IMG/VR virus record: IMGVR_UViG_3300009034_000073
Coordinates: 1-45,052 of that record
From: a virus
Reading direction: 5' to 3' (one strand)
Length of the DNA: 45,052 nucleotides
Positions 1 to 45,052 of this stretch are shown in pieces (position 1 is the first letter of the stretch; every line of letters begins with the position of its first letter). Position numbers and translations under genes: made by a program. The notes beneath the pieces are model-generated. The model did no database searches and was not told where the DNA came from. It was given only the letters and a program-made list of their open reading frames with translations.

Positions 1-1
1 G

Positions 2-850
2 ATAGGATATGAAGCTGGGTATAACAATGATTCAAATGCTTTAACAGCTATAGGTTATCGAAGTGGGAAAGCTAATACTTCAGGGACTTACGCAACTTAT
101 ATCGGGTATCTCGCAGGGGCTTCAATTTCTACCGGAAGTTATAACACAGCAATCGGCGCAGAGGCATTGGTCGCTTGTCAAACTCATGTGAAAAATACGT
201 GTATCGGATATCAAGCTGGTTACGCTATAAAACATCATGAGAATACTTGTATTGGAAGTCGTGCAGGGAGGTTCACAGTAGGTGCTGACCAGAATGTTTT
301 CATCGGTGCTGATGCTGCTTATTATACAGTAACAGGAATTGACAACACTATCATAGGTTATCGAGCAGGTTTTGGTGCAACCACAAAAAGCTATTCTGCT
401 AATACTGTTATAGGGCATATGGCTGGATTTAGCCTTAATGTAGGGGGGAATCAAAATGTTCTAGTCGGGAAAGATGCAGGTTATAATATTACAACTGGGG
501 TAGGCAATTTGTGTCTCGGTTTTAACGCTGGAAAAGGACAAATAACTACGGATAGTAATGAATTATGGATAGCGAATACGAATACAGCTACACCATTAAT
601 TTATGGGGAGTTTCCTAATACTCTATTACAGGTTCATGCGCCACTTCATCTTGGACAAGATGGAGCTAGGGTAGGCGCTATAACTCTCTGGGATGGAGCA
701 GGCGGTAATACTCCAGGCTATGCTAAAATTCACTCGCCAAATGGCACAGCTTGGTATGTTTTCATAGAAGATGATGGTACAGTTAAAATTCATAATGCGG
801 TCCCGACAGCAAACGCTGATGGTGATGCCATAGGAGACCAGACTGATTAA
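2..850 (+). CDS. Tail fibre, C-terminal part (5' end outside window)
   Basis: The reading frame is open from base 2, so the N-terminus is missing. The first ~170 residues are a run of IGYxAG/IGSxAG-type repeats, about 15-30 residues apart, of the kind found in trimeric fibre and adhesin stalks. They are followed by an ELWIANT segment and a short C-terminal domain. Such proteins normally form the distal receptor-binding part of phage fibres. It is followed by virion genes on the same strand. The window ends inside another fibre gene, so this may be the far end of that same gene. The fibre class is clear; the receptor is unknown. Confidence 0.75.
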   Translation: MGYEAGYNNDSNALTAIGYRSGKANTSGTYATYIGYLAGASISTGSYNTAIGAEALVACQTHVKNTCIGYQAGYAIKHHENTCIGSRAGRFTVGADQNVFIGADAAYYTVTGIDNTIIGYRAGFGATTKSYSANTVIGHMAGFSLNVGGNQNVLVGKDAGYNITTGVGNLCLGFNAGKGQITTDSNELWIANTNTATPLIYGEFPNTLLQVHAPLHLGQDGARVGAITLWDGAGGNTPGYAKIHSPNGTAWYVFIEDDGTVKIHNAVPTANADGDAIGDQTD

Positions 851-863
851 AAGGAAAAGGTAA

Positions 864-1169
864 ATGCAATTTAATTTTGGAACTTTGATTAATTCGATTC
901 TTGTTGCTATTATTATTTTTTATGTGTATTTCTATCCTAAGATAAAAGCTGCGAAGGGACACGACAGAAGAAAGGATACTCTTTTCAAAAATCCTAATGA
1001 TAGGCCTGGCAAAGCTCAGGAATGTCTTAAGCACATGAAAAAGTTGACTAAACTTGAGACTGAGATTAGTAATATGAAAGATGGTGTGAGTGAGCTAAAG
1101 AAAAATAATAGACAAGATCATGAAAAGATTTTTGATAAAATAGATAAAATAAAGAGTAATAGGAGGTAA
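864..1169 (+). CDS. Small membrane-anchored coiled-coil protein
   Basis: This 101-residue protein has one hydrophobic segment near the N-terminus (about residues 9-24, SILVAIIIFYVYFYP). A highly charged helical tail with heptad-like spacing follows (about 55-100). That topology suits a membrane-tethered coiled coil such as a holin accessory or spanin-like protein, but no family motif is visible. It lies 13 bases after the fibre gene and 2 bases before the next gene, inside the late operon. Confidence 0.5.
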   Translation: MQFNFGTLINSILVAIIIFYVYFYPKIKAAKGHDRRKDTLFKNPNDRPGKAQECLKHMKKLTKLETEISNMKDGVSELKKNNRQDHEKIFDKIDKIKSNRR

Positions 1170-1171
1170 CA

Positions 1172-1504
1172 ATGGCTTTTCCTTGGATGGCAGCAGCAAC
1201 GATAGCCTCTAGTTTATTGCCTTTTATTTTTGGAGGAACAGGAGAACAGAGGAGAGTAACTGAAACCGAAGTTCCTCCGGCTGGCTGGCAGGATCCTATG
1301 CTTGGATTAATGAGTCCTCTTATTGCAGATATTCTTAGCAGGCGAATCGGTGGCTTTGGCGAAGGAAGCTCTGTTTATTCTCCCTGGGTTTCAAAGATTA
1401 TAGAAATGCTTGGTGGTCAATTTCCTCAGATACTTAGAGGTGCAGGAGCTCCTGAAGGCATAGTCACAAGAAGGCCTGCACTTGCAACATCAGGAGGTAT
1501 TTAA
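1172..1504 (+). CDS. Putative virion/ejection protein
   Basis: This is a 110-residue protein with an excellent ribosome site (AGGAGG, spacer TAACA) before ATG. The N-terminus is hydrophobic (residues 5-21) and the rest is rich in Gly, Pro and Ile. I recognise no family. Its place at the head of a block of tightly spaced proteins leading into the giant internal protein suggests a small structural or DNA-ejection component; that is inference from context. Confidence 0.45.
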   Translation: MAFPWMAAATIASSLLPFIFGGTGEQRRVTETEVPPAGWQDPMLGLMSPLIADILSRRIGGFGEGSSVYSPWVSKIIEMLGGQFPQILRGAGAPEGIVTRRPALATSGGI

Positions 1505-1506
1505 TC

Positions 1507-2073
1507 ATGGCATATTTCTTAGGTAAAGGAATAGACGCTAACTTGGATGACCTTTTCCCTGCTGGAGACAGCAAAGCAGATTGCCTTCAGAAATGTAAAG
1601 AACAGATGGCTTTGGATCCTGGTTTTGATTATAACAGATGTGTTGAAGGCTGCGGTGGAATGAGAGCACAACCAGGAACAATAGGCATTCCAGGAGCAGC
1701 AGTGCCTACTGGCGAGGTAACTACACCAGGAACGATAACTGGACCAATTACTCCACCGGCAAGACCCATAGAGGCTCCGGTTGGAGAAGCAGATTGGCTT
1801 GATGATCTTGTTGCTGCTATGTTTGGCAAAGGATTTGAAACTGTAAGAGGTGTTGGAGGAAGAACCAGGGAGAGCGTTTTTGATGCCCTGGCAAGGCAAG
1901 GTTTACTCGGTACAGGTGCAACTAAAGGAGTAGCGCAGGATATAGCCTGGCAGACAGAGCGTGGCATTTCAGATCTTATGAGAGGTGTTGAGGAGATGAA
2001 GTATGCCAGAGAACAAGAATCTTTGAATTATCTGCTTCAATATTTATTCTCAATGATGGGAGCATGGAGGTAA
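1507..2073 (+). CDS. Putative virion/ejection protein with Cys motif
   Basis: This 188-residue protein has three parts. An N-terminal segment carries four cysteines in a CxxxC...CxxxC pattern (about residues 26-49, CLQKC and CVEGC). A Gly/Pro/Thr-rich linker spans about 55-95. A helical C-terminal part contains a RQGLLGTGA segment and an amphipathic region. It sits between two other putative ejection proteins with only a 2-base gap, so it is probably translated together with them. No enzyme motif is visible. Confidence 0.45.
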   Translation: MAYFLGKGIDANLDDLFPAGDSKADCLQKCKEQMALDPGFDYNRCVEGCGGMRAQPGTIGIPGAAVPTGEVTTPGTITGPITPPARPIEAPVGEADWLDDLVAAMFGKGFETVRGVGGRTRESVFDALARQGLLGTGATKGVAQDIAWQTERGISDLMRGVEEMKYAREQESLNYLLQYLFSMMGAWR

Positions 2074-2075
2074 TT

Positions 2076-2405
2076 ATGAGTATAGCCGATGCAATATTAA
2101 CTCAAATCCGTCAGGCTGGTCAGCCTAGAACCATCAGGGCAACCGAAACTATTACAGGTAAAGAACCTATTGATATTGGAGGCCTAGGTCTACTTCTTTA
2201 TATGCTTATGCAGATGCAGCAACCAGGGGCTAAATTGGGAACTACTCCACTTCCAGGAGCCAGAACATTTGGTGGCGCTGATGTACTAGGGCAAGCTCCA
2301 GCGTCTTTTGGTCCTAGTGCTTCTCCAGTAGCTCAAGGCTTTGGTGGAATGGATCCGTCACAGCTTATGGCAGCGATTCTTTCAGCAGGCGGAGGGGGAT
2401 TTTAA
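2076..2405 (+). CDS. Small Gly/Pro-rich virion-type protein
   Basis: The protein is 109 residues from the ATG at 2076. I chose this start because GGAGG lies five bases upstream; an in-frame ATG at 2064 has no comparable site. The sequence is rich in Gly, Ala, Pro and Met and ends in a Gly-rich tail. It overlaps the next gene as TAATG. The function is unknown; context suggests a minor virion or ejection protein. Confidence 0.4.
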   Translation: MSIADAILTQIRQAGQPRTIRATETITGKEPIDIGGLGLLLYMLMQMQQPGAKLGTTPLPGARTFGGADVLGQAPASFGPSASPVAQGFGGMDPSQLMAAILSAGGGGF

Positions 2406-3436
2406 TGTCGACACCAGAATCACAATTCAATAGAAACATAAGGCTTTTTACTAACTTTCTTATGCAATCTCAGCTTCTTAAGCAGCGAATGGGAGGCTAT
2501 GGAGAACTCGAGACCCAACGCCATGAAAACATGATGACAAGAATGCACCAAGCTTTTACTGATCAGCTTTCTCGGGACCCGACAATGCAACGCCATAGAG
2601 CTCTTGTTTTTAAAGCTCAACAAGAAGGAAAGGATACAGGCCCCTTGGTAGAAGCCATGAGAAAAGATGCTGTTGATATTGCTAAGTTAGCTTTTAGCAC
2701 CGCGACTCAGAAGCCCTGGACTAAAGAGACTGCTCAAGCTGCTACTCTTTTAACTGAACGCTCTTTGACTGACATGATAGGTCAGGCTGCTATGGGGACA
2801 AGGCTAGAAAAAGAAATTAAAGAAGTTAAAGTTCCAGGATTGATGTTGAGGGGTGCTGAGGCTGTGACTGAAGCTGAGAGAGCAAGGCTTAAAGGAGAAG
2901 AGTTGGAGCTCGAGCGAGAGAAGCTAAAACAAAAACCGGCTGAAGAGCAGAATAAAGAGATGAGAGCTATTGTAAAAGATACGATAAATTTCCTTGAAGC
3001 CGAAGGAGTGAAGGGTGATGAATTATCAGCAAAAAATAGAGCTCTTTTTTCAACAGGTAAGGTTACAGATCCTCTCTCTCCAGAGAATAGAGGCAAGGCT
3101 TTTACTTACCTTATGGAGATTTGGATTAATCTTGCAAAAGGAAAAACTCTCACTCCTGGAGAGGAGAACTTCCTTATCAATGTCAGAAACACTAGAGCGA
3201 TTGAGCCTCCTACAGGAGAAATAACTCCAGGAGTAGTTCCAGGCGCTGCGCCAGGTGAAGTTGGGGGATTGCCGTCTCCCAGGACCGGCTTGACTCCTGG
3301 ACAAGAAGCAACTGCACAGGGCATGATCGATCAAAGAATGCTTGAGATGATGACTCAAATGTATATGGAGGAAGGGAACCTTGATGAGGCCACAGCGCGA
3401 CAGATGGCGCAGAAGCTTCTAAGTCAACTTCGATAA
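2405..3436 (+). CDS. Helical virion/ejection protein
   Basis: This 343-residue protein is dominated by charged helices. A clear coiled-coil-like stretch lies at about residues 150-190 (EAERARLKGEELELEREK). A Pro/Gly linker follows near 270-300, then a short helical C-terminus. It overlaps both neighbours by one base (TAATG), so it is translationally coupled to the giant protein downstream. In P22-like phages, helical proteins in this place are ejected with the DNA; assignment here is by position and composition only. Confidence 0.5.
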   Translation: MSTPESQFNRNIRLFTNFLMQSQLLKQRMGGYGELETQRHENMMTRMHQAFTDQLSRDPTMQRHRALVFKAQQEGKDTGPLVEAMRKDAVDIAKLAFSTATQKPWTKETAQAATLLTERSLTDMIGQAAMGTRLEKEIKEVKVPGLMLRGAEAVTEAERARLKGEELELEREKLKQKPAEEQNKEMRAIVKDTINFLEAEGVKGDELSAKNRALFSTGKVTDPLSPENRGKAFTYLMEIWINLAKGKTLTPGEENFLINVRNTRAIEPPTGEITPGVVPGAAPGEVGGLPSPRTGLTPGQEATAQGMIDQRMLEMMTQMYMEEGNLDEATARQMAQKLLSQLR

Positions 3437-6400
3437 TGGCTATAGAAGAACCTTTCCCTGGCATAAGCCCTACAGGACCAGAAACTTTTGGGCTTGAAGA
3501 TATGCTCAGGGGCTTGGTTCGTCATGATCTAGGCATATCTCAGGACATTCCAAATAATCTTAGAAACCTTGTTCGTAGAGATCTCCGCGAGCAGGGATAT
3601 GAAATAATAGGTGAGCTCCCAACTAGAGAAGAGCTTACTCGAAAGAAAGAGCTAGAAGAAGCAGGTAAAAAGTACAGGGCAGCCGAAGCACAAAAGGGGG
3701 TTAAGGATTTTATTAAAGAGCCTGGATTCTGGCAGCAGATGAGAGATCTTGGTCTTTCTATGTATGCAGAGAGCGTAGGCCTTATGCCGGCACAGGCTAC
3801 CTCAATCGCTTCTGAGGCTGTTGTTAGTGGATTAACTTTAAGGAATCAAGAATTTATACTTAATACTGTAGGCAAAATAGCAGGGCAGCCAGAGTTTTAT
3901 AAAACGTTTAAAGAATGGCAGAAAAAGGGATTAAAGAAAAAGCTAGGCTATGTTCCCTCACCGGAAGTTACAGCATTTGTAGAAGCTCCTCTCGAACTTG
4001 CTGCTGTTTTTGTTCCCATAAGTGGCATATTTAAAGCTGCTGCTATACCAGCCAGGATTGCTACTAAAGTTCCTTTCCTTCAGGCTTTAGCAAGAGCACA
4101 AATGACAGGATTAGCCACAGGTCTTTTGAGAAAGCCTGAAGAAGAGGGATTCTGGAATAGATTAAAACAAGTTCCTGGTGACGTTGCTTTTTTTGCTCTC
4201 TTTGAAACAGGGCTCCTTGGTGCTACCCAGGGATACAAGATGTATCGTTGGGCTAAACAGTTTAAGGGGAAGCCTCCTAAATGGGCCGGAACTTTTGGTG
4301 AATATGTACCACCTCCTGTTGGCGCTGCACAAAGAGAAATTCTTATGTCCAAACCAGAATTTAAGGAACTCTTAAGGAAGATAACTACTCGTCCTTCACA
4401 ACAGCCTTTTGAGGAATTTCTTACAGGATTAAGCAGGAAAGAAAGAGATGTTTTTGAAGCTCTTCATGGTAAAGAACAATGGAGTGATGTTTGGAATAGG
4501 GTAAAACAAGAGGGAATTTTTAGGGAAGTAATAGAGATTCCAGGATACCAGCCTCCAGGTATTCCAACTTTTGAGGCTCAAAGAATACCACTTCCAAGGC
4601 GACCAAGATTTGCTGATATATTTAGACAGGTAGATAAATACGGACGGCCACTGGGAGCTCCTGAGTTTGAGCCTTTTGCAGAAGAGGTTCCTCCACGTCC
4701 AGGAGTAGAGCCTGAAGTTCCACCGGCTGAAGCTCCTCCTCCAAGGGAAGCTCCACCGGAAGTTGCACCACCACCCAGAGAGGCCCCTCCTGAAGCTGTT
4801 CCTGCTCCGGAAGTTGCTCCTGCCAGAGCTCCTCCTCCAGCAGTCATGGTTGATGTTACGCCTACGGCTGAAGGGGGATGGACAATTAAGATCCCTCAGC
4901 CTGTGCCAACTGCTGTTCCTGGAGGATTGCAGCCAGGACCTACTATACCCTGGAGACCAGTTGTACCAGAAGCCCTTCCTCCATATAAGAAACCACCTAA
5001 AGTAATAAAGCCAAGAAAAAAGCCTGTCTTTAAGAATCCATTTTATGAAGCAGTAAATCAACTAGGTGGCGTTGCTCCAAATCCTGACTATCCATACGCT
5101 TCTTTAAAAGAGATCTTTCCTCCAGGACTGATTAAAAAAGCAGGCATGCCTATGGATACTCTTGCTCAAGCTATGAGGCATGAGTTCCCAACAATAGAAA
5201 GTGATGCAGACCTATGGGATATGGCAGATGAGATCAGAAGAGGAAGAGCAACATTTAGAGATGAAGTTACTGGAGATGAGCACGTTCCTCCAAGAGAAGA
5301 AGTTGAGGCTGAGTATCAAAGGTTCTTAGATCGCGAACCTGCCGAGATGACAAAGGCAGATTTCAATAGTCAAATCAAAGTTGCTATTAAAAATACAAAG
5401 ACAGGAGAAGTTCACAAGGGCAGGCCGGAAGAAATCATTCATGCTGATATGTTCACCAGGATACAGAATAAAGGCATAAAGCCTGAAGATATGGAAGCAG
5501 GATTTATTATTCCTAGCACTAACCAATTCATTTTTAGCTATAGCCTTAGACGACCTAAGCCAGGACAAGAGCCTACTCCAGGACCGAAGTATGATCGAGA
5601 AACATTTCATCGTGAGCTCGTAAGGAAAGCATTGGATAAGGGAGAATATATTCCTGATGAAATTTTAGCGCAGCACAAGAGAGATTATCCTGAGCTTTTT
5701 AGAGAGCCAGTTGTTTTTAAAACTGGAGATGCAGTTGAGTTTGATACGCCTGCTGGAGTGAAAACCGGAGAGATAACAGCCGTAAATAAGAAAGAGGGAA
5801 TTGCTACAATAAGAACAGAGGACGGAGCAATAGCTTCTAGGAATCTTGAAGATCTGAGGATCCGAGAAAAGCCTCCGGAAGTTGTTCCTGAAAAACCTCC
5901 TAGAGTAGCAGAAGCAAAGCCTCCGCCTGTTCCTGAAAAACTTAGCCTAACTGAGATTGAAAAGACTCTTGATGAAATGGCTATTCCTAGGATAAAGAGG
6001 GGAGTTCTGGCAGATCAGATAATTAGAAATTATAAACCTGAGAAGGGGCCCCTGAAGGCTTACATAAAATCTATCCTTCCAAAGATAACAGAAGAGGGTG
6101 AGCTCAGGGTTAAGCCTACGATTAAAAGGGCAGTAAAGCCTGCACGTATTACTCCTGAAATGGAAGAAGTAATTCCAGGGAGAGCAGAGAGACCGGAGGA
6201 CATATTTGAAAGAGCAGAGGAAGAAGCCAGGGTTCAGAAAATATTCAAGGAATCAACAAAGACAGAAAGAGAGCGCGATATTCTGGATAGAAAAATACTC
6301 AAGGGTCAAAGCTATGATGACATAGGCAGGGCTCATGGAATAACACGTCAAAGAGCAGAGCAGATATTCAAGGAATCTTTTGAGAAAGTTAAGGATCATC

Positions 6401-8829
6401 CCGATGTTAAGGCTATGATCGAAAGGAAGATGCGCCAGGCTAATCTCGGTCCCATCCCTAGCGAACAAGACCTGAAGGATCTTGGTAAATTTATAAGGAA
6501 ATATTTCTGGTCTACTAAGGGCGTGGATAAAGTTGTTGATGCTGTAAATGACAAAAGAATTGGACATAGACTTGCTGAGATATTTGGAGCTACTCACGAA
6601 GCCAAGGTTATAAAAAACTTTTTGAAGAAAAACAGGAACGAAGCGCTCGATGCTCTTATTTTAGATGCCCTTAAAGGTGAAGTTCCGATAAGTGGATCTG
6701 CGTTGCCAGATGAAGTTAAAGATGCTTTGAGAATGATGAGAGATAGGATCGATAAGCTTTCTGAATTGATCATGGCTCATGGTGGTTTGACCGAACAGAC
6801 TAAGGCTACCTTTGAGGCTAACCTTGGAAGATATATAGGAAAATTTTATAGACTTCATCAGCAAAGAAGATGGGATCCTCCAAAGGAAGTAAAAGATAGA
6901 TTTAAAGCTATGCTAAGAAGAAATTATCCAGATCGCTTTGGAGATTTTACGGAAGAAGAGCTTGATAATTTTACTGAGGGAATACTAAACGAAGAGAGAA
7001 AATTTGGCTTTGGTACAAGAAGAGCAAAGCGTATTCCTACTGGTCATTTCAAAAAGAGAATAAGGCTCTCAAGGGAATGGAAGGAGCTTGCTGGTGAGAT
7101 CCATGATCCTGTTTGGCTTTATTTAAAAACCATAAGTGACTCGTCAACAATGGCTTACAATGCTGAGTTTTTAAATAAAATCAAACAGACCTATCCTGAT
7201 CTTTGGGTTACTACTACTGCTGAAGCCGAGAAAAAAGGCTGGCAGAAGTACCGCTTGCCGGCTAACTATGGCTATGGTGAGCTAAAAAATAAGTACGTCT
7301 ATCCTGAGCTCTACAATTACATCGTTCAGGAAGTTGATCCTGCTGTTTCAGGTGTTGAAAGAGCAATCATGCGCTACATAACTAATCCCTTTAAGTGGAC
7401 AAAGACAATAGGGTCTGTTCCTACTCACGCCAGGAACTTCCAGGGCAACTATATGTTTTCAATCCTCATGAGAAATTCTATTTTTAATCCCTTTAACATT
7501 CCTTACTACAAGGATTCAATCAAAACATTTATGCTCCGGAATACAACGATGAAAAAGGAATGGGGTGATCTCGTAAAGCTTGGCGTTACTGAGACTCAAT
7601 TCTGGGGAGCAGAGATACCAAAATTCTATGAAGAGATGTTGAAGTTGGATCCTGTCAAATGGCCTGAGAGACTTTATAATCATACACTGAAGGCTGGTAT
7701 TGCCAGAGCAGGTAACGCATATAACTTTGAGGATGCGCTCTACAGGATAGCCTCACACTATAAAAATATCAGACACTTTAAGATGGCTCCCGAAGAGTCT
7801 GTTAAAGAGATAAACTTGGGGATGACGAACTATAGAAAACTTCCTGTTGTTGTGGAAGTCTTAAGGCGCTATCCTGTCATGGGTCCTTTTATTTCCTTCC
7901 GGTGGAATGTTGGTAAAATTGTAGTCAATCAAGCTGTCCAGGCTACAAAAGAGATGGCGAAGAAAGGTACAAGGGCGAAAGGATCCTTGCGTTTAGCCAG
8001 GCTTCTTTTTGTCTTGGGAATACCGACTATGCTTGCAAAAGTATCCAAAGAAATATTTGATGTGGATGATGAACAGACGAAAAAGCTCGAAACCTTTTAT
8101 CCAAAGTACAGGCAGAACGGAGTTTTCGCTTACTTCAGAGGAAAAGAGGGTCAGCTTAAAGCACTCGACTTAACATATATCTGGCCTACCGGTGATATAG
8201 AAAGAGGCATTAAGTCTCTTGTGAGAGGTGATGTTGATACCTTCAAGGATGCTATAGATCTTTTTGCGCATCCTGTTTTTGATGCTTGGTCGATATTAAT
8301 TGAAGGTCGGCAGCCGTATTGGGGGACTAAGATACAGGGAGGCTTCTTTAAGCGAATAGCAGAAATCGCGAAGCTTCTCTGGTTGCCGGCCTCTGCTCCT
8401 ATCCCTAGCGCCAAGAGCTTAACTGAAAGCTTGAGGGCAGGGAAGTTTGAGCCCAGGGCAGGAGCTTTAACCGGCTATCAAATGAAGGCTTTGATCGATG
8501 CTTGGAATCAAGAGCCTGATAAATATGGAAGAGTAAGGATTCTTTCTGAAGAAATTAAAGGATTTTTTACAGGGCTGCGTACTTGGAACGTGGAACCTGA
8601 CAAGGTTCTTCTTCAATCTCATAGAGCAATAAAGTCAGAAGCTATGCAGCTTAGAGGTGATTATTTTAACTGGCTTGCAAATAATAAAATGGCTCCTGAG
8701 TGGGAGATTAAAGATAGAAGAGAAAAAATGATGAAGGAATATGATAAACTTCTTGAAAAAGCTAATGAGATTATGACTTTATACAAAGAGCTCAAAGAAG
8801 GAGGCTTCCTTGTCCAGAAAGAAAAATAA
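3436..8829 (+). CDS. Giant polyvalent internal virion protein (LPD38-like) with sigma region 4-like domain
   Basis: This is a 1797-residue multidomain protein. Hydrophobic helices lie at about 175-275 and could help cross a membrane. A Pro/Glu-rich linker covers about 416-480. An SH3/KOW-like beta barrel covers about 761-812. A helix-turn-helix like sigma-70 region 4 lies at about 943-987 (TERERDIL, then SYDDIGRAHGITRQRAEQIF). A long helical C-terminal region from about 1025 to 1760 contains the THARNFQGN (about 1328) and GPFISFRWNVGK (about 1482) segments typical of the large polyvalent-protein domains of phage internal proteins. Such proteins are packaged in the head and injected with DNA. 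The sigma-like match is by eye. The gene directly precedes the lysis cassette. Confidence 0.7.
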   Translation: MAIEEPFPGISPTGPETFGLEDMLRGLVRHDLGISQDIPNNLRNLVRRDLREQGYEIIGELPTREELTRKKELEEAGKKYRAAEAQKGVKDFIKEPGFWQQMRDLGLSMYAESVGLMPAQATSIASEAVVSGLTLRNQEFILNTVGKIAGQPEFYKTFKEWQKKGLKKKLGYVPSPEVTAFVEAPLELAAVFVPISGIFKAAAIPARIATKVPFLQALARAQMTGLATGLLRKPEEEGFWNRLKQVPGDVAFFALFETGLLGATQGYKMYRWAKQFKGKPPKWAGTFGEYVPPPVGAAQREILMSKPEFKELLRKITTRPSQQPFEEFLTGLSRKERDVFEALHGKEQWSDVWNRVKQEGIFREVIEIPGYQPPGIPTFEAQRIPLPRRPRFADIFRQVDKYGRPLGAPEFEPFAEEVPPRPGVEPEVPPAEAPPPREAPPEVAPPPREAPPEAVPAPEVAPARAPPPAVMVDVTPTAEGGWTIKIPQPVPTAVPGGLQPGPTIPWRPVVPEALPPYKKPPKVIKPRKKPVFKNPFYEAVNQLGGVAPNPDYPYASLKEIFPPGLIKKAGMPMDTLAQAMRHEFPTIESDADLWDMADEIRRGRATFRDEVTGDEHVPPREEVEAEYQRFLDREPAEMTKADFNSQIKVAIKNTKTGEVHKGRPEEIIHADMFTRIQNKGIKPEDMEAGFIIPSTNQFIFSYSLRRPKPGQEPTPGPKYDRETFHRELVRKALDKGEYIPDEILAQHKRDYPELFREPVVFKTGDAVEFDTPAGVKTGEITAVNKKEGIATIRTEDGAIASRNLEDLRIREKPPEVVPEKPPRVAEAKPPPVPEKLSLTEIEKTLDEMAIPRIKRGVLADQIIRNYKPEKGPLKAYIKSILPKITEEGELRVKPTIKRAVKPARITPEMEEVIPGRAERPEDIFERAEEEARVQKIFKESTKTERERDILDRKILKGQSYDDIGRAHGITRQRAEQIFKESFEKVKDHPDVKAMIERKMRQANLGPIPSEQDLKDLGKFIRKYFWSTKGVDKVVDAVNDKRIGHRLAEIFGATHEAKVIKNFLKKNRNEALDALILDALKGEVPISGSALPDEVKDALRMMRDRIDKLSELIMAHGGLTEQTKATFEANLGRYIGKFYRLHQQRRWDPPKEVKDRFKAMLRRNYPDRFGDFTEEELDNFTEGILNEERKFGFGTRRAKRIPTGHFKKRIRLSREWKELAGEIHDPVWLYLKTISDSSTMAYNAEFLNKIKQTYPDLWVTTTAEAEKKGWQKYRLPANYGYGELKNKYVYPELYNYIVQEVDPAVSGVERAIMRYITNPFKWTKTIGSVPTHARNFQGNYMFSILMRNSIFNPFNIPYYKDSIKTFMLRNTTMKKEWGDLVKLGVTETQFWGAEIPKFYEEMLKLDPVKWPERLYNHTLKAGIARAGNAYNFEDALYRIASHYKNIRHFKMAPEESVKEINLGMTNYRKLPVVVEVLRRYPVMGPFISFRWNVGKIVVNQAVQATKEMAKKGTRAKGSLRLARLLFVLGIPTMLAKVSKEIFDVDDEQTKKLETFYPKYRQNGVFAYFRGKEGQLKALDLTYIWPTGDIERGIKSLVRGDVDTFKDAIDLFAHPVFDAWSILIEGRQPYWGTKIQGGFFKRIAEIAKLLWLPASAPIPSAKSLTESLRAGKFEPRAGALTGYQMKALIDAWNQEPDKYGRVRILSEEIKGFFTGLRTWNVEPDKVLLQSHRAIKSEAMQLRGDYFNWLANNKMAPEWEIKDRREKMMKEYDKLLEKANEIMTLYKELKEGGFLVQKEK

Positions 8830-9376
8830 AAAAAAGAAGAAGAAACACCCTAACAGGAGGACTAAATTGAATAGAGCAAACGTAGACCTTGATCTAGTCT
8901 TTTGCACCATGGCCAAGAAATACCGGCTTGAAAAAAACTTACTCAAAGCCATAGCTGCGGTTGAGAGCACAGGAGATGTTAGGGCTTACCGACATGAGCC
9001 TGAGTTCTTTGAAAAACATCTTAAGCTTGATGATGCCTGGAAGGACAAGGATCCAAAGATAGTAAGTTCTTCTTATGGGCTCTTTCAGATTATGTTTACG
9101 ACAGCCTGGCAGCTAGGGTTCAGGGGTCAGGCTGATGATCTATACAATCCGGTGATAAATACGGAGCTCGGAGCAAAACTTTTAAGACAACTTATAGACA
9201 GGGTAAGATCTACCAACAACATAAATCTCTGGCCATTGGATATTGCACTTGCTAGGTGGCATGGTGGATCTCGAGGGAATCCAAGAACAGATGGAATTCT
9301 CCAGGATCAGATTTATGTGGATAAAGTCCTAAGTGTTTACTGGGGACTGAGGGGTGAAAAAGAGGATTGCGAATGA
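8810..9376 (+). CDS. Lytic transglycosylase (SLT-type) endolysin or virion muramidase
   Basis: The protein is 188 residues from TTG 8810. It shows the SLT family pattern: AIAAVESTGD with the likely catalytic Glu (E52), then SSSYGLFQIM, then a helical C-terminus with ALARWHGG. It should cleave the glycan strand of peptidoglycan. Two TTG starts each have a near-perfect ribosome site: 8810 (AAGGAGG, spacer 5) and 8867 (AGGAGG, spacer 6). The longer form adds 19 residues that are mostly Lys and Arg. It overlaps the giant protein gene by 20 bases and the next gene as ATGA. It heads the lysis cassette but could also act during entry. Confidence 0.85.
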   Translation: MSRKKNKKKKKKHPNRRTKLNRANVDLDLVFCTMAKKYRLEKNLLKAIAAVESTGDVRAYRHEPEFFEKHLKLDDAWKDKDPKIVSSSYGLFQIMFTTAWQLGFRGQADDLYNPVINTELGAKLLRQLIDRVRSTNNINLWPLDIALARWHGGSRGNPRTDGILQDQIYVDKVLSVYWGLRGEKEDCE

Positions 9377-9597
9377 ATAATGGATTTAAAAAATGGCTTT
9401 CAAGCACAAAGTTTCAGGTTGCATTCCTGGCCATAGGATTAATTTATATTTCTATGGAGATCTTTGACGCTGATCCGGCAGATGCTATTGGAGCCATAAG
9501 AGATGTTGCGCTTGGTTATTTTACGGCTAGAGTCGTTGAGCCGGCTGTGGAGTTTTTTACAAAGAAAATTAAAAAGTCAAAGAATGCTGAGGTTTGA
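9373..9597 (+). CDS. Small membrane protein, putative holin
   Basis: This 74-residue protein begins at an ATG that overlaps the transglycosylase stop (ATGA), with GAGG seven bases upstream. It has one strong hydrophobic segment (about residues 12-28, FQVAFLAIGLIYISMEIF) and a basic C-terminal tail (FFTKKIKKSKN). Its position between two cell-wall genes is classic for a holin. Single-span holins exist, but no family motif is recognised, so the role is inferred. Confidence 0.55.
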   Translation: MNNGFKKWLSSTKFQVAFLAIGLIYISMEIFDADPADAIGAIRDVALGYFTARVVEPAVEFFTKKIKKSKNAEV

Positions 9598-9598
9598 T

Positions 9599-9997
9599 AT
9601 GAAACAATTCAAATTAATCAGAGTAGCTTATATTGCTGATGGAACGTTTGGGGTTCTCTTTGATGAGGATACTCCTTTTTGCTTAACCCTTGAGAGAGAA
9701 TGGAAGAGCAATCAAAAGGGTGAGAGCTGTATCCCTACCGGTTATTATTTATGCAAAAGAGTTCAATCACCTAAATTTGGCGATACCTTTGAAATATGTG
9801 ATGTAGTTGGTCGTTCTCATATTCTTTTTCATAAAGGAAATCTGGAAGATGATTCTCATGGTTGTGTAATTACCGGTGAAGAGTATGGGAAATATAAAAA
9901 TAAAGTTGCCGTCCTTTCATCGGGTAAAGCTTTTGGAGAATTCAAGCAAAGGACAAATGGTATTGACGAATTTGGCCTAAAAATTATTGACGCTTAA
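9599..9997 (+). CDS. DUF5675 family protein of the lysis cassette
   Basis: This 132-residue protein matches the DUF5675 pattern: LTLEREW near the N-terminus, CIPTGYYLCKR, then GRSHILFHKGN and a conserved HGCV Cys. The His and Cys arrangement suggests an enzyme of cell-wall or peptide chemistry, but the family activity is not established. It starts one base after the putative holin stop. Its TAA stop overlaps the stop of the converging leftward operon, so it closes the rightward late operon. Confidence 0.7.
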   Translation: MKQFKLIRVAYIADGTFGVLFDEDTPFCLTLEREWKSNQKGESCIPTGYYLCKRVQSPKFGDTFEICDVVGRSHILFHKGNLEDDSHGCVITGEEYGKYKNKVAVLSSGKAFGEFKQRTNGIDEFGLKIIDA

Positions 9998-10728
9998 ATA
10001 ACCTTCGCAACTTTTAGGACCACAACAATCAATGCTACTCCACCAGCACCTTTAATAAACTGTTTCACCTTCATGGAATCAAATGCTTTCTTCAAATTAT
10101 CTTTAGAGGTAATTGCTGCTAACCTTGCTTTATCACAGCCAGCTAAGGCTGTCTCCGTCTTTGTGAGCGCAGTTTGAACCTTTGAAATTTCTGTGTTAAA
10201 GCTCTTTTCCTTATTTTTGTACTTTTCTATCTCAGAATCTCTCTCTGAGAGCGCTTCTGCGCAACGTTCTCCATCCATGAAGAGCCCTAGGGTTGCCTCT
10301 CCTCCATACCTTGTCAGCCTGAAATCTTCTGTGCCTAAAAGGGTGAACTGGTCCGGAACTCTTTGGTTAAGGCTAGTTGTTAATTCATCCGGACTTAGCT
10401 CTTTGATCTTAGCCTTTGCTTCTACCAAAGCCTTATCTTTCTTCCTGCCGGCAGCTCTGATCTGATTAATCTCCTTGTCTCTCTCTGCCCTGGCCTGTGC
10501 TTCCTCATCTCTTTCCCTGGCCAAGATAGCTTTTTCTCTATCCGTATCTCTCTTGAGCTCAATGTAGGCTTTATTCTTTGCCTGAAAATCTCCTTCACTA
10601 ACCAGGTACTTGTCGTAGTATTTGTCGGCACGCTGCCACTGTAAAACAAGAAAGACTAAAACTATAACGACACAGGATCCTATGATGTAGTGAAGATTGT
10701 CCTTAAGAAATGCTGATATTACTCTCAT
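9994..10728 (-). CDS. Membrane-anchored coiled-coil protein, spanin-like
   Basis: This 244-residue protein starts with an N-terminal membrane segment (about residues 14-29, IIGSCVVIVLVFLVLQW). Two charged coiled-coil stretches follow (about 50-110 and 160-215), then a second hydrophobic C-terminal stretch (about 226-241). This resembles inner-membrane spanins (Rz-like) in topology, except for the extra C-terminal hydrophobic segment. Its ribosome site is GGAGGTGA and its ATG overlaps the RusA stop. It is the last gene of the leftward arm and meets the lysis cassette tail to tail. The spanin role is inferred. Confidence 0.5.
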   Translation of the reverse strand: MRVISAFLKDNLHYIIGSCVVIVLVFLVLQWQRADKYYDKYLVSEGDFQAKNKAYIELKRDTDREKAILARERDEEAQARAERDKEINQIRAAGRKKDKALVEAKAKIKELSPDELTTSLNQRVPDQFTLLGTEDFRLTRYGGEATLGLFMDGERCAEALSERDSEIEKYKNKEKSFNTEISKVQTALTKTETALAGCDKARLAAITSKDNLKKAFDSMKVKQFIKGAGGVALIVVVLKVAKVI

Positions 10729-11123
10729 TCTTTCACCTCCGTAATAATTACTTCTGTTCTTTGATTCTTTGGATCCTTTTCCTGGTGAGGATCTAAGACC
10801 ATAAATTTATCCTTATCATCCACCAGAAGATTGTTTAAAACAAGGGCATCTATCAACGGCTTGAATCCCCCTACAAGATTATCAGGATCACACAGCCTTT
10901 GCCGGTATGATGTTATCTTAACTTTTCTCTTTGGGTGATCGAATCTTATCTCTTTATAAGTTTCACGCATAGCTGCCACAACTTCCCAGTGCCAGGTTTT
11001 CATGAGCCTGTGTTTGTCTGTCCAGTGCATACCTAGATATTTATTCAGGCTAGGAGTTAGCCTGGGAATGACCAGCCTTACTTCTTCTCTAGATGCCTTA
11101 TTGTGAATAATGTTTCTCCCCAT
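10725..11123 (-). CDS. rusA: RusA-like Holliday junction resolvase
   Basis: This 132-residue protein has the RusA signature: PSLNKYLGMHW near residue 24, CDPDNL (Asp79, Asp81), then LIDAL (Asp92) and VDD (Asp102, Asp103). These acidic residues coordinate metal in RusA. Such enzymes resolve branched DNA during phage recombination and packaging. The ATG at 11123 lies 46 bases inside the HAD gene and has no strong ribosome site, so the true start may be later or coupled. It works with the nuclease and annealing protein encoded farther upstream in the same arm. Confidence 0.85.
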   Translation of the reverse strand: MGRNIIHNKASREEVRLVIPRLTPSLNKYLGMHWTDKHRLMKTWHWEVVAAMRETYKEIRFDHPKRKVKITSYRQRLCDPDNLVGGFKPLIDALVLNNLLVDDKDKFMVLDPHQEKDPKNQRTEVIITEVKE

Positions 11124-11434
11124 CCGGAAAACCTGATTGCCCTGTCATCAATGTAGTATTTAGCTATTGGCTTTCCGGCAATCTCTATCCTATCAAAAGG
11201 AATATTATGTTTCTTTAAAGCTCTGTCAACCTTAGCTGCCAACTGGTATTTTGTATAACCTGGGTTTGCTCCTGGATTGGTTCTGGTGGTATAGATTACA
11301 ATTTCAAAACCCTGATGCTTGAGCTCTTCCAGTGCCAGCCGAGCGCCTTTAACCGGTTCACCGAAATGATCTATTCCACGCCATTCATCATACTTAAAGA
11401 TGACACCATCGAGATCGATTGCTATGGTTTTCAA
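11078..11434 (-). CDS. HAD-superfamily phosphatase
   Basis: This 118-residue protein has all four HAD motifs in order: DLDGV (Asp7 nucleophile, Asp9), YTTR (Thr49), a Lys in GKP (Lys88), and YIDD (Asp96, Asp97). It lacks a large cap domain and resembles small phage phosphatases that act on nucleotides or on 5' and 3' ends. The substrate cannot be read from sequence. The start is TTG, overlapping the previous stop as TTGA. Confidence 0.8.
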   Translation of the reverse strand: MKTIAIDLDGVIFKYDEWRGIDHFGEPVKGARLALEELKHQGFEIVIYTTRTNPGANPGYTKYQLAAKVDRALKKHNIPFDRIEIAGKPIAKYYIDDRAIRFSGWGETLFTIRHLEKK

Positions 11435-11703
11435 TGGATTAATTTCTTCCTCTTTTTGACTGTCTTGCGCTGCACTTTTTTCTGCATTTTGTGGAGCATA
11501 TCAAATTTATCTCTCATAACTTTCATCACTCGGATCTGGCGCTCATAAAAGAAATACATGCTATCGCTTTTCTGGATAGTACCGCTTGTTTTGAGCTCTT
11601 TCTCCATGACTGAGATAGCATGGTGAGCAGCGTTCTTACAATCTTCGAACTTTACGAGTTCACCCTTTTCATCTACCCAGGGTTTGTCTCTTTCACTTGC
11701 CAT
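11431..11703 (-). CDS. Small helical protein, unknown
   Basis: This 90-residue, largely helical protein has a strongly basic C-terminus (KKVQRKTVKKRKKL), which suggests nucleic-acid contact. The ribosome site AAGGAGGAG is formed by the last codons of the upstream gene, and ATG directly follows that gene's TAA. No family is recognised. Confidence 0.55.
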   Translation of the reverse strand: MASERDKPWVDEKGELVKFEDCKNAAHHAISVMEKELKTSGTIQKSDSMYFFYERQIRVMKVMRDKFDMLHKMQKKVQRKTVKKRKKLIH

Positions 11704-11961
11704 TTACTCCTCCTTTTTGAATGGCCAGGGGACCATAAATTTATCTATCCACGTACAGCTCTTGTAATTTGTAAGGCATCTTTTACAATTATGGTTGATG
11801 ACAACAACATTTTCAGCCGAATAGACTGAGGCCAGGCTGTCGCCTACCTGGTCGCTACATCTTCCACAATAAAAATAACCAAAACACTGGTCTTGAATCA
11901 TCGAATGACGAAACATAGCACAGAAAATTTTAGCTATTTTTTCTCTAATTTTCTTTTTCAT
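11704..11961 (-). CDS. Small zinc-ribbon-like protein
   Basis: This 85-residue protein has cysteines in CxxC pairs (CGRC, CKRC) plus further Cys and His that could bind zinc. I place the start at the ATG at 11961 because it overlaps the stop of a short membrane ORF just upstream (ATGA). An earlier in-frame ATG at 12003 would lie inside that ORF. The function is unknown; many phage genes of this kind encode host-takeover factors. Confidence 0.5.
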   Translation of the reverse strand: MKKKIREKIAKIFCAMFRHSMIQDQCFGYFYCGRCSDQVGDSLASVYSAENVVVINHNCKRCLTNYKSCTWIDKFMVPWPFKKEE

Positions 11962-12047
11962 TTTATCTTCCATTTGATCACGATTTCCTTTATGCCTAGC
12001 CAATCTACGATGATATAGACCAGGAAGGCAAGTGGTATCGCTACCAT
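11958..12047 (-). CDS. Possible 29-residue membrane peptide
   Basis: This short frame encodes MVAIPLAFLVYIIVDWLG followed by a basic tail. It ends at a TGA that overlaps the next ATG. The hydrophobic stretch and the overlap argue for a real gene in the gap between the O-like gene and the zinc-ribbon gene. The ATG itself lacks a good ribosome site. An upstream ATT preceded by AGGGGG would give a longer form, so the start is uncertain. Confidence 0.35.
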   Translation of the reverse strand: MVAIPLAFLVYIIVDWLGIKEIVIKWKIK

Positions 12048-12073
12048 GAGAATTATTTTAATGACATTCCAGT

Positions 12074-12664
12074 TTATAATTTTGGCCCCCTGTAGATTCC
12101 TTTGTACCTGATGAATTCCTTCCACTTATCGTTCCGGAGAAAGTTTGTAGGATACATGATCATGAGCTCATCAGGATCTTTGTTCATTTTTTCTGATCTA
12201 TACAGATTAATTTTTATAAGACCGGTTAGCGCACCTTCAATTTCAGAAGGCTTTACTCCATCCGACATAAGATTGAGGTAAATAATCCTTGTATCTTCCT
12301 TATAGATTTTATTAGGATAACGCTCAAAGAATTTTTCAAAGTCGTCATTGTATTGCTCCTTTAGACCATCCGGAAGTTTAATTGAAAGGATAGATCTCCA
12401 GCGTGATGAATCTTGCTGCAGCGAGTAGATTGTAGTTGTTTTAAATGAAGTTTTGTTGATGACGTTTCTATCTTCCAGGTTTGATATTGCATGAGATACA
12501 TGAGGTTTCTTTATCTTTGTCACCTCAACGAAGTCATCAAGGCTTAATGCAACAGAGCTCTCTTCTGATCCAAACGTCCTAGATAGGATGATCATGAGTA
12601 TGCGCCATTCCTTTGCCCCCATGACCAAACGTGATAATGCTTCAAATATCTTCTCCGGTATCAT
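12074..12664 (-). CDS. Replication initiator, phage O-like (winged-helix N-terminus)
   Basis: This 196-residue protein begins with the pattern of the phage replication protein O N-terminal domain: IPEKIFEALSRLVMGAKEWR, then IILSRTFGSEE and a winged helix (residues ~45-85) that would bind origin DNA. The C-terminal half (FEKFFERYP... MYPTNFLRNDKW) resembles helicase-loading replication proteins. It probably recruits host replication proteins, which fits the lack of a phage polymerase. No separate helicase or loader gene is visible nearby. Confidence 0.75.
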   Translation of the reverse strand: MIPEKIFEALSRLVMGAKEWRILMIILSRTFGSEESSVALSLDDFVEVTKIKKPHVSHAISNLEDRNVINKTSFKTTTIYSLQQDSSRWRSILSIKLPDGLKEQYNDDFEKFFERYPNKIYKEDTRIIYLNLMSDGVKPSEIEGALTGLIKINLYRSEKMNKDPDELMIMYPTNFLRNDKWKEFIRYKGIYRGPKL

Positions 12665-12993
12665 TCTTTATTCTTTAAAAAGTTATTTAAGAATTTTTTT
12701 AAATCAATTAGTTTTATTTCCTGAGCAATTATTATATCTACAGCTTTTTGTAGGTCAGATTGCATAGATTTTATATTTGATAAAACTTCTTTGGCAACAG
12801 ATTTTTGTCCGTCTCCAGCTATTTTGGCCTTCATTTCAAGACGGAATATATTTGTGTCGATCTTGCGCCTGAAATGGGCTTGGACCCGACAGGCTACCTT
12901 GCCACAGTATTTATTGCCCTCTTTGCAAGGTTGGCCACATTCACTGCATTTAGCGCTGAGAGGCGATTTAAGCGCCTTTTGTTTATTATCCAT
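12661..12993 (-). CDS. Zinc-finger protein with coiled-coil tail
   Basis: This 110-residue protein has an N-terminal zinc-finger-like motif with four or five Cys (CSECGQPC, then YCGKVACR). A helical tail follows that could form a coiled coil. It overlaps the O-like initiator gene as ATGA, so the two are translated together. A role as a replication partner or transcription factor is possible but unproven. A promoter-like element with a palindrome lies 38-66 bases upstream. Confidence 0.55.
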   Translation of the reverse strand: MDNKQKALKSPLSAKCSECGQPCKEGNKYCGKVACRVQAHFRRKIDTNIFRLEMKAKIAGDGQKSVAKEVLSNIKSMQSDLQKAVDIIIAQEIKLIDLKKFLNNFLKNKE

Positions 12994-13030
12994 CTCTCTA
13001 GTCCAGGAAGCTTAAGTTTGTTTACTGAGC

Positions 13031-13059
13031 ATTATAAGACCTACGTTTAACGTCTATGT
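13031..13059 (-). promoter_or_regulatory. Candidate promoter with palindromic operator
   Basis: On the minus strand a perfect TATAAT (13031-13036) sits in the TCTTATA context shared with the early promoters. The position 17 bases upstream reads ACATAG, a poor -35. The spacer carries the palindrome ACGTTTAACGT (13043-13053). A strong -10, a weak -35 and a palindrome suggest a regulated promoter for the zinc-finger/initiator block. Confidence 0.45.
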
Positions 13060-13079
13060 TATAGCACCATTTCTGATGC

Positions 13080-13637
13080 TTAATTGACCCTAACTTTCTT
13101 CTTCTCAGCCTCCCATCCTCCTTTGTCTTTATGTTTACCTGTTTTCCCTTGCCAACACTCCGGACAATAAATGCCGGCAAAGTGAGTTCCCCCTGCTTTT
13201 GTCGTTTCCATGACCTTGAAACAGTCACTACAAAGTACCATCCCCCTGTGGTATAGGTCCATCATCTCTTTAATTTGTGCTATCACACCATCTGGGATAG
13301 GTTTCAATAAGCTTTCTATGGGAAAAGTTAGGCAGCCAAGAAAAAGTGCTCCTTTGTAATCCCAGAATCGAAACTCAAAAAAATTATTTATGTCTGCGTT
13401 TTCTCCATAGCCTTTCTGAATCTGTGCATGTCGGTAACTTCCTGGCTGTATCTTGCTTTTCTCACCAAAGATTGTAAACCAATCTCCTTTAAGTGTATGA
13501 ACAATGACTTTGCCTTCATCTACTTTTGACCCAGTTATAAACATCATGGCAAGGAATCTGTTTTTCATTGGCTGAGTAAATTCAATTAGAGGAAGGTGTA
13601 TGAATTCGTCAAAGCTCATAAAAATTATTGCTTCCAT
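13080..13637 (-). CDS. Unknown protein with C-terminal zinc ribbon
   Basis: This 185-residue protein has no recognised family. The N-terminal ~130 residues look like a compact mixed alpha/beta domain. The C-terminal part has a zinc-ribbon pattern (CSDC ... CPEC, about residues 136-162) and a basic Lys-rich end. No ribosome site stands at normal distance from the ATG at 13637; the nearest GGAGG is about 19 bases away, inside a strong RNA stem. Its expression may therefore depend on the structured element directly upstream. Confidence 0.55.
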   Translation of the reverse strand: MEAIIFMSFDEFIHLPLIEFTQPMKNRFLAMMFITGSKVDEGKVIVHTLKGDWFTIFGEKSKIQPGSYRHAQIQKGYGENADINNFFEFRFWDYKGALFLGCLTFPIESLLKPIPDGVIAQIKEMMDLYHRGMVLCSDCFKVMETTKAGGTHFAGIYCPECWQGKTGKHKDKGGWEAEKKKVRVN

Positions 13638-13647
13638 TTTTTTATAT

Positions 13648-13863
13648 GGAGGACAGCCTCCCTTAGATAGGAGAAGCTAAGGAGGATAAGCTATGACCAA
13701 ACTGAGGTGAATCATGTTTTGGTAGGTTACAGAGAGGCCGTCCATATTTTCAAAGTAGCCAGGGGAGGCATTCAACTTCCTATGGTCAGGCGTTTGGCTA
13801 CAGGCGACTAGCATAACGTCTGCGCCCTGGGACTCCCTTGCCAAGGGGTCTACCTGGCTACTT
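13648..13863 (-). ncRNA. Candidate structured RNA or leader, two domains
   Basis: This ~216-base stretch between two leftward genes holds two nested structures. The 5' domain on the minus strand is closed by an 11-bp perfect stem (13853-13863 with 13753-13763). It contains an 8-bp hairpin with a bulged A (13831-13850). The 3' domain is closed by 10 bp with one G-U (13734-13743 with 13651-13660). It contains hairpins 13661-13666/13677-13682 and 13696-13702/13716-13723. A competing hairpin, 13648-13652/13657-13661, would break the last closing stem. The G-U pair, which would be an A-C mismatch on the plus strand, favours the minus strand, the direction of the operon. It matches no RNA family I recognise. 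Confidence 0.55.
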
Positions 13864-13868
13864 AACAT

Positions 13869-14861
13869 TTACATAGCTCCTGCTAGATTTTTAATATTAA
13901 TCCTGAAGATCGTAACATCTCTTTCATATTTCTTTTTGACATCTTCCGGAATGTCGTGGGCCCTGCGCTCGTAGGATCCAACTTTGATTGTGAAGTCTCC
14001 GATCAAAAGCTCCTTCCCATCAAACGCTTCATTCCTGAATTCGCCCTTGATTTCCTTATCCAGGGCTTCAAGCTCTTTTGCTTTATCCTTTATACCAGCA
14101 TCAATGAGCGCTTGCCTGTTCTGGAGTTTTATTTCAAGTTCTGCATCATCATAAACCCTCACATCTTTTCCTGTCTCAGCACTATCCGGAAAACAAACTG
14201 TTATCATGAATCCACATCGAGAGCAGGCATCTACCTTTACCGGATCAGGCAACGTATCTTTTGCAACGTGCTGGTTTACTTCATCCAGGCCGTCAAGTAT
14301 CCGGTCAATATATTTCATCTCCAGGGGACAATTAACCTGGTGTTTCCTGGCTTTGTTCTTCTCTTTGAAAAATATAATGCCTTGATCAAACTTATACCGG
14401 ATAGTGTAGAGATAATTCTGTGCTGGATAATGTCTGATCCATAAGTGCCTGGAGCTAAGGAGCTCACCACCTTCTTTGCAGCGCGAAACCTCATTGTATA
14501 TGTTAGGACTGCATGTTTTAAAATCTATAGGAAACCAGTTTGTATTATCTTCAGAGACTAGGTATTCAATCTCGCCTTCAAGTTGGAGCTCATCCCAAAC
14601 AAAACGCTCAGGTTTCTTCAGTTTAAAGCCAGCTTCTTCAAGCTCCTGGGCTATGATCACTTCCTGGCGCTTTCCTTCGTCATAGATTCTCTGCATCTCT
14701 AGGCCATGGAGCTCGAGCTTGTCCGGCTGCGTCCGGAGCAAAACCAGGTGACGCTTGCAGTCATCCACCCAACCAGCATCATGAGCATGGTTACGTGTGC
14801 GCTCCAGACGCTTGATATTCTTCTCAGTCTTTTCGTCTAGGGTTTTTACAATATCGATCAT
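13869..14861 (-). CDS. Cas4-like PD-(D/E)XK nuclease
   Basis: This 330-residue protein shows the Cas4/RecB nuclease layout: an N-terminal Cys (C35), then EGEIEYLV, then the active-site PIDFKT (Asp113, Lys115). The QxxxY motif is QNYLY (148-152). Three Cys follow at 213, 216 and 223 (CSRC ... C) that with C35 would hold an iron-sulfur cluster. A helical C-terminal extension follows. It should be an exonuclease that makes single-stranded tails for recombination. It lies in the same block as the putative annealing protein, as in phage exonuclease/annealase pairs. Confidence 0.75.
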   Translation of the reverse strand: MIDIVKTLDEKTEKNIKRLERTRNHAHDAGWVDDCKRHLVLLRTQPDKLELHGLEMQRIYDEGKRQEVIIAQELEEAGFKLKKPERFVWDELQLEGEIEYLVSEDNTNWFPIDFKTCSPNIYNEVSRCKEGGELLSSRHLWIRHYPAQNYLYTIRYKFDQGIIFFKEKNKARKHQVNCPLEMKYIDRILDGLDEVNQHVAKDTLPDPVKVDACSRCGFMITVCFPDSAETGKDVRVYDDAELEIKLQNRQALIDAGIKDKAKELEALDKEIKGEFRNEAFDGKELLIGDFTIKVGSYERRAHDIPEDVKKKYERDVTIFRINIKNLAGAM

Positions 14862-14968
14862 CTTACTCTCCTGGGCTTCCGGCCAAGTGCTAACCCCATG
14901 ACATACGGAGCAGCCTTGCCAAGCCGGAGACCTCTAAAAAAAAGTAACCAGATAAGGAATTTTCTCAT
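14858..14968 (-). CDS. 36-residue hydrophobic/basic peptide
   Basis: The start is the ATG at 14968, preceded by GAGGAGG five bases upstream. The longer in-frame ORF would overlap the neighbouring gene. The peptide has a hydrophobic N-terminus (FLIWLLFF) and a basic end (GRKPRRVR). It overlaps the nuclease gene as ATGA. The function is unknown. Confidence 0.45.
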   Translation of the reverse strand: MRKFLIWLLFFRGLRLGKAAPYVMGLALGRKPRRVR

Positions 14969-14969
14969 C

Positions 14970-15182
14970 TTATCCTCCTCTTGCTTTATCCATTGATTCT
15001 TTTTGTTCCTGTCTCTGGACATAAAAAGAACCTTCTGATCCAAACCTGGCAATTACTGATATAGCACACAGGCCAGTAAAGTCATCCCACCAGGCACACG
15101 TCTCTTTTAAGCAAAAAGATGCTATTTCTGGCAACTCGGTAACAGCAAATAATAATGGACAATACTTTTTATCTTTAGCCAT
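14970..15182 (-). CDS. Small Cys-containing protein, unknown
   Basis: This 70-residue protein has four Cys (at about 8, 24, 29 and 38) that could bind metal, around CAWWDDFTGLC. It has an AGGAGG ribosome site. Its first seven residues (MAKDKKY) equal those of the protein at 19030-19233, although the rest differs. No family is assigned. The 125 bases upstream (15183-15307) hold no gene I can support. Confidence 0.5.
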   Translation of the reverse strand: MAKDKKYCPLLFAVTELPEIASFCLKETCAWWDDFTGLCAISVIARFGSEGSFYVQRQEQKESMDKARGG

Positions 15183-15307
15183 CTTATCCTCCTAGTGAGG
15201 GGAGGAGGTTGCGTCCTTCCCTCTGTTTGCAGATACAATCTGAGAATCTTCTCTCTTCCAATCAATCTACTAAATTTCCTCATGCCTAGCAACCATCAGC
15301 TTGAGAA

Positions 15308-16423
15308 TTAAAATTCTTGTGGAGGCTCTTCAGCCGGCTCTGTTTTTTGATCTTCTATCTTTTTATGCTCTGTCTTGATGGTAGCATTCAAGCCTTTCAT
15401 GACAAACGTTGCTTCTTCTTCCGTGAGGTCATCAGGTATCTTCGCCCTGGCTTCTCCAAACTTTTTGACCAGCCTTTCATGGATTGTCTTAACAAGCTCT
15501 GCTGGATCCCTTTTGTAGGTATCAGTAAGAGTGCCTAGCATCCCAGTGATAGAATTCTTTTGATCCTCACTGGCCATTACAACCGCATCTTTTATTTCTT
15601 CTTCTGTCGGCTGCCCTTCTCTATCAACTCCAAGCTCTTCGCCTGTGTCTGCTCTTTCCTCTTTCTTTTTTTCTGCCGGCTTTTCTTTGGCTTTTGCTTT
15701 AGGTTTTGCTTTCTCTTTAGGTTTTTCTTCAGCTTTTTTCTCAGGCTTCTTCTCTTCCTTCTCTTCCTCTTTGACCTCTTCCACGTGTGTCTGGTATATA
15801 TCCTCTAAGTCCTGGCTGAATAGATCAGAAAGTCTACAAGCATGAAGCGCAGCATCAATGAGAGCTCTCTTCTCTCCCATTTTTAGGAAAGTATTGACTA
15901 GGGTATGAATGTTATCGTTCTCGACTCGGTACATGGTGTACCATCTCTTGTGTTTCTTTGACTCGACCTGTTTTATCTTTAGCTCTGCCAGAGGTTTTCC
16001 TTTATCATCCTTGTGTTCCGGCCCAAGTTCGTTAGGCCATAGCCAGCGCCAGCGAAAGCGATCCTCCATTGAATTGCAATTACCTAGTCCTTCAGAGACA
16101 ATCTTCTCGGTTTTTATAGACCGGAGAGTACATTTCACCTGGAAGAAGAAAAAGGGCTTCTTCCAATCAAGCTGTTGCTCTATAACTTCGTAGGTATCAG
16201 CAAGTCCAAAGATTTTTATTACTTTTTCTGCACCAGGCTTGAGGAGCGTAGGTTTTTGTGTCCCTGGGATTACCCCATAGTCATGATCTTTATGAAGCTT
16301 CGCCTTAACAACTGCTGATATTTTAGAGTAAGCATCCAGGGTTTTCTCTACAAACTTAGGATCAAGGATTCCTAGTTCTTCGATTGGAGCAAGAGCATCC
16401 TTCTTTTTGTTATTGTTTGCCAC
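15308..16423 (-). CDS. Putative single-strand annealing/recombination protein
   Basis: This 371-residue protein is read from a GTG at 16423. That codon has AAGGAGG five bases upstream; a GTG at 16444 would sit only three bases from the promoter -10. The core motif DYGVIPGTQKPTLLKPGAEK (about 48-67), then the NCNSMEDR and KMGEKRALIDAAL segments, mark a family common in phages and plasmids that resembles ERF/Rad52-type annealing proteins. A long Lys/Glu-rich linker (~215-260) leads to a small helical C-terminal domain. The pairing with a Cas4-like nuclease supports a recombination role. The family assignment is moderately sure; the biochemical role is inferred. Confidence 0.55.
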   Translation of the reverse strand: MANNNKKKDALAPIEELGILDPKFVEKTLDAYSKISAVVKAKLHKDHDYGVIPGTQKPTLLKPGAEKVIKIFGLADTYEVIEQQLDWKKPFFFFQVKCTLRSIKTEKIVSEGLGNCNSMEDRFRWRWLWPNELGPEHKDDKGKPLAELKIKQVESKKHKRWYTMYRVENDNIHTLVNTFLKMGEKRALIDAALHACRLSDLFSQDLEDIYQTHVEEVKEEEKEEKKPEKKAEEKPKEKAKPKAKAKEKPAEKKKEERADTGEELGVDREGQPTEEEIKDAVVMASEDQKNSITGMLGTLTDTYKRDPAELVKTIHERLVKKFGEARAKIPDDLTEEEATFVMKGLNATIKTEHKKIEDQKTEPAEEPPQEF

Positions 16424-16443
16424 ATTGACCTCCTTATCTTTCA

Positions 16444-16647
16444 CTATTCTATAAGAGAATTGGCTGAAGTTGTCAACTTAAGCTTTTCAAACTCTGCATT
16501 GAGCTCATGAATCCTATCTCTTATCATCCAGATCGCGGTATCTTTCCGGATATTTTTTAAGTCCATCCTGTCTACGATCATTCCAACAACCTCAGCGCTC
16601 AGTTTTATTTTATGCAGGCTTACCTTTTCCTCTGCTGTCATGGCCAT
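16444..16647 (-). CDS. Small helical protein, unknown
   Basis: This 67-residue helical protein starts as TAATG with the previous gene. It shows no recognisable motif. Its 3' end contains the promoter of the next block, so its last ten or so codons are under double constraint. Confidence 0.5.
   Translation of the reverse strand: MAMTAEEKVSLHKIKLSAEVVGMIVDRMDLKNIRKDTAIWMIRDRIHELNAEFEKLKLTTSANSLIE
16448..16476 (-). promoter_or_regulatory. Early promoter (leftward)
   Basis: On the minus strand TTGACA (16471-16476), 17 bases, then TATAGA (16448-16453), in the shared TCTTAT context. It lies inside the last codons of the gene at 16444-16647. It would drive the annealing-protein/Cas4 block with a leader of about 20 bases that contains AAGGAGG. 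Confidence 0.75.
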
Positions 16648-16871
16648 TAGAAGTTTCCCTTTGTGATTATGAAGTTCCAGTAGTCCTGGTATCTTTTACT
16701 TCTTTTGTCTTTATGTCTAGCGCCTACTTCTCCCATAAATTTCTCTGCTATCAGCCATCTTAACTCAATTCCATCCCACTCCTCCGGCATATCTTTAACC
16801 TTTTTGACAATATCCATCTTGACACTATCAACCAGGTCATTGATAAACTTTAGTTTTTCAGGAATATCCAT
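16647..16871 (-). CDS. Small helical protein, unknown
   Basis: This 74-residue protein contains MPEEWDGIELRWLIAEKF, a segment I associate with small conserved phage proteins of unknown function. Both termini are charged. It lies in an operon with its neighbours and has GGAGG before the ATG. Confidence 0.55.
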   Translation of the reverse strand: MDIPEKLKFINDLVDSVKMDIVKKVKDMPEEWDGIELRWLIAEKFMGEVGARHKDKRSKRYQDYWNFIITKGNF

Positions 16872-16880
16872 TGTTGCCTC

Positions 16881-17276
16881 CTATAGCCAAAAAAATTGTA
16901 TCCCTTTAGCATTCTTGATCCAGATATTTATTTTGCTTAAGAATTCAACTGCAACGTTAGCTTCAAAATTTGATTCATTGAAGCTTTTGATTGCAAGCTC
17001 TATCATGGTGATCTTTTCCGGAAGCGCGAAGTTGAAGCTAAGGGGTGTAAGAGGAACCTGATCTTTGAGCAGAGGAAACTCTTTGTCTTTTTCTGTGTGC
17101 CATTCTATTCTGCCGACTACAGCATCAGGATATTTTTTAAGAAACTCTTTTGCCTTTTCATGCTGAATCACATTCATGTCTATGAAGTCCCCCTCAGTAA
17201 GCCTATCCCTGCTATACATTCCCTTCTGGATAAGTTTGAATTCTTTATTTTGTCTGTTGTTTTGTCTTTTTGCCAT
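16881..17276 (-). CDS. Unknown 131-residue protein
   Basis: The N-terminus is basic and Asn/Gln-rich (MAKRQNNRQNKEFK) and a mixed alpha/beta body follows. No motif is recognised. The ATG stands only seven bases after the -10 box of its own promoter, so a transcript from there would be almost leaderless. Confidence 0.55.
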   Translation of the reverse strand: MAKRQNNRQNKEFKLIQKGMYSRDRLTEGDFIDMNVIQHEKAKEFLKKYPDAVVGRIEWHTEKDKEFPLLKDQVPLTPLSFNFALPEKITMIELAIKSFNESNFEANVAVEFLSKINIWIKNAKGIQFFWL

Positions 17277-17283
17277 TTATACC

Positions 17284-17312
17284 TCTATAAGATTTTCTCT
17301 CGGGACCGTCAA
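17284..17312 (-). promoter_or_regulatory. Early promoter (leftward)
   Basis: On the minus strand TTGACG (17307-17312), 17 bases, then TATAGA (17284-17289). The TGA stop of the upstream gene (17309-17311) lies inside the -35 box. The downstream ATG at 17276 is seven bases from the -10. Confidence 0.75.
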
Positions 17313-17533
17313 GGCTCTATCTCAAGCTCGTAAATATTGCTTCCAGTGTAGTCGTCATTACAATCGTGGAATTCATGCCATTTTTCTTCATCAGCCTTCA
17401 GCTCTTCGTAGTTCTCTCCAGTGTAATCATCAAAGGCTGCCACAGCTTTTTGCTCTTTCCGGAAAATCTTTGTTTCATCTACTACGCCTTGAAACATGCC
17501 GACAAAAAGCCAGAATGTCATATCTTTTCCCAT
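17309..17533 (-). CDS. Small acidic protein with repeated DDYTG motif
   Basis: This 74-residue protein contains DDYTGENYEEL and, 23 residues later, DDYTGSNIYEL, an internal repeat rich in acid and aromatic residues. The N-terminus is hydrophobic (FWLFVGMFQGVV). The ribosome site is GGAG, seven bases before the ATG. The function is unknown; acidic small phage proteins sometimes mimic DNA. Confidence 0.5.
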   Translation of the reverse strand: MGKDMTFWLFVGMFQGVVDETKIFRKEQKAVAAFDDYTGENYEELKADEEKWHEFHDCNDDYTGSNIYELEIEP

Positions 17534-17706
17534 TTTAAGTCTCCTTTATTTTTTCTTTTACTTATTACTTCATTTGTGATCTCTTCAACTTCCATCTTGT
17601 AATCCATGTCGTTTGCCTCATCAGCCACTTCCTTAGCCTTGTCAACAGAATTAGCCTCAACCTCAAAATATAAGGTTTCCTCTCTTTTGATAAGATAGAT
17701 TGTCAT
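17518..17706 (-). CDS. Small protein, unknown
   Basis: This 62-residue protein has a beta-like N-terminus (MTIYLIKREETLYFEVEA) and an acidic helix, then a basic end. AGGAGG stands upstream, formed by the end of the previous gene. It overlaps the next gene by 16 bases. No family is recognised. Confidence 0.5.
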   Translation of the reverse strand: MTIYLIKREETLYFEVEANSVDKAKEVADEANDMDYKMEVEEITNEVISKRKNKGDLKWEKI

Positions 17707-17707
17707 T

Positions 17708-17935
17708 TTATTTATCCTCCTTTGACATTAGATCAGATAGCTTCTCCTGGATATAATTTGTGATTGCTTGATAGATGGTCTCAAAATTATTTATCTTTAA
17801 CAGCTTGCAGTAAAATTTAAAGGTCAGCCCTTCTTGTGGCTCCCAGGAAAAGCCTACTTCATCTTTATTTTCTTCAAACCATTCATCAAGCAAATCTCTT
17901 TGTTTTTTATTCAATGATCGCATTATCTTTTCCAT
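17708..17935 (-). CDS. Small helical protein, unknown
   Basis: This protein is 75 residues from the ATG at 17935, or 71 from the ATG at 17923, which overlaps the previous stop as TAATG and may be the better start. It is helical and acidic at its C-terminus. No motif is recognised. Confidence 0.5.
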   Translation of the reverse strand: MEKIMRSLNKKQRDLLDEWFEENKDEVGFSWEPQEGLTFKFYCKLLKINNFETIYQAITNYIQEKLSDLMSKEDK

Positions 17936-18093
17936 GTGAAGATGTATTTTCTCTTCTGGCCTGTTTTTTTATCTCTTCTTAGATTCCTTTGGTATCGCCA
18001 GTATTCCTTTGCGTAGTCTGGAATCAATTCCCAGATCAACCTACTTGATACAATGATAATAAACAGCCAGAAAAGAATTTCCCATAGGTTCAT
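17923..18093 (-). CDS. 56-residue membrane protein
   Basis: The protein has one hydrophobic segment at the N-terminus (LWEILFWLFIIIVSSRLIW) and a basic C-terminal half. The ATG at 18093 has AGGAGGG six bases upstream and overlaps the previous stop as ATGA. It is probably a small inner-membrane protein made early in infection. The function is unknown. Confidence 0.6.
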   Translation of the reverse strand: MNLWEILFWLFIIIVSSRLIWELIPDYAKEYWRYQRNLRRDKKTGQKRKYIFTWKR

Positions 18094-18239
18094 TTTTTGC
18101 CCTCCTGTTTTTTATTCAATGCGCCTTCGAGAAGATCAAGAAAAAAGATTCTTCTCTTGTTTGTCCTCTTGACGCTCTTCCTGGAATCTCTCAGGAAGTG
18201 GCGAAGATACTTTTCGTCATGGTCTTTTAGCTTTGCCAA
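18090..18239 (-). CDS. 49-residue basic protein (TTG start)
   Basis: I place the start at TTG 18239 because GAGGAGG lies five bases upstream. The longer in-frame ORF would overlap the better-supported gene at 18250-18462. The protein is very basic (KSVKRTNKRR) with a short hydrophobic patch (IFFLDLLEG). It could bind nucleic acid. No family is recognised. Confidence 0.5.
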   Translation of the reverse strand: MAKLKDHDEKYLRHFLRDSRKSVKRTNKRRIFFLDLLEGALNKKQEGKK

Positions 18240-18249
18240 TTTAACCTCC

Positions 18250-18462
18250 TCAGAATAGGCTTTGTTGATCGTCTCCGAAGCCTGGCTCCGGGTCTTTGTA
18301 GCAAAGAGGAATATGATTCTTTTCTTGCCAGCCTTTATACTTCCTGTAGAAGTGCAGGCCTCCACACTCAATGCAAAACTCCTGGAAGAAGCAATACAGC
18401 TTTGTCAGGATATTTCTTACTGGTCTTATTTCTGGTCTATCCATTTTAGATGTGCTCTCCAT
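18250..18462 (-). CDS. Small Cys-rich protein
   Basis: This 70-residue protein contains CIECGGLHFYRK and further Cys that could form a metal site. Two starts are possible: ATG 18462, which overlaps the DUF2958 gene by 17 bases, or ATG 18444 just after its stop. No function can be assigned. Confidence 0.5.
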   Translation of the reverse strand: MESTSKMDRPEIRPVRNILTKLYCFFQEFCIECGGLHFYRKYKGWQEKNHIPLCYKDPEPGFGDDQQSLF

Positions 18463-18766
18463 TGTTCAACCTGTCCCAGATTTCTTTTGCTGGCTTAGGA
18501 GTAAAATATAAATCTCTTTCAATGCCGATGCCAAGCGGGCCGCGATAAGACGATAGCTCAGATAATAAAAAAGAGCCCATTTCAATCTCATGACCTTTGA
18601 CGATTCCCCAAAGATAATTAGGATCATCGGGATCTTGATTCATCAAATACCATGTGAAGCTTCCGCAAGGATCGAAGAATTTTGCGACTACATTTTGAGT
18701 CATATCCGATCCTCTAGGAAATTGCTTCTGTGCCTTTTTTGTGATTGCTTTTGTCATTAGCATCAT
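18446..18766 (-). CDS. DUF2958 family protein
   Basis: This 106-residue protein matches DUF2958: VVAKFFDPCGSFTWYL, then GIVKGHEIEMGSFLLSEL, and a GIERDLYFTPKP end. The family is common on plasmids and phages and has no settled function. Its ribosome site is GAGGTGA. It is the first gene after an early promoter. Confidence 0.8.
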   Translation of the reverse strand: MMLMTKAITKKAQKQFPRGSDMTQNVVAKFFDPCGSFTWYLMNQDPDDPNYLWGIVKGHEIEMGSFLLSELSSYRGPLGIGIERDLYFTPKPAKEIWDRLNNGEHI

Positions 18767-18782
18767 GATTCACCTCTCATAG

Positions 18783-18811
18783 TCTATAAGAGAATTACGT
18801 GATCTCGTCAA
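18783..18811 (-). promoter_or_regulatory. Early promoter (leftward)
   Basis: On the minus strand TTGACG (18806-18811), 17 bases, then TATAGA (18783-18788) in the TCTTAT context. It lies between the gene ending at 18829 and DUF2958, and leaves a short leader with GAGAGGTGA. Confidence 0.8.
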
Positions 18812-18828
18812 GCTCACCCGGGACCCGA

Positions 18829-19020
18829 TTATAATGGCATAATAATTTCAACAGCACTGATCGTATCTGCTTCCTGGATATTGTAGAATTCAAGGACAAC
18901 ATCAACGCCTAGACTGTAGCTTGTACCACACGCATAAACTTTGCCATGCTCAGTACAACAGAAGTAAATCCAGAAACTATTTAAGATTTTGAATGCTTCT
19001 GAATCTTTGAATCTTTTCAT
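18829..19020 (-). CDS. Small protein, unknown
   Basis: This 63-residue protein has two adjacent Cys (FCCTEHGKVYACG) and a hydrophobic C-terminus. The ribosome site is GAGGTGA. It may bind metal. No family is recognised. Confidence 0.5.
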   Translation of the reverse strand: MKRFKDSEAFKILNSFWIYFCCTEHGKVYACGTSYSLGVDVVLEFYNIQEADTISAVEIIMPL

Positions 19021-19029
19021 TGTTTCACC

Positions 19030-19233
19030 TCACTTTAAAATGTAACCCAGGTCTAGGTCTCCCTGGTCTACTGCCATCAATAACTTCTCAACAATGACCT
19101 TTCCTTCCTGGATTTCTCGCCTTGCGTTCTCACTGGTTTCTAGATGACCTTCAAAGTTATGGAGTAAATCCCAAACCATCTCGAGCCTCTGTCTAACCAG
19201 TGCCTTTGGTAAATATTTCTTGTCCTTTGCCAT
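19030..19233 (-). CDS. Small helical protein, unknown
   Basis: This 67-residue protein is nearly all helical and acidic at the C-terminus. It starts MAKDKKY, like the protein at 14970-15182. The ribosome site is GAGGTGA. The function is unknown. Confidence 0.5.
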   Translation of the reverse strand: MAKDKKYLPKALVRQRLEMVWDLLHNFEGHLETSENARREIQEGKVIVEKLLMAVDQGDLDLGYILK

Positions 19234-19236
19234 GTC

Positions 19237-19380
19237 TCACCTCTTAAATTTGATTTCATACTGATCTTTCTTACTGGGAGGAATGCGCTTCTTCGCACCC
19301 CTCAAAGTTCCCTGATAAACAATCTTATCAGGCCAATCCTTAAACTTCTTGATTAGAGTAGCGGTCTTGTTCTTGTTCAT
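19237..19380 (-). CDS. 47-residue basic protein
   Basis: The ATG at 19380 has GAGGTGAAG a few bases upstream. The protein is rich in Lys and Arg (GAKKRIPPSKKD) and ends in a TGA two bases before the next ribosome site. It fills the only gap between the RadC-like gene and its neighbour. It may bind nucleic acid. Confidence 0.55.
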   Translation of the reverse strand: MNKNKTATLIKKFKDWPDKIVYQGTLRGAKKRIPPSKKDQYEIKFKR

Positions 19381-19389
19381 GCCTTCACC

Positions 19390-19845
19390 TCATAACAAGT
19401 CAGGGAGCTTTCCGTAGTCCATCTCATACTGTGCCAGGACTCCATCATCAGCGTAGGAGTAGTAACCAGCATTCCCAATGATTACGTGATCTAGGAATGG
19501 TATCTGTAGGTTGATCGCAGCTTTCAAGATTTCCTTGGTTATTTGATTATCCGCCTCTGATGGAGTGCAATCTCCGCTCGGATGGTTATGAACGCAGATT
19601 ATGCTTGAGGCATTCGCTAACAGAGCACCCCTGAAAAGCTCTTTGATGTAGACGGCTGAGGTATCAACAGCGCCTATCGAGTGGAGCTCACAGTCAACAA
19701 CATGATTCTTAGCCGTCATATACATCACCATAAACATTTCCCTGTCGGCTTTCGAGTATTCCTTCATCTTCTCATACACATCAGCAGAAGAAGAAAACTG
19801 AAAGTCATACAGAGGTTTCTTGGTTTCGTTAATCCTCAATTTCAT
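19390..19845 (-). CDS. RadC-type JAMM-domain protein
   Basis: This 151-residue protein has the JAMM metal site of the RadC family: Glu36, then HNHPSG (86-91) and Asp99 in PSEAD. It lacks the N-terminal helix-hairpin-helix part of full RadC, so it is the catalytic domain alone. Such proteins are frequent in phages and mobile elements. The family is secure, but despite the name a repair role is not established; a peptidase or isopeptidase activity is possible. It is the first gene of the leftward arm, so it is likely expressed early. Confidence 0.85.
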   Translation of the reverse strand: MKLRINETKKPLYDFQFSSSADVYEKMKEYSKADREMFMVMYMTAKNHVVDCELHSIGAVDTSAVYIKELFRGALLANASSIICVHNHPSGDCTPSEADNQITKEILKAAINLQIPFLDHVIIGNAGYYSYADDGVLAQYEMDYGKLPDLL

Positions 19846-19861
19846 GATTTCACCTCACCCC

Positions 19862-19890
19862 TCAATAAGAGAAACGAGAACAAATGTCAA
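19862..19890 (-). promoter_or_regulatory. Leftward early promoter, first of the arm
   Basis: On the minus strand TTGACA (19885-19890), 17 bases, then TATTGA (19862-19867) in the TCTTAT context. A leader follows with GAGGTGA before the RadC-like ATG at 19845. Confidence 0.8.
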
Positions 19891-20311
19891 GAGATGACTT
19901 GAACACGTAACCGACTCCCCAGGCGCAAGAGAACGGTAGTTAAGAGCATATACTCTGATTACACCTAGAAAGATAAAAGTTATTTCCTAAACACAAAGTT
20001 TATAGCTTAGATCATCAGACCTTACATCAAGTAACCGATAAGGCTATTACATACCTAAACAACAATATTTTCCCCTAGAAGTAAACAAAGTTATAGAACA
20101 ACACAAGGTATTACGCTATTACGTAATAGAACATACAGATATATCTAAGTAATACCTAGAGCGTGTGCGTGCGTGTGGGGTCAACAGAGGAAGGAACAAG
20201 GAAGGGGTATGGGAATAGCTGACTTTTTTGGGTTTCATCAAATACTACCCATCTCGCTAACATTTTGGTAAAAATTCTTATTAAAAACTCTTTTAAGGTT
20301 TTCCTGTAGAT
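19891..20311 (+). other. Divergent, gene-free control region
   Basis: About 420 AT-rich bases separate the two early arms, and I see no credible gene on either strand. The centre holds nested palindromes. The motif TATTAC or its complement recurs near 20047, 20109, 20117 and 20149. A run alternating GT and GC lies at about 20162-20177. The layout suits regulator binding sites, a replication origin, or both. The O-like initiator gene lies elsewhere (12074-12664), so an origin there is equally possible. Confidence 0.4.
20106..20157. repeat. Nested palindromes
   Basis: An outer inverted repeat AGGTATTAC/GTAATACCT (20106-20114 and 20149-20157) encloses two perfect palindromes, CTATTACGTAATAG (20116-20129) and AGATATATCT (20137-20146). 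The symmetry suggests binding by dimeric proteins. Confidence 0.65.
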
Positions 20312-20340
20312 TTGACACAGGAACGGAAAACTCTTATAGG
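20312..20340 (+). promoter_or_regulatory. Rightward early promoter, first of the arm
   Basis: TTGACA (20312-20317), 17 bases, TATAGG (20335-20340), in the TCTTAT context. Eight bases separate the -10 from the first ATG (20349), and the GAGG ribosome site is in that gap. Confidence 0.8.
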
Positions 20341-20348
20341 GAGGTAGA

Positions 20349-20462
20349 ATGTTTTGTCCAAGATGTAAGAGTGATGATACTGAGTTTGTGAAGGTTGGGA
20401 GGAAAAGAGTTAAATACTGGTGTTTCAAATGTGGCAAACCTTTTTATAGGAAGAAGAAATAG
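20349..20462 (+). CDS. 37-residue zinc-ribbon microprotein
   Basis: Two CxxC pairs (CPRC, CFKC) about 20 residues apart define a minimal zinc ribbon with a basic C-terminus (FYRKKK). It is the first gene of the rightward early arm. The ribosome site GGAGG sits right after the promoter. It may bind nucleic acid or host RNA polymerase; this is inference. Confidence 0.6.
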   Translation: MFCPRCKSDDTEFVKVGRKRVKYWCFKCGKPFYRKKK

Positions 20463-20464
20463 CG

Positions 20465-20683
20465 ATGAGAGAAGTTTGGTATGCTGAAGAGAAGAAAAGG
20501 GGAGGGGTAACAAAATTCTATTTTCAGAAAGTTCCTTTCTTTTTTTTAAAGCATGTAGAGCAGCTAAAATCTGTTTATGATCAAAATATGGTTTTTGGAG
20601 GCTTTGTTAGTGTTGGACAGTTGCGAATCTGGGCTAGATTTTTCCTATGGATAAAAAGGGTCTCTGCGATTAAGGTGTGGTGA
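20465..20683 (+). CDS. Small protein, unknown
   Basis: This 72-residue protein is rich in Phe, Lys and Val, with a hydrophobic stretch (VSVGQLRIWARFFLWI) near the C-terminus. It overlaps the next gene as TGATG. No family is recognised. Confidence 0.45.
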   Translation: MREVWYAEEKKRGGVTKFYFQKVPFFFLKHVEQLKSVYDQNMVFGGFVSVGQLRIWARFFLWIKRVSAIKVW

Positions 20684-20895
20684 TGGCCAAGATCATTTGG
20701 AAGAAAAATAAGGATAATGTCTTTTTTGGGATAGGTGCGCCATTTTTTATTATATTCCAGGATTTTATCACAGGAAAATGGAACCTTGAGGTTCGATATA
20801 AATTCAAAAAAACATACACTACGATTGAATTAGATAGTATTGAAGAATGCAAAACTCGAGCCGAAGAGTTTCGTGAGGTTGCAGAGAGAGGGTGA
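20683..20895 (+). CDS. Small protein, unknown
   Basis: This 70-residue protein starts at ATG 20683 in a TGATG overlap. It has a beta-rich centre and an acidic helix at the end (SIEECKTRAEEFREVAE). It overlaps the next gene as TGATG. The function is unknown. Confidence 0.5.
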   Translation: MAKIIWKKNKDNVFFGIGAPFFIIFQDFITGKWNLEVRYKFKKTYTTIELDSIEECKTRAEEFREVAERG

Positions 20896-21083
20896 TGGTA
20901 AATAGGTGTTTTTTCTGTAACTCAGAGAAGATTAGGATTTATGGAGTTGGTATATCTTTGAGCATGGCTGGAGATGATTATAATTTTTGTTCTGATTGTC
21001 TTAAAGATATGAGCGCTGATGAATTTTGGAAAAAGATGTTTGAAAAACAGAATTTATTATATCCTCCTAAATTGATAAGTTGA
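20895..21083 (+). CDS. Zinc-ribbon-like small protein
   Basis: This 62-residue protein has two CxxC pairs (CFFC, CSDC) framing a ~25-residue loop, then a helix. It resembles small treble-clef or ribbon proteins of phages. It overlaps the next gene as TGATG. The function is unknown. Confidence 0.55.
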   Translation: MVNRCFFCNSEKIRIYGVGISLSMAGDDYNFCSDCLKDMSADEFWKKMFEKQNLLYPPKLIS

Positions 21084-21280
21084 TGAAGATAATTGACCTT
21101 ACAAAATTTGAGCCGGTGGTTATTGGGGGGACGAGAGAAAAGTGGCTATTCCAGTGTGATAGCTGTGGCTATCTTGCTTTTTTTGTTCTTTGGAAGGGGA
21201 GTGGAATGTCTACCGGCTGTGAAAGATGCGGTGGCGACATGGAGCGGAAAACTAAGGTTATGGAAGAGGCGAAGGTTTGA
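21083..21280 (+). CDS. Zinc-ribbon-like small protein
   Basis: This 65-residue protein has two CxxC pairs (CDSC, CERC) with Gly after each, the zinc-knuckle form. Its TGA stop lies inside the -35 box of the next promoter. The function is unknown. Confidence 0.55.
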   Translation: MKIIDLTKFEPVVIGGTREKWLFQCDSCGYLAFFVLWKGSGMSTGCERCGGDMERKTKVMEEAKV

Positions 21281-21305
21281 CAAAAGTGGAGGGAATTCTT
21301 ATAGG
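21277..21305 (+). promoter_or_regulatory. Rightward early promoter
   Basis: TTGACA (21277-21282), 17 bases, TATAGG (21300-21305), TCTTAT context. The -35 contains the stop codon of the previous gene. Only five bases (GAGTG) separate the -10 from the ATG at 21311, so its transcript would be leaderless or nearly so. Confidence 0.8.
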
Positions 21306-21310
21306 GAGTG

Positions 21311-21490
21311 ATGGCTAAGAAAAGTAAATATAAAGTACACCTGATAACTAGTTCACCTAAATCTGCTTGTGGCATAATTTATCCTATAGCGCAGAGTCAA
21401 TTTCTTAAGTACGTTGACTGTAAGCGCTGTTTAGTTTCCCATGAATACGAAAGAGAGAAGCGGATAGAAGGTTTTATGGAGAAGCGATGA
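21311..21490 (+). CDS. Small Cys-containing protein
   Basis: This 59-residue basic protein contains CKRC and one more Cys (residue 20). It overlaps the next gene as ATGA. It is first after a promoter that leaves it almost no leader. The function is unknown. Confidence 0.5.
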   Translation: MAKKSKYKVHLITSSPKSACGIIYPIAQSQFLKYVDCKRCLVSHEYEREKRIEGFMEKR

Positions 21491-21636
21491 AGGAAAGATG
21501 TCAGCGTTTGATTGGGAGGAAGAAAAAGCTTAGAAGATGTAAAAATTATGGTCATATAAACTACTATGGAGCTATTTATTGTTATATCCATTTTAAAAAT
21601 AAGAAACATGGCACTTGTTCTGTATCTGGAGGATAA
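21487..21636 (+). CDS. 49-residue Cys/His-rich basic protein
   Basis: The protein has four Cys and several His (RCQRL, RRCKNYGH, YCYIH) in a pattern that could bind zinc or a cluster. Its ATG overlaps the previous stop and its TAA overlaps the next ATG. It sits directly before the radical SAM gene and might serve it, but nothing proves that. Confidence 0.5.
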   Translation: MKERCQRLIGRKKKLRRCKNYGHINYYGAIYCYIHFKNKKHGTCSVSGG

Positions 21637-22448
21637 TGAGAATAGCCAGGGTTTTCCTAAAAAAAACTTCGATGTCTCCGGATGATGGGGATTGTTATTT
21701 TCGGATTCCCGATCTTTTCACTCCAGCATACGATGAAGTACATATTTCTGTAACCTTCACCTGGGACCTGGAGAAGCTTCCGTTTTTTGTGGATCAGTGG
21801 CAAAAGGTAGCTCCTGTAAAAATTGGTGGACCGGCCGTTGATGGCGAAGGTGGCGAATTCGAGCCTGGCATGTATCTTCGCCCTGGCGTTACTGTGACCT
21901 CTCGTGGCTGTCCGAGTAGGTGTCCCTGGTGTTTTGTGAAAACCCCCTTGAGAGAGCTGGAGATAGAGCCTGGTAATAATATTATCGACAACAACCTGCT
22001 GGCCTGCTCTAATTCTCACCTGGACAAGGTTTTCTCTATGCTATCACACGAAAAGGATATAATTTTTTCCGGTGGTTTAGATGTATCCAGAATAACAGAT
22101 AAAATTGCCTTAAGGCTTCGCGGTTTGAGATTGAAGCGTCTTTATATCGCCTACGATCACCCGGACCGGCTTAATGATTTTAGGCGTGGTATACGCAGGC
22201 TTCTTAAATATTTGCAGCGCAGCTATATTTACTGCTACGTTCTGATCGGCTTTCATGGCGATTCGCTTGTGGCTGCCGAAGATAGATTAAAGCTTGTCTG
22301 GTCTTATGGAGCCATGCCTTTTGCCATGCGCTACAGGACCCCGGCAAATACTTGGAAGGGAACGTTTCTTTTCCCGGGCCGAGAGTGGAATCTTCTCACA
22401 AAAAAATATACCAGACCGGCTATAGCCAGGAAGCTATTGACGGATTGA
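21636..22448 (+). CDS. Radical SAM family enzyme
   Basis: This 270-residue protein has the radical SAM cluster motif CxxxCxxC at Cys92, Cys96 and Cys99 (GCPSRCPWC). Conserved blocks PGNNIIDNNLLACS and FSGGLD follow, and a C-terminal YVLIGFHGD segment matches the rest of the barrel. It should hold a 4Fe-4S cluster and split S-adenosylmethionine. Related proteins occur in other phages without a known substrate. The start is ATG 21636 with GGAGG upstream, in a TAATG overlap. It shares the promoter of the two small genes before it. A DNA- or protein-modifying role is possible. Confidence 0.8.
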   Translation: MRIARVFLKKTSMSPDDGDCYFRIPDLFTPAYDEVHISVTFTWDLEKLPFFVDQWQKVAPVKIGGPAVDGEGGEFEPGMYLRPGVTVTSRGCPSRCPWCFVKTPLRELEIEPGNNIIDNNLLACSNSHLDKVFSMLSHEKDIIFSGGLDVSRITDKIALRLRGLRLKRLYIAYDHPDRLNDFRRGIRRLLKYLQRSYIYCYVLIGFHGDSLVAAEDRLKLVWSYGAMPFAMRYRTPANTWKGTFLFPGREWNLLTKKYTRPAIARKLLTD

Positions 22449-22465
22449 TCCAAAATTCTTATAGA
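22437..22465 (+). promoter_or_regulatory. Rightward early promoter
   Basis: TTGACG (22437-22442), 17 bases, TATAGA (22460-22465), TCTTAT context. It lies across the last codons of the radical SAM gene, five bases before the ATG at 22471. Confidence 0.8.
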
Positions 22466-22470
22466 GAGTG

Positions 22471-22611
22471 ATGGAACAAACATTTGCAGCAATCGGCATT
22501 GTCCTTATAATCTTAGCCTTTATCTGCCTTGTGTTGATCGCTATGGCAGGAAGGACCCTTGATAGTATTTTAGATGTTCTCAAGGAAATTCTGTTTTATC
22601 TAAAGAAATAA
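22471..22611 (+). CDS. 46-residue membrane protein
   Basis: The protein has one long hydrophobic helix (about residues 5-27) and a short amphipathic tail. It starts five bases after a promoter -10 box and overlaps the next gene as TAATG. It is probably a small inner-membrane protein expressed early. The function is unknown. Confidence 0.55.
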   Translation: MEQTFAAIGIVLIILAFICLVLIAMAGRTLDSILDVLKEILFYLKK

Positions 22612-22775
22612 TGGTGAATAATTATATTTGCGTATGCGGATACCTTAAATTTCTAGTTCATGAGGATGGCACTATTTCCTGCGCACGTTGCGGAAGGCAA
22701 TATACACCTAAGCCGAAAGAGAATGCACAGGCTTTTAATAAAAGGGTAAGGAAAAAGGAGGATAGAAAAAAATGA
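22611..22775 (+). CDS. 54-residue zinc-ribbon microprotein
   Basis: Two CxC/CxxC pairs (CVCG, CARCG) make a zinc ribbon, and the C-terminus is strongly basic (RVRKKEDRKK). It overlaps the GroES gene as ATGA, and its last codons carry the GroES ribosome site (AAGGAGG). The function is unknown. Confidence 0.55.
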   Translation: MVNNYICVCGYLKFLVHEDGTISCARCGRQYTPKPKENAQAFNKRVRKKEDRKK

Positions 22776-23071
22776 AAATCACACCACTATACGACAGGGT
22801 ACTTCTAGAAAGGCTGGAGGAGCCACCTCCTGCTGATAGCAGGGTAATCATTCCGGACTCTGCCAAAGAACCTCCGCTTCAAGCTGAAGTTATCGCGGTA
22901 GGAGCCGGACGCATTGAAGGTGGGAGGCTTATTCCTCTTCTTCTTAAAAAGGGAGACATAGTTCTCATCGGTAAATTTGCTGGCACAGAAGTCATGATCC
23001 GAGATGAAGAGTATCTCATTGTTAGAGAAGAGGAAGTCCTTGCAAAAATCTCTAAGGGCAAAGTGAAGTGA
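22772..23071 (+). CDS. groES: GroES-type co-chaperonin
   Basis: This 99-residue protein is a full-length Cpn10: ITPLYDRVLLERLEE at the start, VIIPDSAKE, the mobile loop region, AVGAGR, and KFAGTEVMIRDEEYLIVREE at the end. Phage co-chaperonins such as T4 Gp31 replace host GroES on host GroEL to fold large capsid proteins. The phage has no GroEL, so it must use the host one. The length and motifs are typical, and I see no truncation. Confidence 0.92.
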   Translation: MKITPLYDRVLLERLEEPPPADSRVIIPDSAKEPPLQAEVIAVGAGRIEGGRLIPLLLKKGDIVLIGKFAGTEVMIRDEEYLIVREEEVLAKISKGKVK

Positions 23072-23571
23072 AAAAGGCTAAAAAATACATTCGAGTTTCT
23101 CAGCATGTAAGAAGCACTGAAAGCGGAACATTTATTGTGCGTTCTCACATAAGAAAAAATCCTTTTGTCGGGAAGCATGCAATTAAGGATAATAAACCTC
23201 CATTCATGCCGGCAAAAAATTTGGCCATTGGCAGCCAGGCATTAAAGGACGATACATTTTTTAAGAGTAAAAATTATGGCCTTGGTTCTACTGCCGGCTA
23301 TGTAGCGCCTAAAAATATTCAATATAAGGAGAAAAAGATGGACAAAAAAGCACTGGATAAAGCTGTTGAAGAAGCTCGTAAAAAGGGCTACCTGGAGATA
23401 AAACTTCAGATCCGGCTGGACGCTGCATTTCGCAGGCAAACCTTCATAGAGGAGCTCTCCGGCTGCTTAGACACTGCCAAGCAGATCATAATAGCCTACC
23501 AGGAAAAATACGGAAAGGCAGCGCAGCCGAAGAAGAAAAAAAAGAGAGGACTTAAACTGAAGATCGCATGA
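23068..23571 (+). CDS. Basic protein with fibre-like repeat segment
   Basis: This 167-residue protein starts at GTG 23068, which overlaps the GroES stop. Its N-terminus has the RVSQHVRSTESG...VRSH pattern seen in small phage proteins. Residues ~52-75 (LAIGSQAL, GLGSTAGYVA) look like one unit of a fibre stalk repeat. The C-terminal half is helical and ends Lys-rich. An internal ATG at residue 91 has AAGGAG upstream and may give a short form. The function is unknown. Confidence 0.5.
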   Translation: MKKAKKYIRVSQHVRSTESGTFIVRSHIRKNPFVGKHAIKDNKPPFMPAKNLAIGSQALKDDTFFKSKNYGLGSTAGYVAPKNIQYKEKKMDKKALDKAVEEARKKGYLEIKLQIRLDAAFRRQTFIEELSGCLDTAKQIIIAYQEKYGKAAQPKKKKKRGLKLKIA

Positions 23572-23837
23572 GAAAAGACAAAGAAATTAAAGAAAGGCTC
23601 GAAGATATTCCTGATAATCTTTACTCCAGGAAGCTTGATAAAATCAAAGTTGAGCTCCTGCTGGATATTCGCCAGCTCCTTGTAGAGCTTCGTGATGCTT
23701 TATTACCTGAAGAATTTAGGGGACAATACTTAATTCACAGCCATCCTCCTATTCGTGATTGTAATTTTATTCCGGATCCAAAGAAGCTTATGAAGCATAA
23801 GAAAAGGCTGGACGAGCTTTTGGGAAAAAAGAAATGA
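23568..23837 (+). CDS. Small helical protein, unknown
   Basis: This 89-residue protein contains LLLDIRQLLVELRDALL, similar to the LLEALCDIRHCLVELL segment of the protein at 27124-27471. It overlaps both neighbours as ATGA. No family is recognised. Confidence 0.5.
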   Translation: MRKDKEIKERLEDIPDNLYSRKLDKIKVELLLDIRQLLVELRDALLPEEFRGQYLIHSHPPIRDCNFIPDPKKLMKHKKRLDELLGKKK

Positions 23838-24037
23838 GAATCCTCTGTATTTTTCTTCCACACAAATGGATCCACATTATGAACGTTGAGGCCATTGGTG
23901 GATTTTTCTCAACTGGTTTATATCAATGCCGGAGATGTAAAGAAATTTCTAAGGGCAGTCCAAAGGAATTTGTGAGCCCAAAGGACAGAAAGAAACGCTA
24001 TGAAAAGGGAATTTGTGATGACGTTATTGACAAATAA
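23834..24037 (+). CDS. Small zinc-binding-like protein
   Basis: This 67-residue protein contains FLPHKW near the start and YQCRRCKEISKGSP, one CxxC pair plus Cys and His nearby, a form seen in small phage proteins. It is the last gene before the next promoter. Confidence 0.5.
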   Translation: MRILCIFLPHKWIHIMNVEAIGGFFSTGLYQCRRCKEISKGSPKEFVSPKDRKKRYEKGICDDVIDK

Positions 24038-24039
24038 CC

Positions 24040-24068
24040 TTGACGCTGCAGCGAGTTTTTCTTATAGA
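24040..24068 (+). promoter_or_regulatory. Rightward early promoter
   Basis: TTGACG (24040-24045), 17 bases, TATAGA (24063-24068), TCTTAT context. Unlike the other rightward early promoters it is not followed at once by a supported gene but by a ~320-base structured stretch. Confidence 0.8.
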
Positions 24069-24073
24069 GAGGT

Positions 24074-24330
24074 AGGAGCGCTCGTCATGACAATTTCTTG
24101 TCAAATGTTTAGATTATCGACATGGCATTTCATCAAAGCCCACAGCTTACCATATCCTCAAACTTTGGTGTTATCCTTTTCCCCTAAAGGGCGCTCCTTA
24201 ATTGATTAAATGGAGGTAGCAGGGATGAACAAAGAAAATGGTCCAACCAAATTGGTTCCCATCATCAATACCCCCCTTTTGCTGACAAATACCTGGTCGT
24301 TTCGCCATTTTTCCAGGTATCTCTGCTACC
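24074..24330 (+). ncRNA. Candidate structured RNA or leader after promoter
   Basis: The stretch starts at the expected transcription start. The first unit is closed by AGGAGCGC/GCGCTCCT (24074-24081 and 24191-24198), with small stems inside (24089-24093/24098-24102, 24103-24107/24126-24130, 24134-24138/24163-24167). The second is closed by 11 bp with one G-U (24215-24225 with 24320-24330). It contains an AACCAA/TTGGTT hairpin (24245-24257) and a 7-bp hairpin (24290-24296/24313-24319). Short ORFs (24088-24208, 24225-24395) with ribosome-site-like sequences run through it, so a coding role is not excluded. Confidence 0.4.
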
Positions 24331-24395
24331 CCATGCTTATTTTGATGGAATTGCATAAAATTATGATTAATGGATGGATAAAGAAATATGGATGA
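24225..24395 (+). CDS. Possible 56-residue ORF inside the structured stretch
   Basis: An ATG eight bases after GGAGG opens a 56-codon frame that ends eight bases inside the next gene. The peptide has no recognised motif, and its first half coincides with the second stem-loop unit. It may be a leader peptide, a real small gene or chance. Confidence 0.25.
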   Translation: MNKENGPTKLVPIINTPLLLTNTWSFRHFSRYLCYPMLILMELHKIMINGWIKKYG

Positions 24396-24558
24396 AGCAC
24401 GTAAAATAAAATTTAAGGTTAAAGTCTTTTCAAAGATTGGTTCCTTGGTAGATGAATTTACTGTAGAAGCAGAGACAAAAAAAGATGCAAAATACATAGT
24501 GGACCAGCAGTTGAAATCCGAAGGGATCCACAAGGAAGTCAATTACAAAATTACATGA
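24388..24558 (+). CDS. 56-residue small protein, unknown
   Basis: This protein has a beta-like N-terminus (KIKFKVKVFSKIGSL) and a helix (KKDAKYIVDQQL), so it looks like a compact alpha/beta fold. Its stop overlaps an ATG at 24555 as ATGA. I accept it as a gene because it fills the gap and has protein-like composition. Confidence 0.5.
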   Translation: MDEARKIKFKVKVFSKIGSLVDEFTVEAETKKDAKYIVDQQLKSEGIHKEVNYKIT

Positions 24559-24587
24559 TGATTGTGTTTTTACCTGGATTCCCTAGT

Positions 24588-24658
24588 GCAATAGGCTATA
24601 AAGCACCTCTTTATAGAGTAAAGATGCCTAGCCTTGCTGCAATAGGCTATAAAGCACC
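24588..24658 (+). repeat. Two copies of a 20-bp repeat, 51 bp apart
   Basis: GCAATAGGCTATAAAGCACC occurs exactly at 24588-24607 and 24639-24658. Each copy is followed by TAAAGATGCC, the start context of the next gene, at 24619 and 24697. This suggests that the upstream part of that gene was duplicated. The copies are in the same reading frame and would encode AIGYKAPL twice. Confidence 0.75.
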
Positions 24659-24701
24659 ATTGTGTAGGATTGACCCGAATAAAAATTTTGTGGAGGTAAA
24701 G

Positions 24702-25004
24702 ATGCCAAAAAGAAAACATACAGATGTTGTAAAGGAAAAGTACGGAAAAGATAGGGAGAGATTTGTTCTCAAGGAAAAAAAGAAGCCTCAGCCGGAACAG
24801 CCCAATCTTTTTGGGGATCAGGATTTTGTTTTTAGCACCATCCAGGAAGAGATCAGTGGTATCCATTCCATGATCGAGCGTACAATGGAGTCAATCGATA
24901 AGAAAAAAGAGTTCCTGGAGGATCTTAAGCGCAGGAAACAGCAACTTGATAAAGCAGCAGCCATTGTCAGAAAGGCAAAGATGCTGGCCAAGAAGAAGAA
25001 ATGA
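24702..25004 (+). CDS. Coiled-coil basic protein
   Basis: This 100-residue protein is read from the ATG at 24702 with GGAGG five bases upstream. It has a charged N-terminus, then QPNLFGDQDFVF, then a long coiled coil (about residues 47-95). An in-frame extension back to the ATG at 24555 would add 49 residues containing the duplicated AIGYKAPL. The function is unknown. Confidence 0.5.
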   Translation: MPKRKHTDVVKEKYGKDRERFVLKEKKKPQPEQPNLFGDQDFVFSTIQEEISGIHSMIERTMESIDKKKEFLEDLKRRKQQLDKAAAIVRKAKMLAKKKK

Positions 25005-25246
25005 GCAAAAGAAAGATTTTATCTCCTCCACGTGGCCCGGATAGCCTTACGAAAAAGCAGGTTAAGGAAGCCGTCCGGAAGGTTACAGGCAAACCGAAGC
25101 CAAAATATTTGAATAGAATTCAAATTTTAAATCCCAAGACTGATAGATATGTAAAAATTAACACAGAAACAGGCGTAATTATGCACCATAAAAAAACTCC
25201 AGGACCATTTAAAAATATTGCCGTTGTTATTTTAGGTGGAGAATAA
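25001..25246 (+). CDS. Small conserved phage protein, unknown
   Basis: This 81-residue protein has NPKTDRYVKINTETG and HHKKTPGPFKNI, a pattern I recognise from small phage proteins of unknown function. It overlaps the previous gene as ATGA. It is basic at the N-terminus. Confidence 0.6.
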   Translation: MSKRKILSPPRGPDSLTKKQVKEAVRKVTGKPKPKYLNRIQILNPKTDRYVKINTETGVIMHHKKTPGPFKNIAVVILGGE

Positions 25247-25410
25247 TGCTAGAAAAAGACGATCTTAAAAAATGTGCCAGACTTGCAGAAAAGGTGCTTT
25301 ACTGGTATTTTTTTGAGAGAAAGGGATCTCCGCTTATCCCCTTCAAGAAGTATTTTAAAAAGCATGACTTTAAGGTAACTCTTGTTAAAAGAACTAATAA
25401 TCCAGACTGA
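25246..25410 (+). CDS. 54-residue small protein, unknown
   Basis: This frame begins at the TAATG overlap and ends within the start of the methyltransferase gene (29-base overlap). It is helical with an aromatic patch (VLYWYFFERKG) and a basic end. No family is recognised. Confidence 0.5.
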   Translation: MLEKDDLKKCARLAEKVLYWYFFERKGSPLIPFKKYFKKHDFKVTLVKRTNNPD

Positions 25411-26587
25411 TGCCTTAGCCCTTCCTTTAAAGCCAAATTCTGTAGATATGATCATAACTTCCCCTCCGTACTGGTCTCTCCGCGATTATGAGGTTTCTGG
25501 TCAGATTGGACAGGAACTTCGCCTTGGCCGTTATCTTGAAAGGATGCTCGTGATCACGAGTTCTCTTTATCAGATCCTTAAGCCAACTGGGAGCATGTAC
25601 TGGAATCATGGAGATTGTTATGGTGGCAGCAATCAATCTTGGGGAAAAAGAAAAACTAAAGAGCTTAGAGGAAATCCTACAGAACGTCCTCCGACTTACA
25701 ATTTCATGCCTAAATGTCTGGTGATGCAGAATTACCGGCTAATTCAAATGATGGTTGATCAGCAGGGATGGATTTTTCGGAATCAGATTATCTGGCACAA
25801 GTTAAATCACATGCCTTCCTCTGCAAAGGACAGGCTTACGAATACCTATGAGCCTGTTTTTGTGATGGTTAAAAGCCAGAAGTATTTCTATGACCTAGAT
25901 GCTATCCGGCAGCCACATAAAAAAGTCTCGCTTGAGCGAGCGCTTAGAGCAATTTCTTCGACACACAAAAATATTCGGGTCCCGGGTCAAGAATCTCAGC
26001 AAACGATAAATCGTCCTAGACCGCATATAAAGCATGATTATGCAGTAAGACGGCTAGGAAGTAACGTTTCCTACGATGACCCCCTTCACAAGCGCCCTCT
26101 GCATCCCTCCGGTAGGAATCCAGGGGATTTAGTGCAATTTCCTACTCAACCTTCCCCTGGTGATCATTATGCTGCTTTTCCGGAGAAGCTTTGCGAAGAT
26201 CCGATAATAGTTGCCTGCCCTGAATTTGTTTGTAATAAGTGCGGAAAACCCAGGGAGAGAATAACTGAGCCTAGTTCAGAATACAAGAAGCGCATAGGGA
26301 AGTCCTGGCACGATCACCGGAAAGATAAGGTTAAGGGTCAGAGAATGGGATCGGATAGACCGGCTTGTTCTGAATTTAGGACTATCGGCTGGACAAACTG
26401 TGGCTGCGAGGCTGGATTCAGTCCAGGTATAGTTTTAGATCCGTTCTGTGGATCCGGAAGGGCAGGAGTGGTGGCAAAAACTCTTGGCCGCAAGTTCATA
26501 GGCTTGGATATCAAATTTGAATATTGCCTTGATTCTAAGCGTGCTATAGCAAAAGTAGGCCACCAGATGAAACTTCCGATTGCTTGA
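25382..26587 (+). CDS. DNA methyltransferase (N4-cytosine or N6-adenine, beta class)
   Basis: This 401-residue protein has the catalytic motif TSPPYW at residues 26-31 and the S-adenosylmethionine site DPFCGSG at 353-359. The order (catalytic motif first) is that of beta-class enzymes. A zinc-knuckle-like insertion (CNKCGK, NCGC) lies at about 285-340, a common feature of phage orphan methylases. No restriction gene is near, so it probably protects phage DNA. The start is TTG with AAGG six bases upstream. Its stop lies in the next promoter -35. Confidence 0.88.
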   Translation: MLKELIIQTDALALPLKPNSVDMIITSPPYWSLRDYEVSGQIGQELRLGRYLERMLVITSSLYQILKPTGSMYWNHGDCYGGSNQSWGKRKTKELRGNPTERPPTYNFMPKCLVMQNYRLIQMMVDQQGWIFRNQIIWHKLNHMPSSAKDRLTNTYEPVFVMVKSQKYFYDLDAIRQPHKKVSLERALRAISSTHKNIRVPGQESQQTINRPRPHIKHDYAVRRLGSNVSYDDPLHKRPLHPSGRNPGDLVQFPTQPSPGDHYAAFPEKLCEDPIIVACPEFVCNKCGKPRERITEPSSEYKKRIGKSWHDHRKDKVKGQRMGSDRPACSEFRTIGWTNCGCEAGFSPGIVLDPFCGSGRAGVVAKTLGRKFIGLDIKFEYCLDSKRAIAKVGHQMKLPIA

Positions 26588-26612
26588 CGAACCCAGGGAA
26601 AATTCTTATTAG
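26584..26612 (+). promoter_or_regulatory. Rightward early promoter
   Basis: TTGACG (26584-26589), 17 bases, TATTAG (26607-26612), TCTTAT context. The TGA of the methyltransferase gene is inside the -35. GTGAGGAG precedes the ATG at 26628. Confidence 0.75.
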
Positions 26613-26627
26613 TAAGTGAGGAGTCTA

Positions 26628-26999
26628 ATGAATAATCAAACAACAAATGCAGGAGTCAAAAACGTAATAAAAATAAGACCGAGATTTAAACCTCAACTTC
26701 CTAAGAAGCTTGTCATCCTTTCAGTTGAATGGGATATTACTTATTATGACAAGCAGATTCAAGTCGATGATAAGGGAGAAGAGCGCTTATTTGGTCAGAT
26801 CGATTACGAGAATAATACAATCAGGATTTTCAGAGGCAAGAGGAAAAAGGAAGATATTTTTGAGACAATCTTTCATGAGTGGATTCATATTGCTATGACT
26901 GAATTTGGTTACAGGTATGCTATGGGCGATAAGCAGGAAGAATTTATAGAAGCGATGTCAACTGCTCTCAATGATCTCTTCTGGAGGAATTTTAGATAA
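26628..26999 (+). CDS. Zincin-like metallopeptidase
   Basis: This 123-residue protein has HEWIH (83-87), an HExxH zinc site in a helix preceded by FETIF. An acidic downstream helix (EEFIEAMSTAL) could give the third ligand. It resembles small phage zincins related to ImmA/IrrE and SprT-like folds. It may cut a host or phage protein early in infection; no substrate is indicated. It overlaps the next gene as TAATG. Confidence 0.7.
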   Translation: MNNQTTNAGVKNVIKIRPRFKPQLPKKLVILSVEWDITYYDKQIQVDDKGEERLFGQIDYENNTIRIFRGKRKKEDIFETIFHEWIHIAMTEFGYRYAMGDKQEEFIEAMSTALNDLFWRNFR

Positions 27000-27139
27000 T
27001 GCACTTTAACTACGATTTTAGCCTTGTCTTTTATTTGGCTGGATTAATATTTTTTCTCTTTATTATTATTTCTAAGAGAAGATCTAAACCTAAGAACGAC
27101 AAGATTGCTAAGAGAGAAGATTATTGGCTTTCAAAATAA
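26999..27139 (+). CDS. 46-residue membrane protein
   Basis: One hydrophobic segment (FYLAGLIFFLFIIIS) is followed by a basic tail. It overlaps the zincin stop as TAATG. The function is unknown. Confidence 0.5.
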   Translation: MHFNYDFSLVFYLAGLIFFLFIIISKRRSKPKNDKIAKREDYWLSK

Positions 27140-27471
27140 AAGACTTTGTTACAAGAGATAGAAGTGTTTTGATGAGCACTTTTAACACAAGCCCTAAGCC
27201 TGAATCTATGCTCCAGAATCAGCGCCTTCTCCTTGAGGCTTTGTGTGATATTAGGCACTGCCTTGTCGAGCTGTTATTCCGGACAAGTTGGTTGAAAAAG
27301 GCAGATAAGTTTAGTGGTATTGTTCCAGATGGAGCATTTACAGAGCGTGAAAAGCTAGGCTTATCCAGGCGCGAAGAAAAGGCGTTGTCTCATGAGGATA
27401 AAGTAAAAGTTATTTCAAAACGAGCTGCCAGAAAGGAAGCTTCTACAGATGAAGATGTAGAGGCTTTCTGA
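27124..27471 (+). CDS. Small protein, last gene of early arm
   Basis: This protein is 115 residues from TTG 27124, which overlaps the previous gene by 16 bases. An ATG at residue 17 is an alternative start. It contains EALCDIRHCLVELL, similar to the protein at 23568-23837, suggesting shared origin. The C-terminal half is charged. Its stop codon abuts the terminator stem. Confidence 0.5.
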   Translation: MAFKIKDFVTRDRSVLMSTFNTSPKPESMLQNQRLLLEALCDIRHCLVELLFRTSWLKKADKFSGIVPDGAFTEREKLGLSRREEKALSHEDKVKVISKRAARKEASTDEDVEAF

Positions 27472-27545
27472 CCGCGATCAAGCTCCAATCGGCTTAGGCC
27501 GAACCTCTGGTCTAGACCCCAGGGGGCCACTGGTCGCGGTTTTTT
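27471..27545 (+). terminator. Branched intrinsic terminator
   Basis: A 7-bp closing stem ACCGCGA/TCGCGGT (27471-27477 and 27534-27540) is followed by six Ts. It encloses two hairpins: TCGGC-TTAG-GCCGA (27489-27502) and CCTCTGG/CCAGGGG (27504-27510 and 27519-27525). It ends the early arm just before the late promoter. A three-way junction is an unusual form for a terminator. Confidence 0.75.
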
Positions 27546-27563
27546 ATCCTACCAAAAAAAAGC

Positions 27564-27591
27564 TTGACAAACCCATTTTGTTTCATATTTA
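27564..27591 (+). promoter_or_regulatory. Putative late promoter
   Basis: TTGACA (27564-27569), 16 bases, TATTTA (27586-27591). It lacks the TCTTATAG context of the early promoters and stands directly after the terminator, about 66 bases before the first late gene. This is the only promoter-like site I see for the structural operon. Confidence 0.6.
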
Positions 27592-27657
27592 AAGTATTAG
27601 TATGGGTGAAAATCCCATTATATTCTGTTTAGTCTTATCTTTTAAGGGGGAATTTTA

Positions 27658-27891
27658 ATGCCATATAGAAGAAGGGGGAGCCAAGTCTTGCATAAAAAAG
27701 GTGGCAAATGGAAGGTAAAGCAAACTTGCAAATCTCCGGCTGCTGCCAAAAGAGCAATAAATCTTTTACGTGGTGTTGAGCATGGTAATTGGAAGCCAAC
27801 AGGCAAACCAGCCAGAGATGTAAGAAAGAGAAGGTCAGCAAAAAGGAGGAGCAAAAGGGGAGGAAAAAGGAAGGGGAGAAAACATGCCTAA
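27658..27891 (+). CDS. Small very basic protein
   Basis: This 77-residue protein has MPYRRRGSQVLHKKGGKW and KSPAAAKRAINLL, a pattern known from small phage proteins, and an Arg/Lys-rich tail. It probably binds nucleic acid. It is the first late gene, with AGGGGG upstream. Confidence 0.6.
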   Translation: MPYRRRGSQVLHKKGGKWKVKQTCKSPAAAKRAINLLRGVEHGNWKPTGKPARDVRKRRSAKRRSKRGGKRKGRKHA

Positions 27892-28162
27892 AAAAAAGAC
27901 TGCCAAAAAGACTGCCAAAAAAAAGGCTTCCAGGGTTACTAAGGCTAGGTCTCCGGAAAAAATAAAACCAACACTTACGATTGATTCTAAGCGACTTACC
28001 GGAGATTCTTTTAGAGTAGGCAAAAAAGCCAGGGTTGTTGTAACCGGAAAAATTGTTGAGGAGAGCTTAAGGAACTATGAGGCCGAAGGCAGGAAGAGCT
28101 ATCGCATGGAGATAGATAAGGTTTCTGCCCTTAAAAAAACAAAAAGGAGATCTATGAAATGA
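27884..28162 (+). CDS. Basic protein with beta domain, late operon
   Basis: This 92-residue protein has a Lys/Ala N-terminal arm, like a DNA-binding tail, then a beta-rich body (RVGKKARVVVTGKIVEES, SYRMEIDKV). It could be an internal head or DNA-binding protein. The family is unknown. Confidence 0.5.
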   Translation: MPKKKTAKKTAKKKASRVTKARSPEKIKPTLTIDSKRLTGDSFRVGKKARVVVTGKIVEESLRNYEAEGRKSYRMEIDKVSALKKTKRRSMK

Positions 28163-28791
28163 GTAAAGAAGATTTTGTCAACGTTACCATGGAGGAACTT
28201 TGGAACGAACTTAGTGGATCCACCAAGTTTGGCAAGGATGAACTGATTGAAATGATTTCATATCAGGACGATCATGGCAAGGATTTTTGTATCTACCACA
28301 GGCACAAAGCTTTTCGTGTTCCCCTTCACAAGATAAGGGAGTATTTTACCAGGCATAAAAAGCCTGTCCCTCCGATGACAAAGGATCAGGAGCTCGTTTA
28401 TTTGCGTGAAAAAGTCGAGAAGCTACAGGCTGAAGTTGATCTACACCAGGCAGAAGGTAAGCTTGCAAAACCGGCTTCCAGTGAAACAGAAGCCCTGGCA
28501 GAAGGGCCCGAAGAGGATACAAAGGTTGCTGAAGAAGTTGAATTTGAAGCACCTGCTGGCCAGGATGCTCCGGTTGCAGAGAAAGAAGAGCCACCTACCC
28601 CTCCCAAAAGAGATGACGCTATCCCTCCTGCAAACTTAAGAGAAAAGAAGAGTCTTAAGGATATTCGCAAAGACCTTGCTGTGGAACTTAAAGATGCGAA
28701 GAGTCCTAAAAAAAAGCTTGGCGATACTGCTGTACCGAAAGATGTTAAGGGCAGAGAAGAGTTAGTTGATGCCCTTGTGAAAAAGAAGTAG
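28159..28791 (+). CDS. Unknown late-operon protein
   Basis: This 210-residue protein has a folded N-terminal ~75 residues. A coiled-coil segment (80-105), a Glu/Pro/Ala-rich linker (110-160) and a basic C-terminus follow. It lies directly before the terminase genes, so a packaging or head role is possible. No family is recognised. Confidence 0.45.
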   Translation: MSKEDFVNVTMEELWNELSGSTKFGKDELIEMISYQDDHGKDFCIYHRHKAFRVPLHKIREYFTRHKKPVPPMTKDQELVYLREKVEKLQAEVDLHQAEGKLAKPASSETEALAEGPEEDTKVAEEVEFEAPAGQDAPVAEKEEPPTPPKRDDAIPPANLREKKSLKDIRKDLAVELKDAKSPKKKLGDTAVPKDVKGREELVDALVKKK

Positions 28792-29267
28792 TGGTAGTTA
28801 AAGAGGGAGAATTCACAAAAAAACAAGGGCGATTTTTTAAGAATCTGGCAAAGACAGGATTTGATTTGAAGAAAAAAGGCGTTTGCGCAAAAAGGGCATT
28901 GTATAAGTATCCACATCAAGCTGCCTATAAAATTTTAAATAGCCCTAGGGTTAATGAAGCCATGCAGGTAGAAATGATAAGACAGGGCTATACTCCTGAA
29001 GAAGTGATTGCGGAACTGAAGAGATTAAGTTTTGAGAGCATGAATCCATTCAGAAATAAGATGCCAGATAATGCAGAGAGAAGAAAATCTATTAAGATGG
29101 GTCTCGAGCTTTTTGATGCTTTCCCTGCTCAGAAAGTTGACATACGTAAAACTGAGGCTCATTTTGAATTGAGCTTAGAAGATATAAAAAAGCTGGATAG
29201 GGACCTAGGAAGAGAAACTGCGATTGATGCTGAAGTCGAAGAGGAGGAAGAAGTTGAACCCTTTTGA
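28791..29267 (+). CDS. terS: Terminase small subunit (putative)
   Basis: This 158-residue protein has the small-terminase layout: an N-terminal helical DNA-binding part with KRALYKYPHQAAYKILNSP and VNEAMQVEMIRQGY, then EEVIAELKRLSFESM, and an acidic C-terminus. The start is GTG in a TAGTG overlap. It precedes the large subunit, as expected. It would recognise phage DNA and load the motor. Confidence 0.7.
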   Translation: MVVKEGEFTKKQGRFFKNLAKTGFDLKKKGVCAKRALYKYPHQAAYKILNSPRVNEAMQVEMIRQGYTPEEVIAELKRLSFESMNPFRNKMPDNAERRKSIKMGLELFDAFPAQKVDIRKTEAHFELSLEDIKKLDRDLGRETAIDAEVEEEEEVEPF

Positions 29268-30753
29268 CTATATGCCTAGAGAAGAGTGGCGAAAATGCGC
29301 TGAATGGCTTTGGTTTTTTTGTTGCCACGTTCTCTCGAGAGCCTGGCTTGATAAATTTCAAGACCTGGGATTAATTCACAGGAAGCTCTGTAGGTTTCTT
29401 ACTGTCAGCGAAACCCCGAGTAGAAGAAAATTTATATCAGTATTTCGTGGATCTCTTAAGACTACGGTAATTTTAGGTTATGTTCTTTGGCTTTTTTGTT
29501 GGCATTTAGCCAGAAAGAAGCCCATCTCAATTTGCTATAACACTGCTACAAAAGATAATGCCGAAGCTTTCATGGCAGATTTCAGGGAGACTCTTCTGCA
29601 CTCTAAATTTCTGCATGAACTGTTTCCTGAGATTCCAGTTAATTATAAGAAATATCGAAAATGGTCTCTTTATAAAGTTGAGTTAAAATGGGTAAAATTT
29701 CACGTTGCTTCCCTGGATACAAAGCAGGTTTCAAGGCATTATACTGTGATCATAAATGATGATCTTGTGAATGATGATAATGCTTTCTCTGAAAAAGAGC
29801 GTGCTAACATACATAGAAAATGGAAGTTTCAGAAGTCAATTATAACCAAACTTGCAAAAACTAAAGTTGGCCTGGAGATAGATGTTGGCACTCCATTTCA
29901 TTCAAAAGACCTTATTTCTTGGTTTATAAAAGAGAATAAAACCTACGATAAATTTATTGTTCCTTATGCTGTCACTGAAACCGGAGGGATACCAGATCCA
30001 TTCAAGAGAAATGGCTTTCTTACTTTCCCCGAGCTTTTTACCTGGGAAGATTTTCAGGAGAAAAGAATAGACCAGGGGAAAAGTATTTTTGCTTCTCAGT
30101 ATAAGCTTCAGGTGCTTGAGGATTCAGACCGACTTGCCTATGAAAGCTGGCTTAGATATTGGAAGTTCCTGCCTGAAAATTTTTACAGGACAATGGTTAT
30201 CGATCCTGCTGGAACCGAGAAAGACGAGAACAATGCTACCGGAATAACTATTTGCGATACCGATGAGAGAGGGGTTATTTACGTGGTTTTTGCTGAGGAG
30301 TTTTATATAACCCCTATGGCACTTATTGATAAAATAAAAGAATTAAAGAAGATTTATAATCCTGATGAGACTTATATTGAAAAGGAAAAATACTCAATCA
30401 CCATAGCCGATACAATCGATCATCATGGAATCGATCTTAATTTTAGTTTTGTTGAGCATGAGAATAAATCCAAACCTGACAGGATCCACCGGCTCAAACA
30501 ATGGTTTGAAAATAAAAGGATTCTTTTAGGTCAGGGTCAAATGGACTTAGAAAATCAAATTGTTGAATATCCTGATTGCGAGAATAAAGATATTCTTGAC
30601 TCCCTGGCATATCAAATTAGAGTGAATCATGTTCCGGATAAAAGATATGAAAGAGAGCCAAACCCAACATCTGTTGAAACATTTGAACAGGAAATGGAGA
30701 GAGCAATTAGATTATCAAGGCGAAGAGAGGTAAACCATGATCAACTTTTTTAG
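29254..30753 (+). CDS. terL: Terminase large subunit
   Basis: The protein is 499 residues from TTG 29254, chosen because GAGGAGG lies six bases upstream. The ATPase part has the Walker A-like VFRGSLKT (63-70) and a Walker B strand VIINDD (near 166-171). The nuclease part begins near residue 314 (MVIDPAG), with further Asp residues and DSLAYQIR near the end. It should package DNA into the prohead and cut it. The size is typical. It overlaps the small-subunit gene by 14 bases and the next gene by 17 bases. Confidence 0.9.
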   Translation: MNPFDYMPREEWRKCAEWLWFFCCHVLSRAWLDKFQDLGLIHRKLCRFLTVSETPSRRKFISVFRGSLKTTVILGYVLWLFCWHLARKKPISICYNTATKDNAEAFMADFRETLLHSKFLHELFPEIPVNYKKYRKWSLYKVELKWVKFHVASLDTKQVSRHYTVIINDDLVNDDNAFSEKERANIHRKWKFQKSIITKLAKTKVGLEIDVGTPFHSKDLISWFIKENKTYDKFIVPYAVTETGGIPDPFKRNGFLTFPELFTWEDFQEKRIDQGKSIFASQYKLQVLEDSDRLAYESWLRYWKFLPENFYRTMVIDPAGTEKDENNATGITICDTDERGVIYVVFAEEFYITPMALIDKIKELKKIYNPDETYIEKEKYSITIADTIDHHGIDLNFSFVEHENKSKPDRIHRLKQWFENKRILLGQGQMDLENQIVEYPDCENKDILDSLAYQIRVNHVPDKRYEREPNPTSVETFEQEMERAIRLSRRREVNHDQLF

Positions 30754-31036
30754 AAAGATTTTTCATAGCGAGAAGAAGCTTATACTTGTTCAGATATTGT
30801 CTGCAAACGAGGGTATTTTACGTGAACTTAAGGCTATGCGTGCTGATGCTACAGGCAAGGAGACTTCTATCCAGGAAGAAGTAGCTAAGGCTTCTAAAGA
30901 GATTGAAGGTCTTACAAAAATGATACATGATATGGTTGAGGCTCTATCAAAGTATTTTAAGATCGAAGTTGAGTTTATGGAGAAAGAAGCAAAAAAGATG
31001 GACAAAAGGCCAACTGAGCATGACCATCGTTTTTAA
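30737..31036 (+). CDS. Coiled-coil protein between terminase and portal
   Basis: This 99-residue protein is almost wholly helical, with a heptad-like region (about 25-85). GAGAGG stands before the ATG. No family motif is visible. Its place between terminase and portal suggests a head-assembly or packaging role. Confidence 0.45.
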   Translation: MINFFRKIFHSEKKLILVQILSANEGILRELKAMRADATGKETSIQEEVAKASKEIEGLTKMIHDMVEALSKYFKIEVEFMEKEAKKMDKRPTEHDHRF

Positions 31037-31046
31037 GGATAAATAA

Positions 31047-33059
31047 ATGGCTGAAGAAGCTAAAAAAGAAGAAAATGTAAATTGGTTTAAAGATAAAGAA
31101 AAGGATGAATTTATCTCCTGGATAGATAAACAGGTAGCCGATCATCCTGTTGTTAAAGCTCATCATGGCATGTGGAAGGAGCTTATCGAATGGGAAGATG
31201 GAAACCAGTTTGCCCTTTGGGATGCTACTGCTCGTGCTGTTGTTCCTGTGACTTTAAATGTCAGGGAAAAGCAGGTTGTTGTAAATCTTATGAAGCCTCT
31301 AAACGAGACTATAGAGGGGAAAATTAATTTTGAGCATAGAATTATAGGAACTCCGAACTCCGGAGAGCAGAAGGATATTAGAGGAGCTCAGGTTGCCACA
31401 AAGCTTCTTGATTATAACGATGTTGTGAATGATACAGAAGAGCTCTATGAGGATGCTAAATACGATCTTTTACGTCCTGGCATCTCATGTATAAAATGGT
31501 ACTGGGATAAATCTCATTATGCCAATGTCAAAAAAAGTGATAAAGAAAATGGTGTTTGGGGGAAGGCAGGCGAGGTTATTGGTGAAGTTGTCCCTATTTT
31601 CAATATTCGTCCGGACCCGACAGCAAAAAGCAGGGATAAATGTCGCTGGATTGTTGAGATAAAAGAAGTCACAAAAGAAGAGCTTAAACGAGTTTATAAA
31701 GTAAAAGATGATTGGTTTGAAGCCGTAGCAGATCGTAAAAAATCTAAGAAGGCTAAAAAAGCAGGGAAAGAAACAAAGGCTGCCCTTATGAATAAATACA
31801 AGGGCATGCACGAAGAGCTATCTGAAAAAGACAAAGATGAGCCTACCTTTATCCTCAAAGAATACTGGGAGGTAGCTTCCGATCTTTATCCACAAGGAAG
31901 ATTCATGGCAATTTGTGAAGCTGATGTTCTTGATACAAGAAGAAACCCTTCTCCTGATGCAGAATTACCTTATTTCTTTTTTATGTATAAGAAAAAAGGA
32001 AACTCTTTCTGGCCTAGAGGACCGCTTTATTATGTCCAAGGTATCCAGCGTGAATTTAACCGGATGGTCTCAATACAATCCGAACACATAGAGTCCTGGC
32101 GACCCAAAATGTCCGTAGGCAAAGGTGCTATAAAACGTGCAGAAGCATTCACTGTAGATGCTTTTGAGATGGTTGAAGTTGATTATTCTCGCGGAGAACC
32201 AAGGGCTATTCACATGCCGGAACTTTCTCCTCAAGTTACAATGTATAGAGACTTCCTGCTCAGTGCTGTTGATAGGGTTTCAAATATACATGAAGTAAGT
32301 TATTCAAGGCTTCCTCAATATGCTTCTCGAGCTCCAGCCTCTCTCTATTCTATGATGCTTGAACAGGAAACCGTAAAGCTTACTCCTATGGTGAAGCGGA
32401 TAAATAAAACACTTAAAAGTATGGCAAGATTTAGACTTAAGCTAATGGATCAGCATTATACAGTAAAGCGTATGGTTAAAGTTGTTGGCCAGCACAGAGA
32501 AGCTACTATAGAGTATTTTGAGAAAGCTGACCTGAGCCAGAATTTTGATGTTCGTCTTGAGCAGGGAGTTAGCCTGCATCAGTCTCCTACAATCCAAACT
32601 CAGCTTCTTATCCAACTTTGGAGAGAGGGTATTCTGACAGAGCAGGATAGAGTCAAGGTGCTAAGGTCAATAAATCTCGGGACCGCAGAGCATGAGATAA
32701 GGCGAGATGTGGCAGATATGGAGCGTGCTCTTAGAGAGAATCAATCTTTTATTGACGACACCTATGAAAAGGAACGTCAGGATGGAGGCGTTGCTGTTTA
32801 CTGGAACGATGATCACGAACTTCATTTGGATTATCATACAAACTTCATGAAATCAGAGGAAGCCCAACGCTGGAAAGATGAGAAATGGAGAGCTTTTGAC
32901 GTTCATATCTATACGCATTTCAAGTGGCTTTCCTTTATTAGGAAGGTTATGCTTGCTCAAATGGCTGCTCCGACTACCAGGCCAGCAGAAGCCCCAGGAA
33001 TGGGAGCCTATGCTGCTGAGACCGGAGAGCCAATGATAGAAGGATTTGGTAAACAATAA
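31047..33059 (+). CDS. Portal protein, P22-like
   Basis: This 670-residue protein has the size and order of large podovirus portals, directly after terminase. Recognisable segments are VNLMKPLNETIEGKI, a DLLRPGISCIKWYWD stretch, VVPIFNIRPDP and YYVQGIQREFNRMVS. A long C-terminal region contains ISPxL-like helices. It should form the dodecameric DNA channel and head-tail connector. Assignment is by pattern and position. Confidence 0.8.
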   Translation: MAEEAKKEENVNWFKDKEKDEFISWIDKQVADHPVVKAHHGMWKELIEWEDGNQFALWDATARAVVPVTLNVREKQVVVNLMKPLNETIEGKINFEHRIIGTPNSGEQKDIRGAQVATKLLDYNDVVNDTEELYEDAKYDLLRPGISCIKWYWDKSHYANVKKSDKENGVWGKAGEVIGEVVPIFNIRPDPTAKSRDKCRWIVEIKEVTKEELKRVYKVKDDWFEAVADRKKSKKAKKAGKETKAALMNKYKGMHEELSEKDKDEPTFILKEYWEVASDLYPQGRFMAICEADVLDTRRNPSPDAELPYFFFMYKKKGNSFWPRGPLYYVQGIQREFNRMVSIQSEHIESWRPKMSVGKGAIKRAEAFTVDAFEMVEVDYSRGEPRAIHMPELSPQVTMYRDFLLSAVDRVSNIHEVSYSRLPQYASRAPASLYSMMLEQETVKLTPMVKRINKTLKSMARFRLKLMDQHYTVKRMVKVVGQHREATIEYFEKADLSQNFDVRLEQGVSLHQSPTIQTQLLIQLWREGILTEQDRVKVLRSINLGTAEHEIRRDVADMERALRENQSFIDDTYEKERQDGGVAVYWNDDHELHLDYHTNFMKSEEAQRWKDEKWRAFDVHIYTHFKWLSFIRKVMLAQMAAPTTRPAEAPGMGAYAAETGEPMIEGFGKQ

Positions 33060-33070
33060 GGGAGGTAATT

Positions 33071-33340
33071 ATGCCTAGAAAAAAGAAAGAAGAAAAGAAA
33101 AAAACACCGGCAAGAGCTCCGAAACCAAAGGTAAAAAAGCCAAAAGGAATTATTGAAGTTGGGATTCCTGGAGAGATGGCTACAGTTGACAAAGGAGTGA
33201 AAGAAGTTTTATACAAAGGAGAGGTCAGGGAAATCATGGAATGCAACACTGAAGAGAGAGAACGAGAGTTGATTGGTGAAAAGGACTCTGTTGTTGCCCT
33301 TGATTCTAAAGGAAATATTACCACTATTTATTTGAAGTAA
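33071..33340 (+). CDS. Small basic protein after portal
   Basis: This 89-residue protein has a Lys/Pro-rich N-terminal arm (about 1-30) and a beta-rich body. GGAGG stands before the ATG. It lies between portal and scaffold. The function is unknown. Confidence 0.5.
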   Translation: MPRKKKEEKKKTPARAPKPKVKKPKGIIEVGIPGEMATVDKGVKEVLYKGEVREIMECNTEERERELIGEKDSVVALDSKGNITTIYLK

Positions 33341-33342
33341 AA

Positions 33343-33383
33343 TAGGGACATTTCCCTAAATTATAGACGACCCTGCTTGCAGG
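33343..33383 (+). other. Two small hairpins between portal block and scaffold
   Basis: TAGGGA-CATT-TCCCTA (33343-33358) and CCTGC-TT-GCAGG (33372-33383) fill the 61-base gap. Neither is followed by a T run, so they may be RNA processing or stability elements rather than terminators. Confidence 0.4.
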
Positions 33384-33401
33384 AAGTCAAAGGAGTTATT
33401 T

Positions 33402-34625
33402 ATGTCTAAGGAAGAAAAAGTAGACGACCCTCAGCAAAAGGAAACTCAGACAAAAACTGAGGAAACCAAAAAAGAGGAAGTCAAGCTTCCTGAGAGAAAG
33501 TTTTTTAAAGGCGATAAGATGAATGTTTGGGCTGAACAGATGGGCTTACTTAAGCCCGATGAGCCGGCTAAGAAGCCGGAAGAAAAAGAACCTGAAGTGA
33601 AAAAAGAGCAGAAGCCTGGGGAAGAGCCTCCTCCTAAAAAGGAAGAGAAACCTGGAGAGGAAGAAAAGCCTTTCAAGGTTCTCACTTATAAGGGGGAGAA
33701 AGTTAAAATTAAGACTGAGGAAGAGTTTAATAAACTTGCTTCTGAAGGTCTTGATTACACCCAAAGTAAGCAAAAAGTTGCTGAAAGGGAAAGATTAGTA
33801 ACCGAGCGTGAAGATGCCTTCAAAAAGATTTCTGCTCCACTCGAAACTGTTGCCAAGGCCATTGAGAACGGTGAACTGAAACCAGTAAAAACAGAAGAGG
33901 AAAAAATAGAAGAGAGTAATATTGATAAAATCGTGAATAATGAAGAGATTGACCCTGAGATTAGAGAAGCTTTTAGGCTCCAAAATGAAGAGCTAAAAAA
34001 GCTTAAAACTGAAGTCAATGAGTCTAAAAAGGTTGAACAGGAAAGAGTGGACAAACAGAAAGAAGTCAACGTTGCGCAAGCAAAAGTTGAGCTTGAAGGG
34101 ATGGTAGAAAAGTCGAGAGAAGAGCATCCTTTTGATGAAATTGTTGAGAAAACTGAAGAGGGTGAAAGGAATATTACTGAATCTGTCTTTACCGGCTTGG
34201 TTATCTCCAAGGCTAATTCTGACAGGATAAAAGCTGCCGAGGATTCTACTTTTCAAAGGAGAAATTTGCAGGACCTCATAACTGAGACTGCACAAGATCT
34301 CCAGAGGGTCCAGAAGCATTATGAAGCGAAGCACAGCATCTCTAATGAAAAAGAGCCTGTGACTTCTGCCAAACTAAAAGAGCTTTATCCTGATCAGATA
34401 AAAGAGATTGAGCAAGACAGGGTAGCTTCCTATCTTGAAGAACAGGAAAAGGGAGCTCCTATTGCCAAACCTGCCAAGGAGGAAATAACGCCACCTTTAG
34501 AGAAAAAAAAGAAAAAAGAATTTAAAGGCGTTAAAGATGCCCTTGAACAGGCTTTTGAAGATCCTGAATTAGTAAAAGCCTTGAAAGACGAGGGCGACAA
34601 GACTTTGAGAGAAATTCACAAGTAA
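33402..34625 (+). CDS. Scaffold protein (putative)
   Basis: This 407-residue protein is very rich in Lys and Glu with Pro linkers (about 20-90). Long coiled-coil helices follow (about 130-260) and the C-terminus is basic. This composition and the place between portal and major capsid protein are typical of scaffold proteins, which shape the prohead and then leave. No protease gene is seen in the head operon. Confidence 0.7.
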   Translation: MSKEEKVDDPQQKETQTKTEETKKEEVKLPERKFFKGDKMNVWAEQMGLLKPDEPAKKPEEKEPEVKKEQKPGEEPPPKKEEKPGEEEKPFKVLTYKGEKVKIKTEEEFNKLASEGLDYTQSKQKVAERERLVTEREDAFKKISAPLETVAKAIENGELKPVKTEEEKIEESNIDKIVNNEEIDPEIREAFRLQNEELKKLKTEVNESKKVEQERVDKQKEVNVAQAKVELEGMVEKSREEHPFDEIVEKTEEGERNITESVFTGLVISKANSDRIKAAEDSTFQRRNLQDLITETAQDLQRVQKHYEAKHSISNEKEPVTSAKLKELYPDQIKEIEQDRVASYLEEQEKGAPIAKPAKEEITPPLEKKKKKEFKGVKDALEQAFEDPELVKALKDEGDKTLREIHK

Positions 34626-34642
34626 AACGGAGGTAAACATAG

Positions 34643-35941
34643 ATGAGTGTTTTTGGAATGGGGGTAACTGCCACAGATAAGTTATTCCTTGAATTCGTTC
34701 TTCCTGGCCTCAATATTGAGGTCATTGAAAACACTGTTCTCTATGGCCGCTTCGAGACTGATACTGAGCACTGTGTTGGTAAATATGCAGTTTTTAAAGC
34801 GCTAGTTGCATCCTCTAAATCTGCGAGACCCAGTTCAAGCTCCACGTTTCCTACTGCAAAGCAGGGAACATACGATGAATATACCCTTTACATGAAAAGA
34901 GGAATGTATGCTCAACTTCAATTTGACGGATTAGCTCTTGCCTGCTCAAAAGGCAAAGGCGCGGTCATGGATCTACTGAAAGCTGAAACCAAAGGTATTA
35001 TGATTCATATAGCCAACAAACTGAATCGCCAGTTTTGGGGTGATGGTTCAGGGCGCTTGGCAACAGTTGACGTTGCTGCTTCAGGGGCGACCTCAGTTGG
35101 GATCGACCACACAACCCTTGCTCTTTTTGGACAGGACTCAAACGAATATACTTTCGCTTCCAATTATCTTGATGCAGGCATGGATGTTGATATTGTCACA
35201 GCAGCCGGTTCTGTAGAAGCAGAGGAAGTTGAGATCTCAAGTATTACTGACACTTCTGCCGATGGAACTTCGACCTTAACTATGGCTGAAAACGTCAATG
35301 CGACTGTTGGCTCTTTCATTTTTGACCATGATACCTATGCTTCATCCAGAGCAGCCGGAACAGGCGTTCCTATGGGGCTCGTTGGAATTGTTAATACTGC
35401 CGATCCTTACGTTGGAATTACAGCAGTTTCATTCCAGGGCGTTGATAGAGATACATCAGGAAACGAGTGGGCTGAAGGCTATATGGAAGATATGGCCGAT
35501 GCTGCTGTTACAAATGCCAAGATGATGAAGGTCTGCCACAAAGTTGAAAAGTACGGAAGAGTTGATGTCATTCTTTGTAATGGCATTCTCTGGAGATCGT
35601 ACTACCAGATTCTTGAAGCTGATAAGACTCTCCCCAATGAAAAGGCCATGTGGGGAGGTACTACCGGACTTACTTTCTATGGTGGAAGGTCAGGTGCAAT
35701 TCCTGTGGTCTGGGATGATGATTGTCCGGACCAAAGAATGTACTTCCTGGATACAGACTACCTACAGGTTTATGCTCCTACTCAAGATGGGCTTACTTGG
35801 CTTCCTGGAGACTCGGGAATTCTAACTAGAGTACAAGGTGCTGATGAATATACTGCTTCGTTGGTGTGGTACTATAACTTTGGCTGCGATAGACCGCAGG
35901 CTCAGGGCGTGCTTTATGACATTAAGCACGCTGCTAGTTAA
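34643..35941 (+). CDS. Major capsid protein
   Basis: This 432-residue protein follows the scaffold, as expected. Segments such as FVLPGLNIEVIENTVL, NKLNRQFWGDG, VDVILCNGILWRSYYQIL, FYGGRSGAIPVVWDDDCP and YLQVY fit an HK97-fold phage capsid protein. The central region (about 135-240) is rich in Thr, Ser and Val and may form a surface insertion. It likely needs GroEL with the phage GroES for folding. Confidence 0.85.
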   Translation: MSVFGMGVTATDKLFLEFVLPGLNIEVIENTVLYGRFETDTEHCVGKYAVFKALVASSKSARPSSSSTFPTAKQGTYDEYTLYMKRGMYAQLQFDGLALACSKGKGAVMDLLKAETKGIMIHIANKLNRQFWGDGSGRLATVDVAASGATSVGIDHTTLALFGQDSNEYTFASNYLDAGMDVDIVTAAGSVEAEEVEISSITDTSADGTSTLTMAENVNATVGSFIFDHDTYASSRAAGTGVPMGLVGIVNTADPYVGITAVSFQGVDRDTSGNEWAEGYMEDMADAAVTNAKMMKVCHKVEKYGRVDVILCNGILWRSYYQILEADKTLPNEKAMWGGTTGLTFYGGRSGAIPVVWDDDCPDQRMYFLDTDYLQVYAPTQDGLTWLPGDSGILTRVQGADEYTASLVWYYNFGCDRPQAQGVLYDIKHAAS

Positions 35942-35952
35942 GGAGGTGACGA

Positions 35953-36396
35953 GTGGGATATCATCAATGTGCTGACATAAAACCTAACAAAATCGACTGT
36001 CTGGATTCGCTTCAATTCCAGGGCTTACATCTTCACAAAAAACAGTTCACAGAGATTAAAAGCGCTGCCTTTACCCTAGACATAAACGATAACGGAAAAG
36101 TTTTCCTTATCGATACCACTGCTGTTATTACTCTTCCTGCTGTAGCAAGCCAATATGGTCCTTATATCTTTGTGAATTATGGTGAAGAGACAAGTGGAGT
36201 AAGTGACGTTCAAATCTCTATAAGTCCGAATTCAAATGACAGGATTTCCGGTTGTGACCTTTCTACTAATGAAGATAAGGACGTTATCAATACCCTTGCG
36301 ACTGCTGCAAGAGGCGATTACATCAAGATAGTTTATGGTAGTAGCACTGGCTGGTCTATTGCTGAGATGAGAGGAACCTGGGCTATAGAGGCTTAA
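35953..36396 (+). CDS. Capsid decoration-like protein
   Basis: This 147-residue, beta-rich protein starts at GTG right after a full-length ribosome site (AAGGAGGTGA). It contains KVFLIDTTAVITLPA, ISISPNSNDRISG and GDYIKIVYGSSTGW, a pattern of phage surface or decoration proteins. Its place after the major capsid gene supports a head-surface role. Confidence 0.6.
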   Translation: MGYHQCADIKPNKIDCLDSLQFQGLHLHKKQFTEIKSAAFTLDINDNGKVFLIDTTAVITLPAVASQYGPYIFVNYGEETSGVSDVQISISPNSNDRISGCDLSTNEDKDVINTLATAARGDYIKIVYGSSTGWSIAEMRGTWAIEA

Positions 36397-36423
36397 TAGC
36401 CAGAGAACAGTTGTTTTGATTTA

Positions 36424-36449
36424 AAGGGGGATGCCGAAGCGTCCCCCTT
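36424..36449 (+). terminator. Candidate terminator after head genes
   Basis: AAGGGGGA/TCCCCCTT (36424-36431 and 36442-36449) extends inward by three pairs to a CGAA loop. It is followed by TTATTCT, a weak T tract, so it may only reduce transcription. A second stem (AGTCG.../...CGACT) lies near 36459-36506. Confidence 0.55.
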
Positions 36450-36525
36450 ATTCTAACAGTCGGGAGATGACTTGGATTTTCCCATAGTTCCGGTTTCTCG
36501 ACTATAAAAAAAGGAGGTAAAGACT

Positions 36526-37449
36526 ATGGGCTTTTTAAAAGCATTGGCAATTAGTTCGGGAAGATACCCGATAAAACATGGCATAGATCTTTCAGTTGCA
36601 GAAGCAGGGCCAGTTGCGACAAAGGGAACGGCAATCAAGTTCCTTAGTGGAGCGACACTAGGCTATAATAAAACCACTGGCGAGTGGCAAAAGGGAGTTA
36701 AGTTTATTGAAACTCTCTCAGAAGGAACATACACTACCGAATACAAGGGAAAATACGGAAGAGGTTTTGAGATAGCCGTAGATACAACCAGCACCAGGGA
36801 TGGACACCCCCAAGGTGGATTATACGTAACCTTTGAAAGAGCTTCTTCTTATGGCCACTCTGGAGGATCGCAGGATTGCGCTTTTAGGGTAATTGCGGAA
36901 AACTCGGCAGCTTGTCCGTCTGGTGGAATCAGGGGCATGGATATTCAAGGTTATTGTAAAGCTGCTATGGCTAGTGTTAATGGTGCATTAATCACTGCTA
37001 GAGTTAAAAGCACTGGTTCTGGCACTGGTGCTGTTTATGGTGCAAGGATTGTATCCAAATGCCAGAGTTCCACAGGTGGATTTGCAAGCCTGCATGCTCT
37101 AGAAATTGCAGATGAATCAGACGGAGTACACCCAACAGAAAATTCAATTTGCTGGATCGAGAAACAATCAAATTCATATACTTCCAACACAAAAGCTGGA
37201 ATCGAGATAGTGAACAACTCTCTTACTACCTATGCGAAGGATATTACCTATGCTATTTACTTGAAGAGTGGAGCTTCCGGAGCGCAGTTTACATATTTTG
37301 CCGGATTTGATAGCAACAATGGAGATGAATCGTTCACTGCCGGATCAGCCTTGACTCAAAGTGGCAACATTGACGGCTATATCAAAGTTTATGATGTAGC
37401 AACAGGACAGGCTCTTTATATTAGCTGCTATGATGCAGCGCCAGCTTAA
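36526..37449 (+). CDS. Beta-rich structural protein (head fibre-like)
   Basis: This 307-residue protein is rich in Gly, Ser, Thr and Ala. It contains KALAISSGRYPI, LGYNKTTGEW and repeated beta segments. It has a strong ribosome site (AAGGAGG). It is flanked by hairpins on both sides, which suggests it is expressed at its own level. It is probably a head or tail surface protein. No enzyme motif is seen. Confidence 0.5.
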   Translation: MGFLKALAISSGRYPIKHGIDLSVAEAGPVATKGTAIKFLSGATLGYNKTTGEWQKGVKFIETLSEGTYTTEYKGKYGRGFEIAVDTTSTRDGHPQGGLYVTFERASSYGHSGGSQDCAFRVIAENSAACPSGGIRGMDIQGYCKAAMASVNGALITARVKSTGSGTGAVYGARIVSKCQSSTGGFASLHALEIADESDGVHPTENSICWIEKQSNSYTSNTKAGIEIVNNSLTTYAKDITYAIYLKSGASGAQFTYFAGFDSNNGDESFTAGSALTQSGNIDGYIKVYDVATGQALYISCYDAAPA

Positions 37450-37482
37450 TTGAATAATTGAATTGATTCTCAGGGGAGGTTA

Positions 37483-37502
37483 CGGCCTCCCCATATTTCA
37501 AA
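37483..37502 (+). terminator. Candidate terminator/attenuator hairpin
   Basis: GGGGAGG-TTACGG-CCTCCCC is a perfect 7-bp hairpin followed by ATATTTC. The T tract is poor, so partial termination or mRNA protection is likely. Confidence 0.5.
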
Positions 37503-37517
37503 ATAAAGGAGTTTTAG

Positions 37518-37937
37518 ATGTGCGCACAAAAAAACAAACAGCGTGTGCCAGCAAAAGAATTTGGGGTGAAAATTAAGTTGGGAGTGAAGGAAAGGCTCAT
37601 GATAGCTCAGATACTTCCAAGAGAAGGGAATCTTATTGCGCAGAGGATTATGAGGGACATTGTTACAAAGACTGAATTGAGCCAGGATGAGATGGATAAA
37701 GTTGGGATGGAGCCCACACCGGATGGTGGAGTTAAATGGGATGACGAAAAAGAAGCCGACTTTGGCCGAAAGCAGATTAAATTTACTGATGCGGAAGCAG
37801 GGTATTTAAAAGATCAAGTTAAAAAGCTTGATCAAACAGAGAAAATTACAAGAGATACATTTCTCCTTTGTGAGAGGATCCATAATCTGAAAACTAAGGA
37901 AGAGAAAGAGGAGGAAAAGGAAGATGCACGCTCCTAA
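37518..37937 (+). CDS. Unknown late-operon protein
   Basis: This 139-residue helical protein contains VKIKLGVKERLMIAQILPRE and FLLCERI near the end, with a Lys/Glu-rich tail. It overlaps the next gene by 14 bases. It may be a head-completion or assembly factor. The family is not recognised. Confidence 0.5.
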   Translation: MCAQKNKQRVPAKEFGVKIKLGVKERLMIAQILPREGNLIAQRIMRDIVTKTELSQDEMDKVGMEPTPDGGVKWDDEKEADFGRKQIKFTDAEAGYLKDQVKKLDQTEKITRDTFLLCERIHNLKTKEEKEEEKEDARS

Positions 37938-38289
37938 ATGGTTTGAGAGGGAGCTTGAGATTATAGATCCTACCTATTTTGTTGTTTTTAACAAGAAATA
38001 TCAGTATTACGAGATTAAGAAACAGATGAATGTTGTAAAAGAGGGAGGGCTTGTTGTTGTAAGACCTACTCTGGCTGTTTTTAGAAGGCTGAATGACAGG
38101 GCTTTGAATAATCTCAGAGAAAGAAAACATACAGGAAGGAAGTATGCCGGAGATTCAAAAAAATACCTGAATTATCTCAATAGCCTCAATGTAGAATCGA
38201 AGAAGAAAAAAAGGGAGCTTGCTCATGAGATGATGGCTGAAGGATACATGAGAATTCATAATCTCGGGAGGAAAAAAATATTTACTTAG
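37924..38289 (+). CDS. Unknown late-operon protein
   Basis: This 121-residue protein has PKWFERELEIIDPTYFVVFN and YYEIKKQM, with a conserved-looking RPTLAVFRRLND. I have seen this pattern in podovirus structural operons but without a role. The ribosome site GGAGG lies in the gene before. Confidence 0.5.
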   Translation: MHAPKWFERELEIIDPTYFVVFNKKYQYYEIKKQMNVVKEGGLVVVRPTLAVFRRLNDRALNNLRERKHTGRKYAGDSKKYLNYLNSLNVESKKKKRELAHEMMAEGYMRIHNLGRKKIFT

Positions 38290-38299
38290 GGAGGCTTAG

Positions 38300-38590
38300 A
38301 TGAGTAATACCTATAATTCAACCACTAAACAGTGGGCGATTGACGAGGTAGGCGAGGTCACCACTAAGGGACTTGAGATACAGCATATTTATTTTATTCC
38401 GAACAACGCAGGTGATCAACTTGAAATAACAGACGATGACGATAATCCTGTTATTCATTTGTGGGCCGATCCTGCCGGAGCCAATCCAAAATTCTTTCCC
38501 TTTGTTCCACCACTTAAGTTGCCTGGACTTAAAATTGCGACTATAAGCGGAGGAACCACAGCAACGATTCAACTTAGAACCGATCTTTAG
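38300..38590 (+). CDS. Small beta-rich protein
   Basis: This 96-residue protein looks like a single beta sandwich (HIYFIPNNAGDQLEI, VIHLWADP, GTTATIQLRT). It may be a decoration or tail-joint protein. Its ribosome site is GGGAGG. Confidence 0.5.
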   Translation: MSNTYNSTTKQWAIDEVGEVTTKGLEIQHIYFIPNNAGDQLEITDDDDNPVIHLWADPAGANPKFFPFVPPLKLPGLKIATISGGTTATIQLRTDL

Positions 38591-38601
38591 GGAGGCTTGT
38601 C

Positions 38602-39138
38602 ATGAGAACAGACCAGGAAATTTGGGATGATATTGCTTTAAGTGACACTGTTTTAGAGGACGAAAGGGGTAATTATCCCTTAAATTACAATACTTCGCTC
38701 CTCCTTGAAGTTCTCCTGAATAATCGTCAGTATTTAAAACAAATCTATGAAAAGGAGGTTCCTCCAGTGATTTATAATTATGTGGATAGAGGAGATCCTG
38801 CGAACTACGATTTTACTAAAGATGACTTAGTGGCTGATGGAGCAATTCATGAATTAGATTTATCTACGATAGTTCCAGAAGAAGGAGCAGGTCAGTTAGT
38901 TCACTTGAGGATTGTAGTAAGAGCTACGTCAGCAAATAAATGGCTCATATTAACTGAGAAAGGGAAGCAATATAGTCGTAACGCTGCACCATTTACAACT
39001 CAAGGACCAAATGTTTCTTACAATGCCTGTGGATGGGTAAAGCTTGATGAAAACCGCAAAATTCAATATCTGTTGGATGATTCAGCTAATTGGACTTATG
39101 TTTATATAACAGTCCGAGGCTGGTTCAAGGCCGACTGA
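38602..39138 (+). CDS. Structural protein with beta-sandwich C-terminus
   Basis: This 178-residue protein has a helical N-terminus containing LLLEVLLNNRQYLKQIYE. A beta-rich domain follows (about 60-178) that ends in YVYITVRGWFK. It is probably a head or tail surface protein. No family is assigned. Confidence 0.45.
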   Translation: MRTDQEIWDDIALSDTVLEDERGNYPLNYNTSLLLEVLLNNRQYLKQIYEKEVPPVIYNYVDRGDPANYDFTKDDLVADGAIHELDLSTIVPEEGAGQLVHLRIVVRATSANKWLILTEKGKQYSRNAAPFTTQGPNVSYNACGWVKLDENRKIQYLLDDSANWTYVYITVRGWFKAD

Positions 39139-39145
39139 GGTTAAA

Positions 39146-39850
39146 ATGACTTTAGCGCAATTAAGAACAGCAGTAAGGAATATCACGAAGGAATGGGAAA
39201 CCGATTCTGGAACGCTTTTTCCTAGCGGTGATGTAGTTCTTGATTTTTTTATAGACTGGGCTGCCGAGGATGTTGTCTTAGACCTTGTTGAATATATGCC
39301 AGAGGATTTTCTCGACTATGAGGATATTTCTATTACTTCTGGTGACTACGATTATGACCTTACAGCAGAATGGCTCCAAATTTGGGCTATGCAGAGAAAA
39401 ATAGCAGACCGGAGCTATGAGCTCATTCCTTATACACCAGTAACAACTAGAGATGATTATGATGGGGAAACTGCCGAGGATCCTGAAGGATGGTTCCTGA
39501 AGGGTACTACAATTATTTTCTGGCCTACACCTTCAGCGACTAGAACGGCTAGATGCTGGATTGTGAAACCTGAAGCAGCATCCGTAGCTGCCGATGGACC
39601 GGTTTATATCCCCAGAATGGCTCACAAGCTTATCCCCCTTGATGCTGCAATTTTAATCGGATACATGAATGATAGGGATATTACAGGTCCCGTAGCACTT
39701 TATAAGATTCAGCATGAAAGGGTGAAGAATGCCCTTACAAACAGAGTCCAGCAACAGCCTAAGTTTGTTAATAGATCTGTTCTTGCAGGAATATCCAGGG
39801 ACAGGAGAGACAAGGCTTTCTATGATAAGTCTGGCTTTTTTAGAAGATGA
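39146..39850 (+). CDS. Head-tail adaptor/tail accessory protein (putative, P22 gp4-like position)
   Basis: This 234-residue protein starts with a helical region (LAQLRTAVRNIT...). A beta domain (about 80-150) and a helical C-terminus (KIQHERVKNALTNR) follow. This layout fits tail adaptor proteins of podoviruses. It overlaps the large tail protein by 4 bases. The assignment rests on layout and context. Confidence 0.55.
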   Translation: MTLAQLRTAVRNITKEWETDSGTLFPSGDVVLDFFIDWAAEDVVLDLVEYMPEDFLDYEDISITSGDYDYDLTAEWLQIWAMQRKIADRSYELIPYTPVTTRDDYDGETAEDPEGWFLKGTTIIFWPTPSATRTARCWIVKPEAASVAADGPVYIPRMAHKLIPLDAAILIGYMNDRDITGPVALYKIQHERVKNALTNRVQQQPKFVNRSVLAGISRDRRDKAFYDKSGFFRR

Positions 39851-42651
39851 GTGTAGAAAAAATAAAGAATCTTAGGGAAAGCCCTGAGATAAAACTCAAT
39901 GAGGGAATGGATGAACTTTCTGCTGTTACAGATGTTGCTTTTACAAAGGCTCTCGAGATGTCGAACTGGAGAGTTTCTGATGATGGTGAGCGCTGCGAAA
40001 AAAGAGATGGCGTAACAGGAATATCAGGCACTCCTGGAGCAGGCGGTAGGATTGGATCAGAAGATGGCTATAGTTGGACGGACGTTTATTGTTATCATAC
40101 TTACTACAACGAAGATGGCACTTTTTGTCAGCTTGCTATAACCGAAGATAAAGTCTGGCGAAAAGTAGGAAGCGGAGACTTTACTTCTATTCATAGCTGG
40201 GCCTCTAACTTAACCCATCCTGTCAAGGTTCTCGATGTTCAGGGAAAGCAAATCATAATAACTGAAATCGAAAACATCATGATTCTTCCCGATGGCACAA
40301 AAGTTCAAGTTGGGATCACCGCGCCAACTACAGCGCCTACAATAACAGCAGAATTTCTTGACCTTGATCTTGATGAAGATTGTGCAGGCATAGCCGATTG
40401 GACTGATGACGATGCCGGAAGTGGTGCTAGTACGCAGGCGACTTACGACTCTAAAAGTTGTTTTAAATTTCTAACCACCGGAGCATCCGGAGATATTGCA
40501 AAACGAAGGCGTGACTTAACTACAATATCACCTGATTATACTTTTGAGGTGAAGATTTATTTTGATGAGATGGGGACTGTGGCTGATAGCGACCACTTTG
40601 AATTAAATATTTATAATGGGAGGATCCAGTTAAAAGTTAGAGTAAGCTCTCAACAAATGTCTATTTATGATGGTACAAACTGGAAGGTTATTCTGAAAAG
40701 AAGAATGGAAAGAAGAAGAAGATGCGAAACAATAAGGAGCAGAAGGAGCCAAGACGAGATTGTTGAAATAGAGCAGTGTGAATGGTATTGGGAAGAAAAT
40801 ATAGCAGGAGCTTGTCCTATCACAATTAAGGATACGTGGCATACACTAAAACTTGCTGTCAAGTCCTCAGATCCAGAAAATGAAACTGTAGAGGCTTTTG
40901 TTGATGACATTTCTATGGGAGAACATAGCTGTGCGAATAAAGATACTTCAAATCCTGGCAGGATAGAGCTTGTGCTTAATGGCTCTACGGTTGCATCAAT
41001 CGCTTACACAGATTGGATTAAACTTAAGAATGGTGACATAAAAACAGGCAATCTTAAGGGAGTCTACAGATATGCCTTTACTTATGCCAGATCTGGTAAT
41101 TATCCAAATGAAAGCAATCCCATAAAATCAACTGTTGGAACTGCTACCCAAACCGGATCAGGCTTAGATGATTTAACTCCAGGGGGAACATATACAGGCA
41201 GCGAGGATATGACGATAAGAGTCCAGATAGATTCGAGTGTGGCAAGTCCTGATACTATGAAGTGGTCTGACGATGGAGGAGAAACATGGATTTCAACGTC
41301 AATACCCTTGGCCACAACTATCTATCTTCCCTTTGGAATTGAGCTTACATGGGGAGCCGTAAATGGTCATACCTTGAACGATTACTGGGAATTTGCCTGT
41401 AATGCCTTGAGCACCACTCCTTCAGATCAAAAGGTTGATATAACAAGCATTCCTACTTCTTCTGATGCTCAGGTAGACCAAAGGAAGGTTTATAGGACTC
41501 TGAAAGGGGGTTCAACTTATTACCTTGTTGCTGTAATAAATGACAACACTACAACGACTTTTACTGACAATCTTCCTGATGCCTTGCTTGGCTCTTCTAT
41601 GGCCGAGGATAATGATATTGCTCCTTTAGGAAAGTATGCTGAATGGTGGGATGGAAGGCTTTGGATAGCAGATGATGATGATAACATTGTCTATTATTCA
41701 AAAACTTTGGTTCCAGATTCTTTTGATACCAGCAATCATTATGTGAGTGCTAGACGTGGAATCAGTAACGATAAAATCATGAACATGATCGAGTATCGCG
41801 GTCTTTTCTATATTTTTAAAAGGCATGCCATAAGCTATGTGAGAAAAAGGCTGGATGGGACCTATGGTGCTTATCATGGCCCCAAAACAAATGGCAATAT
41901 TGCTCCTTGGTCTTTACTCGAGGCGCATGGACTTTTGATGTATTTGAGCTTTAAAGGATGGGAAGTATTTAATGGCGAGGAAACCTTTACTACTAAATTC
42001 TCAAAGGCTGTTAGGACAACACTTCAATCCGTTGATAAGACCAATGCTGATAAAGTCATGGCTGCTCAACTTTACTCTAGAGATGAAGTCTGGCTTTCAA
42101 TTCCGGATAGAACAGGATCCTTGTCTGCCATCACTGTTATCTGCAATTTTCTTAAATCTGCATTTTATACCTTTAGCTTCTCTAAGACTCCCTCATGTCT
42201 TTGTGAGGCCAGGGATTCGAGTAAAGAAATTCAGCTTTATATGGGGACAAGAGATGCCTATGTAGGCACGTGCGAAAGCGGAACTCAGGACTTTGGAACA
42301 AACATAACTGCTGCTATCCGGACCGGATGGTGGAAGTTTCCTAAATATCAAAACTTTCCTATGACAGAAATTGAGTATGAAGCTCCTACCGGCAAAACCC
42401 TGACTATTAATCATTACGTAAATTTTGATAAAGATGTAAAAAGAACAAAATCTCTTTCAGGAGCTACCCCAAGTTCAACGGATCAAAGCATAAGGCTTCC
42501 TATAAAAAATCAAATTGAAAAAGCCATAAGAGGTAAATATCTTGCTACTGAATTTACAAATGCAGAGGACGTTGGAAGCGATATAAAACTTAATTGGTTC
42601 AAAGAATTCTATGCTCCTATGGCAAGGAAGGGCGAAATTAAGGGAGATTGA
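39847..42651 (+). CDS. Large tail protein with beta-propeller-like and lectin-like regions
   Basis: This 934-residue protein is probably a tail hub or stabilisation protein (P22 gp10-like place). The N-terminal ~160 residues and the C-terminal ~350 look like a repeated beta-rich body (IMILPDGTKVQVG, WWDGRLWIADDDDNIVYYSK). Between them is a concanavalin-like domain (about 170-400) interrupted by an Arg-rich and Cys-containing insertion (about 280-320). Such domains bind sugars. The gene is in frame throughout. Confidence 0.6.
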   Translation: MSVEKIKNLRESPEIKLNEGMDELSAVTDVAFTKALEMSNWRVSDDGERCEKRDGVTGISGTPGAGGRIGSEDGYSWTDVYCYHTYYNEDGTFCQLAITEDKVWRKVGSGDFTSIHSWASNLTHPVKVLDVQGKQIIITEIENIMILPDGTKVQVGITAPTTAPTITAEFLDLDLDEDCAGIADWTDDDAGSGASTQATYDSKSCFKFLTTGASGDIAKRRRDLTTISPDYTFEVKIYFDEMGTVADSDHFELNIYNGRIQLKVRVSSQQMSIYDGTNWKVILKRRMERRRRCETIRSRRSQDEIVEIEQCEWYWEENIAGACPITIKDTWHTLKLAVKSSDPENETVEAFVDDISMGEHSCANKDTSNPGRIELVLNGSTVASIAYTDWIKLKNGDIKTGNLKGVYRYAFTYARSGNYPNESNPIKSTVGTATQTGSGLDDLTPGGTYTGSEDMTIRVQIDSSVASPDTMKWSDDGGETWISTSIPLATTIYLPFGIELTWGAVNGHTLNDYWEFACNALSTTPSDQKVDITSIPTSSDAQVDQRKVYRTLKGGSTYYLVAVINDNTTTTFTDNLPDALLGSSMAEDNDIAPLGKYAEWWDGRLWIADDDDNIVYYSKTLVPDSFDTSNHYVSARRGISNDKIMNMIEYRGLFYIFKRHAISYVRKRLDGTYGAYHGPKTNGNIAPWSLLEAHGLLMYLSFKGWEVFNGEETFTTKFSKAVRTTLQSVDKTNADKVMAAQLYSRDEVWLSIPDRTGSLSAITVICNFLKSAFYTFSFSKTPSCLCEARDSSKEIQLYMGTRDAYVGTCESGTQDFGTNITAAIRTGWWKFPKYQNFPMTEIEYEAPTGKTLTINHYVNFDKDVKRTKSLSGATPSSTDQSIRLPIKNQIEKAIRGKYLATEFTNAEDVGSDIKLNWFKEFYAPMARKGEIKGD

Positions 42652-43613
42652 TGAATATACTGCTTATATCTATTCCTTTTGATTTTGCCGGTGGCAAGAT
42701 ACTTCTCTCCGAGGGTGTAAATAAATATACGAATCATTCCTGCCGGCTTTTAACAGCAGGGCAGAATTATATGATGACTGAGAAAGACATTATTTTTAAA
42801 AATGATGACCCCGAAATAATGAGAATAATTGATGAATCGGACGTTCTTGTGTTTTTTATGCAGGACTATAGCTTTAATATAGGCAATTTGGACTGGAGCA
42901 AGCACCTGAAGGGCAAACGTATCCTCTTTAATGGTCAATGTAGCCCTTCGCTTAGAGGTAACTGGAGAAACGATCTCTTCAAGAGCGGAAACCTTTTTCA
43001 CCATTATGATTTCACAACTGTTCAGCCCTTTAGTTTTAACGCTAATTTTTTCTATAAGAATGAGAAATGGATGCCTGTTTATATTCCAATTTTTGACAGG
43101 GAATATAAGCCTAAAGTGAGATCTTTTGATGATAAAATTATAATAGGACAATCTCCAACCGAGCCGGCTAGAAAAGATACGGATATTTTTGTCTCTGCTT
43201 TTAAAAGATTGAGGGAGAAACACTATAACATAGAGATGGATATAGTGACCGGTGTTGACAATAAAGAATGTCTTAAAAGGAAGCGAAATTGGCATATAGC
43301 CTTTGATAATATCTCTGATCGCACTCCAGGCAAAAGTGGATGGGAGTCGGTGAGCTTGGGAATTCCTACAATTACCGGCATGAATAAAGCCCAGGAATTT
43401 GCTCTTAAAACTTGGGGAAGCGGAATACAGCCTTTTCATTTAGTTGAAGATGAGAGAAGTCTTTATTATGGGATTGATTATTTTCTATCCAACAGGGATG
43501 CTCTTAAAAAAGCTTCTCATGACTCAAGGCTTTGGATGCAGGATTATTGTTATCCCAAAAGGGTCATAGGAAGATTTATTGAAATAGTAAAAGGGACGGC
43601 TCCATGGGCTTAG
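42651..43613 (+). CDS. Putative GT-B-type glycosyltransferase
   Basis: This 320-residue protein resembles GT4-like glycosyltransferases. The first half is Rossmann-like (MNILLISIPFDFAGGK). The second half has KIIIGQSPTEPARKDTD, IVTGVDNKECL and SGWESVSLGIPTI, which fit the donor-site region. It starts in a TGATG overlap and its stop lies inside the fibre gene. Placed between tail protein and fibre, it could glycosylate a virion protein or alter the host surface. Both are inference. Confidence 0.6.
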   Translation: MNILLISIPFDFAGGKILLSEGVNKYTNHSCRLLTAGQNYMMTEKDIIFKNDDPEIMRIIDESDVLVFFMQDYSFNIGNLDWSKHLKGKRILFNGQCSPSLRGNWRNDLFKSGNLFHHYDFTTVQPFSFNANFFYKNEKWMPVYIPIFDREYKPKVRSFDDKIIIGQSPTEPARKDTDIFVSAFKRLREKHYNIEMDIVTGVDNKECLKRKRNWHIAFDNISDRTPGKSGWESVSLGIPTITGMNKAQEFALKTWGSGIQPFHLVEDERSLYYGIDYFLSNRDALKKASHDSRLWMQDYCYPKRVIGRFIEIVKGTAPWA

Positions 43614-45052
43614 TAACCGAAGTAAAGAAAAAAGATATTTTTAAGCCTAGGACGGAGGAATCAAATCCCTGGTTGAGTCCTACTTTTAACAAAGTTGAGT
43701 CTCTTGGAAGAGAGCCTGGTTTTAAGGTTGATGATATACCTGAGCGACTTGGCTTGGTCGAGGCAGGTAATGTTTCTAGTTCATCAGTATCCTACTTTTC
43801 TGATCTTGAAGGTGTACCCGATGAATATGGTATAAAAGGTCAGTTTCTTCAAACAGATGGCAAGGGTGAATTAAGTTGGGCATGGCCATTCTGGAGTAAG
43901 TCTGGTTCAACTGTTTATTATAAATCAGGTAAAGTTGCCATAGGTCATGGTGCTCCTAAAGAAATCTTTCATATTTCTAAGGGCGAGGAAACAATCGCTT
44001 CCAGGATCTCCTGTAAAATTAGTCCCTGGCGACAATGGGAATGTCTTGATACTGACTATGGCTTTGCTTTAGGAATCGCTGCAGACGATAAGAAATTCCA
44101 TGTTCATTATGACACGCCAATGGGTACTGTTTCTGTTCATCTTATGTGCTTTGATGCGGATAATTCAAGGATAGGCATTCTTGATGATACCCCTTCTTAT
44201 CCTTTTGACGTAGGAGGAAACACACAGATCCAAGGAACCCTTGATGTTACTTCAGATGTAAGTATTCATTCTAAAAAGGAGCTCCGGTTTTATGATGATG
44301 GGAATTATGTAGGATTTGAGGCTCCTGCTTTATCTGCGAATCAGATCTGGGTTCTTCCTGCTGCTGATGGGCCAGCGAATGAAGTCCTAGGAACGGATAA
44401 TTCAGGAAACCTTATATGGAGAACTCATGACGAACTTGCTGCTTTTGTGTCGAATGAGCATATAAATTGGGTAGCCGGTGAAGGATGCTCAACTAATTTT
44501 GGAACTTCAGGTTATGTAGCTCTATACGAAAATGCAGAAGTTAGGTTCTACGACAACGGCAATTATGTAGGCTTTGAGGCTCCTGCTTTATCTGCGAATC
44601 AGATCTGGGTTCTTCCTGCTGCTGATGGTCCTGCAAATGAGGTTTTAGGAACGGATAATTCAGGCAATTTGATTTGGCGCACTCACGATGAACTTGCTGG
44701 ATTTGTTGCTACTGAGCATTACGCTGCCCTGGATGAAGATAACATGGCTTCCGATTCGGATACAAACGTGGCTACTCAGCAAAGTATAAAAGCCTATGTG
44801 GATGCTGGACTTGCAGCTACTTCTGATGAAAAAGTAGGTATTGATTCTGGAGCAACAGCCGGCTATCTTGGTGCAGCTTCGAGTGATGGAGTTCTTCGGA
44901 CAGGAGCAAGCCTGAGTTATGCAGATGGGGGAGATTTCATCACTCTAAATACTATCCAAGATATCCAGACTTCAGCTTCGCCTACTTTTGCTGGGCTTAC
45001 TATCACTGATTATATTTATTTCGATAAAGACACTGAGCATGTTATGACGCTA
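43604..45052 (+). CDS. Tail fibre, N-terminal part (3' end outside window)
   Basis: 483 codons from ATG 43604 run off the window without a stop. The first ~100 residues could attach to the tail. A 52-residue unit appears twice (from about residue 228 and about 314). The last part has VATQQSIKAYVDAGLAA and SPTFAGLTIT, common in phage tail fibres. The part with IGYxAG repeats is expected downstream and may be the gene fragment at 2-850. Confidence 0.75.
   Translation, partial: MGLVTEVKKKDIFKPRTEESNPWLSPTFNKVESLGREPGFKVDDIPERLGLVEAGNVSSSSVSYFSDLEGVPDEYGIKGQFLQTDGKGELSWAWPFWSKSGSTVYYKSGKVAIGHGAPKEIFHISKGEETIASRISCKISPWRQWECLDTDYGFALGIAADDKKFHVHYDTPMGTVSVHLMCFDADNSRIGILDDTPSYPFDVGGNTQIQGTLDVTSDVSIHSKKELRFYDDGNYVGFEAPALSANQIWVLPAADGPANEVLGTDNSGNLIWRTHDELAAFVSNEHINWVAGEGCSTNFGTSGYVALYENAEVRFYDNGNYVGFEAPALSANQIWVLPAADGPANEVLGTDNSGNLIWRTHDELAGFVATEHYAALDEDNMASDSDTNVATQQSIKAYVDAGLAATSDEKVGIDSGATAGYLGAASSDGVLRTGASLSYADGGDFITLNTIQDIQTSASPTFAGLTITDYIYFDKDTEHVMTL
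44285..44706 (+). repeat. Internal tandem-type duplication in fibre gene
   Basis: Two ~155-base units lie 258 bases apart (about 44287-44444 and 44545-44702). A core of more than 50 bases is identical or nearly so, and both are in frame. They encode the same 52-residue unit with few changes (FEAPALSANQIWVLPAADG in both). The near identity at DNA level suggests recent duplication or gene conversion. Confidence 0.85.

Follow-up and report, generated by a model that had tools for sequence, protein, structure and literature searches.

Translational coupling by RNA unfolding is known over gaps similar in size to the one considered here, as for rpmI-rplT at +52 nt (PMC12548453). In rpmI-rplT and in the MS2 coat-lysis pair, the downstream start is concealed by a structure with which an upstream open reading frame overlaps, this start lacks a usable Shine-Dalgarno (SD) sequence, and the spacing amounts to tens of bases. 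The same arrangement is predicted for a 216-base stretch of a phage early operon, including a downstream start with no usable SD that is hidden by structure, and this type of coupling is mechanistically the nearest known system. The stretch differs from the coupled pairs in the much greater size of its structure (216 nt, two domains) and in that the upstream frame, ORF63, is at most putatively coding and no homologues were found.

Riboswitches and protein-binding leaders in Rfam are likewise structured RNAs ahead of a start codon, but the stretch matches none of them, and a single sequence defines no conserved core. The phage c4 antisense RNA (RF01695) is also a structured RNA of a phage operon with complementarity to ribosome sites; in contrast, the present stretch has no Rfam match, a generic anti-SD and no sign of processing. 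The HK022 put RNA and EAR resemble it as structured RNAs within operons, among phage early genes, but differ in size, architecture and promoter distance, and neither sequence nor model matched. Put RNAs are about 70 nt long, consist of two stem-loops and lie near early promoters (PMC9378689). Type II hammerheads of Mu-like Pseudomonas phages (RF02276) are intergenic structured RNAs of phage early operons as well, and this model has no match in the window.

We propose as the likeliest reading, with a probability of roughly 0.38, that the stretch may be a lineage-specific, cis-acting structured leader that closes the gene of a 185-amino-acid protein and is coupled to the translation of ORF63.

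Genomic context of the stretch

The window, that is the whole stretch of DNA analysed, is the IMG/VR virus record IMGVR_UViG_3300009034_000073 (about 45,053 bases), which encodes a P22-like portal. Its early operon is leftward and polycistronic, has a length of ~10 kb and carries replication and recombination genes. The 216-base stretch (13648-13863) is located ~6 kb into this operon and ~1 kb from the O-like gene, and its G+C content is raised (about 50% vs about 41%). The surrounding features are as follows.

13869-14861, minus strand: Cas4-like PD-(D/E)XK exonuclease, 330 amino acids, upstream of the stretch (phrog_1990, 5.8e-07; PADLOC Cas4, 5.3e-08)
13677-13868, minus strand: ORF63, 63 codons, starting directly after the Cas4-like stop and spanning domain 1 and most of domain 2
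13080-13637, minus strand: gene of the 185-amino-acid protein, with a C-terminal cysteine-rich (zinc-ribbon-like) segment, downstream of the stretch
12074-12664, leftward early operon: O-like replication protein

Further members of the leftward operon are a PHROG 10048 RecT-region protein, a 110-amino-acid protein and a RusA-like resolvase. The PHROG 10048 protein (15308-16444, E 6e-52) lies upstream of the Cas4-like gene, and a similar order of the two in the related phage L023 suggests a recombination module. The 185-amino-acid protein has no relative in phages or IMG/VR, and its AlphaFold model is uninformative. Neither a reverse transcriptase nor a defence match was found among the proteins tested for defence systems, and a defence or retron partner was rejected on these grounds. 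No promoter, terminator or processing signal was found at the edges of the stretch, no intrinsic terminator (a G+C-rich hairpin followed by a T run) was reported on the minus strand of 13640-13868, and no plus-strand promoter-like site lies between 12852 and 13862.

Predicted fold and its strength

The following elements were considered in the computed fold of the stretch and the adjoining start codon.

13753-13863, minus strand: domain 1, a four-way junction with a perfect 11-bp closing stem (13753-13763 x 13853-13863); pair probabilities in the domain 0.75-1.0
13831-13850, 13787-13822 and 13764-13780, minus strand: predicted hairpins of domain 1
13651-13743, minus strand: domain 2, with a closing stem of 13 pairs (13731-13743 x 13651-13663; probabilities 0.76-1.0 in the closing stem)
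13696-13723 and 13675-13692, minus strand: predicted hairpins of domain 2
13678-13688, minus strand: hairpin loop UAUCCUCCUU with the exact anti-Shine-Dalgarno CCUCCUUA (loop unpaired 0.70-0.99)
13648-13661, minus strand: alternative GGAGG/CCTCC hairpin, possible on paper, not populated
13633-13650, minus strand: start-codon hairpin UCCAU (13650-13646) x AUGGA (13637-13633), which pairs the ATG of the 185-amino-acid gene (helix probability 0.89)

The initial annotation had described two domains, two closing stems (one perfect, of 11 bp, the other of 10 bp) and at least three internal hairpins. The predicted fold supports the two domains, contains five internal hairpins and includes the inverted repeat 13753-13763 / 13853-13863 (pair probabilities 0.77-1.0). 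The second closing stem is present too, although its length is 13 pairs, two of them G-U, and not 10 bp. The stretch is a real inverted-repeat structure.

On the minus strand, the minimum free energy is -72.7 kcal/mol vs -60.9 +/- 4.5 for 1000 dinucleotide shuffles, 10 of which fold as low (z -2.6). The plus strand reaches -82.0 vs -68.4 +/- 4.6, with 13 of 1000 dinucleotide shuffles as low (z -2.95). Domain 1 favours the plus strand (z -4.15 vs -2.19 on the minus strand) and domain 2 the minus strand (z -3.78 vs -1.76 on the plus strand). In a scan of 150-nt windows (n=1198), this region takes ranks 12 and 25 with its minus strand and rank 2 with its plus strand; it belongs to the better-folding parts of the whole window without being unique. 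Perfect 11-bp repeats within 120 bases occur six times in the window (three being parts of one longer repeat) vs 2.5 +/- 1.9 in shuffles. The 11-bp stem by itself is weak evidence, as such stems are not rare in 45 kb.

Comparison with known RNA classes

That the stretch matches no recognised riboswitch or intron class, as first stated, agrees with the absence of any Rfam 15 match at the gathering threshold; a search of 4227 families with permissive filters and E up to 10 returned only chance matches far below threshold. No tRNA or tmRNA was detected by ARAGORN or covariance models, and at relaxed thresholds ARAGORN yields hundreds of window-wide matches, so that a match here is meaningless. 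Domain 1 has the shape of a cloverleaf, in which the linker measures 2 nt and a 17-nt arm is stacked. Its reading as tRNA-like (7-bp acceptor-like inner stem, UA linker, 17-nt T-arm-like hairpin) was rejected, having no Rfam or ARAGORN support. Rfam covariance models detected no catalytic core of a self-cleaving ribozyme, hammerhead included. A tblastn match of ORF63 (E = 2) over the type II hammerhead of Pseudomonas phage LESphi4 lies on the opposite strand and at chance level, and the hammerhead was discarded. The ribozyme of that phage, vB_Pae_LESphi4 (L029, 1003-1074, 67 bits), is located between early genes near Mu Gam and is annotated in the record.

On the features examined, the stretch is not classed as a riboswitch, ribozyme, tRNA or terminator. 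An integron attC site and a transposon were set aside, with no second copy and no target duplication found. A plus-strand gene relic was also rejected: the strong SD-ATG pairs yield ORFs of 5 and 3 codons only, and the open plus frame has no relative. These pairs, within 13676-13716, are AAGGAGG-ATAAGCT-ATG at 13693 and GAGGTGAATC-ATG at 13714.

The start of the 185-amino-acid gene

The 185-amino-acid gene was said to have no ribosome site at normal distance, and its ATG at 13637 indeed scores +1.0 kcal/mol to the anti-SD. With ORF63 set aside, 28 of the 34 other listed gene starts score -5 or better, and five of the six weaker ones overlap the end of the upstream gene. The true start might instead be an in-frame ATG at 13619, which has a weak SD (-3.3 kcal/mol to the anti-SD) and is also paired. 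In the full-length fold, the AUG at 13637 has an unpaired probability of 0.00-0.03. Among 31 gene starts, none is less accessible than this one (0.07), a rank that is only about a 3% event. The earlier suggestion that the RNA may control translation is strengthened, because the start codon itself is predicted to be paired.

The GGAGG/CCTCC hairpin, by contrast, is not supported as the working switch that had been claimed, its probability being about 0 in the full RNA; no mutually exclusive expression platform of the riboswitch kind was found. In the full-length fold, GGGAGG is paired with better partners than CCTCC. Removing the 5' arm of stem 2 still leaves the hairpin absent, because GGGAGG pairs with CUUCUCC-type partners. 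Because of its 19-nt distance from the ATG and its persistent pairing, GGAGG cannot serve as a normal ribosome site. The hairpin reaches 0.47 only when the RNA begins at 13662. Such removal of everything upstream, as a ribosome at the ORF63 stop would achieve, raises AUG accessibility from about 0.01 to 0.38-0.49. A ribosome mask over 13694-13662 only neither prevents stem 2 from forming nor opens the AUG; the coupling model therefore requires ribosomes that also hold the 5' arm open.

We postulate that domain 2 and the UCCAU x AUGGA hairpin would hide the start codon of the SD-less gene, which would be silent or weakly translated by default. Ribosomes would enter at ORF63, whose good SD comes right after the Cas4-like stop, and would melt domain 1 together with the 5' arm of the domain-2 stem. 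They would then stop 39 nt before the ATG and leave it open, in line with the RNA-unfolding coupling model. The model supposes that ORF63 is translated, that coupling occurs and that the structure is selected at all. Based on the folds, the stretch plausibly hides the start of the gene, and a ribosome finishing ORF63 could open it.

ORF63

The ribosome site of ORF63 is a GGAG 7-8 nt upstream of its start, with an SD duplex of -6.6 kcal/mol, and its stop lies 39 nt upstream of ATG 13637. The codon score of the frame is -0.16 vs 0.23 +/- 0.13 for 61-codon gene segments (5th percentile 0.014). Other small ORFs score 0.14 +/- 0.15, and ORF63 falls under all of them except one that is probably spurious. 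Its composition is low in Lys and Glu. On the basis of these codon scores, the stretch is probably non-coding; the original description as non-coding is likely to be right. No convincing relative of ORF63 was found in PHROGs, Pfam, NCBIfam, phages, IMG/VR or GTDB species genomes, and an AlphaFold model built without an alignment is uninformative, with a pLDDT of 56. Judged by its sequence, ORF63 is probably not a conserved protein; it can still be a translated leader ORF. In relatives, Cas4 is followed by small or SSB-like genes; the idea that ORF63 is a pseudogene of these was dropped, there being no similarity.

Homologues and related phages

The stretch had no blastn match among 50,697 phage records or 72,556 plasmid records. 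The exact DNA pattern and ORF63 peptide patterns likewise found nothing in IMG/VR or GTDB genomes; such scans demand near-identical short stretches, and a diverged homologue could escape them. Single-sequence covariance models of both domains, run on 14 related records, recovered the window itself only. The contigs closely related by terminase (84-86% identity) are short and do not include this region. Homologues of the Cas4-like protein, at 25-38% identity, occur in IMG/VR contigs and in one phage record. The insert is absent from all five phages with related Cas4-like genes and a readable next gene, where the next ORF begins anywhere from a 4-nt overlap to about 20 nt past the Cas4 stop.

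L023: Cas4 stop 4695, next ORF start 4705
L025: Cas4 stop 4966, next ORF start 4980
L026: Cas4 stop 4897, next ORF start 4916
L028: Cas4 stop 4864, next ORF start 4861
L005: Cas4 stop 4849, next ORF start 4867

Within the reach of these searches, the insert is specific to this lineage. In L023, a 62-amino-acid gene occupies the place of ORF63, and its protein has no similarity to ORF63. In L026, the junction that holds the structured stretch in the window, directly behind the Cas4-like gene, carries an inserted HNH-endonuclease-like ORF (4916-5422). A common hairpin is found between the SSB-like gene and the next gene in the syntenic operons of L023 (5352-5432) and L025 (5433-5530). It has a long, perfect, G+C-rich closing stem, the start ATGAATC(A/C)AAAGGCC and a T-rich tail, while the interiors are not alike. 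The hairpin resembles a conserved element of the phage group, either terminator-like or regulatory.

Alternative explanations

The leader reading draws on a minus-strand fold that beats 990 of 1000 dinucleotide shuffles, on the strength of domain 2 on the transcribed strand, and on the opening of the AUG once upstream RNA is removed. Against it stand the plus strand, which folds at least as well although a minus-strand RNA does not predict this, the non-coding look of ORF63 codon usage, and the lack of homologues in the collections searched. Several of these points would fit a recently gained or decaying spacer with no selected function, whose chance fold is helped by the higher G+C content. 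The empty junction in the five phages agrees with this, as do the similar folding of both strands, the missing copies and homologues in every collection searched, and the roughly 1% of shuffles that fold as well, in a window that a reader had scanned for such things. A spacer without selected function has a substantial chance. Against it, most of the gap is taken up by two long closing stems side by side, only about 0.013 perfect 11-bp stems are expected per 229 bases (from 2.5 per 45 kb), and it is rare for a phage operon to retain 230 bases that do nothing. That ORF63 is an ordinary small phage gene, its fold being incidental, is unlikely. Its first codon directly after the Cas4-like stop, its SD duplex, its frame open for 63 codons and the 62-amino-acid gene at the same place in L023 speak for such a gene, but its codon score below both reference sets, its few Lys and Glu residues, its lack of relatives in families, phages, IMG/VR and GTDB and the dissimilar L023 protein speak against it.

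The exposed UAUCCUCCUU loop raises the question of a processed small RNA that mimics the 16S rRNA 3' end and pairs with early-gene ribosome sites, in the manner of c4 or C-rich-loop RNAs. The sequence CUUAUCCUCCUU and the ribosome sites of the genes starting at 15182 and 17706 are complementary over 11 nt, and averaged over 41 gene starts the loop pairs more strongly than any of 100 shuffles. An anti-SD fits any strong ribosome site, however, so the 8-mer alone accounts for this bias; no single target does better than shuffles (19% as good as the best one), and no promoter, terminator or processing signal was found at the edges. Such an RNA is quite improbable. A new class of phage RNA, which would be cut from the early mRNA, titrate or block early ribosome sites with its anti-SD loop and close the adjoining gene with its other arm, is very improbable. 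We give a similarly low chance as for the small RNA to an element acting at the DNA level, either an inserted inverted repeat (e.g. a transposon remnant) or a hairpin for single-stranded DNA replication. Folding of both strands, the 111-bp unit bounded by perfect 11-bp terminal repeats, the absence from relatives and the location in a replication operon, with the O-like gene about 1 kb away, would suit such an element, but there is no flanking target duplication and no second copy in the window or the collections searched, and DNA parameters give z values of only -2.3 to -3.1. A cis-acting antitermination or anti-pausing RNA, like HK022 put or EAR, has the slimmest chance: an RNA of two domains within a ~10-kb early operon of a phage would be in keeping with it, whereas put lies near early promoters (PMC9378689) and the stretch about 6 kb into the operon, and no Rfam match to epsC/EAR or others was obtained.

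Implications

Should the fold be due to chance, the locus would be a warning that a single sequence does not suffice, even with a perfect 11-bp stem and a z of -2.6. If the cis-acting leader is real, a phage would have gained a large structured leader that ties the expression of a zinc-ribbon-like protein to the translation of its neighbour, and the case would come from a phage group with almost no described members. As relatives with the same gene order lack the stretch, it would then also bear on the speed at which structured RNAs are gained and lost in phages.
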